From Nitrososphaerota archaeon (GTDB lineage Archaea; Thermoproteota; Nitrososphaeria; Conexivisphaerales; UBA164): a DNA stretch of 64,000 nt. Below, one piece after another: positions 1 to 64,000 of the stretch. The notes under the pieces are model-generated. The model saw only the letters and a list, made by a program, of their open reading frames with translations. It made no database searches and was not told where the DNA came from. A program made the translations under genes and the position numbers. The stretch is taken from positions 60,413 through 124,412 of the forward strand of contig JAMCTX010000011.1 in assembly GCA_023381255.1 (NCBI GenBank), written 5' to 3'. The stretch's first letter is position 1. Each line of letters starts with the position of its first letter.

Positions 1-119
1 AATCTACACCATCCCATATTTAAATGGTCGGCAGTTAGCACACTTCATCAACTGTTTTCACTATTTGATTTCTGAAGCTTGACTTTGAGGTCAATTATAT
101 TAGTCAAAAACCCTTTTAA

Positions 120-1265
120 TTGAAGTATGTGAATAAGTACATAAAATTGACAACATCGTTGGTTATATCGTTTAGCCCGCCCCTTGGTATGAACAGGGGG
201 TTTATTAATGAAAGATTTAGTAAAATACTTAACGATTCAAACGTGGTTGACAGGTACTTTGATGCCAAGCTCACCAAGGAATTGTTCGAGGCCTATGCCA
301 AGTTTTCTTACAAGCCACTGCTTAACGGAGTGCTGTCAATGACAAAACAGGGATATCCTGTTTACCTTGCCATCAGCGGGCTGTTTTTGGAAAATGCGGG
401 AAAGTACTACCCAGAACTCCTGAACAAAATAAAGGATGCTTCCAACAGCGGCCAGCTCCAGATTGCAAACACCACGCTTTATAGCGGGCTTTATCCTCTG
501 TGCAAAAACTCAGTAGAAGAAATGGCCGAACAGCTGAAAATGAATGGTGCAATATTAAACAAATTTGGCCTGAAAATTTCGGAAATTGCTGTTATGCCGT
601 TCCTGATTTACAATGAACAGGTTGAAAAGGCAGCCAAGGCAAGTGGGGCAACCGCTGTTTTGACAGAAGAAATGGATGGTTTCAGCAACCACAAATTTGT
701 CTATGGAACGCAATCCGGTGATATAAGGGTGATAATAAGAAACAGAAAGGCCTCAGAGGCAGCATACGACGGCGCGTTTGAAGGGCTAACAGATGTTGAT
801 GGTGTAATTTACCTGGAAGCTGAACAGCTGGTAAACAGGGGTGAGAAATTCATAGGCGTGCTCACTAACTATATGGCGCAGGGAGGCATATCCTTGGGCA
901 GTGTGAGCGACTCTGTAAGCCCGGTAACCAATGGCACGCTTTATGTGCCTGATAACATGGCACTGCACGACGCGGACTACGGGGACGATGCGTTCAATTC
1001 TGATTTTGCCCAGAGAACATTGTTTGACAAGGCGTGCAGGCTTCTGGACTATACAAGAACCCTCGGAGACGCCAGACTAATTCAGGTCTGGAGGCTTTTG
1101 ATGCAGGCAGATAATTATATCTGCATGGGCAATAGCCGGAGCCGGCGGCTCAAAACCGTTGCCGAACCAGATGAAGCTAAACTGCTAAATGCATATGTGC
1201 TGGCTGATTTTGAAGGCAAGGTTGCCAGCACGTACGTCAGAAAAAAGAGCCAAGTGAGCCATTGA
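120..1265 (+). CDS. GH57-like (alpha-amylase-like) protein, catalytic motifs apparently degenerate
   Basis: 381-aa ORF with GH57-like layout (SGLFLEN..YYPELL, ..TTLYSGLYPL, LIYNEQVEKAAKASGATAVLTEE). Confidence 0.6.
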   Translation: MKYVNKYIKLTTSLVISFSPPLGMNRGFINERFSKILNDSNVVDRYFDAKLTKELFEAYAKFSYKPLLNGVLSMTKQGYPVYLAISGLFLENAGKYYPELLNKIKDASNSGQLQIANTTLYSGLYPLCKNSVEEMAEQLKMNGAILNKFGLKISEIAVMPFLIYNEQVEKAAKASGATAVLTEEMDGFSNHKFVYGTQSGDIRVIIRNRKASEAAYDGAFEGLTDVDGVIYLEAEQLVNRGEKFIGVLTNYMAQGGISLGSVSDSVSPVTNGTLYVPDNMALHDADYGDDAFNSDFAQRTLFDKACRLLDYTRTLGDARLIQVWRLLMQADNYICMGNSRSRRLKTVAEPDEAKLLNAYVLADFEGKVASTYVRKKSQVSH

Positions 1266-1341
1266 GCTCATCCAAAATTTAATGTCAAAAATGGATTTTA
1301 GCTGTTGCATCATCCTTATATTTCCATACAAGAGAGGATAA

Positions 1342-1629
1342 ATGATGAAAATAACGGAAATTACGCCAGATGAAGCGAAGACGCTGATTGCCCAGGACGG
1401 CATTTTGATACTGGATGCCAGAAGGCCGTCAAATTATGTCTTCTATGTTACAGAAAATGGCAAACCTGTAAAATTTCAAAAGGAAAATCTCGACAGGAAC
1501 TATGCTGGAAGCTTTGAGAGAGCCCTGTGCTTCTGCTGGCCAGACCGCGGATATCGAGAAACTGCAATGATTCTTGCAAAGATGGGGGTCAAGGAAGTTT
1601 TTGCGGTCAGAGGAGCGCCCACATTTTAG
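1342..1629 (+). CDS. Rhodanese-like domain protein
   Basis: Short ORF with ILILDARRPSNY and CFCWPDRGYRETAMILAKMGVKEVFAVRGG-like rhodanese pattern. Confidence 0.6.
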   Translation: MMKITEITPDEAKTLIAQDGILILDARRPSNYVFYVTENGKPVKFQKENLDRNYAGSFERALCFCWPDRGYRETAMILAKMGVKEVFAVRGAPTF

Positions 1630-2360
1630 ATTGTCAAAAGGTCTTCTGCAATTTCAACGTTACTGAACTCTGATTTTGCCTGATTCAAAAGATCGTTCTC
1701 TTTATTTGAAACTGCAGGCGTTATGTGGGAAAGCAACAATTTTTCAACCTTTGCCCTTGATGCTGTCTGCGCGGCCTGCCTAGATGAACTGTGCCCAACT
1801 TCCTTCAGCATGCCCTCGTTTTCAGCAAGACCTGAAGCCTCGTGGATCAATAATTTGCTTCCAGCTGCCAGATTAACTATTGAATCTGATGGCGCTGTAT
1901 CTCCGGTATAACAGATGTCCCCTATTCTATAAGCCACATCTTCTATAACGTGCTTTCCTGGCGCAGTCAACATAGTCATTCCATCAATGGTAAACCTATC
2001 ATTGGGCCTTATTTCAATAAATTCCAGCCTGAATTTCATAAATGAATTGGGGGTGTTTGCTATGCTTAGCATGCTTTTTACCATTGCTGACGTTCCAGCA
2101 GGTCCAACTATGGTGAGCGGGTCTGTGCGCTGCATGAAAGACATGCCCCAGGTCAATGACCCTATGTCAAAAAAATGGTCACCATGAAGATGGGACAATA
2201 ACAGCACTTTTATCTGCAATGGGTCACCGCCGGCTTTAAGCAGGTTCCTGTATGAACCGGGGCCTGCATCAATCAAAATTTTATCTCCAAGGAGATATGA
2301 TGCGCATGCCCTTCTAACGGTTTGTGCACTTCCACCGCTCCCAAGAACTGTTAATTTCAT
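1626..2360 (-). CDS. MBL-fold metallo-hydrolase (RNase Z-like)
   Basis: LSHLHGDHFFDIGSL (HxHxDH), GDICYTGDT, LLSHI motifs. Confidence 0.85.
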   Translation of the reverse strand: MKLTVLGSGGSAQTVRRACASYLLGDKILIDAGPGSYRNLLKAGGDPLQIKVLLLSHLHGDHFFDIGSLTWGMSFMQRTDPLTIVGPAGTSAMVKSMLSIANTPNSFMKFRLEFIEIRPNDRFTIDGMTMLTAPGKHVIEDVAYRIGDICYTGDTAPSDSIVNLAAGSKLLIHEASGLAENEGMLKEVGHSSSRQAAQTASRAKVEKLLLSHITPAVSNKENDLLNQAKSEFSNVEIAEDLLTI

Positions 2361-2788
2361 TTTTTACCATCAGCGCTAAACGGCGGACGCCATTCTTTTA
2401 TTCCTTTTGGAATTTGTTTTGAACCCCGAGAAAACCTGAGCGTGAAATCCGGTACCTGATAAACAGTGAAATACTTTTCTTCAAGCCCCTTACCATGTGT
2501 TCTGAGAAACTTTACAGCTATCACCGGAGTCCTGTTCTTGTAAGCCTTAAATATCGATAGAAATTCAAATAGTCTGAGCACCTGATCCCTTCTCACTATT
2601 ATCCTGTCACCCATGCTGGATTTTGCCTCTATTGCTACCATTGCGTTTTCCTTGTTAGAAATCGCAAGGACGTCGGGCAAATGGATTGATGGCGAACCTA
2701 GCCTGATTGATATCCAGCCAGCTGCTTCAAAGTACTTGACCAGCTTGTCCTCCCAGTCGTATCCTCTTTTTTTATTGGTCATTTCCAA
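2357..2788 (-). CDS. hjc: Archaeal Holliday junction resolvase Hjc-like
   Basis: KKRGYDWEDKLVKYFEAAGW..RLGSPSIHLPDVLAI..VAIEAKSS: Hjc-type PD-(D/E)XK nuclease pattern. Confidence 0.75.
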   Translation of the reverse strand: MEMTNKKRGYDWEDKLVKYFEAAGWISIRLGSPSIHLPDVLAISNKENAMVAIEAKSSMGDRIIVRRDQVLRLFEFLSIFKAYKNRTPVIAVKFLRTHGKGLEEKYFTVYQVPDFTLRFSRGSKQIPKGIKEWRPPFSADGKK

Positions 2789-3794
2789 CCTTTATTTTTT
2801 CTCTGACCATTGCCTGAGTTTGGGTTGAGAATGGATTTACCTTTCGTAAAATTGAAAGGTACACTGTTGAAAGGTCAAGCATAAAAATAACGCTCACTAG
2901 CTCATCCCTTTTTACCACGACGCTCCTGACCCTGTGCCCGAGCGCCCCCAAAGCCTGGGAAATCAGGTCAAATCTGCGCCTGGTAATGTCATCATCCAGG
3001 TCGCTCCTTATCATAAAAATCGGCAACCCGTAGGTCATTTCCCACGCTGTTATACCATTGTGAACCACTTCCATTATATTCTCAAAGATTGAATGAACCT
3101 TTGCGTTTTCACTTATGACATACCTGAGCCTGTAGGCGGCGCTTTCAGTGCTGTTTGAGAAATAAAGCCCAACATATGATGACCCGTTTTCAAACTCAGC
3201 CAGCGCTTTCGCCTCGGCACCAAGGGAGCTTACAGTTTTTGATAAATCTTCAAACATTTTTTGTAACCTTGATGTAAGGTTTGCGCCCAGCAGCTCATCA
3301 ACTACAGGCGCAATTCCAGAAAGAAGATACGGCAAGCCCAGCCTGCTTGTGGGCGCTGTATTTATCTTGATAAATCCGATGCCCAGGTCCTTGGATTTCC
3401 TCTCAAGTATGCCCCCGCCTCCCACAGATACGCAATCATACCCCAGGCGCTTTGCGCTGACCAGGGCATTTACGGTTTCTATGGTGTCACCGGAATGGCT
3501 GACAGCCAGAAATGCGGTTTCGGGTTCAAGAGCCCTTGGCATTTCCCCCGGATGAAGTATTTTGATCAATCCTTCTTCTGACAGTTCGCTGAGCATCATC
3601 AGCGGAATCAGTGAAGCTCCATAGCCTGTTGCTATAATTTTTCTTACCCTTTTAACTTTAAATTCAGGCTTTACTGGCGAGAATAATCCCGGCCAGCTTT
3701 CATAAAAGTCAAGCATGCTGTCTGCGTCCATGTAATAACTATTGTATAAATGATTTATAAATACGTTACATATAATTTCTTCATTGTGTGCCAT
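2772..3794 (-). CDS. SIS-domain sugar-phosphate isomerase (bifunctional phosphoglucose/phosphomannose isomerase-like)
   Basis: IIATGYGASLIPLMML, FLAVSHSGDTIETVNAL SIS motifs. Confidence 0.75.
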   Translation of the reverse strand: MAHNEEIICNVFINHLYNSYYMDADSMLDFYESWPGLFSPVKPEFKVKRVRKIIATGYGASLIPLMMLSELSEEGLIKILHPGEMPRALEPETAFLAVSHSGDTIETVNALVSAKRLGYDCVSVGGGGILERKSKDLGIGFIKINTAPTSRLGLPYLLSGIAPVVDELLGANLTSRLQKMFEDLSKTVSSLGAEAKALAEFENGSSYVGLYFSNSTESAAYRLRYVISENAKVHSIFENIMEVVHNGITAWEMTYGLPIFMIRSDLDDDITRRRFDLISQALGALGHRVRSVVVKRDELVSVIFMLDLSTVYLSILRKVNPFSTQTQAMVREKIKVGNDQ

Positions 3795-5772
3795 ACATTA
3801 CCGGCAATTTTCTTATCCTTTTACCGGTGATGCTTTCAACAGCCCTGGTGATTGAAGGCAAGCCGCCCACCGTGCCTGCTTCACCAACCCCCTTTGCACC
3901 GTGCAGGGTTCCCGATTTTCCCTCCTGCGCAATAATTACCCTGAACTTCGGGAGCTGGTGCGCATATGGCACTCCTGCTTCAGATATAGTCTGCGCCTCA
4001 GGCTTTCCTTTTTGGTCATAGGTCTGTGATTCAAACAGGACTTCAGAAACAGCCTGCGCAAGGCCTCCTGTAATCTGTCCCGTTATACTGGTTTTGGAGA
4101 GAGGCTCGCCTACATCATAGAATGCTGTGCAACTTTTAATTACTGGGTCACCAACCTCGTTTAAATTTGCTGATGTAACTGTCAGCAAAAATGAAATCAT
4201 TGAGGGGTCCAGCGTCATGTTTTCCATGACGCTATAGTCATAAGAACCTGAAAGGACGTCTTTGCCCTCTTTTTCAGCCATTTCCCTGATTTTCAGGGCT
4301 GCCCGGTAAACTGCCTGCCCTGCTGCTATAGCGGATCTGCTGCCCCAAGTTCCAACCCCGTATCCAAGTTCTCCAGTGTTTCCCTTATTTAGCTCGATAT
4401 ATTCTTCGGGTACTCCCGTGACCTCGCTTACAATTTTTTTCACAAACAGTTCATGCCTTTGCCAGTGCGCATTCCCACCAAGCCAGATGTTTATTCTGCC
4501 ATCCTTTACTGAAATTCTGGCACTTTCGCCTCCAAACACCGCAGGAATCAGCACAAAGAACGAAAGCCCCTTGCCTGCACCCATGTCCCAGTAGCCTGTT
4601 TCCCTGAGCCCCCTTTCCAGAAATTGCCTTGAGGCATTTACAACAAGTCCCAGTGGCGAGTTGAATGTCGATTCAGTTGCATTTTTTAGCCTGAGCTCTG
4701 CGGGGTCAATGCCCAGCTTATCGGCAAGGAGGTCAATCATTCTTTCCATAAAAAATGATGCCTCGGGCCTGCCTGCACCCCTATAAGGTCCAAGCGGTGC
4801 CTTGTTTGTGTATAACGCAGTTGCCTTCAAATATGCATTTGGTATTGCATAGGGGCCGGTCAACTGCCTGGCTATCCAAGCAGGTGAGTTCAGCCCAAGC
4901 ATGTCTCCATATGCCCCTATATCTACAACAACTTCCCCTTTCAGTCCAACTATTTTTCCATCCTTTGTTGCCGAAAGCCTTAACCTGCCAAGCGCGCCCC
5001 TGCCAGGTCTGCTTGCCATCAGATGCTCTTCCCTTGATTCTGTCCACTTAACGGGCTTCCCAGTTTTCATGGAAATATATGATGCGATTACATATTCGGG
5101 ATAAACTGCGCTCTTTGACCCAAAAGCCCCTCCTGTGTCTGCCTGCATTACCCTTAGTGCATCACGCGGCAGCCCAAGGGCTGCGCTCAGCCCATCCCTT
5201 ATGCTGTAAACTGACTGTGTGGATATCCAGACATTAAGAACCCCATCTCTGTAAAGGGAAACTATGCCTCGCGTTTCAAGTGGATCAGTCACCACCCTTT
5301 CCAGATAAAGTTCATCCTCAACGCTAATATCCCCCTTTTCTGCGAACTCGCTTCCAAGGGTGAATTCCGATGCCCTGTTGCTGCCCATGGACGGGTGTAT
5401 TGACGGAAGTTTTAATGCCTGGTCCAGCGTGACTACTGGCTCCAGCGGTTCGATCTTGATTTCAACTGATTCAGCAAGGTCCTTTGCGGCATATTTGCTG
5501 CTGCTGTAAACTGCCGCTACCGGCTGGCCGTAATAGCTGACATATTTTTCTGCAAAAGCCGGCTGCTTCACGCCCGCATTTCCTTCTCCATAACCCTCGC
5601 CAGAAGAGCCCAAATAAAAGTTTTTATCAGAGGCGCTTATGCCACCCTTTACTGAAACAATATTACCCCTTGCAACTTTGCTCCTTACAACCTCCATGTA
5701 GAGCATTTCCGGCAAAGCTATATCAGCCACATACTTTCCATGGCCCTTGATCAGCCTGTCTGTATATTCCAA
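3781..5772 (-). CDS. Molybdopterin-binding large subunit, xanthine dehydrogenase/aldehyde oxidoreductase family
   Basis: GGAFGSKSAVYPEYVIAS, APLGPYRGAGRPEASFFMERMIDLLA, GVGEAGTVGGLPSITRAV motifs; adjacent Fe-S and FAD subunits. Confidence 0.9.
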   Translation of the reverse strand: MEYTDRLIKGHGKYVADIALPEMLYMEVVRSKVARGNIVSVKGGISASDKNFYLGSSGEGYGEGNAGVKQPAFAEKYVSYYGQPVAAVYSSSKYAAKDLAESVEIKIEPLEPVVTLDQALKLPSIHPSMGSNRASEFTLGSEFAEKGDISVEDELYLERVVTDPLETRGIVSLYRDGVLNVWISTQSVYSIRDGLSAALGLPRDALRVMQADTGGAFGSKSAVYPEYVIASYISMKTGKPVKWTESREEHLMASRPGRGALGRLRLSATKDGKIVGLKGEVVVDIGAYGDMLGLNSPAWIARQLTGPYAIPNAYLKATALYTNKAPLGPYRGAGRPEASFFMERMIDLLADKLGIDPAELRLKNATESTFNSPLGLVVNASRQFLERGLRETGYWDMGAGKGLSFFVLIPAVFGGESARISVKDGRINIWLGGNAHWQRHELFVKKIVSEVTGVPEEYIELNKGNTGELGYGVGTWGSRSAIAAGQAVYRAALKIREMAEKEGKDVLSGSYDYSVMENMTLDPSMISFLLTVTSANLNEVGDPVIKSCTAFYDVGEPLSKTSITGQITGGLAQAVSEVLFESQTYDQKGKPEAQTISEAGVPYAHQLPKFRVIIAQEGKSGTLHGAKGVGEAGTVGGLPSITRAVESITGKRIRKLPVMYGTQ

Positions 5773-5773
5773 T

Positions 5774-6235
5774 TTATTTCACCTCTTTTGAAGCCTTGAG
5801 TACTGCATCAACAACTGGCTGATACCCCGTGCACCTGCATATATTTCCGGAAAGCGCTTCCCTTATTTCACCTTCATCCGGGTTTTCATTTTTGTCCAGA
5901 AACCATGAAGCTGTTATGACAATCCCTGGCGCGCAGAACCCGCACTGGAGCGCCTTGGATTCAGAGAGCGATTTCTGAACCCTGTTCATGCTCTCCCCCT
6001 TTGAAATTCCTTCTATGGTAATTATTCTGGACCCATCAGCCTGGGCTGCAAGCATAAGGCACGATTTAACCGGCCTTCCGTCAAGCAAAACTGTGCATGA
6101 ACCGCAGCTGCCTGTTTCGCACCCTACATGGGTGCCTGTGAGCCCGGCTGTATCCCGCAAAAAGTCAACAAGCAGCAACCTTGGTTCCACATCGCTCGCA
6201 AAATCTTCCCCATTAACGTTAATTTTTACTTTCAT
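5774..6235 (-). CDS. (2Fe-2S)-binding small subunit of the same oxidoreductase
   Basis: GCETGSCGSCTVLLDG and CGFCAPG...CRCTGYQ cysteine motifs. Confidence 0.95.
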   Translation of the reverse strand: MKVKINVNGEDFASDVEPRLLLVDFLRDTAGLTGTHVGCETGSCGSCTVLLDGRPVKSCLMLAAQADGSRIITIEGISKGESMNRVQKSLSESKALQCGFCAPGIVITASWFLDKNENPDEGEIREALSGNICRCTGYQPVVDAVLKASKEVK

Positions 6236-7092
6236 AACGCATCCCCCATGACAGATAAAAGTGCCATTTGAGTTATTTTTTCTATCATGCGCTTCTTATA
6301 TTCAGCCGACCCCTGCCTGTCGTCAGTGCACAGGCATTTTTCCGAGGCTGACTTGACAATCCTCGACAGTTCTTCATGGCTCGCATGTTTTCCCACTGCC
6401 CACGAAGTTTCAATGGGAGTTGGGACCCTCACGGACATGCCGCCTACTGCTATCCTTAAATCTGCAATTCTGCCGCCTATCACCTTTCCAAGCGCAGCAA
6501 CATTAACTACCGAATGGTCAAGATGCCTTATGTAATGCTTGTAATAGAACCACCTGTATCCTTTTCCCGGTTCAGAAAAATTTATGGAATCAAGTATTTC
6601 ATTTTTTGCAAGTGAGGTTCTGAAAGGACCTTTGTAAAAATCTGATATATTTAAATTTCTGGCACCAGCGTGGTTAACTACGTTGAGTTCCGCGCCAAGC
6701 ACGAGAAGAGCTGGCGGCAGGTCATTGCTTGGGTCTCCCAGACAGACGTTCCCCCCCACGGTTCCCATGTTCCTGAGCAACGGATCCCCGACGCTGGAGG
6801 CTGCCTGCCTTAAAAGCGAAAAGCCAGGCCCCTCAAATCCAGATTCTGCTATTTCATAAATTTTAACGGCAGAACCTATCCTGTACCTTCCATCCCTGAA
6901 ATCTATCCCCTTTAATTCATGCAGCCTTCCAATGTCAACCACCAACTCTGCGTTTACAGCCCTTTTTTTCAGGCTTAGCACGCTGATGGTACCACCTGCC
7001 ATAATGAGAGACCATGGGTGATCATTGAGCAAGGATAGTGCTTCGCTGAGGCTTTCAGGCCTTTCATAATTTATCTGCGGAGGATAAAGCAT
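6232..7092 (-). CDS. FAD-binding medium subunit of the same oxidoreductase
   Basis: IMAGGT..., GTVGGNVCLGDPSNDLPPALLVLGA motifs. Confidence 0.92.
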   Translation of the reverse strand: MLYPPQINYERPESLSEALSLLNDHPWSLIMAGGTISVLSLKKRAVNAELVVDIGRLHELKGIDFRDGRYRIGSAVKIYEIAESGFEGPGFSLLRQAASSVGDPLLRNMGTVGGNVCLGDPSNDLPPALLVLGAELNVVNHAGARNLNISDFYKGPFRTSLAKNEILDSINFSEPGKGYRWFYYKHYIRHLDHSVVNVAALGKVIGGRIADLRIAVGGMSVRVPTPIETSWAVGKHASHEELSRIVKSASEKCLCTDDRQGSAEYKKRMIEKITQMALLSVMGDAL

Positions 7093-8007
7093 GAAAATTC
7101 TTTATACAAGGTAGTATTAAAAATTTACCTGAAAAATTGCCTATGAACTAGTTAAATTTTAACACATATTTAAATATCACTATTGCTATTAAATATCAGC
7201 TGAATTAAAGGATGCAGTTCACCTTCAGGCTTGAGCTCACTGGGCTTGCACAAGAAGACAGGACAATGATAGATGAGCTTATGCTGCGCTACTGTTCCGC
7301 AAGGAGGTTCGCGTTCAACAGGCTGATTGAGGGCAATACAGTGAACCGGACGGTGCATCTGCTTCAGGATACAACGTTATCGCTCAACTGGAGGTACTTT
7401 GAACATGCAGCAAAGGATGCGGAGGCAACCATCGAGAGCCAGAAAGAGCTGCTGCCCCTGTACCTTTCTGACACATACGACAAAATTGAAAGCGTTAAAA
7501 AAGCATTAGAGAAAGCGAAAAATGGCAGCCAAAGGCTGCAATCAAGGCTTAAGGCTTTGGAAAAGAAAAAGGATATCCTGAAGGAGCACGTCATGAACGG
7601 CACACTGCCAAAGGTCATTTTTGGTGGCAGGAAGCTGTTTACCTAAAGGGCGGAGGGAAAAATTAGCAGGGAGGAATGGAAGAGAGAAAGGAACGACCAG
7701 GTTTATTCCATAGGGCAGGCAAACCAGAAGGGGAACGCAAACATGAGGCTGAGCATTGACAAAATAGGCATAAACTTCCCTCATAAGATTGATGAAAGGA
7801 AAACCGGCAAGGGGATAATCAGGGTAAAGAACGAAAGGAAGTGGTTCAGCGTAAAGGTGCCGGAGAAATATGTTACATATATTGAAAGCGTGATTTCATC
7901 TGGAAAGGCTTATTCCGTCAGACTTGTAAGGAAGGATGGAAGGTACTTTGCTCATGTTAGCTTTGAAATAAGTAATCCTCAATTGGAATCAATGCCCGAA
8001 AGAGTTT

Positions 8008-9295
8008 GGTCCTGTTCAATTGTGTGTTAATCATGTTATGGACACCATGGATTAGCTGATGGACAGATATAAGCATTGTAAAACAGCTCATAGATGTCAT
8101 TTCTCATGTATCTGATCAGCACTATATGTAGAATGTTCTCCAATCCTTTTATGCTCCAGTGAGCCCATTTATGCTTGCACCTTTTGGACACTTCTCCCAT
8201 TAGCCTTTCTATCATGTTTGATGTGTACGGAATATCCTTGCCCTGCACAGCAAGCTTTGCAAATGTCACCATGAACAGTGAATTTTCCCTTATGAATTCA
8301 GCCGCCTTCCTGTAATTCATCCCAGCAAGCTTGTCAGCAAGATCGTTTAACTCTTTAAGCGTATTGCTGACCCTTTCCTCTATTGCCCCTAAATTGCCGT
8401 CCTTCCTGTGCTTTTTCACTGAATTTACCAGCGTGAACAGTATCCTGCTCATCTCCTTTGACACTTCATCTCTCTGCTCCTTTGACATGCCTTCACCCCA
8501 TAGCTTGAACATTGAATACCTTATTGCGTGAACCAGATCAATCTGCACATTGCCACACTTTAAGGCATCAACCAGGCTGTTTTCGTTGTCAGATACAAGG
8601 ACATAGTTGCTGTCAGGCCTGCGCATCAGGTCCCACGGAACGTTTACCCTTACATCCACTAAAGACCTACTGTCTGCCCCTATTATGACCCTCACATTAT
8701 TGTTTGTGCTGTATATGCTTCTCACTTCAGTGGCATCTCCCATTATGACTTTGGGCTTTTCCTCTCTCATTGTAATCATGTTGTTAACCTTCCTCAGCTT
8801 TGGACCAATTTCCTGAACAAAGGAGTGTATTGTCCTCTTTGGTATGCTCGTTGGTCTTCTTTACTTCCTCTGACGCATCACCGTATGATAGCCTTGAGGC
8901 AAGGTCCACACATAACATTCTCACATCCCTGGTGTACTTCTGATTTCTTATGTGAAGCTTATCAAGCAGCGGCGAATATGTTCCTCCATCAAGCTTCCCG
9001 AGCCTGACAACCCTGATTTTTAATGACCCTAGTGTTGTTACTATCATCTTCCAGTAACTTCCCGCTTTTCTATATCCTTCATCTAGCTTGTCCTTAACAA
9101 GCAATTTCTGATAGCTTTCTATCTCTTTCTTCAACGCATCAAGCCCTGCAGCACTTGCCGTATTGACAAGATCCGCAATGTCTATATTCACCACTGTATT
9201 ATTATCCACCGGCTTATTCACCTCCTTTTTGTTGTGTCCATAACATTATGGAGGTGGTAAGCCTCGTTTAAATTAACACGCTATTGAACGGAACC
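8008..9295 (-). mobile_element. 1288-bp insertion sequence (IS256/ISH6-like DDE type) inserted in the TnpB gene
   Basis: Left end GGTCCTGTTCAATTGTGTGTTAAT versus inverted right end GGTTCCGTTCAATAGCGTGTTAAT (20/24 match). Perfect 8-bp direct repeat AAGAGTTT at 8000-8007 and 9296-9303. Confidence 0.92.
8036..9221 (-). pseudogene. DDE transposase, split by a frameshift into 8784-9221 and 8036-8779
   Basis: Second-frame reading upstream of 8779 gives SIPKRTIHSFVQEIGPKLRKVNNM continuous with MITMREEKPKVIMGDATEVRS. D...D...E pattern (MGDATE, VSDNENS, ERLMGEVSKRCKHKWAHWSIKGLENI). Confidence 0.75.
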
Positions 9296-9922
9296 AAGAG
9301 TTTGCGGTATTGACAGCAACCCTGACGGCTTTGCAGTTGCGATGGTGAAGAATGACGGGAACATCGTTGCGCACAAGTTCTTCAGGGACGACAGGCTTGT
9401 TTATGCTTCTGAGGAAAAGAGGGATAATGTAATAGGCACAATTGTTAAGGGGATAATTGAATATGCCAGGAATAATGATGCTGGAGCAATTGTTATTGAG
9501 AATTTGAACATGAGGGACAACAAGAGCTTTGGGAGGAAGGGGAACAGGATCATCCACGCGTTTGTGAGTAAGAAGTTTGCGGATAACGTAATGGAAAGGT
9601 CATGGAAGGAGGGCGTTCCCGTTTTCACGGTTAATCCAGCTTACACGTCAAAAATAGGTGACAGGAAGTACAGGGAGATGTATGGATTGTCAATACATGA
9701 ATCCGCAGCTTTGTGCATAGGCAGGAGGTTTTACGGTTACGGCGAATGGTTGAACGAGCCGATTGCTGTCGGCAGGCCTAGGGAAAGGGTGCCCGTGCAG
9801 TATGTATGGACATCCCTCTATGGCTACGGCTTCCCAAAGGACCCATACATGGAGCCACCAGGAAGGAAAGGCAGTGTAGAGAAGAACTTGGGGGGCAATG
9901 GTCAAGCCGTCTTCACAGGACG

Positions 9923-10063
9923 CCCCACTGTATGGCCCCTGCTAAGAGATGAGGGGGAGCGAAAGGGTGGGGAGTGCGGTGGAAGTCCGCAGGCTACCGG
10001 CAATGGGGTTAAGCCGGCACCGCAAGGTGGGCAGGTGTGCGCTGCGTCATTGATACACAATGA
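9923..10063 (+). ncRNA. Candidate omegaRNA/structured 3' tail of the TnpB element
   Basis: Consecutive hairpins: CCCCAC(9923)/GTGGGG(9967), TGCGG(9975)/CCGCA(9987), CCGGC(9997)/GCCGG(10013), CACC-GCAA-GGTG(10018-10029), TCATTG(10047)/CAATGA(10058). Confidence 0.5.
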
Positions 10064-10090
10064 TATGCGTTATACCAACCCTATGAACTA

Positions 10091-12820
10091 TTACCTGTAA
10101 TACTGAACCGCGGTTTTTTCTATTGTCTTTCCTTCCCTTGAAGCCCTTACCTTCTTTATAGCTTCTTCAAAGTGCTTTTGACCTATGTAAACCTGTTCAA
10201 GTCCCTTATTGGCATCTTCTAGCGTTTTGTTCTTTTTCAAATGTTCTTGTAGCACTATGGATGTTGCTGTATTTACAACAGATTCAAGGTCAGCACCACT
10301 AAAGTCCTCAGTTTCATCAGCTATCCTCTCTAAGCTCACTTCGTCATCAATATTGCAAAGCCCTTCTGAAACACCCTTTGATGAACAAATAGGCACACCT
10401 CTTGTGTGTATCTTCAGTATTTCTAACCTTGACGGTTTGTCGGGCTTTGGCACATATATCAGCCTGTCAAATCTTCCAGCTCTCAGCAGTGCCGGATCGA
10501 TCATATCAATCCTGTTCGTCGAACCAATTACCACAACGCCATGTAATGGCTCTATCCCATCAAGTTCCGTGAGCAACTGGGAAACAACTTTTTCCGTGAC
10601 GCCACTGTCAGAAGCCATTCCCCTTACAGGTGCTAGTGCATCAAGCTCGTCAAAGAATATTATGCACGGAGCTGCCTGCCTCGCTTTCCTGAAAACTTCC
10701 CTTACCGCCTTTTCTGACTCACCGACCCATTTCGAAAGCAACTCCGGGCCTCTGACGCTTATAAAGTTTGCTTCACTCTCTGTGGCCACGGCCTTTGCAA
10801 GCATGGTTTTTCCTGTGCCAGGCGGTCCATAAATTAAGAGTCCCTTTGGTATTCTGTAGCTAAGCATCTTATAAAGATCAGGAATTTTTAGTGGTAATTC
10901 AACGGCCTCCTTAAGCTCATTCTTGACGTCTTCCAGCCCTCCTATGTCTTCCCACTTTACTTCAGGCGTTTCGAGGTAAACCTCCCTCATTGCCGATGGA
11001 GTGATTCCCTTGAGCGCATCCTCAAAATCCTGCATCTTTACATTAAGTTCTTCTAGAATCTCGGTTGGAATCCTTTCTTCCTCTAAATTTATTTTTGGCA
11101 GAACCCTTTTAAGAGCCTTTATTGCTGCTTCCTTGCACAGATATTCAAGGTCAGCCCCTACAAAACCGTGCGTCTGTGAAGCAAGCCTTTCGATAACCAT
11201 CTTTGGGAGTATTTTCTCTATAGCTTCTATTGCCACCACTTTGCTGGCATCATTATGGCTGTTTTCATTTAATGCTAATACAAAATTTGCAGCATTAACC
11301 TTAATTTTATTCAGTATTTTCTCTATAGCTTCTATTGCCACCACTTTGCTGGCATCATTATGGCTGTTTTCATTTAATGCTAATACAAAATTTGCAGCAT
11401 TAACCTTAATTTCTTTCGAATAATCTGATAAACCAGTTGTATTTGTATTAGGGAGATATTTTTTTAACGCATCCAAGCCAAGCTTTATGCTGTCTTCTGG
11501 AGCGTTGATTTCCGTTAGAGCTGACAGATAATCACCGATTTTTATTTCTAAATTTCCAAGATTAGGGAGATATTTTTTTAACGCATCCAAGCCAAGCTTT
11601 ATGCTGTCTTCTGGAGCGTTGATTTCCGTTAGAGCTGACAGATAATCACCGATTTTTATTTCTAAATTTCCAAGAGTATTAATCGTCTCTGGTGTTAGCT
11701 TGTCTGAATTAATATCTATCCCAGGAAATGGCATATTTCTGGTATGTATCTGTAATATCTCCAGCCTGCCTGTTTTGTCCGGAACCTTTAGTTCAATTTC
11801 CCTATCAAACCTTCCAGGCCTCCTCAGCGCTGGGTCGATGGCATTTGGCCTATTTGTAGCACCGATAACTATCACCTTTCCCCTGGCTTCAAGCCCGTCC
11901 ATCAGGGTTAGCAGCTGGCTTACAACCCTTCTTTCAACCTCCCCTGTAACTTCATCCCTCTTGGGTGCTATTGCATCAATTTCATCTATAAATATTATCG
12001 ACGGCGCCTTCTCCTTTGCTTCCTGAAACTTCTCCCTCAACCTGGCCTCAGATTCCCCGTAGAATTTGCTCATGATTTCAGGGCCTGAAATATGTATAAA
12101 TGTAGCGTTGGTTTCATTAGCAACGGCTTTGGCAAGCAGCGTTTTTCCTGTGCCGGGTGGGCCATAAAGGAGAACACCTTTGGGAGGCTCTATCCCCAGC
12201 CTTTCGAACAGTTCCGGATGCCTCAGCGGAAGCTCCACCATCTCCCTTATCTTTTGTATCTCATCTTTTAGACCGCCTATGTCTTCGTATGTTATCCTGG
12301 GCACACCCTTTAAGCCCTGCCCCTTTCCACTCCTTTCAATTGCCGTCTTCTGATTTATTATAACGGCTTCGGCATTTGCCGGCGAAGTTTGAACTACGTT
12401 GAATGTTATCCTGCCACCAAAATAAGGCACAATAATGTTGTCTCCTTTGACAACCGGAAGCCCTTCCAAGGCATCAGTTATGTACCTTTCATCTATGTAC
12501 GGCACATCCTCAAGCGGCGAAATTATTATCTTTTCAGATGGCACGGCTTTCACTTTCCTTATTGATACATTATCACCGATTGCAACCCCGGAATTGCTCC
12601 TTATCAGGCCATCTATCCTTACTATTCCTCTCCCCTCGTCAGTTGGGTACAGAGGCAAGACCTTTGCCACTGTTTTCCTTTTACCTTTAATTTCAATTAC
12701 GTCGCCGCTCTGCAGGTTCAGCACGTCCATAACTTCATAATCAACCCTAGCTACACCGCGGCCAACATCTCTAGTATAAGCCTCCATTACCTTCAAAGTA
12801 ACAGAGTTAGATTCTGACAT
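10091..12820 (-). CDS. VAT/Cdc48-type AAA+ ATPase with tandem-repeat insertion in the D1 lid
   Basis: Two AAA domains ([63 protein letters not shown]) after an N-domain; insertion between HTRNMPF and THGFVGADL. Confidence 0.95.
11208..11417. repeat. Tandem duplication, 2 x 105 bp (35 aa), in the VAT gene
   Basis: agtattttctctatagcttctattgcc...aaccttaattt repeats with period 105 (11208 and 11313); identical apart from the last few bases. Confidence 0.97.
11447..11674. repeat. Tandem duplication, 2 x 114 bp (38 aa), in the VAT gene
   Basis: attagggagatatttttttaacgcatcc...aaatttccaag at 11447-11560 and 11561-11674, identical by eye. Confidence 0.97.
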
Positions 12821-13023
12821 ATCACAATACCTCAGTAGTCTTAAATCGTATTGGCTTTTATATTTTTCCGCATCTTTCCTCCATAGCTTTCATTTAAACA
12901 CCGATAATATATCGAGGTTTTCGTGCACTGTATCCCTGAGCCGCCACAGCGTACTTTTCACGTGTCCCATGATAGCCGTATTTGCTAAAGCTTAATAATC
13001 TATAATTTTTATGATTTGCTGAT

Positions 13024-13108
13024 GCGGGGGTCGCCTAGACTGGTCAATGGCGCGAGGCTCAGAACCTCGTCCCGTTGGGGTGCGTGGGTTCAAATCCCAC
13101 TCCCCGCA
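13024..13108 (+). tRNA. tRNA-Leu (CAG)
   Basis: Acceptor GCGGGGG/TCCCCGC, anticodon stem CGAGG-CTCAGAA-CCTCG, long variable arm CCCGTTGGG, T-arm GTGGGTTCAAATCCCAC. Confidence 0.93.
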
Positions 13109-13334
13109 AGTTTTTTACGAACGCTATGCAAATTTGGCGTTAATTTATGATGCAGATAAGCCCACAATTGCTGGATCACTTTAAAGATGACGCTCCGCCG
13201 TAAAGCCTGTTACATTCTTGTAGAGGGACAAGGAGGTTATTTTTATTTTCCCTGCAGCGCTTTTTTGGTCATTCGTTGGATATATTTTTACCCCTGCAAC
13301 TGTTATAATTTATTTACCATGTTTTTTTATAAAC

Positions 13335-13391
13335 ATCAAGTCCGCGTGCTACCCTCGGAGAATTACAGCTTCCCAAGGCCCCAGACTTGAT
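13335..13391. ncRNA. Candidate structured small RNA
   Basis: 8-bp stem ATCAAGTC/GACTTGAT enclosing an inner stem CCCTCGG/CCCAAGG (one mismatch); AT-rich TATA-like element ~26 bp upstream on +. Confidence 0.25.
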
Positions 13392-13442
13392 TTAAAACCT
13401 GCAGCTAAACTATTATATTGACGGCACAGTTATCATGCAACA

Positions 13443-14492
13443 ATGAAAATTTTGGATGTGGATTATCGCCTAAAATTAATAAAATTAAGGCTTGATAATG
13501 AGGATGACCTGTGGGAATTTTATAATTTTTTGTATAAAGATGATGAACTGGTCGGGAGAACTACGCGGGAAATTAAGACTAACGACAGCAGCTATAGAAG
13601 AAGCATCACTGTCAGAATTAAAGTGGAATGGGCGGAGATGCAGCCAATGAGCAGCAGGCTAAGGGTGCACGGCATTATAACTGATTGCCCTGATGACATT
13701 GAAATTAAGGGCAAGCACCACACAATAAACATTGATCCAGGTTATATTGTTACAGTGGTGAAGGAACAGAGCTGGAATCAGCCGGACATAAACAGAATAA
13801 AGGAGGCTGAGAAAAGAACCAGAATAAATTTGATTATAATATCTGTGGATAATGAAGAAGTTGCCATAGCAAAGCTGACCAACAGCGGGATGTCAGTTTT
13901 GATGCAAAAGGGCATTGACGTAAAGGTTAAGGGCCATCCTGACTCAAATGAAAATAAGAAAAAAGAAGTTGTATCAGAAGTTACTGAAGAAATTGCCAAG
14001 ATTGTTGAAGTACAGAGACCTGATTTTATTGCGTTTGCGGGCCCATCAATGTTAAAAAACGAATTTTTAGAACAGCTAAAGCCAAGGGTAAGAGGCAGGG
14101 AGATCATATCAGTGGATACATCATATGGAGGCATTGCTGGCATAAATGAGGCGCTTAAAAGGGATACATTGAACAAGGCAATTAAAAACTTGCAGGTTCT
14201 TGAAGAAATTGCCATAATGGAGGAATTTAATGCCAGGATAAGCAAAAATATGCCTGTTAGTTATGGAATCGACAACGTTGAAATGGCAGCAACCCTTGGG
14301 GCAATAGAATATCTGTTTGTTCTATCAGCTATGCTCAATGACCAGCTTGCAAGGGACAGAATTATAAAGATCATGGACAGCGTTGAAAAAAAGGGAGGGA
14401 GAGTTAAAATTTTTACCGCGGACGATAATGCCAAGACCTGGTTAAAGAGCTTCGGCGGAATTGCCGCTTTTCTGAGATTTGCGGTTCAGTAG
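13443..14492 (+). CDS. pelA: mRNA surveillance protein pelota
   Basis: Dom34/pelota pattern (DDLWEFYNFLYKDDELVGRTTR, HHTINIDPG, SYGIDNVEMAATLGAIEYLFVLSAML). Confidence 0.93.
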   Translation: MKILDVDYRLKLIKLRLDNEDDLWEFYNFLYKDDELVGRTTREIKTNDSSYRRSITVRIKVEWAEMQPMSSRLRVHGIITDCPDDIEIKGKHHTINIDPGYIVTVVKEQSWNQPDINRIKEAEKRTRINLIIISVDNEEVAIAKLTNSGMSVLMQKGIDVKVKGHPDSNENKKKEVVSEVTEEIAKIVEVQRPDFIAFAGPSMLKNEFLEQLKPRVRGREIISVDTSYGGIAGINEALKRDTLNKAIKNLQVLEEIAIMEEFNARISKNMPVSYGIDNVEMAATLGAIEYLFVLSAMLNDQLARDRIIKIMDSVEKKGGRVKIFTADDNAKTWLKSFGGIAAFLRFAVQ

Positions 14493-15013
14493 TCCAGCAC
14501 GTTATATATCTTGTAATTACTCAATTTTTCCTTTCCGTTCAGGTAGTTAAGCACGACCAAGTACGCAAGGGCGCTTACCCTGGCTCCTGCAGATTCTATG
14601 AGGTTAACCGCTGCAAGCGTGGTTCCACCGGTTGCCAGCAGGTCATCTACTAGCAGCACGTTTTCACCTCTTTGAAAAGCGTCTTCATGAACTTCTATTA
14701 TTTCCTTCCCATATTCAAGCTCATATGTAACGCTCTTCTTTCTCCAGGGCAATTTGCCCCCTTTCCTTATAGGGACAAACCCAACCTTTAACATGGATGA
14801 CAAAGGGGCGCCGACTATAAACCCCCTTGCCTCTATTGCTGCAACCTTGTCTATTTCTTCTGAAGACAATTTCGTGGCAAGAAAATTCAGCGCGAAATTG
14901 AATGCTTCATAATTTCCGAAGAGGGGCGTCAGGTCCCTGAATATCACGCCCTTGATTGGATAATCGTTGATGTCCCTGATATATTGTTTAAGATCGCTGC
15001 TTGACCTTATCAC
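14486..15013 (-). CDS. apt: Adenine phosphoribosyltransferase
   Basis: PIKGVIFRDLTPLF, AAIEARGFIVGAPL, VLLVDDLLATGGTTLAA PRPP motif. Confidence 0.93.
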   Translation of the reverse strand: MIRSSSDLKQYIRDINDYPIKGVIFRDLTPLFGNYEAFNFALNFLATKLSSEEIDKVAAIEARGFIVGAPLSSMLKVGFVPIRKGGKLPWRKKSVTYELEYGKEIIEVHEDAFQRGENVLLVDDLLATGGTTLAAVNLIESAGARVSALAYLVVLNYLNGKEKLSNYKIYNVLDY

Positions 15014-15055
15014 TCCTTTATTTTTAAAATGCGGCCTTATAAGCCTATATTATTT

Positions 15056-15877
15056 TCATTTCAAAAGTGATGGGAAAAAGTGCCCTTTGCCCTTCGCTTG
15101 TTTCAAATTATCCCACTCACTGAGGATTTTAACGGCTTCATTGCTTACCTTTATCATCTTATCAACGCCTGCATTTGGTGTAAAATCTCCAGAAGAGCGG
15201 TTGGCTATTGCAGCAAATATTGCACCCGCTCTAACGCCATATATTGAAGACAGCGTGAACAGAGTTGATGATTCCATCTCCATGTTGATTATCTTTAGCC
15301 CCCGCAGCGTATCTACTATTTTGGAAGAAAAACCGTTTGTAAAGCCCCCGTACCCTGGCCTGCCCTGCCCCAGGTAAAAGCTGTCTGTGGAATATGTTAG
15401 ACCAGTCCAGTACCCAACGCCCACCGTTTCTGCGGCCTCAATGAGCGCTGATACCACCTCATAATTGGCTACAGCGGGGTATCCAAGAGGCGCATATGCG
15501 CGGGTTGCTCCATCAGCTCTGAAAGCACCGAGGGATATGATCAAGTCGCCGATTTGGACTTCATCGTTCATGGCGCCAGTTGTGCCTGTCCTTATCAGCG
15601 TATCAGCTCCTACTCTCAAAAGCTCCTCAATCGCAATTGCTATGGCTCCTGAACCTATGCCAGTAGATGTGCATGCAAGATCCACGCCGCTGTACTTTCC
15701 CTTATATGTTAAATACTCCCTTTCCTGCGCAACAAGCTGGCTGGTTTCCCAGCTTTCCGCGAACTTCTTTACTCTGTCCGGATCTCCTGGCAAAAATACA
15801 AATCTAGGTATAGAGCCCTTTTCAATCCTTATATGATAGAGCTTTTCGCCAACCTTTGGTTCCTCTGCTTTCTTCAT
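15056..15877 (-). CDS. Uridine phosphorylase family nucleoside phosphorylase
   Basis: YHIRIEKGSIPRFVFLPGDPDRVKKFAESWE; STGIGSGAIAIAIEEL; NMEMESSTLFTL. Confidence 0.9.
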   Translation of the reverse strand: MKKAEEPKVGEKLYHIRIEKGSIPRFVFLPGDPDRVKKFAESWETSQLVAQEREYLTYKGKYSGVDLACTSTGIGSGAIAIAIEELLRVGADTLIRTGTTGAMNDEVQIGDLIISLGAFRADGATRAYAPLGYPAVANYEVVSALIEAAETVGVGYWTGLTYSTDSFYLGQGRPGYGGFTNGFSSKIVDTLRGLKIINMEMESSTLFTLSSIYGVRAGAIFAAIANRSSGDFTPNAGVDKMIKVSNEAVKILSEWDNLKQAKGKGHFFPSLLK

Positions 15878-15910
15878 GTCTTATGTTTTTACTTGTGATA
15901 TATAAATACT

Positions 15911-16540
15911 TTAAAAATCGGCACACCCCTGGTTTGGCAGTTCAAGCATCAGCTCACTGTTAACGCATATGCTTCCTTCGTGCGCAAGAAGCAAAAGGGA
16001 AAGGAACATCCTGACAACATCAATGGCATCCATGCCTCTTACAAGTTCGTAGAATGCCATACTCCCACCCTTCAGCCTTTCAAGTATTGTCTTCTTATAA
16101 TTCATTAATTCTTCAAGCATCAATGTTTCTGATATTATGGGGGCATCAATTGGTTCTATTGATTTTGGGCCTTCCATTCCCTTTTGGCTCAGAAGCTGGG
16201 ACACCATCTCCCTGAAAGCTTCCATCAGCTCGTCCACGTCCCCCGCGCTCAATTCTACAGGATATGAGGGCTGTATATCTATCGCTGGCCCCTCCAGCAG
16301 GGGCACTTCTGGCCTTGATTCCCTTACCTTGTAAAATATCCTCCCTGCCTTCAGCTTGTAAATTATGCTGGATGTTGATACTGCAACACCGCTAAGTCTG
16401 AAGTCCACCATCTGCATCTTTGTTGCATAATCCCTGAATATTTCCAGCAATGCATATACCTTGAGGTCCCACGGATCATACCTGTGCAGGGAATCCGGGT
16501 TAAGCAGAATTCTGAGAGCTTTGTCTCTTTCCTCCTCCAT
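15911..16540 (-). CDS. scpA: Segregation/condensation protein ScpA-like kleisin
   Basis: Short acidic ScpA-like ORF starting inside the 3' end of smc. Confidence 0.75.
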   Translation of the reverse strand: MEEERDKALRILLNPDSLHRYDPWDLKVYALLEIFRDYATKMQMVDFRLSGVAVSTSSIIYKLKAGRIFYKVRESRPEVPLLEGPAIDIQPSYPVELSAGDVDELMEAFREMVSQLLSQKGMEGPKSIEPIDAPIISETLMLEELMNYKKTILERLKGGSMAFYELVRGMDAIDVVRMFLSLLLLAHEGSICVNSELMLELPNQGCADF

Positions 16541-19500
16541 CTACAATCCTCTCCATGTTTAACCTTGCTATGTAACTTGAGCCCTCTTTCTCATACACAC
16601 CAATTATGTTATGCGCCTTTGATAGGACCGTGTCCCTCAGCGAAATCAAAATTATCTGGGATGCCTCACCCCATTTATTTAAAAATTCACCAAGGCGCTC
16701 TGCCTTCTCAGCATCCATGTTGGCGTCTATTTCATCAAACAGGTAAAATGGTGATGTGTATGCCGACTGTAAAGCCATGAGGAAGGCAACCGAAATTACT
16801 GCCTTTTCGCCACCGCTTAACGATGCTGATTCGCGAGGCATCTTATCCCCGAACTTGCCAAGCATAAACACACCACCAGAAAACGGGTTATCTGGGTATT
16901 CCAGCTCAAGCCATGCCTCCCCATCCGCAAGTTCCCTGAATACAGACCTGAGTTCCCTGTCTATCTTTTCGAATGCCTTTATGAACACTTCCCTCTTCTG
17001 CCTGTCTATTTCCTCTATAAAATTGACTATTGATTCCCTGTCCCTTTCCAGCTCGTTTCTCCTAACTGATGAATCCTTGTACGATGTGTAATATTCCTTA
17101 TAATCGTGCACGGCCATCCTGTTGAGCCTGAGCTGGAGATCGTTTAGCTCTGCCTGTAGCTCGGTTACAACCTGCTCATAATCCCCGTACAGGTCATACT
17201 GCTCTACGCTGATTGACTGGTATTCAGCATTTAGCCTCTGCAAGTCTTCCGTGTTCCTCTCAATAACACTTCTTGCCTTTGACAGCTTCCTTTCGTTTTC
17301 TTTTAATTTTCTGAGTACCTCTGACCTTGCATCCTCTGCAGATTTTGCGTCGCTGCTCTTCTGCTTCATAAGCTCCCTTGTTGACGTGAGTTCCCTTTCC
17401 AGAGCCTGAATTCTTGTTTCCAGCTCCTTCTTTGCAGCTTCAATTGCTGTAATCCTCTGCGTTGCCTCAAGCTCCTCCGAACTGAGTTCTTTGATCCTTT
17501 GCTCCTGCTGGTTAAGCGATTCCTGCGTAACGCCAAGCCTTGCCCTTATTTCCTCGATTTTTGCTCCAAGCTCCATTCCCTTCCCGCTGAGCTTCATCAG
17601 GTCCTGATTCATTCCCATTATTTCTCCCTGAACTGACCTTATCTTGTCTTCCAGCACGCCAGGGTCTGTTGCCTTTATTTCCAAACTTATCTGGTTAAGC
17701 TTTGATTCCATTTCCTGCTGCTTCGATGTCAATGATGATAGTGCCTGGGCCAGCTTTTCTGTTTTTTTCCTCTTTTCCTCAATGCCGGTCTTCATGGATT
17801 CAAGCCTCTTGCTTAACCCATCCACAATCCTGCTCTCCATCTGAGATATCCTGTAAAGCGCTTCCGCCTGCTTTTTGCTTACATCCCTGTTTATGGACCT
17901 ATTTCCAAGTTCGCTGTTTATCTGATGAATTTCTACCATAAGCTTCTTCAAAACACCGTTTTTCTCCTTAACCACCGCTGATAGCCTGTTTATGGTCTTC
18001 CTGATTTCCCTGAGCCGGTGCGCACTGAGCTTGTCTGAAAGTTTTAGACTTGTAATGTAGCCGAGCTCCACCATCCCCCTTCCAAAAATAGCACCATCTT
18101 CCCGAATCCATGAAGAGCAGCAGGCGGATTCCTTTATGCAAACATTGCCAAACAGGGTTGTGACCATCGGTTCCATCTTCTTTCCAAACTCCATTACACC
18201 AACTATGGAATCCTCGCAGGCTTTAGAACCGCTGAACATTGAAAGAAGCAATATCCTGCTTCTGGGCAGGCTCTTCATGGCATTTTCAAGGTTCTGGTCA
18301 AAGCTTTCAAACACAAATGGATTTCCCAAGGCTTCAATTGCTGCACTTACCTGAGCCTTGTACCCCTGCTTTGCGTGGATCAGGTCGCCAATTCTGCCCA
18401 GGTACCCCCTGAAAACACCCGAATCAAAAAGCTCTTCCGCCGCATCCGGTGACATCTTTGAAGTTAACCTGTTAAACGCCTCCTCCACGCTTACTTCCTT
18501 TATTGATTTTAGTATAACTTCGTTGGCTTCCCTCAATCCGTCAGCTACTGCCTCCCTGAATGTGGAAAGTTTCTGAAGCCTTGCCAGCAACTCCGCTACC
18601 TTTTCAGATTCTTCGGAGCTTACGCCCTTGAGCGCATTTATCCCGGATTCAAGTTCGCTTTGTACCCCGGTTACCGATTCAATGTTTTTTATCAGTTGAT
18701 CCATTTTTTCCTGCTCATCCTTAAGTGAATCGCCCATCTTAGCAAGCTTGCTGCTTATTTCCTCTTTTCTTTCCCTCACTTTTCCAAGCAGACCAAGCAT
18801 TTTCTCCTGTTCCTTCTGCAGGTCAGTCCTTCTGGCTCTGTTCTTTTCATACTCTGTGTTAATTGAATGCAGTTCCTTTTCCTTGCGCTCAATCTCCTTT
18901 GAAAGCTCCGCCTGCTGCCTGTCCATTCCCTCTTTTTCGCCTGAGGCCTTCTCCCTTTCAGCCTGCAACTGATTTTTCATTAAGTTCAAGTTTGATATTA
19001 CGTTCTGCACTCTTGACTTTTCATCCTTTACCTGAAGCAGCCTTCTGGCGATGAACGAGCGTTCGCTTTCCTGAGAATCGTAGCTGGCTCGGGCATTCGA
19101 GAGTTCCGTTATCTTTGCTTCAGTTTCCTGGTCCATTGTGAGGGTTCCGGCACTTAGTAGTCTCTGGATCTCAGCTTCAAGCCTGCCATTTTCCTCTAAA
19201 AGTTTGCTTTCTTCCTTCTTAAACGATTCTAACTCGTTTGTTTTATTTCCTATCTTATCAGCAATCATGGATTTCCTGTATCTCTGCAACTCACGCTGCA
19301 AAGATTCATACCTGAGCTGATCGTTTCTCTCCCGTTCAAGCTTGATCATGCTTTCCCTTCTCTCGTCTAGTTTGGCAAATATTACAGCTAGCTGTGAGTC
19401 AGCTTCCCTGAGCCTTTGCACCGCCTCCCCCTTTCTGTCATCGTAAGCCTTTATGCCAACTATGTCCTCCAGAATAGCCCTCCTTTCAGCTGGCGTTGTT

Positions 19501-19943
19501 TCCGCTATCCTGTTTAGGGCACCCTGCGGCACAATATTTATTCCGTCAAATGATATCCTGGCTGAAAGCAGAAGGTCAATTATTGCATTTCTGGTGCTCC
19601 TTTTTCCGTTTAAAAAGTATTTCTGCGAACCGTCCTCAAACAGTTCCCTTGTTATGTTTACAGTTTCTTCCTGGACCGGAAGGGCATGGTTATCGTTTAC
19701 GATCTGAATGGAGACCCTGCCCTGCTTTATTTTTGCCTTTTCGTTTATGAGGGAGCTCATCTTGCTTTCCCTCAGTGATTTGGGGCTGTTTTCACCGAGC
19801 ACGAACCTTATTGCGTCAATTATATTGGATTTGCCGCTTCCGTTCTGACCAGAAACTGCGTTGAATCCGCGGGCAAGCTCAATCGTAACGTTTTTCTCGA
19901 ACGATTTGAACCCCCTGATCTCAAGCTTAGATATGTAAACCAC
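16500..19943 (-). CDS. smc: Chromosome segregation protein SMC
   Basis: LEIRGFKSFEKN..AVSGQNGSGKSNIIDAIRFVLGE, coiled coils, hinge, LSGGEKAVISVAFLMALQ, FYLFDEIDANMD. Confidence 0.97.
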   Translation of the reverse strand: MVYISKLEIRGFKSFEKNVTIELARGFNAVSGQNGSGKSNIIDAIRFVLGENSPKSLRESKMSSLINEKAKIKQGRVSIQIVNDNHALPVQEETVNITRELFEDGSQKYFLNGKRSTRNAIIDLLLSARISFDGINIVPQGALNRIAETTPAERRAILEDIVGIKAYDDRKGEAVQRLREADSQLAVIFAKLDERRESMIKLERERNDQLRYESLQRELQRYRKSMIADKIGNKTNELESFKKEESKLLEENGRLEAEIQRLLSAGTLTMDQETEAKITELSNARASYDSQESERSFIARRLLQVKDEKSRVQNVISNLNLMKNQLQAEREKASGEKEGMDRQQAELSKEIERKEKELHSINTEYEKNRARRTDLQKEQEKMLGLLGKVRERKEEISSKLAKMGDSLKDEQEKMDQLIKNIESVTGVQSELESGINALKGVSSEESEKVAELLARLQKLSTFREAVADGLREANEVILKSIKEVSVEEAFNRLTSKMSPDAAEELFDSGVFRGYLGRIGDLIHAKQGYKAQVSAAIEALGNPFVFESFDQNLENAMKSLPRSRILLLSMFSGSKACEDSIVGVMEFGKKMEPMVTTLFGNVCIKESACCSSWIREDGAIFGRGMVELGYITSLKLSDKLSAHRLREIRKTINRLSAVVKEKNGVLKKLMVEIHQINSELGNRSINRDVSKKQAEALYRISQMESRIVDGLSKRLESMKTGIEEKRKKTEKLAQALSSLTSKQQEMESKLNQISLEIKATDPGVLEDKIRSVQGEIMGMNQDLMKLSGKGMELGAKIEEIRARLGVTQESLNQQEQRIKELSSEELEATQRITAIEAAKKELETRIQALERELTSTRELMKQKSSDAKSAEDARSEVLRKLKENERKLSKARSVIERNTEDLQRLNAEYQSISVEQYDLYGDYEQVVTELQAELNDLQLRLNRMAVHDYKEYYTSYKDSSVRRNELERDRESIVNFIEEIDRQKREVFIKAFEKIDRELRSVFRELADGEAWLELEYPDNPFSGGVFMLGKFGDKMPRESASLSGGEKAVISVAFLMALQSAYTSPFYLFDEIDANMDAEKAERLGEFLNKWGEASQIILISLRDTVLSKAHNIIGVYEKEGSSYIARLNMERIVDGGGKRQSSQNSA

Positions 19944-20045
19944 GCAACATATAACAAATTACTACAATTTATTCTTTTTCAAATATATACCAATAATTTT
20001 GTATATTACCAAAAAATTAATAAAGCAAAAAATTTTTGTAATTTT

Positions 20046-20582
20046 ATGATGGAAAAGAAACGCCTCGCACTCATAACAACGGTTGTCGCTGCATCTGCTG
20101 TGCTGGAACTCCTGCCTCTGAAGCTTTTCTTTCCTTTGCTTCCATACCTGACGTTTGATATAGGGGAGGTGCCAATATTCTTCCTGACGCTCTATGACGG
20201 CATAACAGACGGCGCAATTGCATCAATTGCGCTTACAGTTCTGCTTTTCTTTTTTGGAACGTTTGTACCAATAGGGCCTTTGCTCAAGGGAGCTGCGGTG
20301 ATTTCCGCAATTATCGGCGCATGGGCTGGCATAAAGATCAAGCGCTCACCCTACCTGTCTTTTATTTTATCCACACTTCTAAGGATAATCGCTATGACCG
20401 CCTTCAACTACGTGCTTATAGAATATTTTGTGCCAGGCTTCCTGACATTTTTGCCAAAATACGTCAGCTTCATGTCGCCAATGGTTGCGGTTCTCGTGCT
20501 CACTGCGCTTTTCAATATTTTACAGAACATCATATCATTCATTCCGGCCTATGCTGCCTGGATGAGGTTCAGAACATCCTGA
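20046..20582 (+). CDS. ECF-transporter S-component-like membrane protein
   Basis: Hydrophobic 178-aa ORF with FDIGEVPIFFLTLYDGITDGAIASI pattern. Confidence 0.55.
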   Translation: MMEKKRLALITTVVAASAVLELLPLKLFFPLLPYLTFDIGEVPIFFLTLYDGITDGAIASIALTVLLFFFGTFVPIGPLLKGAAVISAIIGAWAGIKIKRSPYLSFILSTLLRIIAMTAFNYVLIEYFVPGFLTFLPKYVSFMSPMVAVLVLTALFNILQNIISFIPAYAAWMRFRTS

Positions 20583-21678
20583 GCGTCCCTGAAGCGCTTT
20601 TAATCCAGCTATTGTCTGAAAGCTTCCTGAGCATTTTTTTCTTGTAATCCTGGTCTATTGATGATCCTTCAATGATTTCCCCCAAGTATTTTATGGTAGA
20701 TTCGTATGCGTTCCTATCCACAGGATAAGGTATACCGTCCTTGCCGCCGTGCGCAAACGAAAAAACTGCCGGGTCCTTCCAGGATGGTTCCGCCCCATAT
20801 ATCAGTGAAGCGGTAAGCGATAGTGCCCTTACGGCTACGGGACCCATTCCCTTTGTTAACAGCAGTTCTTCGTAGGAAGACGGTGACACGGAATTTATTG
20901 TGCGCAGCAACCTTTTATCGAAGAACCGTTCCAGATGCAGTGACGGCTTGCCTGAAACCCAGCTGTCGAGGCCGGAACCTGACCCAAAAAGCTCTAGCGT
21001 CGCCTTCCTGTTGTCAGCAGACTGGTCTGTCGCTAAATTTAACACGTACCTGCCAGGATCCAGTGCTGCTATCCCGTTGTTTGGGTCGCGCAGCATATTC
21101 TTGTTGCCTTCGCCCATTATATGATACCTTCTGGCATATCCGCTCTGGTAATTCATCCCCTGCTGAACCACGGCCCACTCCTTATTTTCGGATATGAGCA
21201 TCCAGTGCTGATATATTGAATATCCGTCCTGTATTGCCGTCCCGTCCACCTTTGCCGACAGCGCGCTGTTATACCTGAAATAAGAAGGGTCCAAATTAAA
21301 ATTGCTGGCTATTGAGCCCATTTCGTTCTGGATAATCCTGCTTTTTCCCTTGCCCCCAGCAATTTTGAGACCGATTTCCTGTTTTATCAATGCCTCCTTG
21401 AGGGCTGCCATGGTCACTGTTGTCAGGCCGCTGCTGTGCCAGTCAAACCCAAGCACGCTCCCAAATGCCTGAAACCAGAATGGATCTGAAATTCTTTTTA
21501 TTACCTCACGCGTGCCACCCTCATCTACCATCAGTTTAACTATTTCTCCTGAAAGCACCACCATCCTCCGGTAAAGCCATTCAGGTGCCCTTCCCCAGTG
21601 CAGCGGAAGATCAGCTGTGCCGCTTAGCACCAACCCCCACCCATGACAATAGCATTGTAAAAAATAGAATTTTTGCAA
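20569..21678 (-). CDS. DUF763 family protein (true start probably downstream of the ORF start)
   Basis: GTADLPLHWGRAPEWLYRRMV, SDPFWFQAFGSVLGFDWHSSGLTTV. Confidence 0.85.
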   Translation of the reverse strand: MQKFYFLQCYCHGWGLVLSGTADLPLHWGRAPEWLYRRMVVLSGEIVKLMVDEGGTREVIKRISDPFWFQAFGSVLGFDWHSSGLTTVTMAALKEALIKQEIGLKIAGGKGKSRIIQNEMGSIASNFNLDPSYFRYNSALSAKVDGTAIQDGYSIYQHWMLISENKEWAVVQQGMNYQSGYARRYHIMGEGNKNMLRDPNNGIAALDPGRYVLNLATDQSADNRKATLELFGSGSGLDSWVSGKPSLHLERFFDKRLLRTINSVSPSSYEELLLTKGMGPVAVRALSLTASLIYGAEPSWKDPAVFSFAHGGKDGIPYPVDRNAYESTIKYLGEIIEGSSIDQDYKKKMLRKLSDNSWIKSASGTLRMF

Positions 21679-21806
21679 ATATTAAAGTTTTGGTGCACTC
21701 ATGGTCTTGCAAACCGTTTATTTAACGGCGGCAATTTTTAAAAATGCGCGCCTTTCAGTATTTATAAGTTAAAGTATTTATATACCCCTTTTATAAATTA
21801 TATACG

Positions 21807-22364
21807 TTGCCTAAGACATTAGCCACTATAAGTATTGAAAATGTAGTTACGTCAGCGTCGGTAAATCAACCAATAGAGTTGCTCCTTATAACGAAGCTTT
21901 TTCCGGATGTGGAATACCACCCCGAACAGTTCCCGGGGCTCGTGTTCAGATTAAAATCGCCAAAAACAGCCACTCTGATATTTAGCTCCGGGAAGATGGT
22001 TTGCACTGGAGCAAAAAGCGAAGCTCAGGCCAAAAAGGCCGTTGAAACTGTCGTTCAAAAGCTCAGGAAATCTGGCATTGAAATAAGGAATGAACCGATC
22101 ATCGAAATACAGAACATTGTTGCCTCTGCTGCACTCGGCGGAAGGATAAATCTGGAGATGGCAGCGCAAACACTTGAGCACAATATGTATGAGCCTGAAC
22201 AGTTCCCAGGCCTTATATACAGGATGGACGACCCCAAAACAGTAATTCTTCTATTTGCCAGTGGAAAGCTTGTGTGCACGGGGGCAAAAAAAGAAGATGA
22301 AGTATACAGGGCAGTTACAAAGCTCCATGAGCTGCTTGAAGAAAAGGAACTAATGGCCTATTGA
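21807..22364 (+). CDS. tbp: TATA-box-binding protein
   Basis: Two direct repeats with EYHPEQFPGLVFRL / MYEPEQFPGLIYRM and FSSGKMVCTGAKSE / FASGKLVCTGAKKE. Confidence 0.98.
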   Translation: MPKTLATISIENVVTSASVNQPIELLLITKLFPDVEYHPEQFPGLVFRLKSPKTATLIFSSGKMVCTGAKSEAQAKKAVETVVQKLRKSGIEIRNEPIIEIQNIVASAALGGRINLEMAAQTLEHNMYEPEQFPGLIYRMDDPKTVILLFASGKLVCTGAKKEDEVYRAVTKLHELLEEKELMAY

Positions 22365-22410
22365 ACTAATGCAAATATATTTATAAAAGAGTTGTCAACA
22401 ATAAAACGGG

Positions 22411-23079
22411 TTGTCATTTACAAGCTTATTTAAAAAGGGGGAAGACAGGCTGCTTGAACAGATCCTGCAGTATTACCTTACTTTGGAGTCATGCTATGAT
22501 AATCTTCAGAAGTACCTTCTTGAAATAAAGGCGGGCAATGGGTCTGATGAAACATATAAAATAATAAGCGACCTGGAAAAGAAGGCTGATGAAAATCATG
22601 AAAAACTGGCTGAAAGCATAGCGTCTGGAAGTTTTTTCTCCTATATAAGGGACGATTTTCTTCAGCTACTTGAAAAGATGGATTATGTTGCAGATTACTC
22701 AAAGGATGTGGCAAAGATCTTCAAGGAATACAATATAGAACCGGTTTCAATCCAGTATCTCTTTGATAAAACACAATTCACGGATTTCACGGCGGCAATA
22801 AAGGAAACTCTCACCAGCTTTGAGGATGTTCTAAGGAGCGTTAAAAAATCTCCCCCCAATGCCCTATTGGTTAAGGTTAAAAATGTGGAAGGCAATGAAG
22901 AAAAGGCTGACTATATAAAGGACAAGGTGCAGATATCAATACATAACAACTGCAAGGATTTGCCAGTGCTTGACGTTATAACACTGAGGGACATAGTGAA
23001 TTTGCTCGACAATGTGGCAGACAGTGCCGAAGATTCTTCCGATATAATAATACAGCTAATAGCAAAGGGATACAAATGA
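22411..23079 (+). CDS. DUF47 (PhoU-like) phosphate transport regulator
   Basis: Helical DUF47 pattern; overlaps start of the Pit-type transporter. Upstream initiation codon not resolved. Confidence 0.8.
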   Translation: MSFTSLFKKGEDRLLEQILQYYLTLESCYDNLQKYLLEIKAGNGSDETYKIISDLEKKADENHEKLAESIASGSFFSYIRDDFLQLLEKMDYVADYSKDVAKIFKEYNIEPVSIQYLFDKTQFTDFTAAIKETLTSFEDVLRSVKKSPPNALLVKVKNVEGNEEKADYIKDKVQISIHNNCKDLPVLDVITLRDIVNLLDNVADSAEDSSDIIIQLIAKGYK

Positions 23080-24011
23080 CCCTTGACTTTATAATTGAAA
23101 TTATTCTGCTTGTACTTTTAATTTACCTTTTCGGGCTTAATAACGGGTCCGTATTTGAAGGCGGTCTCGCCGGCAGCGGGCTTTACAACTATGCAAGCGC
23201 GGCAATTATAGTTGGGGTTGGAATATTTCTGGGCACATTGATTCAGGGCAGGTACACTGGAACATTCGCAGAGGAAATGGGGGGCGTGCTTTCAGGCAAT
23301 GCCGCAATAATCCTGCTACTGGTCCAGCTGGCGTTGTTTCTGGCATTTACTTTCATAAATTTGCCGCTGAGCATTACGCAGTCCCTGGTTGGCGGGTGGT
23401 TGTCGGTTCTGCTTATACTTGGAATAATCATAAAGCCTGGGCCCATGGATTCGCTTTTTTTCTGGTGGGTTGTTTCGCCATTTATATCGATGGCATTTAC
23501 CGCCGTTTTTTACAAGGCTGTAAGGCGCCTGTCATTTCATTTTCCGATATCTTCAGTTAGCTACACGTCACGCATATCTGCGCTTGTGCTGGTCTTTTAC
23601 ACTTCATTTGTGCTCGGGGCCAACAATGTGGGATTCATCATGGGGGCTTTTGGCCTCAATTATTTTATACTGATTTTGCTTGCAATAGCGGCATCAATAG
23701 GCGCCCTGGGAGCTTCCAGGATGTCGAAGGCAATTGGGGAAGACCTCATTGTGGCTGGACCGCTGGGAATAACATCGGCACTGCTGGGAGGGACCACGGT
23801 GCTGCTTTTCCTAACCTATCTTGGACTGCCGGCATCACTTACGACAACCATACTTGGCGCGCTGATAGGCGTTGGCATTGCCTCCAAGCCTAGGCTGTTT
23901 AACAAAAGGTACCTTGTGCTGGTGGTTTTGAGCTGGATCATGGCCTTTGTAATGGGGTTTGCCATAGTTTATGGCATCTTTGCCCCCCTAAGGGTGCTGC
24001 TTCATTTCTGA
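23076..24011 (+). CDS. Inorganic phosphate transporter, Pit family
   Basis: NNGSVFEG, SGNAAI, LPLSITQSLVGGWLS, VLGANNVGF Pit-family repeats. Confidence 0.85.
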   Translation: MTLDFIIEIILLVLLIYLFGLNNGSVFEGGLAGSGLYNYASAAIIVGVGIFLGTLIQGRYTGTFAEEMGGVLSGNAAIILLLVQLALFLAFTFINLPLSITQSLVGGWLSVLLILGIIIKPGPMDSLFFWWVVSPFISMAFTAVFYKAVRRLSFHFPISSVSYTSRISALVLVFYTSFVLGANNVGFIMGAFGLNYFILILLAIAASIGALGASRMSKAIGEDLIVAGPLGITSALLGGTTVLLFLTYLGLPASLTTTILGALIGVGIASKPRLFNKRYLVLVVLSWIMAFVMGFAIVYGIFAPLRVLLHF

Positions 24012-24530
24012 TTGATTTGATCCCTTGTAATACTTTTTAACAAATTCAATCACCGCATTCCATATCTGATCCCCCTGCCTGTGAACGTTTCTTGCTACAA
24101 CGCCCTTTTGCGCTGAAACTGCCTCGGCATAATCCATCATAGAAATCGCTATTGCAAGGCTTTCCTTATTGCCTGTTATGAGCGCCGGCCAGCCATTTTT
24201 GAGTTTGCTGTCAATATTGATTATACCAGGCCTCATTACATTTGCACCCTGCTTTATACGCTCAGAAGCACCGCTGTCAACTTCAAGCTGAGGCAACTGC
24301 CCAGAGATTTTGTCAGCCAAAAATGGGTAAAATGCGCTGTTTTTTTTATCGTAGATCATAAACCCGTCATCCACAAGCACCAATGCATTTTCCAGTTCCA
24401 GCGCCCTTTCCGGCTCAAAATGTATGCCTGTCCTTTCCATTATCTCCTTTGAATATTGCTTTATCTCCTTTTTACTAAGATAATTGATCTTCAATGACAG
24501 CAGTTTATCTAACCAAAATAAAAATATTAG
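23988..24530 (-). CDS. PUA-domain RNA-binding protein (approximate N-terminus)
   Basis: LPQLEVDSGASERIKQGANVMRPGIINID PUA motif. ORF-track start (24581) lies inside the tRNA gene, so it is rejected. Confidence 0.75.
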   Translation of the reverse strand, partial: LIFLFWLDKLLSLKINYLSKKEIKQYSKEIMERTGIHFEPERALELENALVLVDDGFMIYDKKNSAFYPFLADKISGQLPQLEVDSGASERIKQGANVMRPGIINIDSKLKNGWPALITGNKESLAIAISMMDYAEAVSAQKGVVARNVHRQGDQIWNAVIEFVKKYYKGSNQSEMKQHP

Positions 24531-24629
24531 TGGGCCGGGCCGGATTTGAACCGGCGACCTTTCGGTTATCAGCTTCGTCACATCTTTTTAAGATGTTCGA
24601 ACGCTCTAACCATGCTGAGCTACCGGCCC
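24531..24629 (-). tRNA. tRNA-Ile (GAT) with 24-nt intron at 24574-24597
   Basis: GGGCCGG/CCGGCCC acceptor; T-arm GCCGGTTCAAATCCGGC. Removing AACATCTTAAAAAGATGTGACGAA restores TTCGG-CTGATAA-CCGAA. BHB: helix CGTT/GACG, bulges CG^A and AA^G, intron helix ACATCTT/AAGATGT. Confidence 0.93.
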
Positions 24630-24633
24630 ATCA

Positions 24634-24993
24634 TCACGCTGTTGCTGGTCCCTTAAGTGCCTGATTGACTTTTGCCTGCACTTCCTGCAGGCTCTGCCTG
24701 ACTTTCTCTTCCTGCTTAGCCAGTATTGTCCTTCTTGTATTGGCAAGCTCCTTCCTCTCTCCAAGTTCCTTTAAAAGGTCCTGCTTTGTTGACCTGATCA
24801 TTATGCTTCCTGATATTTTGTAAACCTGCGCGTCATCATTTTCCTTTGTTAACTCTTCGATTGCCCTTTCGGCATCAGCTAGCTCCAGATCAACCTGCTG
24901 CTTTTGCGCAAGGAGCGCCTGCAGCGTCTGTTGAAGCTGGTCGTACCTTGCCAGTTCTTCCTGCAACCATGGTGGTATGTTTGCTTCGCTCAT
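24634..24993 (-). CDS. pfdB: Prefoldin subunit beta
   Basis: LARYDQLQQTLQALLAQKQQVDLELADAERAIEEL..VYKISGSIMI. Confidence 0.93.
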   Translation of the reverse strand: MSEANIPPWLQEELARYDQLQQTLQALLAQKQQVDLELADAERAIEELTKENDDAQVYKISGSIMIRSTKQDLLKELGERKELANTRRTILAKQEEKVRQSLQEVQAKVNQALKGPATA

Positions 24994-25202
24994 TTTACCT
25001 TCTCCATACTTTCCAAAGCGGCATTTATAACTCTAAGGGTTGAATTCAGCCTTGCCCTCATGTCCCCCATATCACGCGCCGCATACTCAATTATAAACTC
25101 CCCATTCTTACATTTAGAATCATCTATTGCAGCACTAAGTGCTTTAGCTATAGCTTTGTTCCCACTTACAGTTATTTTTATTGTGCTGTCATTATGGCTC
25201 AT
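24990..25202 (-). CDS. KEOPS complex Pcc1-like subunit
   Basis: 70-aa ORF in the conserved superoperon position; D(M)RARLNSTLRVINAALE. Confidence 0.7.
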   Translation of the reverse strand: MSHNDSTIKITVSGNKAIAKALSAAIDDSKCKNGEFIIEYAARDMGDMRARLNSTLRVINAALESMEKVK

Positions 25203-25377
25203 AAGCGTCTCCAGTTACCCTGTAGCCGCATTTGCCGCACTCCCATATCCCATTATTTGACCTGGCAAAGGTCTTTGAGCCGCACTTTGGGCATGCGCGC
25301 TTCTTTTTCAGCTTTTTCCATGCCGCCAAGTACTTTCTCCTTACTGTCAGCCCATATTTAATTCCCAGATTTGGCAT
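25192..25377 (-). CDS. rpl37ae: Large ribosomal subunit protein eL43 (L37Ae)
   Basis: KYGLTVRRKY..CPKCGSKTFAR..GIWECGKCGY zinc ribbon. Confidence 0.93.
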   Translation of the reverse strand: MPNLGIKYGLTVRRKYLAAWKKLKKKRACPKCGSKTFARSNNGIWECGKCGYRVTGDAYEP

Positions 25378-26188
25378 TTTCTACCGCCTCCACTATTTTT
25401 TTTCTAATATCTAAATACTTCGCTTTTCCCGCATCTACTACTTGAAACACGTCGTCAATCTTTAGCCCACCGCTTCCCCCTTTTTGCATGGCGCATAGCC
25501 TTCCATCACTGTCATAGACAGCTGTTAGCCTGGCATCCATTATGCCCTCCTCCTCCCATGTCGGGTCAATCACTAAGCTGCCTCCTATTTTTGCGAATGT
25601 TAGAGAAACAGCCAGGTCCGCAAGCGGCATTGCCATTTTATCTTCTGTCTTTACCGGAACGTCACCTTCCATTCTGTACACGTTAAAGCTGGAGGTCATA
25701 AGAGCTGCAACGGCAGCATATGATGAAGCATCGAAAAGGTTACCGTCCATGCTAAGCACGCTTATATCAACAAACACAGTATATACCTGCTTTGCCGGCT
25801 CGATTACCAGCTTTGAGAAGTCCACCATTTTGCTTTCCCTTATGCCGCGGTCAACAACCCTTGCGAGCTCAATTGAATCCTCGTCCGGCGGTCCCGGCTC
25901 CTGGTATTCACTTGCTGTAGGAAGCACTTCCGCATTTACTATCAATATCCCCTCACTGGGAGTGTCAGGAAACGGAGTGTCAACTTCAACTTTGACGCCT
26001 GCTATAACATGAGTGCCCCCAAGCTTGACCGAAGCCGACCCCTCAGCTTTTTCAATTATGCCTGGAGTAATTTCAAGCGGTCTCTGGCTCGTAAGATCGC
26101 GGCCATCGATGTGCCTGCCCTCTGAAAGCGACTTAAGTATCTGATCCTTCCTTAAATTGCTTATTATAGGGCCCTTCTTTGGCATCAT
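25358..26188 (-). CDS. rrp42: Exosome complex protein Rrp42
   Basis: RNase PH fold, adjacent to rrp41; GRHIDGRDLTSQRPLEI. Confidence 0.95.
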   Translation of the reverse strand: MMPKKGPIISNLRKDQILKSLSEGRHIDGRDLTSQRPLEITPGIIEKAEGSASVKLGGTHVIAGVKVEVDTPFPDTPSEGILIVNAEVLPTASEYQEPGPPDEDSIELARVVDRGIRESKMVDFSKLVIEPAKQVYTVFVDISVLSMDGNLFDASSYAAVAALMTSSFNVYRMEGDVPVKTEDKMAMPLADLAVSLTFAKIGGSLVIDPTWEEEGIMDARLTAVYDSDGRLCAMQKGGSGGLKIDDVFQVVDAGKAKYLDIRKKIVEAVENAKSGN

Positions 26189-26898
26189 TTTTCATCGACC
26201 TTTTCAAAATACTTTTTGCCAAGCGCTTCCTTCTGCTTTTCCTTTATTTTCATTGCAGCTTCCTTTGCCATATTAACAGCCTCCTTAAATTCTTCAACTG
26301 TCATTTTTCCATCCATCTGCAGAAGTGTTATCATATTTTCATTTAACAGGAAGGCTATTGGCAGGTCAACCTCTCCCTCCTTGTCCTCCTTGTCACTCAG
26401 GTCTACAACAAGTGTTCCATCAACCTTTCCCACCGCAACCGCTTCCACCAAGTCTTTCATTGGTATCCCAGCATCTGCAAGAGCAACAGAAGCTGCCGTA
26501 ATGCTTGCGCTCCTGCTTCCGCCGTCGCTCTGCAACACTTCAACATATATGTCAAGAAGCGTCTTTGGAAATTCATCAAGAATTAACGACGATTCTAACG
26601 CATCCCTTATCACTTTAGAAATCTCTATTTCCCTCCTTGATGGAGCCGGTGATTTTCTCTCGTCTGTAGAAAATGGCGACATATGGTACCTGCACCTGAT
26701 TACTGCCTTTTCCATACTGGTGCCGTACCTGTGGCTGTCCTTAGGGCCATAAACCGCAACATATATCTTGTTTTTGCCATGCTCAATGTAAGATGAACCG
26801 GCCGCATTTTTTATGGTTCCCGCTTCAAGCTTTAGCGGCCTTAAGTCTAGAAGCCCTCTTCCATCTGTCCTTTTTCCGTCAACAATCAAATTACCCAT
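26185..26898 (-). CDS. rrp41: Exosome complex exonuclease Rrp41
   Basis: GKRTDGRGLLDLRPL, YGPKDSHRYG, RREIEISKVIRDALES, LQSDGGSRSASITAASVAL. Confidence 0.96.
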   Translation of the reverse strand: MGNLIVDGKRTDGRGLLDLRPLKLEAGTIKNAAGSSYIEHGKNKIYVAVYGPKDSHRYGTSMEKAVIRCRYHMSPFSTDERKSPAPSRREIEISKVIRDALESSLILDEFPKTLLDIYVEVLQSDGGSRSASITAASVALADAGIPMKDLVEAVAVGKVDGTLVVDLSDKEDKEGEVDLPIAFLLNENMITLLQMDGKMTVEEFKEAVNMAKEAAMKIKEKQKEALGKKYFEKVDEK

Positions 26899-26899
26899 T

Positions 26900-27547
26900 T
26901 TAGCTCAAAACCCCCTTCAACACATCTTCAAGCCCATATAGCTCAACCTGGCTCTCAATAGCCTTTATAACTGCCGTTATTTTATCTATTGAATCCTTTT
27001 CGCCTTTAGCTACAATCAAACCGTTAATGCCCATAACAATGCCTGCCCCTGTATATGCCTTGATTTTGTTTATTATATTGCTTTTGCTCTTCAGCAAATA
27101 AGCTGCTTTTGCCGGCGATATATAGAATATGGCATCGCCATCAACCCTCCATTTCTGTTCAAGGGTAAGTGAAACATCCCTGCCCCTCTCAATCCTGTTT
27201 ACCCTAGCACTTAGCAGGTCACCTATCCTCACCTTCTCGCTCAAATCTCGCTTTGATGGGTCTATTCTCTTTTTATAAAACGCGTTTGCCATTATAAAAC
27301 CATTAATATATGAATTTATGTCGACCGTTGCGGCAAGTGGCTGAACGTCAGTAATCATGCCAATTACCTGATCACCTATCTTTGGTATGTACGGCCCAGA
27401 AAGCCTGGTTACCCTCACCTTGCCACCAGCGACCTCTGCGCTGCCCACAAATATTGAATAAAATTTGTCGTCGTTTTTTATTACATTGCTGTAAATTCTG
27501 TAATTTCCCTTGGCGACCAGGTCCCCCGGCACAACGCTCTTACTCAA
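26900..27547 (-). CDS. rrp4: Exosome complex RNA-binding protein Rrp4
   Basis: VVPGDLVAKGNYR..Y, S1 and KH regions, position next to rrp41. Confidence 0.94.
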   Translation of the reverse strand: MSKSVVPGDLVAKGNYRIYSNVIKNDDKFYSIFVGSAEVAGGKVRVTRLSGPYIPKIGDQVIGMITDVQPLAATVDINSYINGFIMANAFYKKRIDPSKRDLSEKVRIGDLLSARVNRIERGRDVSLTLEQKWRVDGDAIFYISPAKAAYLLKSKSNIINKIKAYTGAGIVMGINGLIVAKGEKDSIDKITAVIKAIESQVELYGLEDVLKGVLS

Positions 27548-28229
27548 TAAGCTTCACCTCAGCTTCCCCATGAGTTACCGATGCCATTCTGTCCAGAAAC
27601 GCTGACTGAGAAGCTATGGGCATAACTATCCTGCCGCTAAGGGAGCCGTCGCTGCCCCAGTTTTCCTCTTTCAGCTCTCCAAACTCCTTTAGCACCTTTA
27701 TTGCCTGATAAGCGTACTTTGAAGTGATCTTAAATGACAGAGTTATGCTGCCAGTTTTAAGCGCAAGGTACGGCCTTAGCTTTTCAATTATTCCCTTTGC
27801 CTGCTCCTCTGCCGGCTTCATTGGGTCTATTGGAACCCCAACCATTTCCATTGCCTTTTCAATTCTTACAATCGGATGGGGCAAGCCGGTCTTGGGGTCA
27901 ACAAAATTCTTGGAAATAAAGCTAACTATCTGCCTCCTCTTTTCCTCGGTCATTTTTCTCCTCTGGTCAGTCGTTAACGGCAATTCTCCCTTCAGAAGTA
28001 TCTCCCTTTCAATTTCCCTTATATTTTCTGTGCCAAATGCCTTCTTTAACTTGTCACGGGGAGCCCGCTGCCCCTTTGAAGAGTCTGTATACACTTCGTC
28101 CACCACAAGCACCTTGTCAATATCCTTCGTCTTGTTCTGACGGTACTCAAAGGCGGCTTCGGAATTCACAAGAATTTCAAACTTTTCGGATCCCCTGGAG
28201 ATTTTTACAACGACTGGCTTGGAGGACAT
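27540..28229 (-). CDS. sbds: Ribosome maturation protein SBDS
   Basis: EILVNSEAAFEYRQNKTKDIDKVLVVDEVYTDSSKGQRA. Confidence 0.95.
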   Translation of the reverse strand: MSSKPVVVKISRGSEKFEILVNSEAAFEYRQNKTKDIDKVLVVDEVYTDSSKGQRAPRDKLKKAFGTENIREIEREILLKGELPLTTDQRRKMTEEKRRQIVSFISKNFVDPKTGLPHPIVRIEKAMEMVGVPIDPMKPAEEQAKGIIEKLRPYLALKTGSITLSFKITSKYAYQAIKVLKEFGELKEENWGSDGSLSGRIVMPIASQSAFLDRMASVTHGEAEVKLIE

Positions 28230-28238
28230 TTTATAAGC

Positions 28239-28967
28239 TTACGCCTGCCACTCTTTTGCTAGATTTTCAACCTTTGCTGTCACTTCTTCCTTTGACAGCA
28301 TCTTCATAGCCCTGCTTGCGCTGTCTATGGTTGCAACCTTCACATTTACCGGGTCAACCTTTCCTTCGTTTACCTTCAATATGCACTTTAGCGCAAGATC
28401 GACAGCTTCTTCAAACGGTGCATCACCCTTATAGTTCTGTTCAAGATATTCGTTAGCGGCGTCGCTTCCCCCTCCTATCGCAATTGCGTTATATTCCAGA
28501 TAGGTGCCGCTTGGGTCAGTCGAATAAAGCGCCGGCGCTTCCTTGTCCACCCCCGCTATAATTAGCGAAACACCAAAAGGCCTTACTCCTGCATACTGAG
28601 TATACTGCTGCGCAAGGTCGCCCAGCTTCCTGGATATCGTCTCTACCTCCACTTCCTCATCATAGAGCAGCCGGTTGTTTTGCGCCAGCGTCCTTGCCGA
28701 ATCAACCATGACCCTGGCGTCAGGAACATATCCAGCCGCAGCGATTCCTATATGATCATCAACCTGAAATATCTTCTGGCTAAGCCTTGAGCTCTGAAGC
28801 TTTTTTATTCTTTCTTCAACAGCCAGAACGACGCCGCCATTTACCTTAATTCCTATTGCAATTGTTCCCCTTCTTACGGTTTCTATGGCATATTCAACCT
28901 GATACAGCCTTCCATCAGGTGAAAATATGGTTAATGCTCTATCATACCCTGCTGATGGTGCAAACAT
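28239..28967 (-). CDS. psmA: Proteasome subunit alpha
   Basis: GYDRALTIFSPDGRLYQVEYAIETVRRG. Confidence 0.97.
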   Translation of the reverse strand: MFAPSAGYDRALTIFSPDGRLYQVEYAIETVRRGTIAIGIKVNGGVVLAVEERIKKLQSSRLSQKIFQVDDHIGIAAAGYVPDARVMVDSARTLAQNNRLLYDEEVEVETISRKLGDLAQQYTQYAGVRPFGVSLIIAGVDKEAPALYSTDPSGTYLEYNAIAIGGGSDAANEYLEQNYKGDAPFEEAVDLALKCILKVNEGKVDPVNVKVATIDSASRAMKMLSKEEVTAKVENLAKEWQA

Positions 28968-29041
28968 TTTCTAAAATTCACCAATGTTGATTGACAGGCG
29001 CCCCTTTTTAAATTTTTTATAATAATTGTGGTCTATGCTAA

Positions 29042-29782
29042 TCAGCCGTGCAGAAAGCCGTTTATTTTTTCCCTATTTTTCATTAAACTTGTGCCAATCA
29101 GGAACCCATCAGCCCCAAGCGACCTGAGCCTGATTATCCTTTCAGATGAGTCGATTCCGCTTTCTGCAATCTTCAGAACGTTTGCTGGCATTGCAGATAT
29201 AATGCGCTCCTGCTGCTTATAGTCAATTTTTAGCGTATGAAGATTTCTTGCATTGACCCCAACTATCCTTGGCTTCAAGTCAAGAGCTATATTTAGGTCT
29301 TTTTCACTGTGAACCTCCACAAGCGCCTCCATGCCCATCGAATACGCAAGGCGGTAAAGCCTTCTCAGCGTTTCCTCCTCATCTATTATGCCCACAATCA
29401 AAAGCACCGCGTCCGCCCCAAGCACATATGCATCATGCACCTGACCTTCTGTAACCACAAAATCCTTCATTAAAACCGGGATATTAACTAAGGATGATGC
29501 CTCCTTCAAAAGGCCGTAAGACCCGTTAAATGCTACAGGTTCTGTAATGACACTCAATCCAGCCGCTCCAGCTGTCTCTATATATTTTACGTATTTGCCT
29601 GCATCCAGGTCCGACCGGAAACCGGATGGCGATGCCATCTTTAGCTCAGCTATTATGGGGTTTATTCCCCGCCTTTTGGCGCTCATTATTGACAGCGATA
29701 AACTGTGGTTTCCCCTTTCCCTGTTGCCGTGCGCCCTGCCCCTGTTTTTTGCAGCTTCCACCACGCTCTGAAGCCAATTCAT
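29042..29782 (-). CDS. trpC: Indole-3-glycerol phosphate synthase
   Basis: PIIAELKMASPS, VLMKDFVV, VGVNARNL, AESGI. Confidence 0.95.
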   Translation of the reverse strand: MNWLQSVVEAAKNRGRAHGNRERGNHSLSLSIMSAKRRGINPIIAELKMASPSGFRSDLDAGKYVKYIETAGAAGLSVITEPVAFNGSYGLLKEASSLVNIPVLMKDFVVTEGQVHDAYVLGADAVLLIVGIIDEEETLRRLYRLAYSMGMEALVEVHSEKDLNIALDLKPRIVGVNARNLHTLKIDYKQQERIISAMPANVLKIAESGIDSSERIIRLRSLGADGFLIGTSLMKNREKINGFLHG

Positions 29783-29783
29783 G

Positions 29784-30383
29784 CTATACTCTCACCCTCA
29801 TAAAGTTTGCCAAAACAGTTTTTCCATATGCGGTCCCTATGCTCTCAGGATGAAACTGCACTCCAAAAATTTTCTGTTCCCTGTGCCTTATTGCCATGAC
29901 CTCGTTATCCTCTGCTGATATGGCTGTTACTTCTAACGGTTCATGGACTTTGCTGACCACAAGGCTATGGTATCTGGCAGCTATGAATTCATCCGGAATG
30001 TCAAAAAATATTTCGTTCCTTTTTGTAATCTGAATCTTGCTCGTCTTTCCGTGCATTATGCTGCTTGCCTGCCTCATTTTAGCCCCAAATGCGTAGCCTA
30101 TAATTTGATGACCCAGGCATATGCCCATAATTGGGTACCTGCTGCCCAGCTCCCTTACTACATCAACCGATATACCAACATCTTCACGGTTTTCTGGCGT
30201 GCCGGGTCCTGGGGATATTATTATCCGGTCAGGCCTGACCCTGTCAATGCCGCCCACGCTGATCTCGTCATTCCTAACCACAACCGGCCTGCTTCCATTT
30301 TCCTCCACCAGCTGCGCTATGTTGTAAACAAAGCTGTCATAGTTATCAATTATAACCGTCAGGTCGCTCAATGTTTTAAACAC
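29784..30383 (-). CDS. trpG: Anthranilate synthase component II
   Basis: DNYDSFVYNIAQ, ISPGPGTPE, GICLGHQ, GVQFHPES. Confidence 0.97.
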   Translation of the reverse strand: MFKTLSDLTVIIDNYDSFVYNIAQLVEENGSRPVVVRNDEISVGGIDRVRPDRIIISPGPGTPENREDVGISVDVVRELGSRYPIMGICLGHQIIGYAFGAKMRQASSIMHGKTSKIQITKRNEIFFDIPDEFIAARYHSLVVSKVHEPLEVTAISAEDNEVMAIRHREQKIFGVQFHPESIGTAYGKTVLANFMRVRV

Positions 30384-31641
30384 CCATTGATGATTTTAGT
30401 GCCATCAGCTTGTGCTTGACCTCCTGCAGCTCGCTTTCAGGAACTGAATCGTAAACTATTCCAGCGCCTGCCTGAACCCTGACTGTGCTGCCGCTTATAA
30501 ATGCCGACCTTATGGCAATGCTAAATTCAGCATTGCCTGCGGCTGAAAAATAGCCAACGGCCCCCGCGTATGGCCCCCTCCCCTTGCCTTCCTCCTGCGC
30601 TATTATTTTCATGGAAATCGGCTTTGGCGCACCGGTTACTGTGCCTGCCGGGAACGTTGCCCTTAACACATCAATGCAATCGTAACCATCTCTTAAAGAC
30701 CCTATAACTCTGCTTACCATATGCTGCACGTGACTGTACTTTTCTACATACATGAATTCAGTGACCTTTACTGTGCCAGGCACGCAGACCTTTCCCATGT
30801 CGTTCCTTGCCAGGTCTACGAGCATGGTGTGCTCGGCCCTTTCCTTTTCTGAAGCCATAAGCTCTTTCTCTAGATCTAGGTCAGCTTCAGGTGATGGACC
30901 CCTTGGCCTGGTGCCAGCAATTGGAAAAGTTTCAACTAAACCAGAATCCACCCTAAAAAGCGTTTCCGGGCTTGAGCCGATCACCTGCCTGTCATCGAAT
31001 TTTAAATAATACATGTAGGGAGATGGGTTTATTTTTCTGAGCCGTTCATAAATCAGCCCTGCATCGCCTTCCATTGCATAGCTGTAGCTCTTGGAAATTA
31101 CTGTCTGGAATGTATAACCACCATCTATTAGCCTCTTTACCCTTTTTACGCTGTTCATGTACTCCTGGTCGTTCATGCTTTCATTTTTTAACGAAAATCT
31201 GGGATTACCTTTAACGTCAACTCCTCTGGCGCCACGGTCAGTTGTATAAACAGCGGAATTTACATTGTCATAAATAGCAATGTTTTCTGGCATAAAAAAC
31301 TCAAATTGGGGCCAGCCTTCATCGTCAGCCGGCAACTTTAACTTTTCGAAGTTAGCCACAGTTTCATATGAAAAGTAGCCTATGTAACCGCCCTTAAACA
31401 TGCCTGGAACTTTATGGGGTTTAACCCTCCTGAGCTTTTCCCTGAACAGCCCTTCATCAAGCTTCATGCCCTGCCCCAGCGAAAACCTGTCAGCTTCACC
31501 CCACGCAACGATGCTGAACCTTGCCCTGTTCTGAGGCCCTTCAGCGCTTTCGAGCAAAGCAGCGCATTTGCTTTTATCCCTAACCGCCATAAATAGTTCA
31601 AGAGGCCTTGGATAAGCGTTCATTGGAATCTCCTGCATCAT
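30376..31641 (-). CDS. trpE: Anthranilate synthase component I
   Basis: [43 protein letters not shown]. Confidence 0.97.
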
Positions 31642-32198
31642 TTTACCATCCCAGCAACCTGCCTGATTTTCCAGGGGGATTTTTTTCCAGGGCTGTCTTC
31701 AACGCCGCTGCTTATGTCTAAAAACGTGGCCCCGCTTCCCACAAACTGGTTCACATTGTCCACGCCTATTCCACCGGCTATTCCCGAATCAGATATATCA
31801 CCAAACTTTACCAGGTCCCCGGGTTGAAGCCTGCCATTTACAGCGTGTATCAATGGTGTAAACCCGTGGATCCTGACGATTTTTATATAATTTGTTCCAA
31901 AATCATTGGCTGGAACGTAGGCTATTACTTTACCGTGCAATTTATCCATCATTTCCTCCTCAATTACAGCGTGCACCTGAACAAGGTCAAACGTTCCCAT
32001 CATTGCTTCTGCGGCATCAACCGAATCTGTTACAAAAACCAGCCCTTCCTTTATACAGAGCCTTATCTTTGCCAGCTCCTCCGCACTGATGGCCCTGGGC
32101 GTCCCCTGTATGCCTATTACGCCTATCATATCAGCCCCAAGTGACTTGGCCGTTATAGCGTCTTCAACTGTTGTAATGCCACATATTTTAAGCTTCAA
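31638..32198 (-). CDS. trpF: Phosphoribosylanthranilate isomerase
   Basis: KLKICGITTVEDA, GADMIGV, VQVHA, GGIGVDNV. Confidence 0.92.
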   Translation of the reverse strand: MKLKICGITTVEDAITAKSLGADMIGVIGIQGTPRAISAEELAKIRLCIKEGLVFVTDSVDAAEAMMGTFDLVQVHAVIEEEMMDKLHGKVIAYVPANDFGTNYIKIVRIHGFTPLIHAVNGRLQPGDLVKFGDISDSGIAGGIGVDNVNQFVGSGATFLDISSGVEDSPGKKSPWKIRQVAGMVK

Positions 32199-33208
32199 GC
32201 CCTGTTCACCCAGCTGGATTTTATTATACTTTTTAATCTAGGTTCAGCATCGGAAACCATCTGCCGAGCTATTTGCATGCCGTCAACAACGCTCCTTGAA
32301 ACTCCGGCAACATACATTGCAACCGCGGCGTTTGCCAGGGTAAATTTAAGCACAGATTCGTCGTTTCCCCTCAATGCCCTTATGAATCTGGCCGCAGACT
32401 CGTTAGGACTGTTGACAACAATGTCCCTAATTTTTATCCCGGTTATGCCAAGGTCTTCAGCTTCAACAGTCATTTCTCTTACCCGACCATCATCTATTAT
32501 CAGCATTTCAGTCCTGCCTATGGGGCTTACTTCATCAATTCCTGGTTCACCGTGAATTATTGCAGCCCTTTTAATGCCTATTGTCATTGCCGCATCTGCC
32601 ATTTTATGCATTACAGCCGGTGAAAACACGCCGATTACACTGTATTTTACATTCCCTGGGTTAGTTAGTGGACCCAGCATGTTGAAAATCGTTCTAACGC
32701 CCAGCTGTTTTCTGATTGATGCCAAAGCTTTCATAGCAGGATGGTAAAGCTGGGCAAAGGCAAATGCAAAGCCGGTTTCTTTAAGAAGGCTGGCCGCAGA
32801 CTCAGGACCCACGTTTATATTATATCCAAGCGCTTCAAGGAAATCTGCGCTGCCGGATGAACTGCTTACAGCTCTATTGCCATGCTTTAGCACTTTTAGC
32901 CTGCCTGCAAGAAAAAGTGATGCTGCGGTGCTGGCATTGAATGTCATTCCACCATCCCCGCCTGTGCCAGCTGTGTCGAGCTCTGCTTCTACGTTTATCC
33001 TCACAGCGTGTTCTTTCATGGTTGCCGCAAACCCGGCTATTTCTGCTGGCCTTTCGCCCCTTGCGCTCAGTGCAGCCAGAGCTGCAGCGGTCTGGGCCTC
33101 AGTAAGGGAACCGTCAAACATCATTCCGCATAGTTCAATTGACTCATCAAAGCTCAGTCCCGTGCCATCAATTATTTTTTTGAGCGTTTCTTTATAGGCT
33201 GCCGACAT
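32195..33208 (-). CDS. trpD: Anthranilate phosphoribosyltransferase
   Basis: DTAGTGGDGGMTFNAST, LKHGNRAVSSSSGSADFLEALG, LGPLTNP. Confidence 0.97.
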   Translation of the reverse strand: MSAAYKETLKKIIDGTGLSFDESIELCGMMFDGSLTEAQTAAALAALSARGERPAEIAGFAATMKEHAVRINVEAELDTAGTGGDGGMTFNASTAASLFLAGRLKVLKHGNRAVSSSSGSADFLEALGYNINVGPESAASLLKETGFAFAFAQLYHPAMKALASIRKQLGVRTIFNMLGPLTNPGNVKYSVIGVFSPAVMHKMADAAMTIGIKRAAIIHGEPGIDEVSPIGRTEMLIIDDGRVREMTVEAEDLGITGIKIRDIVVNSPNESAARFIRALRGNDESVLKFTLANAAVAMYVAGVSRSVVDGMQIARQMVSDAEPRLKSIIKSSWVNRA

Positions 33209-33893
33209 ATTCCTTTAACCTCTTTATTTTTTCAATTGCTTCATGTTCTCCCTGAGCCTCAAGCACCTTCATAACTGAAGTTCCTACGGCCACGCCATCG
33301 GCTCCTCCATCTATGGCTTGGGCAATTTCTTTATCGTCCTTTAACCCAAATCCCACTATCAGCTTGCCATCCACCATCCCCCTCACTCTTTTTACTAAAC
33401 CGGTTACATTTACCGGGGTAGATACACCGGTAGCAGGCCTGATTCCGAGGTATACAAAATCATCTGCAAACCTGGAAGCTGATTTTATTATCGCATCTGG
33501 TACCGAAGGAGAAATAAATATTACGTTTTTCAACGATCTGTCCCTAACCGTTTTTGTAACCTCCTCGAGTCTATCCAGGTGATCAATAAGCAGGTCTGGG
33601 AACAGAACGGCCTCCACGTTCCTTGCAGCATCTAGAAATTTTTCAAGGTCAAGACCGTCTAGATAGGTCAGCGCAACTGCCCTGCATCTGACCTTACCAA
33701 TAAGGTTCATATAATCGGCGCCTGCTGCTATCGCATAGCTTCTCCTTATTGTAGGCCCATCGTATTTTGCAAACCTGGGGGGAATCCCCAGCTCCAGCGC
33801 ATCCACGTAGGTGCATGCCTCATGGACAAAATTGATAAATGTTTCAGGGTCAGGAAAACCCACCGTGTTATAAATAACAAGCTCTGCCATCAT
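33192..33893 (-). CDS. trpA: Tryptophan synthase alpha chain
   Basis: [46 protein letters not shown]. Confidence 0.94.
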
Positions 33894-35131
33894 TTATCAC
33901 CATATATTTTCATGTAGTTGTCTAGCTCCAGCAGGCCATGGCCACTCATGTTAAACGCTATGACGCTGCTGGTTCCCGTCATGTCGGATGCCTTTGCTTC
34001 ATCAATAGCTGCGGCAACAGCATGGGAGCTTTCCAGAGCTGGCACTATTCCCTGAGTTTCTGCAAACAGCTTCGCTGCTTCAGCTGATTTTTCTTCCCCA
34101 TATTCTTTAGGACTAACCTTTCCATGCTTAATCAGCATGCTCAGGGTCGGTGCCACTCCGTGATATCTAAGGCCGCCTGAATATATCGGCGGCGGTTCGA
34201 AATCAGCTCCTAGCGTTATCATTTTTATCAGGGGAAGAATTCCGGCCGTGTCAGGGAAGTCATATCTGTAAGTCCCTGAGGAAAACTTGGGTACCTCCGC
34301 TGGCCCGACGGCTATAAATCTTTCCGCAGCTCCAGAGCCGATGAATGGATATGTGAAGCCGGCAAAATTGCTACCACCCCCAACACATCCTATCAGCGTT
34401 TCTGGTTCTTCTCCGATTTCATTGAATTGGCCGATGGCTTCAAGCCCTATTATGCTCTGATACATCAGAACAACCTCCAGCACACTTCCCACCAGGTATT
34501 TTGCCCCTGTTTTAAGGGCATATTCAATTGCTTCGCTCATTGCTATTCCAAGCGAGCCTGAGCTTCCTTCGGGAACTGAGCGGCCAAATGCCGTTTCCGT
34601 GCTTGGGCTTGGAATAACCCTGGCCCCATACATCTCCATCAAGCTCCTCCTCTGCTGTTTTTGGTCATAGCTAGACCTCACCATGAAAACAGTGGATTTT
34701 ATGCCAGCCGCCCCGGCTGCCAGAGATACAGCTGCTCCCCATTGCCCGGCTCCAGTTTCAGTTATAACCCCCTCTATTCCCTCCTTTTTTGCATAATAGG
34801 CCTGTGGGATTGCAGCATTCAGCTTGTGAGAACCCGTGGGCAGGGCTCCCTCATACTTAAAGAAAATCTTTGATTTTGTGCCTATCCTTTCCTCCAGGCG
34901 TCTTGCCCTGAGAAGAGGAGTCGGCCTTCCAAAGTTTTCGTATGATTCTTTGATTTTTTCCGGTATATCTATCCACCTCTCAACGCTGAACTGCTGCCTG
35001 ACAACTTCCGCAGGCAATATCTGGTTCAGTAATTCTATACTGGAGCCTTCCCTGTCAGGTGGGTCAACCGGCGGCGGCAACGGCAGCGGAAGGTCAGGTA
35101 TTATATTGTACCATCTGGATGGAACTTGCAT
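33890..35131 (-). CDS. trpB: Tryptophan synthase beta chain, TrpB2 type
   Basis: Long N-terminus, [35 protein letters not shown]. Confidence 0.96.
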
Positions 35132-35139
35132 GCAATAGC

Positions 35140-35187
35140 AATAACATTAATGTATATATATTTTGCTCTATGTTATTTTAATAACAT
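35140..35187. promoter_or_regulatory. Candidate trp operon promoter/operator
   Basis: Palindrome ATGTTATT-TT-AATAACAT (35170-35187), third half-site AATAACAT (35140-35147) and TATA-like tatatatat between; ~20-25 bp from the trpB start. Confidence 0.5.
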
Positions 35188-35195
35188 TACACTAA

Positions 35196-35885
35196 TTAAT
35201 AATCAAGTGGCCCCGGATTGCACTCCTGAAGGTAAGGACACCGCCGGCATTCCCACACCCTTCCATCCAAATATGCCTCAGCCGGAGGAGGGTGCGCCAT
35301 GCTCATATGGTAGTCCAGCATCGCTGTCCTTTCATAAATTTTCCCCAGCCATCCGTTATCTTTACTTACGCTGAACGCCCTGACCTCGCCGCTCCTTTTG
35401 TTCCAGTAAAGCACAAACCCATCATTGACATTTAAAGAATGCAGGTAAATTTCAAGCTGAAGCAAGTGGCTCTCGTAAGGGGCATCCGGTATCCTGCTTG
35501 CAGATTTGACCTCTATCACGTACCTTTTGCCGTCCATATCAACTATGATTATGTCAACCCTTCCGCTCAGCCTTATCCTATCTGTAAAAATGAGCGTTAT
35601 CTTTTCTTCAACGCTTTCGACTGTTGTGGATTCGCTGAATGCACTTGCAACAATTTCATGCACGCCCTGGCCTGTCATAAAAACAGCAAGATTCTCGGGA
35701 GTAGCTCTTTCACCAATTGTGTAAATATAAAACTGCTTTCTCAAGCAGGAACCCAAGTAAGATGGATAATAGGTTCCAGAATCTCTTGTATGGCCCTGGG
35801 CTTCCTTCTTCCACAACGAAATAAGCCCTGATTTTAACAGGTCCTCAACCCTTTGTTCATTTTCCTGACGCGAGTTGCTTGGCAC
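35196..35885 (-). CDS. Cas4-like Fe-S PD-(D/E)XK nuclease (stand-alone)
   Basis: SYLGSCLRKQFYIY, GRVDIIIVDMDGKRYVIEVKSA, C-terminal CRRCPYLQEC. Confidence 0.8.
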   Translation of the reverse strand: MPSNSRQENEQRVEDLLKSGLISLWKKEAQGHTRDSGTYYPSYLGSCLRKQFYIYTIGERATPENLAVFMTGQGVHEIVASAFSESTTVESVEEKITLIFTDRIRLSGRVDIIIVDMDGKRYVIEVKSASRIPDAPYESHLLQLEIYLHSLNVNDGFVLYWNKRSGEVRAFSVSKDNGWLGKIYERTAMLDYHMSMAHPPPAEAYLDGRVWECRRCPYLQECNPGPLDY

Positions 35886-35887
35886 AG

Positions 35888-37312
35888 CTAAATTTCCTGC
35901 TGCCTCAATATTACCTTTTCCTGATATTCGTTTTTCTTTATCCTGGATGCAGAATATTCAAGCGCTTCAAATAGCGGCAGAGGCTTGCCAGAAAGGTACT
36001 GTATCAGGGCGCCGCCAGCCGTGCTCACATGGTCTATCCAGTTTGCTATTTTTAGCCTCTGCATGGCTGTTGACAGGTGACCGCCGCTTACGATGCTTGT
36101 TGCAGAGCTCTTTGCAACAGAAAGAAGCAACTCTTCGGTTCCCAGTTCAAACCCCTTTATCTCAAAAGCGCTCGGCGGACCACTTATAAAGACGGTTCCG
36201 CTGCCCTTGATTATCCTTGAATACCTTTTGATTGTTTTATCTCCAATATCAAGCACCTTAACCCCCTTTGGCACGCTTTTTACTTCCGCCTCTTTTCTCT
36301 GGCCATCAGGGCCCATATAAGCAAGGTCGTGCGGCATTTCTATAACTGACGGATATTCATCCAGAAGGTACCTCGCTGCAGCCAAATACCTTGTTTCTTC
36401 ATCTGAAAGCTGAGGGCTCAGCTTTCCTGCCGCGCTTAAAAAGAGCAGTCCCAACCTGCCGGTTGCAAGCACCTTGTCGGCCTTGCCATTTTTTATCAGC
36501 GCAGTCATTGCTTCTATTCTGTCACCGACCTTGGTCCCTCCCAAGACAGTAGTGTAGGGACCCTTTTCAAATCGCGTAACCCTAGTAAGACCCTTCAGTT
36601 CCCGTACTATCAACCTGCCTGCTATTGCAGGAATGTAATACGGAAATCCGACAATTGAAGGATGAGACCTGTGTGCTGTTGGAAAGGCATCCAGAACAAA
36701 AAGGTCAAACATGGAATAAAGCTTTTTTACAAATACAGTGTTGGCAGCTTCTTCCATGGATAGCTCAAGGTTTTCCTCAGACAGGAGCCTCAGGTTATCC
36801 AAAAGCAGTATTTCGCCCCTTTTCAGGCTTTTAATTTCATTGATTGCCTGAGGACCTATTATATCAGCAACGTACCTGACCTCCTTATTAAGTAATTGAG
36901 AAAGTATTGCGGCGTGCTTTTCCAACTCAATAAAATCTGGCCTGCCTACCCTTCCCTGATGAGAAATCACTACAGCTCTTGCATCTGCAAGGTCCCTTAG
37001 GGAAACTGTTGCCTCTTCAAGCCTCACCTTTTCGATCAGATTACCGCTTACATCAACCGGAGTGTTGAGGTCTGACCTCATCAAGACCAGTTTGTCCTCT
37101 GTTTCAACATCATCTAAAGTGTAATATTTAACCACGTTAAATCCAACCCAACGGATTGATTTAAACATTTTTTTTAACCAAAAAATATACTCGTCAAGGG
37201 ATTTAACAAAGATGGGAATGTTTATTACCGTGGATTTCCAACCATTAAAAATCTTAAATGGTTGATAAAACATGCAGAACTTTGGATCATCTGGCAATGG
37301 ACTGGTTGGCAT
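35888..37312 (-). CDS. pgk: Phosphoglycerate kinase (true start probably near 37168 or downstream)
   Basis: LVLMRSDLNTPVD, ISHQGRVGRPDF, VLDAFPTAHRSHPS, VLGGTKVGDRI, SGGHLSTAM. Confidence 0.93.
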   Translation of the reverse strand: MPTSPLPDDPKFCMFYQPFKIFNGWKSTVINIPIFVKSLDEYIFWLKKMFKSIRWVGFNVVKYYTLDDVETEDKLVLMRSDLNTPVDVSGNLIEKVRLEEATVSLRDLADARAVVISHQGRVGRPDFIELEKHAAILSQLLNKEVRYVADIIGPQAINEIKSLKRGEILLLDNLRLLSEENLELSMEEAANTVFVKKLYSMFDLFVLDAFPTAHRSHPSIVGFPYYIPAIAGRLIVRELKGLTRVTRFEKGPYTTVLGGTKVGDRIEAMTALIKNGKADKVLATGRLGLLFLSAAGKLSPQLSDEETRYLAAARYLLDEYPSVIEMPHDLAYMGPDGQRKEAEVKSVPKGVKVLDIGDKTIKRYSRIIKGSGTVFISGPPSAFEIKGFELGTEELLLSVAKSSATSIVSGGHLSTAMQRLKIANWIDHVSTAGGALIQYLSGKPLPLFEALEYSASRIKKNEYQEKVILRQQEI

Positions 37313-38108
37313 ATCTATAAATCAAAACAAGTTTGCCATTAACGTGCAGGGAGCGCTGTGCGCCATTAGGGAGTCAATTGAAAGCGGATCCCCAATACTT
37401 GACTTAAGGCAGAGCTGGCTCTATCCTGAAATAGCAAGCAGGGTGAAGAGCCTTTTAATAGAGGTTAAAAATAGAAATGTCATTATATCAGCTCAGGTAA
37501 CAAGAATATATCCCGGGTTCGATGAGGTTATCAAGCAGGTTGAAACCATCAGGAACCGCCTCGGAATAAGGCAGCTGGATATTCTTGAAGTTGGCACACC
37601 TTCTGTCCTGGTTAACCTGAGGGAAACGCTGAAGGCTGTGGAGCGCCTTTATCTTGATGAAATAATAGGAGGATTTTCACTTGTTGAAATTAAAGCCAAA
37701 CATATTAAATTGATCACTGAACTTAACCTGAACGCAAAGCTGCAATACATAAAGCTTGGCGTCAGTGCAAGGAGGCCTCTGATAAATCCTGATATACTTA
37801 AACAGGCAGTTCGCCTTAACGTTCCGATCTTTTCAACTGCGCCGCTAGATGGCGGCAGACTGACCGAAAATCACTTTAATGGCAGATTGTTCAGGCGCTT
37901 AAATGGAAAGCTGTACAGGGCACTGGATCAGATCTCAAAGAGCAGAAATATCTCATTTGCACAAATAAGCATTGCTTGGCTTAATTCAAAGGGCATAATT
38001 TCTGCGCCATCAACAACTTCTCCCAATCACGCATTTGAAGATATAAGCAGCAAACCCCTGAAACTAACGGAACATGAGCAGAAAATGATAGAAGAATCAA
38101 GTTCGTGA
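37272..38108 (+). CDS. Aldo/keto reductase-like protein
   Basis: LDILEVGTPS.., ISKSRNISFAQISIAWLNSKGIISAPSTTSPNHAFED matches the AKR C-terminal pattern. Confidence 0.65.
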   Translation: MQNFGSSGNGLVGISINQNKFAINVQGALCAIRESIESGSPILDLRQSWLYPEIASRVKSLLIEVKNRNVIISAQVTRIYPGFDEVIKQVETIRNRLGIRQLDILEVGTPSVLVNLRETLKAVERLYLDEIIGGFSLVEIKAKHIKLITELNLNAKLQYIKLGVSARRPLINPDILKQAVRLNVPIFSTAPLDGGRLTENHFNGRLFRRLNGKLYRALDQISKSRNISFAQISIAWLNSKGIISAPSTTSPNHAFEDISSKPLKLTEHEQKMIEESSS

Positions 38109-38314
38109 ACTGCGCCGCGCTAAACCACTTCAGTTTCGTTGACTAGCTTTCACAAACGAAATACTCTTGTATCCCACACGACGGTTCTGTCATATTTTGG
38201 TAATAGCACTCTTTACTAATTTTTTGCAATTTATTGTTTGCTTTAATTGCGTTCTTGCCGCATAATGGATAAAGGCACAAAGCATAAATTAATGCTGGTC
38301 GATGCGATGGTAGT

Positions 38315-38404
38315 GGCCGCCATGGTGTAGTGGTCAGCACGGGAGCCTGTGGAGCTCCAGACCCGGGTTCGATAGCGCAAAAGCCGAAATTCCCGGTGGC
38401 GGCC
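38315..38404 (+). tRNA. tRNA-His (GTG) with 17-nt intron in the T-loop (38374-38390); G-1 encoded
   Basis: GCCGCCA/TGGCGGC acceptor; GGAGC-CTGTGGA-GCTCC anticodon arm; T-arm CCGGG-TTCGAT[AGCGCAAAAGCCGAAAT]T-CCCGG. BHB: TTCG/CGAA helix, bulges AT^A and AT^T, T-stem as outer helix. Confidence 0.9.
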
Positions 38405-38476
38405 TCCATTTACGCAACAAATGTGGCTGTGCTTAAGCGCCGGAGCTTTCTTGGAAGAAATTTCTGAACCCCTGAG

Positions 38477-39430
38477 GTGAACTTATATTGTAGCCTTGTC
38501 ATAAACCATGACATGGTAGGGTTGCAGGATTCATTTAGGGATAGCAAAGGCTACTCATATCACATTAAAGTCAAAAAGGGGACACTCAGCGGATACACAC
38601 TAAATGCAGGTAGCCCTGAAAGGGTTGAAATGGCGGCCAAGCTGCTTAATGGTTCCAAGCTTATAAGTTCCAATAGAGGTCTTCCAATTTACAGCGGAAC
38701 ATATGATAAAACGCCTGTAACGCTTTTTTGCACTGGAATGGGACCGGGTTCGGCAGAAATTGTTTATACGGAGGTGCTTACAAATATTGATCTGAAGATG
38801 TACAGGAGGCCAGTCGCAATAAGAGTTGGCACGGCCGGCAGCTGGAGCCCAATGGTAAATGTCGGTGACATTGTAGCGGAAACAGGAATAATAAGAAATG
38901 AGGGTGCTGGATTAAAAATAGCACCAGTTGAATGGCCTGCAAGGACTGACATGCTTACAGACCTGATAATAGCTGAAACTGCCAGCAAAATGGGACTAAA
39001 TAAAAAAATATGGTTTGGGCCTGGAATTACGAAGGATACGCTGTATGCAGATGAAGAGCCTGAAAGTAGGTCAGCAATTCCCTGGCAAATTGAAGCAAAA
39101 CAGAAATCATACGACAACATGGGGGCTTTAAGCACGTCGATGGAGTCTGCCCCAATGGCCCTCATCACGGAAATGTACAACAGGATGCTCTCTTCAAAGG
39201 GAATCAGGATTTCATTTTCCAGCCTGCTCCTGGTCGTTTCGCCATATTATGCAAAGGAAGAAAATGTTCAATTTAAGGTCACTGATGAAGACGAAATTTC
39301 TGCACTTAAACTGGGACTGGCGTCACTGAACAGAAAGAGGGAACTCGATGAGGCAATGGATCACGGGAAAAAGATAGATTTCGATGCACATGGTACTCTC
39401 AAGCTGCTTTATGAAAGGTTAACATATTAA
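38477..39430 (+). CDS. Nucleoside phosphorylase (uridine phosphorylase superfamily)
   Basis: GYTLNAGSPERVEMAAKLL, CTGMGPGSAEIVYTE, RVGTAGSWSPMVNVGDIV. Confidence 0.85.
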   Translation: MNLYCSLVINHDMVGLQDSFRDSKGYSYHIKVKKGTLSGYTLNAGSPERVEMAAKLLNGSKLISSNRGLPIYSGTYDKTPVTLFCTGMGPGSAEIVYTEVLTNIDLKMYRRPVAIRVGTAGSWSPMVNVGDIVAETGIIRNEGAGLKIAPVEWPARTDMLTDLIIAETASKMGLNKKIWFGPGITKDTLYADEEPESRSAIPWQIEAKQKSYDNMGALSTSMESAPMALITEMYNRMLSSKGIRISFSSLLLVVSPYYAKEENVQFKVTDEDEISALKLGLASLNRKRELDEAMDHGKKIDFDAHGTLKLLYERLTY

Positions 39431-39476
39431 TGAAAAATTTTATCACAACAAGGTTTTTAACGCCGCAATATCAAGA

Positions 39477-41120
39477 GTGAAAAATTGTTTGAAAAACATG
39501 AGCAAAAAAATCTACTGGAATGAACTTAAACATAATGGCATCTATGTGCCAGAACCGTACCTAGCGAAGGGCATTCCGTTGATTATTGAGGGTAAAAGGG
39601 TGACCCTAGGCGACGAAGGAGAGCTTATGGCATTAAATTTTGCAGGAAAGGTTGATAAATATATTGACGATGATATTTTCATTAAAAATTTTGAACATGA
39701 TTTTAAGAAGACCTTGCCCCCTGAGTTTCGCAAGTTTTCTGTAAAACAAATGGACTTTACTGAATTCAAAAATGAGATTGAAAGGCAGAAGGCAGCTAAA
39801 AAAACCATGACAAAGGAGGAAAAATTAATGATCAGGGCTGAAAATCAGAAGCTGAAGGAAAAGTACGGATATGCTGAGCTTGATGGCGAGAAGGTACCCC
39901 TGTCAACGTGGAGAATGGAGGTTCCTGGGCTGTTCATAGGCAGGGGAAACCATCCCCTGCGTGGAAGATGGAAGCCCCCCATTATGCAGAAAGATATAGT
40001 AATCAACCTGAGCAAAAATGCCCCAGTTCCACCAGGCAAATGGAAAGGCATAGTTCACCGACCCGACGTGCTCTGGGTAGCTTACTGGGATGACCCTCTT
40101 ATTGGAAAAGAGAAATACGTCTGGTTTCACGAGAGCGTTAACCTAATGCAGGAACGAAATAGGGCAAAGTACGATTCTGCGCTTGAGCTTGGCAGGAAGA
40201 TCGAACATATCAGGAAGCGCATAATGAAGGACATGAAGTCACGGGATCCTAAAATCAGAAAAACTGCTACTGTGGCTTACCTGATTGATTCGCTGTGCAT
40301 GAGGGTTGGCGACGAAAAGGAAAAAGACGAAGCCGACACGGTGGGAGCTACAACACTCAGAAAGGAGCACGTAAAAATATTAGAAAATGAAATTAAATTC
40401 AGGTTTCTGGGAAAGGACAGTGTATTGTGGGAAAAATCACTGAACAATCCCCCGGATATCTTTCTTGAAAATTTCAGGTATTTTACCTTAAAGTCAACTA
40501 CTGGGCAGGTGTTTGAAGGAATTAATTCTAGGATTGTAAACAGATACCTAGGTTCAATCGCCGGAGGGCTCACTGCGAAGGTTTTCAGGACGTACCACGG
40601 TTCACTGACCTATTTTAATTACCTAAACAGTGTAAAAACGCAGGAAATAAGTTACCCTGAAGACGCAGTTTACCATATAAAAATTGCAAACCTGATGACC
40701 GCTATCAGGTTAAACCATAAAAGAACCCCTCCTCCCACATACGAAAGCAGTCTCATGAAAAAGGAGGAAAGGCTGAAATATATTGTAGAAAATCCGCCAA
40801 AGAAAATTACGGATTCATACAGAAGGAGGGTGAAAAAGGCTGAGATGCAGGTGAAGCTGGCAAAGCTGATCAGAGATTATAACCTTAATACGTCGATGAA
40901 GAATTATATAGATCCCAGAATATCTGTCTCCTGGGCGTCAAAGACCAACCTGCCCATAGACAAAATATACAGCAAAACCCTTATTAAAAAATTTGAGTGG
41001 TCCAGAAGATCGAGGATTAAATGGGAAACGCTGGAAAGGCTGTTGAACCCGTCCGCGGGAATTATTTTAATAAGTGAACCGGTGATTGATTATAAATTGA
41101 GCATATCAGATAGAAATTGA
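39477..41120 (+). CDS. Eukaryote-type DNA topoisomerase IB
   Basis: Counterparts of human TOP1 motifs: MRVGDEKEKDEADTVGATTLR, GKDSVLW, LTAKVFRTYHGS, NHKRTPPPTYESS, SMKNYIDPRISVSWA. True start probably MSKKIYW. Confidence 0.95.
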   Translation: MKNCLKNMSKKIYWNELKHNGIYVPEPYLAKGIPLIIEGKRVTLGDEGELMALNFAGKVDKYIDDDIFIKNFEHDFKKTLPPEFRKFSVKQMDFTEFKNEIERQKAAKKTMTKEEKLMIRAENQKLKEKYGYAELDGEKVPLSTWRMEVPGLFIGRGNHPLRGRWKPPIMQKDIVINLSKNAPVPPGKWKGIVHRPDVLWVAYWDDPLIGKEKYVWFHESVNLMQERNRAKYDSALELGRKIEHIRKRIMKDMKSRDPKIRKTATVAYLIDSLCMRVGDEKEKDEADTVGATTLRKEHVKILENEIKFRFLGKDSVLWEKSLNNPPDIFLENFRYFTLKSTTGQVFEGINSRIVNRYLGSIAGGLTAKVFRTYHGSLTYFNYLNSVKTQEISYPEDAVYHIKIANLMTAIRLNHKRTPPPTYESSLMKKEERLKYIVENPPKKITDSYRRRVKKAEMQVKLAKLIRDYNLNTSMKNYIDPRISVSWASKTNLPIDKIYSKTLIKKFEWSRRSRIKWETLERLLNPSAGIILISEPVIDYKLSISDRN

Positions 41121-41251
41121 AGTATTATCATCATAACCGCATTTTTGCCGGTTAGCATCCTGACACTAAACCTTAAAAATCAGAAAAATTTAGCCCATGA
41201 CCAGCTATTTCACAAAAGCAGCCAAAAGTTTTTATTGGACCGCTGACAGAA

Positions 41252-41623
41252 ATGCATTGTAAAATGAAAAAGAAGGGCATTGGTCCCCTTGAGTTGAAAG
41301 TGCTCTCGGCGGTTTCGGAGCTGGAAAATGGAAACATCAGGGATATCTATGCAAAACTGTCCTCCGAGGAGGATGTCGCTTTAACCACCGTAGCTACGGT
41401 CCTTGACAGGCTATACAGGAAGGGGTTGCTGTCGAGAAAGCTGGTTTCAGATGGAAGGCCATCATACATATACAGCATTTCTGGCAATGCATTTGAAGAC
41501 AATATAATGCTGACGGATTTTATTAAGGCCTTTAAGCGGCCCTTGATGGCCTATTTTGCTTCAAACACCACAATGAGCGAAGAAGAGATAAAAAAACTGC
41601 TTAACAAGCTTGCCGGCGATTGA
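41252..41623 (+). CDS. BlaI/MecI/CopY-family transcriptional regulator
   Basis: LGPLELKVLSAV-type winged helix; TTVATVLDRLYRKGLLSRK. Confidence 0.85.
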   Translation: MHCKMKKKGIGPLELKVLSAVSELENGNIRDIYAKLSSEEDVALTTVATVLDRLYRKGLLSRKLVSDGRPSYIYSISGNAFEDNIMLTDFIKAFKRPLMAYFASNTTMSEEEIKKLLNKLAGD

Positions 41624-42512
41624 CCAAATGAACCCTGTTTATGGTCATCTTATTGTAAACGTTTTTGGTTTTCCGATATTTATAAATTTCAGGGTTATTC
41701 TGTTGAGCACTGTCATTTCGCTGATAGGCGCAATGCTGGTTATTATATTGCAGGAAAACAGGAGGCTTGCAATAAATGTTGGCCTTATTACCGTTTTTGC
41801 ATCTTTCATACCATACCTTATGGATTACATAAGAATAGTCATGGTGAGGCTGTTTAGAATACTTTTTTATCCGTTTGCATTGCCACATTTAAGATATGTT
41901 TTCTTAATACATAACCCCGAAACCTGGGGCATTGTTGCCGGAATCTCCTTGATTCTGGTAGGATATTATAGAACATCCCAAACCAATGGACTCAGGCCTC
42001 TGGACAATGATAAAATCCTGGGTTATGTTAAAACGATTGCTGAAGGGTTGAATGCAAAAGTGCCCAGAGTTTACTATTATGATGAGAGTTCACCAAACCT
42101 ATATACAAACGGATCAAATAGCAATCCCTATATTGCCATTTCCATAGGCGCTCTGGAACTCTTTACAGATGAAGAAATGAAAGCTGCGCTGGCGCATGAA
42201 TTTTCCCATATAAAAAACAACGAAAATGAAATTACATTGACAGCCATGGGGCTTTCTCTTGCAGCTCTGTCAAGCATTCCAAATTATCTGATAAATTACC
42301 TGATCAGGAGAAATTCAGAGTTTCTGGCTGATGAAAAGGCCGCCGCTATCACTGGGCCAAAACCAGTGATATCAGCGCTGCTGAAAGTTGCAAGCTTTAA
42401 ATCATCTGCCCCCGGCCTCTCCTTTGGCTTTTCCCTGTCAGATTACCTGACCGGCAGGCCAAGCCTTAAAGCAAGAATTGAGCACTTGATGAAAATATAC
42501 GGCTTAACCTGA
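41610..42512 (+). CDS. M48/M56-like membrane zinc metalloprotease
   Basis: Several TM segments then ALAHEFSHIKNNENE (HExxH) and EFLADEKAAAITG. Confidence 0.88.
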   Translation: MPAIDQMNPVYGHLIVNVFGFPIFINFRVILLSTVISLIGAMLVIILQENRRLAINVGLITVFASFIPYLMDYIRIVMVRLFRILFYPFALPHLRYVFLIHNPETWGIVAGISLILVGYYRTSQTNGLRPLDNDKILGYVKTIAEGLNAKVPRVYYYDESSPNLYTNGSNSNPYIAISIGALELFTDEEMKAALAHEFSHIKNNENEITLTAMGLSLAALSSIPNYLINYLIRRNSEFLADEKAAAITGPKPVISALLKVASFKSSAPGLSFGFSLSDYLTGRPSLKARIEHLMKIYGLT

Positions 42513-42567
42513 ATCAACCCTTTATTTTAAAGAAAAGCAAAAAAAGGGGTTCGCTAAAATTAGATTT

Positions 42568-44097
42568 ATGATCGAGTCTGGAAAGATGAACTTTTCAATA
42601 TCAGAGGATTTTGCAAGCATATATGATGCGCAGGATGGGTATCCTACATTCAGGTTCTTCATTGGGGGGGAATGGAAAAGCAGCAACGAGAAGGACAAAT
42701 TGATTTCTCCCCTTGACCAGAATCTGATAGGTGCAGTTTACAGGACACCCACTGATCAGGTTGACCTTGCAATAAAGCTCGCAAAGGAAAGCCAGCAGAA
42801 GATAAGGTCGCTGGCAGGAATTGAGAGGATAGGGTTAATGAATGAAGCCAGAAACATCCTCATGGACCACAGGGAGGATTTTATAAAAGCCCTGATGGTT
42901 GAAGGTGGCAAGACAAGGGAGGGAGCTAGCGGGGAAATAGAATCCCTGTATTTAAGAATGGGGCTCACCATGGAAGATGCAAGAAAAATATTTGGCGAAT
43001 ATCTGCCTGGAGACTGGTCCAAGGATACTGCTTCAAAAATTGCGCTCGTGATAAGGGAACCTGTAGGGGTTGTCGCAGCAATAGGCCCATTTAATTATCC
43101 GCTGTTCATACCGGCGGCAAAAATCATACCGGCTTTGCTTGCAGGCAACAGTGTCGTTGTTAAACCTACGAAAGAAACCCCGGTTTCCACCATAATGTTT
43201 GTAGAAATCCTAAACATGGCAGGATTTCCAAAGGGCACCATTAGCGTCATCACAGGCCCGGGCTCGGTAATTGGAAACGCCATTGCCTCGCACAAGGATA
43301 TTTCCATGTTGAGTTTCACGGGAAGCACTGAAACGGGGCGCAACATAGCATCTGTCGCCGGGATAAAGAAGCTGCACATGGAGCTTGGGGGGAAGGCATA
43401 CGCCATTGTATTGAAGGATGCAGATCTGGGTCTTGCCGCAAAAAAAATAGTTTCCGGCAGCCTTTCAAATGCGGGGCAAAGGTGCGATGCGATAAGTGCT
43501 GTGCTTGCAGTTCAGGATATATCTGAAAAACTGGTTGAGCTGGTTGTAAATGAAGCTAAGGCGTTTAAGCTTGGCAATCCGATGCTTGATCCACAGGCAA
43601 AGGTGGGACCGGTGATAAACAGGGCAGCTGCCTTGCGTATAAAATCACTGATTGATGATGCAGTTTCAAATGGTGCCAGAGCACTATTGGGAGGAGGGGT
43701 GCACGATACATACGTTGAACCAACAGTGCTTTATGACGTGCCGGATAATGCAAAAATCCTGTGGGAAGAGATATTTGGGCCTGTTATACCCATCCATAAA
43801 GTAAAAGATGCTGATGAAGCAATATCTCTGGCAAGAAGAAGTGAATTTGGGCTTGATTCATGCATATTTACAAATAACTTTTATGATATGTGGAAGGTGG
43901 CCAAATCCCTTCAGGTGGGTGAAGTAAGCATCAATGACATGCCAAAGCACGGGCTTGGGTATTTCCCATTTGGCGGCACAAAGAATTCTGGCACCGGAAG
44001 AGAGGGCGTAGGGTTCAGCATTGATGAAATGACAAACATAAAAACCATAGTGTTCAATCTGGAACCTGGGTCAATGGGTAAAAAAATAATAGGCTGA
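42568..44097 (+). CDS. Aldehyde dehydrogenase family, probably GAPN (NADP-dependent glyceraldehyde-3-phosphate dehydrogenase)
   Basis: FNYPLFIPAAKIIPALLAGNSVVVKPTKETP, FTGSTETGR, LELGGK-like MELGGKAY, GQRCDA catalytic Cys. Confidence 0.88.
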   Translation: MIESGKMNFSISEDFASIYDAQDGYPTFRFFIGGEWKSSNEKDKLISPLDQNLIGAVYRTPTDQVDLAIKLAKESQQKIRSLAGIERIGLMNEARNILMDHREDFIKALMVEGGKTREGASGEIESLYLRMGLTMEDARKIFGEYLPGDWSKDTASKIALVIREPVGVVAAIGPFNYPLFIPAAKIIPALLAGNSVVVKPTKETPVSTIMFVEILNMAGFPKGTISVITGPGSVIGNAIASHKDISMLSFTGSTETGRNIASVAGIKKLHMELGGKAYAIVLKDADLGLAAKKIVSGSLSNAGQRCDAISAVLAVQDISEKLVELVVNEAKAFKLGNPMLDPQAKVGPVINRAAALRIKSLIDDAVSNGARALLGGGVHDTYVEPTVLYDVPDNAKILWEEIFGPVIPIHKVKDADEAISLARRSEFGLDSCIFTNNFYDMWKVAKSLQVGEVSINDMPKHGLGYFPFGGTKNSGTGREGVGFSIDEMTNIKTIVFNLEPGSMGKKIIG

Positions 44098-44098
44098 C

Positions 44099-44986
44099 CT
44101 ATTCTACTAACCTGTCATAAGGCTTCATTACATACGGGTAAAATTTTATCATGTCGCTTGCTGTAAAGTGCAGGCCATAAGTTTCCAATGCCATATCACC
44201 CGCAAGTCCATTAAAGTATGCTGCCAGCGATGCTGCATATAGCGGTTCCAATTGCTTTGACATAAAGGCGGCTGCAAGCCCAGCCAGCGCATCACCTGTT
44301 CCTCCCGCTGTCATGCCAGCATTTCCTGTGCTGTTCAATAAAATTTCTCTACCGTCAGTTATGATGTCGGTGGGTCCCTTTAAAATCACTGTCACCCCTG
44401 TTTTGGCAGCGAATTCCTTTACCGCATCCATCTTTTCTTCAAGCCCTTTGCCAGTCAGGTCTGTGCCGCTCACTCTCCTGAACTCCCCTTCGTGCGGGGT
44501 CAGTATTGCCTTCTTATCACCCAAGTTTTCCACTGCAGCCCTATCAATGCCATCGGCATCTATGACGAGCCGCTCAACCCCGGTAAGCCTGACAAAAAGA
44601 GATATGGCCTCGGAATTTCCCTTTCCCATTCCATTACCAATAAGAACTGTCTCAACTTCTGGTGCCAGCTTTAATAGCTTTCTGGCACTGCCATTTGTAA
44701 ATTTGTAGTCTGGCAGAGGCACCACAATCAAATCCGGGCTGAAAGCCCTTATAGGGTCGCATATGGGCTCTGGCACCGCAACGTAAACTAGGTCAACCCC
44801 GGCCTTAAGCGCTGCAAGAGAGGCGAGCAGAGGTGCGCCATGGTACATCCAGCCGCCGCCAACAATCAGAACCCTGCCGTTCTGCCCTTTGTGGGAGTCC
44901 TTCTTTCTGGGAGGGTAAATGCCCCTTATAAAAGCCTCGTCTATAATATTTTTCATTTTAAATTTATCATCCATTTTGTTGCCCAT
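44099..44986 (-). CDS. nnrD: ADP-dependent (S)-NAD(P)H-hydrate dehydratase
   Basis: HKGQNGRVLIVGGGWMYHGAPLLA, LTPHEGEF, NSTGNAGMTAGGTGDALAG. Confidence 0.9.
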   Translation of the reverse strand: MGNKMDDKFKMKNIIDEAFIRGIYPPRKKDSHKGQNGRVLIVGGGWMYHGAPLLASLAALKAGVDLVYVAVPEPICDPIRAFSPDLIVVPLPDYKFTNGSARKLLKLAPEVETVLIGNGMGKGNSEAISLFVRLTGVERLVIDADGIDRAAVENLGDKKAILTPHEGEFRRVSGTDLTGKGLEEKMDAVKEFAAKTGVTVILKGPTDIITDGREILLNSTGNAGMTAGGTGDALAGLAAAFMSKQLEPLYAASLAAYFNGLAGDMALETYGLHFTASDMIKFYPYVMKPYDRLVE

Positions 44987-46038
44987 CCAAGTGCTTCTTC
45001 ATCGCTTTTTGCCTGAACAGGTGGATGCTTGAAAAAGTACGATGAAGGTTCCACCAGCGGGCCCTTTAATCCGTGGTCAATGGCCACTTTCATAAACCTT
45101 ATTGCGTCGCTCATTACAGCCGCAAACATCGACTTGTCATCAACAGAAAGTTTTACCTTAAGCTCTATGGGAAAGTCGGCAAAACTCTTCCCTTTCAGGT
45201 ATATATAACATATTTTGTTGTTTCCCAGAAATGGCACGTAGTCGCTAGGCCCTATCCTGATTTTTCCCATTTGCTCAAGCTCTTTGCCATATGGCAGCAC
45301 ACTTGTAACAGCACCGGTCTTGCTAACCCTTTTGCTCTTTAGCCTTTCTTCAACAGTCATATTTAGAAAATCTGTGTTGCCACCTATGTTAACCTGATAT
45401 GTTTCATCTACCATCACTCCCCGCATGTTGAACAGGCTCGCCAGCGTTCTGTGTAAAATTGTAGCTCCCACCTGCCCCTTGACATCATCCCCCATTACTG
45501 GGAGCCGCGCATTTTCAAATTTTTTCTGCCACTCTTCATTGCTTGCAATAAACACAGGTATGCCGTTAATGAATGCCTTGCCAGCCTTGATCGCCGCCCT
45601 GGCATAGCTCTTAGTTGCCTCCTCGCTGCCAACCGGAAGTAGGTTAATCAGCATGTCTGCCCCACTGTCCTTCAGCCTTTTTGTCACCTCATCCTCTGTA
45701 CCCTCCCTGCTGACCGGGGAAAATGATTCTTTCATATGAGGCGCCACCCCATCGTAAATGGGTCCTGCAGTAACTTCAACACCCGTTTTTGGCACTTCTG
45801 CATATTTTGGAGTTAGGTTTGGGCTTTCAAATATTGCATCTGCAAGGTCCTTTCCCACCTTTCTGGAAGAAATATCGAAAGCTGCTACGAATTCAATGTC
45901 ACTTATTTTATATCCGTTTATTTCTTCATTCATTACGCCTATGGCCTTCTTGCCGTCAGAATAGTAATGTGCGCCTTGAACAATTGCTGAGGCGGTGTTA
46001 CCGATTCCAGCAAGCGCAACTTTTATCTTTTTTCCCAT
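44953..46038 (-). CDS. ino1: Myo-inositol-1-phosphate synthase
   Basis: GIGNTASAIVQGAHYY, INGIPVFIAS, GDDVKGQVGATILHR. Confidence 0.92.
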   Translation of the reverse strand: MGKKIKVALAGIGNTASAIVQGAHYYSDGKKAIGVMNEEINGYKISDIEFVAAFDISSRKVGKDLADAIFESPNLTPKYAEVPKTGVEVTAGPIYDGVAPHMKESFSPVSREGTEDEVTKRLKDSGADMLINLLPVGSEEATKSYARAAIKAGKAFINGIPVFIASNEEWQKKFENARLPVMGDDVKGQVGATILHRTLASLFNMRGVMVDETYQVNIGGNTDFLNMTVEERLKSKRVSKTGAVTSVLPYGKELEQMGKIRIGPSDYVPFLGNNKICYIYLKGKSFADFPIELKVKLSVDDKSMFAAVMSDAIRFMKVAIDHGLKGPLVEPSSYFFKHPPVQAKSDEEALGWATKWMINLK

Positions 46039-46069
46039 GACCCATTATCGTGCTATAAGTTAGATAAAG

Positions 46070-46855
46070 TTACCGCCCTGTTGTGTCACGCAAAAATTGT
46101 CTCAATATTCCCACCCTCGGCAAAGGCACTTCACCCGCGTCAGGGTCTATTGCTATTACATTTAGCTCATCTACATCAACAACAGATTTAAAATACGGAG
46201 AAAGCAACTCCTTCTTACCAATTGCATTAACTGCTACTCCTGAAGATATCGGTGATAGGGCCGGCAAACATATAAAGTTAATTTCTGAAACTGCCTTTCC
46301 ATAAAGGATTGCCGGCATTTTAACACTGTCAAACCCCTTTCTCAGTAATATTGCCGGCTGTTCGTGCCCAATTACAAGCGTTCTAACGCCGTTTAATGAG
46401 GTCAATTTGTGACCGTGAACGAACTTGTAACCGGCTTCAAAATATTCATCACTTAAATTGAATCCAAGCAAAGTGGAAATGTTTGAAAGGTAATTATCGT
46501 GGTTGCCCCTTACAACTATTACATCCCTATATAGGGCCTTGGATTCCTCGTATACCTTCTGAACTTCCAGCCATTCCTGCCTCGACGCTCCGCTGAACCC
46601 GTGCTTAAAATCGCCATTAATTAGAAGCCTGCCCGCGCCAGTGAGTTCATGCATTTTCCTTATTTCTTCAATTACCAGTTTAATCTGGACCTCCGGCAAA
46701 TATATTTTTGATTCTTCAGCAAGCACCCTCTCTTCTCCAAGCTGGAGGTCGGAAACAGCAAGCAGGTCCAAATCCCTGAAATATACTCCTCTGTGCCCAG
46801 GCACTGAAAAAACATTGCTAATTATTTCCAACCTGCCCACCCTGTAGATATTCAA
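46070..46855 (-). CDS. Metallophosphoesterase
   Basis: VSDLQLGEE, LINGDFKHGF, VVRGNHDNY, FVHGHK. Confidence 0.88.
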   Translation of the reverse strand: MNIYRVGRLEIISNVFSVPGHRGVYFRDLDLLAVSDLQLGEERVLAEESKIYLPEVQIKLVIEEIRKMHELTGAGRLLINGDFKHGFSGASRQEWLEVQKVYEESKALYRDVIVVRGNHDNYLSNISTLLGFNLSDEYFEAGYKFVHGHKLTSLNGVRTLVIGHEQPAILLRKGFDSVKMPAILYGKAVSEINFICLPALSPISSGVAVNAIGKKELLSPYFKSVVDVDELNVIAIDPDAGEVPLPRVGILRQFLRDTTGR

Positions 46856-49436
46856 GAAGTTCCTTGTGCAACTTCATTATCATTTTCCTCCTGTCTTCCA
46901 TCAGTATGATATCAGGGGCCCCCATCGCGAGCATGCTGAATGAAAATGGGCTGGCCGTTTTGGATTCATCAAGCAAAATGTACCTGTATCTGCCGTCATC
47001 AACGTGCTCAAGAAAGTCAATGGCAGCATCAATATCCATATAATCCTCCTTTATTTCGCGATATACTTCCCTTGTTATTGGGAAACCAGGCACTTGGTCA
47101 ATAACTTTTACAAGCCTGTCAGAATTAAACTGCTGCTTTCCGATACTTATTTCGTGTCCCTTATAATTTTTAAGTATCATAAAGCTTCTGACTGCTATCT
47201 GCCTGAACTTCCTCCTGTAAAGCTCTGTATTTTTTATAGCCCCATCGAGTATCGCACTTATGTTTTCACGGTTTACGCTTTTTAGCAGCGCCAAAGCGTC
47301 ATATTCGGTATCTAGATCAAAAGAAAGCACGAAGCCATTATCAGAAACAAGAATTCCTATTGAAGACCCAATCATGCTGGACAGCTGATAGCCATATGCC
47401 CTCGATAGTGCGTCGTTTGCTTTCCTACCAATCATTGTATGAAAAATAATGTTAATGCGATCATTTACATACCTCTCCACAATATATTCTCCGGGATTAA
47501 TGTTGCGCATTCCGCGCTTCTTTAAGAATTCAGATTGATAATTCATATATTCTGCTATTGCAGCTTTGGCATTTTGGTCCACAGGAAAACCGTTTAAAAT
47601 TCTCAATATGCCAGTGCTGGTTCTCCCGATAAAGTTGTTTCTAAAGGCATTAACCATGTTTGCCGCATCATAACTCAAAGGTAACTCCTCTGAAAACCAA
47701 GCCGGCACGGTTGGCTTCTGATCATCTGCCCTCTTCACGTAAACTCTCATCCTGTAAGATTTTACAAACTGATATATCCTGCCAGCAAGCACAAACCTGT
47801 CGCCGGGAACAAGCTTTTCCACAAATTCCTCCTCCAAAGTGCCAACAGGTTTGTTGCCCTCATACACCCTGACCTTGGTTTCATCAGGTATGGTTCCCTG
47901 ATTAAGGTAAAATATCATCCTTGCAGAACTTTTCCTGCCAAACACTGCGTCAAAGTCAGAATAATCGAGCCTGTCAGCCAGCTCTCCATTTTTGTATATT
48001 GAAATTTTAGCATATACCCTCTGGTCCTCAAGGCTGTGGTACGTGCCAGCTAGATAATTCAACATATCAATATAACTTTCCCATTTGAGGTCATTGTAAC
48101 TGTAGCTTTTTGTGATCAATTCATAGGCTTCCCTTATGTTCCATTGCTTCTGCAATGAAAGTGATATAATAACCTGGGCCAGAACGTCAAGCGCATTTTT
48201 TATCAATTTGATGCGGTCCAGCTGCCTTTTTTTAGCATAATATGCTATTACTGTGTCTTCAACCAAGTCGTCATGGTCGCTGCATATAAGCACACCCTTA
48301 GAAGCGCTCTTGATGCTGTGCCCTGACCTTCCAATCCTTTGCAGCAGCCGCATTATGCTCTTTGGACTGCCCAGCTGTATTACCTGATCTATATATCCAA
48401 TATCAATTCCCAGCTCGAGCGACGTAGAGCTGACTATGGCCCTCAGCTTGCCTCTCTTGAGTTTGTCCTCAATTTCAAGCCTAATATCTCTGCTTACAGA
48501 TGAGTGATGAGCCCCTATCGAGTCATCAGTGAAAATGTTTGGAAACCTGCCCTTTAGATTTGCAACTACCCTTTCCGTCCCGCTTCTGGTATTGGTGAAT
48601 ATCAGGGTTGTCCTGCTGTTTTTCAGGTATTTCATTAACACCTCGTAAGTCCTTCTGCTGACTTCCCTTTCTGGAGACTTTATCAAGTCCCTGACAGGTG
48701 AAACCACCTTTATGTTGGTTCTTTTGTCAAACCTAGCATCCACAATTGTGCAATCCCTGCCTTTGCCAACCAAAAATTCTGCAATATCCTCGATGGGGGA
48801 TATTGTGGCGCTCAGCCCTATTCTCTGGAAAGTTGCCATCCTGTTTAGCATCTCAAGACTCATAGAAAGATGAGCCCCCCTCTTTGATTCAGCCAGCGCA
48901 TGAATCTCGTCTACAATCACCCACTTTACTGTCTTGAGATTTTCACTGAATTTTGGGGATGCCAGCGCGGTGGAAAGGCTCTCAGGCGTGGTACACAGTA
49001 TGGACGGCGGTTTTCTAAGCTGTTTTGATTTTTCGTATGGCGGCGTGTCTCCTGTCCTGATGCCAACCGATACCGAACTGTGCCCCCTTGCGTTTGCTAT
49101 CTGCTTTATGCCCTGCAGCGGCTCGAGAAGGCTTTTTTCTATATCATTTATGAGCGCCTTCAGAGGAGAAACGTATACAGCCTGAACGCCGTTCATGGGT
49201 TCATTTCTTTCTTCCATTTCGAAAAGGTCACTTATTATATCAAGGAAAGCTGCGAGAGTTTTGCCTGTGCCCGTGGGTGCTGAAACCAGCACATTTTTAT
49301 TTTTATGGATGTTCTCAATTGCGCCAAGCTGTGGTTGTGTGAACTCCCTGTAGTTTCTGCTGAACCATTCAAAAACTAGCGGGTTTAGTAGCTTGCCAAC
49401 CTCATCCTGCGTTGCTGGTCTCGCATATTCTATCAA
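46818..49436 (-). CDS. Lhr-like DEAD/DEAH helicase
   Basis: VSAPTGTGKTLAAFL, VDEIHAL, LSATISP, QRIGRSGH. Confidence 0.94.
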   Translation of the reverse strand: MIEYARPATQDEVGKLLNPLVFEWFSRNYREFTQPQLGAIENIHKNKNVLVSAPTGTGKTLAAFLDIISDLFEMEERNEPMNGVQAVYVSPLKALINDIEKSLLEPLQGIKQIANARGHSSVSVGIRTGDTPPYEKSKQLRKPPSILCTTPESLSTALASPKFSENLKTVKWVIVDEIHALAESKRGAHLSMSLEMLNRMATFQRIGLSATISPIEDIAEFLVGKGRDCTIVDARFDKRTNIKVVSPVRDLIKSPEREVSRRTYEVLMKYLKNSRTTLIFTNTRSGTERVVANLKGRFPNIFTDDSIGAHHSSVSRDIRLEIEDKLKRGKLRAIVSSTSLELGIDIGYIDQVIQLGSPKSIMRLLQRIGRSGHSIKSASKGVLICSDHDDLVEDTVIAYYAKKRQLDRIKLIKNALDVLAQVIISLSLQKQWNIREAYELITKSYSYNDLKWESYIDMLNYLAGTYHSLEDQRVYAKISIYKNGELADRLDYSDFDAVFGRKSSARMIFYLNQGTIPDETKVRVYEGNKPVGTLEEEFVEKLVPGDRFVLAGRIYQFVKSYRMRVYVKRADDQKPTVPAWFSEELPLSYDAANMVNAFRNNFIGRTSTGILRILNGFPVDQNAKAAIAEYMNYQSEFLKKRGMRNINPGEYIVERYVNDRINIIFHTMIGRKANDALSRAYGYQLSSMIGSSIGILVSDNGFVLSFDLDTEYDALALLKSVNRENISAILDGAIKNTELYRRKFRQIAVRSFMILKNYKGHEISIGKQQFNSDRLVKVIDQVPGFPITREVYREIKEDYMDIDAAIDFLEHVDDGRYRYILLDESKTASPFSFSMLAMGAPDIILMEDRRKMIMKLHKELLEYLQGGQVGNN

Positions 49437-49542
49437 TGTTTGGAATCTTCGCCAACGATTTTAAAAATGGTTTGCAAAAATTAAGATAAATGCACAAGAA
49501 AAGGTTAAATCCTAAAGAAAGTACATATCAATTTAAATAGAA

Positions 49543-50412
49543 TTGGGAGAACTGAACAACTCATTAGCAAAGTTAAACAGGATACTGTCTAGCGAACATT
49601 CTATTGCTATTCTAGAACTGCTGTCAAACGGGTTAAAGGTTGATGACGAAACCCTGAAAAAACTCGGCATGGAGAGAAGGACCTTTTATTATATACTGAA
49701 GGAATTCAGGGAAAATGGACTTGTAATTAAAAAGGGTAACAAATATATGCTTTCTCTTCTTGGATTTTACGTGTATAGCGTTGAAAATGAATTAAGTGGA
49801 TGGCTAAAAAACAAAAATGAAATCAACCTGCTTAACGAATACATGAATAGCTCTGAAACGTTTAAAGTAACCAACGCCCTGCTAAAGAGCCTTGAAAATA
49901 TAATCGGCATATCAAAATTTGAACCGGTTAGGGTATATGCAGACTGGTATTCTCTTGTCGAATCGCTTGTCATAATGATCAGAACCGCTAAAGAAAGCAT
50001 TAACATGGCAAGCAGGTATGTTGATTCGAATGTGCTGAGGGTAATGTTGGAAGCTGCTCAGAAGGGTGTTACGATAAAATTAGTAACAGACAACACATAC
50101 TCGGCAATAAGGGCAAAATATTATCTTGCCTTATTATCAAATGAAGAAAACAAGGCTATCGCAAGACAGCTTTTTACTTTTAATAATGTATTTGTAAAGA
50201 CAACACACGTACCTTATAGCTTCATTATAACAGACCAAGAGGAGGTGGGAATGGAAATACCCGATGTTTTTGGCGAAAAAGCTTTTTTGCTTGGTATACA
50301 GTTCAGAAGCCCAACAATTGCAGAGAAAATGTCGACAATTATGGAAAAAATGTACCAAACCTCCGAACAGGATACCATAATACATGCACTGCTTCAGGAG
50401 GTTAAGGATTAA
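49543..50412 (+). CDS. Winged-helix (TrmB-like) regulator with PLD-like C-terminal domain
   Basis: N-terminal wHTH (RRTFYYILKEFRENGLVIKKG); C-terminal sensor-like region (AKESINMASRYVDSNVLRVMLEAAQKGVTIKLVTDN). Start codon (TTG/GTG) not resolved. Confidence 0.6.
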   Translation: MGELNNSLAKLNRILSSEHSIAILELLSNGLKVDDETLKKLGMERRTFYYILKEFRENGLVIKKGNKYMLSLLGFYVYSVENELSGWLKNKNEINLLNEYMNSSETFKVTNALLKSLENIIGISKFEPVRVYADWYSLVESLVIMIRTAKESINMASRYVDSNVLRVMLEAAQKGVTIKLVTDNTYSAIRAKYYLALLSNEENKAIARQLFTFNNVFVKTTHVPYSFIITDQEEVGMEIPDVFGEKAFLLGIQFRSPTIAEKMSTIMEKMYQTSEQDTIIHALLQEVKD

Positions 50413-51290
50413 TGATAAGCCCAAAAAATATGCTCATCCTCATAAAAAGCAGGTATGTAGCGGTATTACTTTACACATCTGGTATTATAGGTAATTTGAT
50501 AGCACTTACTGATTTCAGAATATCCCCCTTAATTTTTCTAATGGCGGTTGGGTCTCTCTCCTTAGCTACCGTAAGTGCATACATCCTAAGTGACCTAATG
50601 GATTTAAATGAAGACAGGTTGAACAGCCCGAACAGACCCCTGCCATCTGGAAAAGTGTCGGTTAATGACGCAAGAACGCTCATAATTACAAGCCTAGCTC
50701 TTGGCGTTGTTATTGCATTAACGATAAATTATCTTACTGCTACATTGATATTTGTTACATTTATTCTCAGCTCTCTGTATTCCCTCCCGTTTATAAGGGC
50801 AAAAGACCGGTACTATTCAAAAAGTTTGATAAGCTGGATGGGGGGCTTTGTTGGAACATTTATAGCTTCTGCAGTTATTTTAAAATTTTCGCTCCTGAGC
50901 ATATTGATCTCTTCACTTGACGGTTTCCTTATAATGCTTTTAGTGATGATAGGAGATGTAATAGATTATGAAGGAGATAAAAAAGCTGGAGTCAAATCAT
51001 TGGCAGTAACGTTTGGCATTGAAAAGGCGACTTTGGCGATAGAAATTGTCCTGGCCCTGGTTATTGCGATAACAGCATCAATTTTGTATATTTCCTATAA
51101 TGAAATAAGCCCGATGTTTTTCCTTATAAGCTCCGCTGCAACCTTCCTGGTTTACAAGTACATATATTCGTTGAAGAATTCGGGATTTAAAAGGGAAAGG
51201 GCAAAACTTGTAAAGCAGGCACTGAGGGCGCTTTACTTTTCAGTACAGATATCAATCATACTGGGATTCTTTATCTACTTTATTATATGA
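50412..51290 (+). CDS. UbiA-family prenyltransferase (DGGGP-synthase-like)
   Basis: SDLMDLNEDRLNSPNRPLPSG and GDVIDYEGDKKAGVKSLAVTFG Asp-rich motifs. Confidence 0.85.
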   Translation: MISPKNMLILIKSRYVAVLLYTSGIIGNLIALTDFRISPLIFLMAVGSLSLATVSAYILSDLMDLNEDRLNSPNRPLPSGKVSVNDARTLIITSLALGVVIALTINYLTATLIFVTFILSSLYSLPFIRAKDRYYSKSLISWMGGFVGTFIASAVILKFSLLSILISSLDGFLIMLLVMIGDVIDYEGDKKAGVKSLAVTFGIEKATLAIEIVLALVIAITASILYISYNEISPMFFLISSAATFLVYKYIYSLKNSGFKRERAKLVKQALRALYFSVQISIILGFFIYFII

Positions 51291-51354
51291 CCTGCTGTTT
51301 CTAATTTGTAGGGCACATTTAATCATGCGCCATATCGCAGCAAATTGATTCCTA

Positions 51355-52311
51355 ATGCAATTTTTATCAAGGCTGTATCATAAAATTTATCTGCAATGCA
51401 GCTTATTTGGACATGTGAAGATTATATCGCTGGACCCGGTTCCAGAAGGTTGCAGGAAATATGTAAAATATGAAGGCCTTAATGAAAATGACCTGAAAAG
51501 CGCTGAAGTGCTGCTTGCATGGCCATGGCAGATAAAGGACATTTCTTTAAAAAGCATGACCGGCCTCAGGGCCATCCAGACCTTTTCAGCCGGCGTTGAT
51601 GGCGTTGATTTTTCATCAATCCCAGATAACGTGAAGGTATTTTCTAATGCGGGGGCCTTTTCGCTGCCGGTAGCCGAACAGGCATGGGGGCTTGCAATTG
51701 CGCTGGCAAAGGGAATTAATCTGAGGAAAAAGGTGGAAACATATCAAATTACAGACCGTAATGTGCTTATACTGGGAGCCGGCGGGATAGGATCTGAAAT
51801 AGCCAGAATTGCAAAGCATGGATTTAATGACACTGTAACAGGCTTATCTAGAAGCTTCAAGGAGCAAAAAAATTTTGACCGCGCACTGCCCATGTCATAT
51901 CTGGATAATGAAATTGGCGAGTCAGATTATATATTTGATGCTTTGCCGCTGAACAGGTCTACAGAGGGAATTTTAAATTACAGCGTTTTAAAACGCCTTA
52001 AGAAAAATGCAGTAATTGTCAACGTTGGTAGGGGAGAAACAGTAATTGAAGATGATATCTACAGAACATTGGTAGAAAGGCATGATGTAAGGTTCGGAAC
52101 AGATGTATTCTGGAGGAAAGATGGGGTTGAAGTTTTTGATACAAAACTCTGGCAGCTTGAAAATTTTACTGGCACGCTGCATACAGGAGGTGCCTATGGC
52201 AATGAATATGCCCTGAACAGGGCTAAGGAAATTGCCTGCAAAAATGCTCTCAGGTTTGTTGAAGGATTGCTGGCTGAAAATGAAGTAAAAAGGGAAGACT
52301 ATCAGATATAA
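51355..52311 (+). CDS. D-isomer-specific 2-hydroxyacid dehydrogenase family
   Basis: VLILGAGGIGSEIARIAK, LPLNRSTEGILN, VNVGRGETVIEDD, H in TGTLHTGG. Confidence 0.88.
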   Translation: MQFLSRLYHKIYLQCSLFGHVKIISLDPVPEGCRKYVKYEGLNENDLKSAEVLLAWPWQIKDISLKSMTGLRAIQTFSAGVDGVDFSSIPDNVKVFSNAGAFSLPVAEQAWGLAIALAKGINLRKKVETYQITDRNVLILGAGGIGSEIARIAKHGFNDTVTGLSRSFKEQKNFDRALPMSYLDNEIGESDYIFDALPLNRSTEGILNYSVLKRLKKNAVIVNVGRGETVIEDDIYRTLVERHDVRFGTDVFWRKDGVEVFDTKLWQLENFTGTLHTGGAYGNEYALNRAKEIACKNALRFVEGLLAENEVKREDYQI

Positions 52312-52316
52312 CCGCA

Positions 52317-54077
52317 TCACTTGTTTAATTTCTTCAGATTATTTATCAGTATGTCCTCGTTGTTGGGTGCCTGAATGAACGCCGGCACATTTTTCTGCTT
52401 TGTCGCCTTGTACGACACAAACAGCCACTGGCCTGTTTCAAGTTCAGTCGTTTTCTCGATAATGTCTGTGCTCAACGAGAAAGCGTCGGCAATTACCATC
52501 CTGTCATAATATCTAGGAAGTGTGCTTACAAAGTAACTGTGAAGCTGCTGCAGCGCATTGGTATTCAGGTGAGCAACCCTCTGAGTGCTTATCCAGCAGT
52601 GGGCCCTGTATTTTCTGCCCTGCCTTAATAGCGACTCAACGGAACTGTTTGACTGGTCTGAATAATCATCAGACCTGGTCCTGTCAGGTATAAATTCCTG
52701 GGCTTCATCAAGCACCACGAGCACCTTCTTCCTTATACCCGATGTCTTTTTCAGGTACAGCAGCTCATTTATGAATGCTGATACGGCCTTTCTTGCCCTA
52801 TCTGGATCTGGCACATAGTTTACAGTGACCTTCGGCGAATCTGGCTTCTTGAACCTCTCTGCAAGCGAGGATGGGCTTGTCAATGCTTCTTCCCCGCTGC
52901 TGGTTCCTTCATCCATATAGTTCACAATGCTGGAAAGCTGCTTGTATATGTTCGACTTGTCGCTTACGTTTTCCATTATTCCTGAAAGTATTGCCGTCAG
53001 CATGCGCTTTGCTTCCCCATCCAGGTCCTGTATTCCTGTGCTTTCATCATAGTTCCTGTTACCATAAAAGTACCCCGTAAATTCTCTTAACTGCCTCATT
53101 CCAGAAAGTCTGGTCTCTGGTTTGGAAGAAAGTGACCCCTCGAGCGTCTCAAACAACTGCCCCAGCGTAATTGCCTTCTGCACAGACAGGCTCAGCTTTT
53201 TTACCCTGCCTTCCTTGAACAGCAAGTCAACATACCCTTCTATAAATCCTGTCCCCTGCCTTTCTTCCAGCGTTTCCGGAATGGCCTGGGAATCCATAAA
53301 GCTTGCTGTCCCATTCCTGAAGTTTTCTGTCGAATATATTTCCCCGTTTTCCAGCAACATGTCCAGCAGGTTTATTGAATATTCCCCCGCAACATCAAAT
53401 ATAACGACGCTCAGGTCAGGATCAGATTTAACTGCTTCCCTTATCAGGTATGACATGAGGTTGGATTTTCCTGACCCGGTAAATCCAAATATGCCCGTGT
53501 GATACCTTACAAGAGAGTCAGGCTTCACGGTAAGTGGCATGTTAAAGCCGAGAAGGCTCCCTACTGAAACCCCCTTTTCCTCGCACAAAAACTTCTCCAC
53601 GGTCTGCTTGGACAGGAGGTAGGCCCTGGAACCGGCTAGAGGCACAACGCTTTCCCTGCTGAACACCGGGATCCCGTCCTTAACTGTCATATTGTACTTT
53701 GTAGGAACAGCCCACAGATCAATCCATGTTTCATCACTTACCCCCCAGCTTTCCCCTACGGCCTGCAGGTATTCCTTCCTTATTTCAGTTGGAAGCCTTT
53801 CGTCAAGCCCCAACATCTCAAAATGCACAGGCTTTATGGTGGCTATTTCGTAAATCAAATACGAAACGCCTGACGGCGACTTCCTCTCTATGCCAATAAA
53901 TGAAGGCTCGTGAAGCCTGGAAAGCACTTCAAAATCAAATTTCACCTCAAGCGTGGCAACCGGGGAGGAAACCACCATTTCGCCCTCCTTTGATTTGACG
54001 GGGGTGACCCTTGTGGACTGGTCCCTCAGCCTTGCCACAAACTTCCCGCCCATTTTATCAAATATGCCTTCAATCAT
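52317..54077 (-). CDS. herA: HerA-like ATPase (DUF87)
   Basis: GIFGFTGSGKSNLMSYLIREA, VVIFDVAGEYS, VLVVLDEAQEFIP. Confidence 0.9.
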   Translation of the reverse strand: MIEGIFDKMGGKFVARLRDQSTRVTPVKSKEGEMVVSSPVATLEVKFDFEVLSRLHEPSFIGIERKSPSGVSYLIYEIATIKPVHFEMLGLDERLPTEIRKEYLQAVGESWGVSDETWIDLWAVPTKYNMTVKDGIPVFSRESVVPLAGSRAYLLSKQTVEKFLCEEKGVSVGSLLGFNMPLTVKPDSLVRYHTGIFGFTGSGKSNLMSYLIREAVKSDPDLSVVIFDVAGEYSINLLDMLLENGEIYSTENFRNGTASFMDSQAIPETLEERQGTGFIEGYVDLLFKEGRVKKLSLSVQKAITLGQLFETLEGSLSSKPETRLSGMRQLREFTGYFYGNRNYDESTGIQDLDGEAKRMLTAILSGIMENVSDKSNIYKQLSSIVNYMDEGTSSGEEALTSPSSLAERFKKPDSPKVTVNYVPDPDRARKAVSAFINELLYLKKTSGIRKKVLVVLDEAQEFIPDRTRSDDYSDQSNSSVESLLRQGRKYRAHCWISTQRVAHLNTNALQQLHSYFVSTLPRYYDRMVIADAFSLSTDIIEKTTELETGQWLFVSYKATKQKNVPAFIQAPNNEDILINNLKKLNK

Positions 54078-55903
54078 CTTGCTTCCCTCCCTGCTCCCTC
54101 TTCCCTTAGCCTTTCGCTTTCAGCCCGAAGGTCTCTGAATCTGCGTGATATGGAAAATATCCTTTCCTTTCTTGCAAGTGCTCCAAGTTGCAGGTCAGCA
54201 ATTCCCTTTAGGGCATTCTTGGCCATTTTTATCTCATATTTTACCTGCTTATCTGCCATATAAAGCAGTTGGTTATGCCCGCATGCTTCCAGCACTTCAG
54301 GGTTATCCGAAGACAGCAGAAGGTACAGCAGAAGGTTATCAATCTTATTCATGCCGCCGCCCTCAAAGAAGATTTCCACATTAACAATCCCAGATCTGCT
54401 TCTGGCTGTGGTGCCTTTAACAAAATATAAATCGTAATCTTCCATAAATGGCCTGTCATATGCAAATACAGGCGATCTCATCTGAGGGTCTGTAGCAAAG
54501 GTCCTTAACTGGAAATACGATTTGACAAAAAATTTCTCCCTTGATATGTATTTTCTGGCTGCGCCAAGCACGGGCGTTGAATCCTGATTGCCGTTCATTG
54601 ATGCAAATGAAGAGTCGTAGCTGATCGTCCTCCACGGGGTTTTTAGCTTCTCATAATTAACTGCTGCCAACACCGTTAAAAAGCCTCTATCGTTTCTGAA
54701 ACTTAATTGATATGGACCCTTTATAATTCCCGTTGATTGGGAAAATGGGAGCAGTGACCTTGTAAAATCAGAAGCAGCTGTGTCCTTTGTTATTCCAACC
54801 AGCAATATTCTGTTTTTAAGGGACTCCCATACCAGCTCAAACAGCAAAAAAACGTTTATCGCATTTAGTTCATATATTGTAAGCCAGGCGTTGCCCCTGA
54901 CCTTAAGCGGGTGTTCATCAGTTTCAAACGCCTTCCTTGCAACATATTCTGACGCGGAAATCACCCTTTTCCAGTAATTCTTTACACCGTCCTTGACCTT
55001 AAGCGACGATGTGCCTGAATCGTCAAGCAGTTCGCCCCCGCTTTCAGCGTCCTTTTTGCTGATCCATTTATAGAGCCTTGCGGCATCTTCATGGCTGACT
55101 GCTAGCTCTTCCGAAATTGATGATTCACTTAAGCTTCCCCTGCTGATAAGTGTGCTTAAAAGACCATAAATTTGATATGGAACCCTTTTTGGAATGCTAA
55201 ACCCGGGGCCAATTATTGAGGCAAGGCTCATATCGAGCATGCTCGGCGAACCGTACTGGGTCTTTATCTTTGTTAAAGCTGAAATGCCAGACCTGAGCAT
55301 TACCCTGAGGTCTTTCAGCGCAGATGTATAAGTGCCATAAAGTGGCCGGTCCATAAATATGAGTTTGACGCCTGGCGTTCTGGCCGAATTCAGTGCAGTC
55401 CATATCTCAGCCATGGTCATGAGGGCAAACGGTATTTTTTCTATTGACGTATGAAAATCGTACTCGGTTTCTGCCGCCTCCTGATTCATGAATATATCGG
55501 AAAGATCTTCCAACCACAATGGGACAGCGGCATATGAAGAAAGGCCTACTGACCTTCTGATCTCCTTTATGCTGACCTTAATCCCATCTCCTGAAACCAA
55601 GAAAGGAGCACTATATGCTGAAGCATTTACATAAAACAGCAGCGTTTCCAGCCTTTCGTCATAATCCATTGATCCATCGATGCCCACTGATGTGTATTCG
55701 CCTTTCCCAAAATATTCAAGGGCAGTCCTGAAAGCTAGGGCCTGATCTAGGCCTTTTACTGCGGTAAGGACCTGAGAGTTTTCCCTGATTCCTGATAATC
55801 TTTGAACAAATCTGTCTGAAAGCTCGGAACTTTCTGTTACGAGCTTCCTGGACATCCTGTTATACATGCTTTCATATTTTCGTTTATCGCTCGAAAAACT
55901 CAT
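54074..55903 (-). CDS. nurA: NurA-domain nuclease, long form
   Basis: YTSVGIDGSMDYDERLETLLFYVNASAYSAPF NurA-like Asp motif; overlaps herA by 4 bp. Confidence 0.78.
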   Translation of the reverse strand: MSFSSDKRKYESMYNRMSRKLVTESSELSDRFVQRLSGIRENSQVLTAVKGLDQALAFRTALEYFGKGEYTSVGIDGSMDYDERLETLLFYVNASAYSAPFLVSGDGIKVSIKEIRRSVGLSSYAAVPLWLEDLSDIFMNQEAAETEYDFHTSIEKIPFALMTMAEIWTALNSARTPGVKLIFMDRPLYGTYTSALKDLRVMLRSGISALTKIKTQYGSPSMLDMSLASIIGPGFSIPKRVPYQIYGLLSTLISRGSLSESSISEELAVSHEDAARLYKWISKKDAESGGELLDDSGTSSLKVKDGVKNYWKRVISASEYVARKAFETDEHPLKVRGNAWLTIYELNAINVFLLFELVWESLKNRILLVGITKDTAASDFTRSLLPFSQSTGIIKGPYQLSFRNDRGFLTVLAAVNYEKLKTPWRTISYDSSFASMNGNQDSTPVLGAARKYISREKFFVKSYFQLRTFATDPQMRSPVFAYDRPFMEDYDLYFVKGTTARSRSGIVNVEIFFEGGGMNKIDNLLLYLLLSSDNPEVLEACGHNQLLYMADKQVKYEIKMAKNALKGIADLQLGALARKERIFSISRRFRDLRAESERLREEGAGREAR

Positions 55904-56001
55904 TTAACGACCTTATCAGCGCCATTCTTTAATATAAACCTTGAGTTACATTGCCAGATTTGCCTAACTCGTATATTTTAAATAAAAAACAGGTTAAAAA
56001 A

Positions 56002-56364
56002 TCAATAAATTTTGCTTACTTCGTAAGCCGATATCTGCCAGTCAGGTTTTAATGATGAAGCCACGCTCATAAGGTGCTGCAGAGAATCAACTTCCCACCT
56101 GCATACAGCAATATTTGCATTTTTCGCCAGATGTATCTCTACCAGGTTCAGCCCGGAGGGCAGATTCTTGTTTTTTGCCATGCCAGTTATGGTGTTTGCA
56201 AACTTCATTACCCTGTCCTTTTGCTCATCCTTCCACTGATGAACCACAACTACGCTAGTCATAACTTGATTAACGATGATTAAATTAATAAACTTATCTG
56301 GATATATTTTGGTTGTTTCTAAGCGCCGTTTAAAGCTGACAGACAAGACGCGATTAATCATCAA
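56002..56364 (-). CDS. Small conserved-looking protein of unknown function (start probably at MTSVVVVHQW)
   Basis: Compact alpha/beta ORF; second Met gives an 86-aa protein. Confidence 0.4.
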   Translation of the reverse strand: MMINRVLSVSFKRRLETTKIYPDKFINLIIVNQVMTSVVVVHQWKDEQKDRVMKFANTITGMAKNKNLPSGLNLVEIHLAKNANIAVCRWEVDSLQHLMSVASSLKPDWQISAYEVSKIY

Positions 56365-56418
56365 GGTAAAGGTTGGGACAGCTTAACAGATAGCTAAGGC
56401 GCAGGGGAAAGTTTTTTA

Positions 56419-57255
56419 TTGTGCATGCAGCACAAAGTAATGATGAATATTGCTTCTATATTTAGCGAAAGGTTTCCAATAATAGGGATGGTGCACCTCA
56501 AACCCCTTCCGGGCTCTCCTGCATATGCTGGTGACCTGGAAAAAGTGATCAAGAGCGCCATTGATGATGCAATAAAACTTGAAAGAGGAGGAGTAAACGG
56601 AATTCTTGTAGAAAATCTTGGCGATGCTCCGTATTTTAAGGATCCTTCTTCTCCCGAAATGGTTGCTTCATTTACCAAAGCCCTTGTAGAGATAAAACGC
56701 GCCATTGGCCTGCCACTTGGGGTAAATGTGCTTAGAAACGGCGCCAGGGCGGCGCTGGCTATGGCGTATGTAACTGGCAGCAAATTCATAAGGGTAAATG
56801 TTCTAATTGATGCCTATCTTACCGACCAGGGAATAATTGAAGGCAATTCTGCGGAGCTGTTAAGGTATAAAAGGTCTTTGGGTTCCAATGGCATTGCAAT
56901 ATTTGCTGACATAAGGGTCAAGCACGCTGTCCCACTGGCTGCAAGAAGCGTTTCTGATTCAGCATCGGATGCGCTGGAAAGAGGTGGGGCAGATGTTTTG
57001 ATAGTTACTGGAAAAAGAACCGGCCTGCCCCCATCAGCAGAAGAAATAAGAGAATTGAAGGCTTCTGGGCCAACATTAATAGGAAGCGGCCTTGACGAGA
57101 AAAACCTTGATGCGCTCCTGCCACTGGCTGATGGCGCCATAGTTGGCACTCACTTCAAGGAAGGAGGGCGTATAGGTGCTGCTGTAAGCCAGGAAAAAGT
57201 GAAAAGATTTATGCAAATGGTGGAGAAACTAAGGATTAAATATGGGACCCCATGA
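56419..57255 (+). CDS. BtpA/SgcQ-family TIM-barrel protein (copy 1)
   Basis: IGMVHLKPLPGSPAYAGD, GVNGILVENLGDAPYF, GVNVLRNGARAALA, LIGSGLDEKN. Confidence 0.92.
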   Translation: MCMQHKVMMNIASIFSERFPIIGMVHLKPLPGSPAYAGDLEKVIKSAIDDAIKLERGGVNGILVENLGDAPYFKDPSSPEMVASFTKALVEIKRAIGLPLGVNVLRNGARAALAMAYVTGSKFIRVNVLIDAYLTDQGIIEGNSAELLRYKRSLGSNGIAIFADIRVKHAVPLAARSVSDSASDALERGGADVLIVTGKRTGLPPSAEEIRELKASGPTLIGSGLDEKNLDALLPLADGAIVGTHFKEGGRIGAAVSQEKVKRFMQMVEKLRIKYGTP

Positions 57256-58174
57256 GCAAACGGGAATGATTTTTAAAATGCGTCAAAGGGCTGCTCCAGG
57301 CAAAAAAGGCTTAGGCGGCATTGCCGTAATAGGCGACCTGGCGGTTGACATAAAGGGAAACACAAACTGTACAGTGAAGAATGGGATCAATGCCCTTTTA
57401 GAAAATACAAAAATTTCTGCGGGCGGGGTTGCGGGTAACATGGCTTGGTATCTGGCCCAGCTGGGGCAAAAAGCGCTGGTAATAGGCTCCGTTGGCAGCG
57501 ATTGCTGGGGAAACCTGATAAAGAACGACCTGCTTTCTTTTGGCACTGACTGCAGCATGGTAAGCACCATAGCCGGAATAGCTACAGGGTTCTTTATAAT
57601 AGCTGTCGACCAGAGCGGAGAAAGAACCATGATCGGGGATCGAGGCGCCAGTAAAAATATTACAATAAAAACCTCCAAACTGATTTCGGCCTCGCCCTCG
57701 TGGATACACCTTTCTGGCTATACGCTTCTTAACAGTAATGGAGCAAAAGTGCTGAGGTCTGTAAGAAAGGTGGCGCAGGAACTGGGAATCAATTATTCCA
57801 TTGACCTTGAGGGTATAGGGGAAACCGGCGCTGAACTTGACCTTGAAGGTGCTACAGTGCTGTGCAACCAGGATAACTGCGCAGAAAGGGTCAGACATAA
57901 TGCCAAGGTAACTGTTATAAAATCCGGAAAAGATGGCTGCTTTTTGGACTACCATGGAAGGCTGGTACAGCACAGGCCGCCCCCAACTAATTCAGTAGAC
58001 GCAACGGGAGCAGGGGACAGCTTTAACGCGGCTTTTATAACTGCGTGCATGACAAATGTAAACTATGATCTTGCATGTGACATGGCAAACGCCGTTGCCA
58101 CTTATAAGGTAGGGCTAAGGGGAGCCAGGGTTAAATTGCCTGCAGAATTTCGCCGGTATTTTTTAACACTCTAG
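57242..58174 (+). CDS. PfkB-family sugar/nucleoside kinase
   Basis: AGGVAGNMAWYLAQLGQKALVIGSVGSD; DATGAGDSFNAAF. Confidence 0.92.
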   Translation: MGPHEQTGMIFKMRQRAAPGKKGLGGIAVIGDLAVDIKGNTNCTVKNGINALLENTKISAGGVAGNMAWYLAQLGQKALVIGSVGSDCWGNLIKNDLLSFGTDCSMVSTIAGIATGFFIIAVDQSGERTMIGDRGASKNITIKTSKLISASPSWIHLSGYTLLNSNGAKVLRSVRKVAQELGINYSIDLEGIGETGAELDLEGATVLCNQDNCAERVRHNAKVTVIKSGKDGCFLDYHGRLVQHRPPPTNSVDATGAGDSFNAAFITACMTNVNYDLACDMANAVATYKVGLRGARVKLPAEFRRYFLTL

Positions 58175-58178
58175 GTTA

Positions 58179-59036
58179 TTATCTGAGCCTTTTTACGATT
58201 GACATCAATTCATAAACCCTTTTGGGATCCACTGGATTCTGGGTTATTCCACCATATTTTATCGACGTCCCGACAATTGCGCCGTCGGCCACAGACATTA
58301 ACTTTTCAGCGTTATGTGATGAAAGGCCGCTGCCTATCAGGACTGGGCGGTCCGGAGCGGCGCTTTTAATTCTTTTTATGAGCTCTACTGGTGTTTCTTG
58401 CCCCGTCATTCTACCAGTAGCAATAAGTGCGTCTGCCATGTAAAAATTGCTCCATATCGCATGCGTTTCTGGGTCTATGCCCGGGAACGTTACCGCGTGC
58501 TTTTTATATACATCTGCAAATATCTTGATTCCCTCGGCATATAGCCACTTCCTCCTTCTCAGCACTTCTGTGGCGTTCCCATGGTCCAGCGTTCCTGTGT
58601 CCCAAAGATATGATCCTGTGAGCAAGCAATCCCTTATGAATGACGCCCCCGCTGCCTTTGCTATTGCCAAAGCAACCCTCCCGCCGTTGTGGATTACTGT
58701 TATGCCAACAGGCACGTTAAATTCCTTTACAACCATTCTAGCCATCACGGCGTGAGCAGTCATTTCCTCAGGCGGCACCGCATTTCCCACAAAATATGGG
58801 AGGTCCCACATGTTTTCAACTATGAGGCCGTCTATGCCGTTCTCTACCAGGGCTTTTGCGTCGCTCATGGCTTTCTGTTCTATCAAATCCATGTCCCATC
58901 CTTCATAAGCTGGTGAACCCGGAAGAGGCAGCAGGTGCACCATCCCGATAATTGGCTTTTCCACCTTAAAAAGTTCTTTCATGCTGCCCAGCCTCTTGGA
59001 GTAGAAATTTTTTGCCCAATCCTCCATATAATCCAT
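58179..59036 (-). CDS. BtpA/SgcQ-family TIM-barrel protein (copy 2)
   Basis: IGMVHLLPLPGSPAYEGWD, NGIDGLIVENMWDLPYF, GITVIHNGGRVALA, LIGSGLSSHNAE. Confidence 0.92.
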   Translation of the reverse strand: MDYMEDWAKNFYSKRLGSMKELFKVEKPIIGMVHLLPLPGSPAYEGWDMDLIEQKAMSDAKALVENGIDGLIVENMWDLPYFVGNAVPPEEMTAHAVMARMVVKEFNVPVGITVIHNGGRVALAIAKAAGASFIRDCLLTGSYLWDTGTLDHGNATEVLRRRKWLYAEGIKIFADVYKKHAVTFPGIDPETHAIWSNFYMADALIATGRMTGQETPVELIKRIKSAAPDRPVLIGSGLSSHNAEKLMSVADGAIVGTSIKYGGITQNPVDPKRVYELMSIVKRLR

Positions 59037-59162
59037 GTATAATATTTAGCGCATAACGTATTTAAATTCTTTCTAACCAAAAAATGGCTTTTATAGCCAG
59101 CATTGGAAATTCCGTGATTAATTGAATGATACTAACATAAATAAACAGGAAATTCAGGCTTA

Positions 59163-59876
59163 CTATGAGGGCGTGATTGAATCCTCGATCCTCCAGTCCT
59201 CCCTGAAATGCTCATTTGGGTCTTTGGCAACCGTATATATCCAGTAAAGCATGAATATTCCCAGCGTAATTATTGTTAACACTATATAAAGCGCCGTGCT
59301 CCTGTCAATCATTTTAAAATACCTGTCGCCCTTCCATCCTATCTGCATAAATCCATTGTTTTCAGCCCTCTCGATTTTCACATAATCCTTGTTAAGTGAA
59401 TGGAATATATAAAGAGTCAGAATGCCTGCAACTATTGACAAAAACGGAATTATGGAGAAAATGGCAATTATTATCGCCCACTCTGCTGGGTCCCTCCGAG
59501 GCAGGGAGTCTATTTCGCTTATGACCTGATTTTCCCTTCCGTCCCCATTCACCGACCCAAAAAGCGCCTTCATCCTCAGCGCGTGATCGTTGAAGCGCTT
59601 TATCAACCTGTACATTACATAGCCCATCAATGCCGCTGAAACAGCGCCTATTGCGAAAACCATTATCAATATTGGCGCCAATAATAATATCCCATTGGAG
59701 TTTGATGAAAGGCTGGCTGCGGTCTGCGCAGACGTTATCAGGCCTATTCCCACCGCCAGTGCTGCAGCCAATATGCCCCCTACGATGCTGATTATTATTG
59801 GCAGGAATGGCAGCCACATCGGCATTATATAATCAGTTTCCGCCCTCTTTTTTCTCATGCTCTGATAGTCACTCAT
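59163..59876 (-). CDS. Membrane protein with four predicted TM segments, unknown function
   Basis: Hydrophobic segments in a 237-aa ORF. Confidence 0.6.
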   Translation of the reverse strand: MSDYQSMRKKRAETDYIMPMWLPFLPIIISIVGGILAAALAVGIGLITSAQTAASLSSNSNGILLLAPILIMVFAIGAVSAALMGYVMYRLIKRFNDHALRMKALFGSVNGDGRENQVISEIDSLPRRDPAEWAIIIAIFSIIPFLSIVAGILTLYIFHSLNKDYVKIERAENNGFMQIGWKGDRYFKMIDRSTALYIVLTIITLGIFMLYWIYTVAKDPNEHFREDWRIEDSITPS

Positions 59877-59980
59877 GAAGGCAATATTTTTTTGAATTTA
59901 TAAGCATTTATTATTCAAGTTAATTTTGCAGCACTCAAATGCAGATTTGCAAAAAGGTTAAAAAGTAACTTGAGTGGACT

Positions 59981-61276
59981 GTGATGATGGCTAACATACA
60001 ATTCCTGGTTAACAATCTGTGGGTGGCAATAGCCGCACTTCTGGTATTTACGATGACAATATCTGTTGGCATACTTGAAGTTGGGGAATTGGGGGAAAGG
60101 ATGAACCGGAGCCTTCTGAAAACTACCATGATAATGGGCAGTGCGCTTGTGGTCATGGCTGTTATTGGCTTCAATACTGCCTTCGCTCCGACTATTGACG
60201 GGATAATAGGGGACCCATTTTATATGCCAGGGCTCATGCTTGGAGCATTTTCAACCGCGGCAAACTCCGTTAATTTCATAAATGGCATATGGTGGTCAAT
60301 GCTGCCCCAGTATTTCGGGACTGGACTCTCCGCTACCACTTACTTTCTATTTGAAACCGCGTTCGCATCAGTTACCTTAGCGCTGGTCGGGGTGGTTGTC
60401 CTCAGAAAGATGAAGCTGTCTTCATTTTTCCTGTTCTCCATAATCTACTTTGTAATCATCTGGAACCTGCCTGCGGCATGGATATGGAACCCAACCGGCT
60501 GGCTCTACCTCATGGGAATGAGGGACTTTGCCGGGGGGCTTGTAGTTCATGGAGCAGCTGGAGTAGCTGGCATTGCGATACTGGTAAGAATCTGGCAGGA
60601 AGAAAGGAAGGCAGGGCTAAAAACCAGCATGCAAGAACAGATCAAGCTTAATGAAGGCTGGTTGGTTCTGGCTATACTGCTTCTGGTGATGGGATGGTTC
60701 GGTTTTAACCCTGGCAGCGTGCTTGCATTTAACAGCGACGTGATAATGGTGGCGGTTGCAACATTTCTTGCAGCTGGCAGCGCAATGCTTTCCACGATGG
60801 GAACCAAGTACCTGGTTTCAAAGGAAGCCCCCGGGATCCTTTATGCAGTGAACGGAATACTCATGGGGCTTATAGTTATCACCCCGCTGGCGGGATTCGT
60901 TGAACCTGGCAGTGCAATAGTGCTTGGCCTTCTGGCTGGACCAATTTTCATAGCAGGAGAGAGGTACTTTTCAAGGTTCAAATGGTTCACAGACCCGGTT
61001 GGACTGCTTCCAGGCCATTTTCTGGGCGGAATCTTTGGCGTGACGATGATCGCATTTTTCACAGAAAGTGCTTATGCAGCTGCTTCAGGCAATCCAACGC
61101 TTCCAAATGGATTGCTCTTTGGAGGCGGATTTGCGGCGCTACATCAACTTGGCATAGAAGTGTTTGGCATAGCCGTCGTGCTTATTACGGTTTTTGTAAT
61201 CTCCTACATCACGATAACGGCAATCAGCCATCTTACCAATGGATTATTAACGGATTGCGCTAAAAAGGGAAACTGA
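59981..61276 (+). CDS. amt: Ammonium transporter, Amt family
   Basis: GLVVHGAAGVAGIAILVRIWQ, GWFGFNPGS, GLLPGHFLGGIFG. Confidence 0.9.
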   Translation: MMMANIQFLVNNLWVAIAALLVFTMTISVGILEVGELGERMNRSLLKTTMIMGSALVVMAVIGFNTAFAPTIDGIIGDPFYMPGLMLGAFSTAANSVNFINGIWWSMLPQYFGTGLSATTYFLFETAFASVTLALVGVVVLRKMKLSSFFLFSIIYFVIIWNLPAAWIWNPTGWLYLMGMRDFAGGLVVHGAAGVAGIAILVRIWQEERKAGLKTSMQEQIKLNEGWLVLAILLLVMGWFGFNPGSVLAFNSDVIMVAVATFLAAGSAMLSTMGTKYLVSKEAPGILYAVNGILMGLIVITPLAGFVEPGSAIVLGLLAGPIFIAGERYFSRFKWFTDPVGLLPGHFLGGIFGVTMIAFFTESAYAAASGNPTLPNGLLFGGGFAALHQLGIEVFGIAVVLITVFVISYITITAISHLTNGLLTDCAKKGN

Positions 61277-61309
61277 TTTTTTTGTCAAAATCCATTATTA
61301 TTCAATGCA

Positions 61310-61786
61310 ATGCGGACTGATAAGTTTAGGAGTTTTTCTGATCGCAGATTCTTATTAAAATGTAGTGGTGTGGAGAGCAGTAATTCCCAAGACATTTATG
61401 GATTAGATACACGTACTTACCCAACAATTGAACAGGAAAACAGGATAAACCACCGGCTTGAGCTATGCAAGGAGTTCTATAATGAGGCATACTATGAGAG
61501 ACTTTTCTATTATGAAAACATGGGCAAGGGCCTGGCACATGCCAAACAGCTAAACGAACTGCTCATGTTGAAAAAGGAGATGCCTGAACAGTTCAGGATG
61601 CAGCATGGTTCTGGGGCAAGGTTTTGTGGGAAGGCAAAAAGCACGGCACGCTTGTAATAGCGGTGTAGCCAAAAAACGCAGCCCAGGAATGCACCATTTC
61701 ATGCATGAGATGCCTCTTTCAGGGAGAACCTTTGTTTGCCTCAACTGTGATTTCATTGTTCCAAGGGACCTGAATCTTCACTGAAA
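61310..61786 (+). pseudogene. Degraded TnpB gene (N-terminal and zinc-finger-end remnants, central RuvC region missing)
   Basis: YPTIEQENRINHRLELCKEFYNEAYYERLFYYENMGKG resembles TnpB N-terminus; downstream GRTFVCLNCDFIVPRDLNLH* resembles the C-terminal end. Confidence 0.75.
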
Positions 61787-61920
61787 ATACTTCAACGCTG
61801 GTTGGAAAAAGTAGGGATGGATATGCCCGAATTTACGCCTGCGGAGACCTGCCCTGTCATAGAAACAGGGGACGAATTTCCTGCGCAGACTGTGCAGGGA
61901 AACTTTGGCGTGAGTTAATA

Positions 61921-62733
61921 TCATGCTAGAAAGGCAAAAACTACAAGGTAAATGATTGCTGCTGCGCTCACCTTCTGGCTGTCCTTGACTATAATTGACA
62001 TAGCTGCTATGACTACAGATATAAATATTAGAATTGTGTGAGCAATGCCTGGCCGCAGGCCCACTAAAATGGACGATATAATAACCATTATTGAGAATGC
62101 CGGAACGTAAAGCCTCTTTCTTGCTGTTCCTTCTGGTTCTTCAATTATATGATGCGACAGCCTTACAGCTGACGCTATCAGGCCGAAGCCCACAGATGCG
62201 GGTATTAAGGAGTACGCAATGGAGCCAGTGAATGCATAATATGAACCCAGCAAGAGCAGGGGGCCAAAATCAAAGAAAGTGGAGATCTCACCAATGCCCC
62301 TTCTGTAAAGCATAATAGGCGGGTAAAGATATGCAAACATCAAAATCATTGCAAAAAGACCAAATGCAAGCAGAACCAGCAGCCGTGTTATGATGATTAC
62401 AAGCGCTGCTGTTATAATCATTAACGCCAGTGGCGCCATAGCTATTTTCCTGATTTTTTCAACGCTAACACATTCAAATAAGCAAGGTCCAACTGGAATA
62501 AATGAACCGCATTTCATGCCACTCTTTCCGTATTCACGATCAAGCCGGTCCATTTCTATATTCATAAGAAACTGGGAAGAAAGCACAAAAATAAGAGAAA
62601 GCACAAAAATAAGAGACCTTGAAAAGCTTGAATTTAACCAAGAGTACACAAGGGGTACAACTGACACCAAATAGAGAGGGACCTTCAGAGAACGTAATAT
62701 GTTTATTTTTCTGCACTTCATATCATTGGTCAT
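61921..62733 (-). CDS. UbiA-like polytopic membrane protein
   Basis: LMNIEMDRLDREYG, FAYLYPPIMLYRRGIGEISTFFDFGPLLLLGSYYAFTG. Confidence 0.6.
   Translation of the reverse strand: MTNDMKCRKINILRSLKVPLYLVSVVPLVYSWLNSSFSRSLIFVLSLIFVLSSQFLMNIEMDRLDREYGKSGMKCGSFIPVGPCLFECVSVEKIRKIAMAPLALMIITAALVIIITRLLVLLAFGLFAMILMFAYLYPPIMLYRRGIGEISTFFDFGPLLLLGSYYAFTGSIAYSLIPASVGFGLIASAVRLSHHIIEEPEGTARKRLYVPAFSIMVIISSILVGLRPGIAHTILIFISVVIAAMSIIVKDSQKVSAAAIIYLVVFAFLA
62583..62618. repeat. 18-bp tandem repeat (2 copies) within the UbiA-like ORF
   Basis: aagcacaaaaataagaga repeated; encodes SLIFVLSLIFVLS. Confidence 0.85.
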
Positions 62734-63406
62734 TTCTTTTGCTCATTAAAGCGTTTTTCCTATATGCAAATGCGTACACTGCAAGCAGATAAATTAAAAA
62801 TGCTGGAATTATTATTAGATCATTTATACTAATTATGCTTTCCGCATACCAGAAGGTTGAAAAGGTAAGCAATAGGGCCGACACAACAACCTTCATGTAA
62901 GCCTGCTTGATCTTTCTGACCTGAGATTTCAGTATGTAAGTTGCTGCAATAACTATTGCAATTCCCGCAACTGTTCCATAAATAGCAGATGAAAAGTTTA
63001 TGGGAAAAAGGGCCACAAGAACTATTGACGCTTCAAAAGCTTCAACCAGCCCGACAGATATTCCTGTGCTCATTATTCCCTTCTCAAAGTGTTCCTCTAC
63101 CGCTTGTTTTCCCGGGTTTCCCGTTTGCATTGATCTCAAAGCTGATCTCCTGGCGCTTCTGGCAAGCCTCAATCCAAAATAAAGCAGGAGAGAAGCTGCA
63201 ATCACCCTGACCAGAAAAACCGGCAGCAAGGATATTGCCTTTCCAACTAAAAGGGTCGGAATGTAAACGACAATGACACCCAGTGCTACGTACAGGAAGG
63301 CCCTTGCATTTCTAGAATCCGCATAAAGTGCCAGCCCCACTGCTGAAGCTTCAGTGAGCTCCAGCAGGTTTATTCCAAGCGCTGCAAAAAATATTCCTAC
63401 ATCCAT
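62723..63406 (-). CDS. Polytopic membrane protein (COG4280-like)
   Basis: LLELTEASAVGLALY and GLVEAFEASIVLVAL internal repeats. Confidence 0.55.
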   Translation of the reverse strand: MDVGIFFAALGINLLELTEASAVGLALYADSRNARAFLYVALGVIVVYIPTLLVGKAISLLPVFLVRVIAASLLLYFGLRLARSARRSALRSMQTGNPGKQAVEEHFEKGIMSTGISVGLVEAFEASIVLVALFPINFSSAIYGTVAGIAIVIAATYILKSQVRKIKQAYMKVVVSALLLTFSTFWYAESIISINDLIIIPAFLIYLLAVYAFAYRKNALMSKRNDQ

Positions 63407-63513
63407 ATTCTAAACATTGTTTACCCCATTATAAAAATTGTTTCTGACGTAAAATTCTGGTTAATTTTTGTAAGCCTGTAAACCATAAAAATCACTATAA
63501 AAACCTTGAGCTA

Positions 63514-63828
63514 TTATGGGCTGTAACCTGAATATTTGGCAGCGTAATCCCCTATTATTGGCGATTTTATATCTTCCCCGTTGTATGCCTTAACCGAAAT
63601 GTACATTCCATAGACCCATATCAGAAATGCAAGAAATGGCCCTAGAAATGGTATGAAAAACAGCACCAAATCAATAATTGTGGCTATTATGCCCAAAAAA
63701 ATCGCCTGCAACGAATGGAATTTTAACCTGGGGTTTTTCTGCCCTTCAGTTATAAATACTATTATTCCTGTCAGCCAGCTCAAAATATATGTAAAAATGT
63801 ACATTATATTGCCTTTTTCTTTTTCCAC
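63514..63828 (-). CDS. Small DUF4870/Tic20-like membrane protein
   Basis: YILSWLTGIIVFITEGQKNPRLKFHSLQAIFLGI. Confidence 0.65.
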   Translation of the reverse strand: MEKEKGNIMYIFTYILSWLTGIIVFITEGQKNPRLKFHSLQAIFLGIIATIIDLVLFFIPFLGPFLAFLIWVYGMYISVKAYNGEDIKSPIIGDYAAKYSGYSP

Positions 63829-63899
63829 GTTTATTTAAAAATATCATTTATTTATAAGTGTTGCGATTTTTGGGAGTGTGGGACGCTATTCCGGCATAC

Positions 63900-64000
63900 T
63901 TACCTATCAAAGTTGAATAGATTGTGCCACAGGCCCTTGCACAACAACGCGCTGTCAATCCTGTCATAGCGCCTCTGAGCAACGCCCCATCCGAACATCT
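63900..64000 (-). CDS. C-terminal end of a possible transposase running off the window
   Basis: Reverse reading MFGWGVAQRRYDRIDSALLCKGLWHNLFNFDR*. Confidence 0.3.
   Translation of the reverse strand, partial: MFGWGVAQRRYDRIDSALLCKGLWHNLFNFDR

Follow-up and report, generated by a model that had tools for sequence, protein, structure and literature searches.

The lid subdomains of Cdc48 link the ATPase cycle to movements of the ring, and as a rule their conservation is strong. A Cdc48/VAT-type gene in which 176 residues occupy the place of a short linker in the first lid raises the question of where such an insertion came from and what it may contribute. The gene lies in a 64-kb stretch of archaeal DNA, referred to here as the window, and all coordinates without a locus label are positions within it. 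The host assembly comprises 1.28 Mb in 25 contigs and is 85% complete. The features considered are as follows.

10091..12820 (-): Cdc48/VAT-type ATPase gene, 909 aa, with CDC48_N, CDC48_2, two AAA modules and AAA_lid_3
11201..11728 (-): entire D1-lid insertion, residues 365-540, between helices α5 and α6
11675..11728 (-): head of the insert, resembling the post-α7 linker of the lid by sequence comparison
11561..11674 (-): unit A copy 1, residues 383-420, a strand and two helices (Tandem Repeats Finder, model and letter comparison)
11447..11560 (-): unit A copy 2, residues 421-458, DNA identical to copy 1
11411..11446 (-): linker joining unit A to unit B
11306..11410 (-): unit B copy 1, residues 471-505
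11201..11305 (-): unit B copy 2, residues 506-540, 100 bases identical to copy 1
10997..11200 (-): native D1 lid helices α6-α8, residues 541-608, the apparent source of the repeated units

The reading frame 10091-12820 (-) is open from end to end and encodes a complete protein with both repeat pairs in frame. Pfam identifies CDC48_N (106.5 bits), CDC48_2 (55.4 bits) and AAA in two stretches, and by this domain order, CDC48_N and CDC48_2 followed by two AAA modules, the 909-aa protein is assigned as a Cdc48/VAT, a double-ring type II AAA ATPase. The catalytic motifs (Walker A/B, arginine fingers and pore loops) are intact in both D1 and D2 of the translation, which contains GPPGTGKT twice, IIFIDEID and KWVG. 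The best PDB matches are 5g4f and 5g4g, both VCP-like ATPases, and a fold search with the full-length model returned p97/Cdc48 chains for all of its best 50 matches, a result that is uninformative on the insert. Two more Cdc48-type ORFs (746 and 714 aa) are present in the host genome, as are two free-standing short proteins consisting of CDC48_N and CDC48_2 only (L006 1501-1974 (+) and L007 1501-1971 (-); ORFs of 166 and 172 aa). An ORF at 9342-10100 (+), by eye a transposase of the TnpB kind, overlaps the end of the VAT gene by 10 bases.

The short α5-α6 linker replaced by the insert is typical, but not defining, of the Cdc48/VAT D1 lid, and relative to the orthologue from a genome of the same genus (G001) the protein is 172 aa longer (909 vs 737 aa). 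The first-pass annotation had described an in-frame D1-lid insertion made of two tandem duplications and had proposed that the doubling was recent, and both points are supported; its further suggestions of ongoing copy-number change and of an essential ATPase gained no support here, the latter in view of the two additional Cdc48-type ORFs. Tandem Repeats Finder reports a period of 105 bp at 11208-11412 and of 114 bp at 11447-11675, each with 2.0 copies and a 100% match. Compared letter by letter, the 114-bp unit yields 115 identical bases and the 105-bp unit 100, the preceding 5 bases differing between the copies (GAAAG and GAATA). There are 0 differences in the 215 bases compared between copies (95% upper bounds of 0.014 per base and 0.065 per synonymous site), while dS between the window gene and its G001 orthologue is ~0.85-0.94; from this contrast, the doubling is recent relative to the species split, or conversion keeps the copies identical. 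The third and last tandem repeat of the window has an 18-bp unit, and 391 kb of the host genome (a 327-kb sample of stretches plus the window), which holds no Ns, yielded no other tandem repeat whose period exceeds 30 bp, so that the insert repeats do not reflect a genomic background.

We compared the gene with those of relatives in one family: the window genome (G000) and G001, which share a genus (g1), three genomes of genus g2 (G002, G005 and G007) and four of genus g3. Those of the relatives with names are Nitrososphaeria MAGs, one of them labelled Conexivisphaerales, and the host is placed in the Nitrososphaeria, probably in the Conexivisphaerales, and not in Thermoplasma. In all three g2 genomes, the protein has 821 aa and carries a 104-aa insert at the same site, with units A and B present once each, whereas G001 and the four g3 genomes have an ordinary short linker in close variants of one sequence. 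This distribution is new, and it differs from the pattern of identical repeats fixed in all relatives that the first-pass annotation had set against its own reading. That annotation overlooked that, from the sequences compared here, the insert predates the duplications and its two unit types share homology with one another as well as with the native lid. An insert profile searched against 400 genomes of the class gave strong matches confined to G000 and the three g2 genomes, and no additional insert-bearing genome was detected among these and 398 genomes of the phylum. No relatives of the insert were found in phages or viral contigs, and we found no published work on the lid insertion. Immediately upstream of the VAT gene in g2 is an ORF that by eye resembles a small heat-shock protein (L064 2558-3070 (+)).

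The homology of the units is likewise new and points to the source of the insert. Units A and B of g2 align with each other (score 68, p ~1e-8), and within its own protein the g2 insert matches the neighbouring D1 lid best (Z 9.7), pairing GLEALRKCIPNIDIDSSR---DSLNGIEVNAADFINAIKE with GMKALKRILPKINLETDQIPTEILNSIRVIQDDFQNAFKE in register across 40 residues; the D2 lid was not matched in the same search. With a lid HMM restricted to insert-less VATs (the rows of alignment A2 minus the window protein), the g2 insert scores 39.6 bits and the window insert 29.3 bits, against 11.3 bits for the best of 2000 shuffles, and three segments of the insert fall at lid positions 34-63, 25-63 and 20-34, in lid register. 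Seven weak insert-profile matches from the searches of class and phylum were inspected, and six of them likewise lie on or beside VAT lids. Based on the HMM scores and these weak matches, we read the insert most simply as an old duplication of the lid within itself, with a second, recent doubling in the window genome, the copied part being most simply the post-α7 linker, α8 and the C-terminal part of α7, placed between α5 and α6. Pfam AAA_lid_3 does not match the insert; this family stops halfway through the lid and is therefore blind to such an origin. In an ancestral insert-bearing lineage, today seen in g2, part of the D1 lid (post-α7 linker, α8 and the C-terminal half of α7) would have been tandemly duplicated into the α5-α6 loop and would have diverged into the helical-hairpin units A and B.

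How the insert reached the window lineage is a separate matter. Trees of the N-terminal and C-terminal halves of the protein agree, joining G000 with G001, then g3, then g2, and the short insert-less linker, being common to the outgroups, is on this evidence ancestral. The window insert is AT-rich, with a GC of 0.35 and a GC3 of 0.28 vs 0.46/0.42 in its flanks, the GC3 lying under the first percentile of comparable coding stretches in the window. Given that the g2 inserts have a GC3 in line with the flanks of their own genes, g2 itself is, by composition, not a recent donor. Distribution and composition together suggest lateral acquisition from an unsampled donor, or allele exchange. An insert present in the family ancestor and then lost in G001 and g3 is also conceivable: the class and phylum searches confine it to this family, its 54% identity to the single-copy g2 insert fits an old split, and DNA identity between G000 and G001 shows no drop over a longer tract near the insert such as a long replacement would leave. 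However, G001 and g3 have the canonical LADDVDLEKIA-type linker of the outgroups, which two losses would each have had to restore, and the low GC3 also speaks against vertical descent, which we consider unlikely while granting it an appreciable chance. Lateral acquisition or exchange is favoured because of this double restoration, and the window lineage would thus hold a diverged, AT-rich and probably laterally acquired insert, whose units A and B each underwent a further doubling in recent times.

Whether the insert does anything for the protein can be approached through its evolution. In g2, dN/dS of the insert is ~0.05-0.11, a value that exceeds that of the flanks and is well under one, which is the signature of purifying selection. 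The half of the protein comprising the lid and D2 has evolved faster in the window protein than in G001 (15 vs 4 unique changes; branch lengths of 0.082 vs 0.025), which could reflect co-adaptation or relaxation and is also compatible with a protein that is relaxed or partly degenerate. This acceleration, the AT-rich composition, the lack of an insert in the same-genus relative and the occurrence of unrelated insertions at the equivalent D2 loop of other proteins would all fit non-functional padding, in which repeats grow neutrally in a permissive loop and serve no specific role. Such a reading is rather improbable, as the insert has been kept in three g2 genomes at the dN/dS given above, and both lineages maintain the frame and the helix periodicity.

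The doubling itself might have been introduced by assembly, the real gene being single-copy as in g2. Two perfect tandem pairs inside 470 bp of a draft in 25 contigs, 85% complete, invite this suspicion, as do the single copies of the insert-bearing relatives. However, both periods are multiples of three (a chance of ~1 in 9) and the frame remains open, the breakpoints coincide with the unit boundaries, the 391 kb surveyed contain no comparable repeat and no Ns, and the differing bases before the 105-bp copies (GAAAG vs GAATA) are left unexplained by a plain unmerged overlap. We regard an artefact as distinctly unlikely and a genuine doubling of the units as the better account.

A foreign domain rather than the lid as the source, for example the C-terminal region of an oxidoreductase, is very improbable, given that the Pfam OxRdtase_C match on one g2 insert (26.8 bits, cut-off 26.3) is marginal, spans 44 aa, falls below the cut-off in a sibling g2 insert, is gone in the window genome and is outscored across three segments by the lid profile. 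Other candidates were rejected. PDB sequence matches of the insert are mostly to designed repeat proteins, with single stretches that are not significant, and were attributed to chance; no intein family was returned by Pfam, the insert consisting of lid-like helical repeats instead; and a ClpB/ClpC M-domain is not indicated, the predicted helices being mostly of 9-15 residues (low to moderate confidence) with no family match.

In an AlphaFold2 model of the full-length protein (20 sequences, mean pLDDT 75), every unit comprises one short strand and two helices, and the final unit continues into the native lid. The pLDDT of the insert is only ~50-70, and the insert folded alone gave a mean of 49, which is unreliable; given these low values, the geometry of the array is uncertain. 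With moderate to low confidence, we infer that the insert probably folds as a short array of strand-helix-helix hairpins that projects from the lid next to the D1 ATPase. By analogy with Rix7 and the Clp M-domains, its role is most likely that of a helical arm on the D1 lid providing a contact or regulatory surface. Such an arm would most likely add contacts to the neighbouring protomer, the N domain or a partner, tuning ring stability or ATPase coupling, and would take no part in catalysis. Taken as a whole, the account of a lid-derived elaboration of D1 in a Cdc48/VAT unfoldase, laterally acquired, redoubled and serving as a contact or regulatory arm, seems to us moderately probable.

Lids with zero, single and double copies of the units, all in frame in close relatives, form a natural series for testing to what extent added lid helices are tolerated, or put to use, by a hexameric unfoldase. 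If the modelled arm is correct, this is a case of an ATPase lid growing through copying itself, with a helical arm made from its own helices and recently redoubled in the window genome. Insertions elsewhere in VAT-type proteins were also observed. In family f7, two proteins (L065 from G056 and L066 from G028) carry ~170 aa between α5 and α6 of the D2 lid, with Cys motifs on either side of a DnaJ (J) domain (Pfam 35.8 and 31.7 bits) that contains the HPD motif, and at the same D2 site L067 (G036) shows a Cys motif in duplicate, CPSCKKSKKEHSENELEN / CPICAKSKEGHSENELEN. In Candidatus Scotarchaeum otlingeri (L049), the VAT frame extends to 1185 aa, and D1 is by eye interrupted following GES by a long intein-like stretch. 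The α5-α6 loop is indicated as a site for adding regulators, and we speculate, with considerable doubt, that it is a growth point, at which some Nitrososphaeria extended D1 by repeatedly copying lid helices, the product passing between lineages as a lateral module, while the equivalent D2 loop of others gained a J-domain with Cys motifs or a duplicated Cys motif, each acting as a built-in regulator or recruiter.

Compared with known systems, the window protein shares with VAT the N domain, D1, D2, Walker A/B motifs, pore loops and arginine fingers, but VAT and, g2 excepted, all further archaeal orthologues in which we read the linker have a short α5-α6 connection where the window protein has 172 extra, apparently lid-derived residues. 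In ClpB, Hsp104 and ClpC, the M-domain is a helical arm inserted into the lid, the small subdomain, of the first ATPase ring, where it governs both activity and assembly, and an arm in the first-ring lid is likewise what we propose for the window insert; the M-domain differs in being a long coiled coil of separate origin, in which we saw no sequence relation to the insert. Rix7 resembles the window protein as a double-ring AAA ATPase with extra lid helices, and deletion of its D1 insertion helix causes a moderate growth defect in yeast (PMC6355894). The insertions of Rix7 are short and follow α7 (PMC6355894), whereas the window insert lies between α5 and α6 and consists of repeated lid units.
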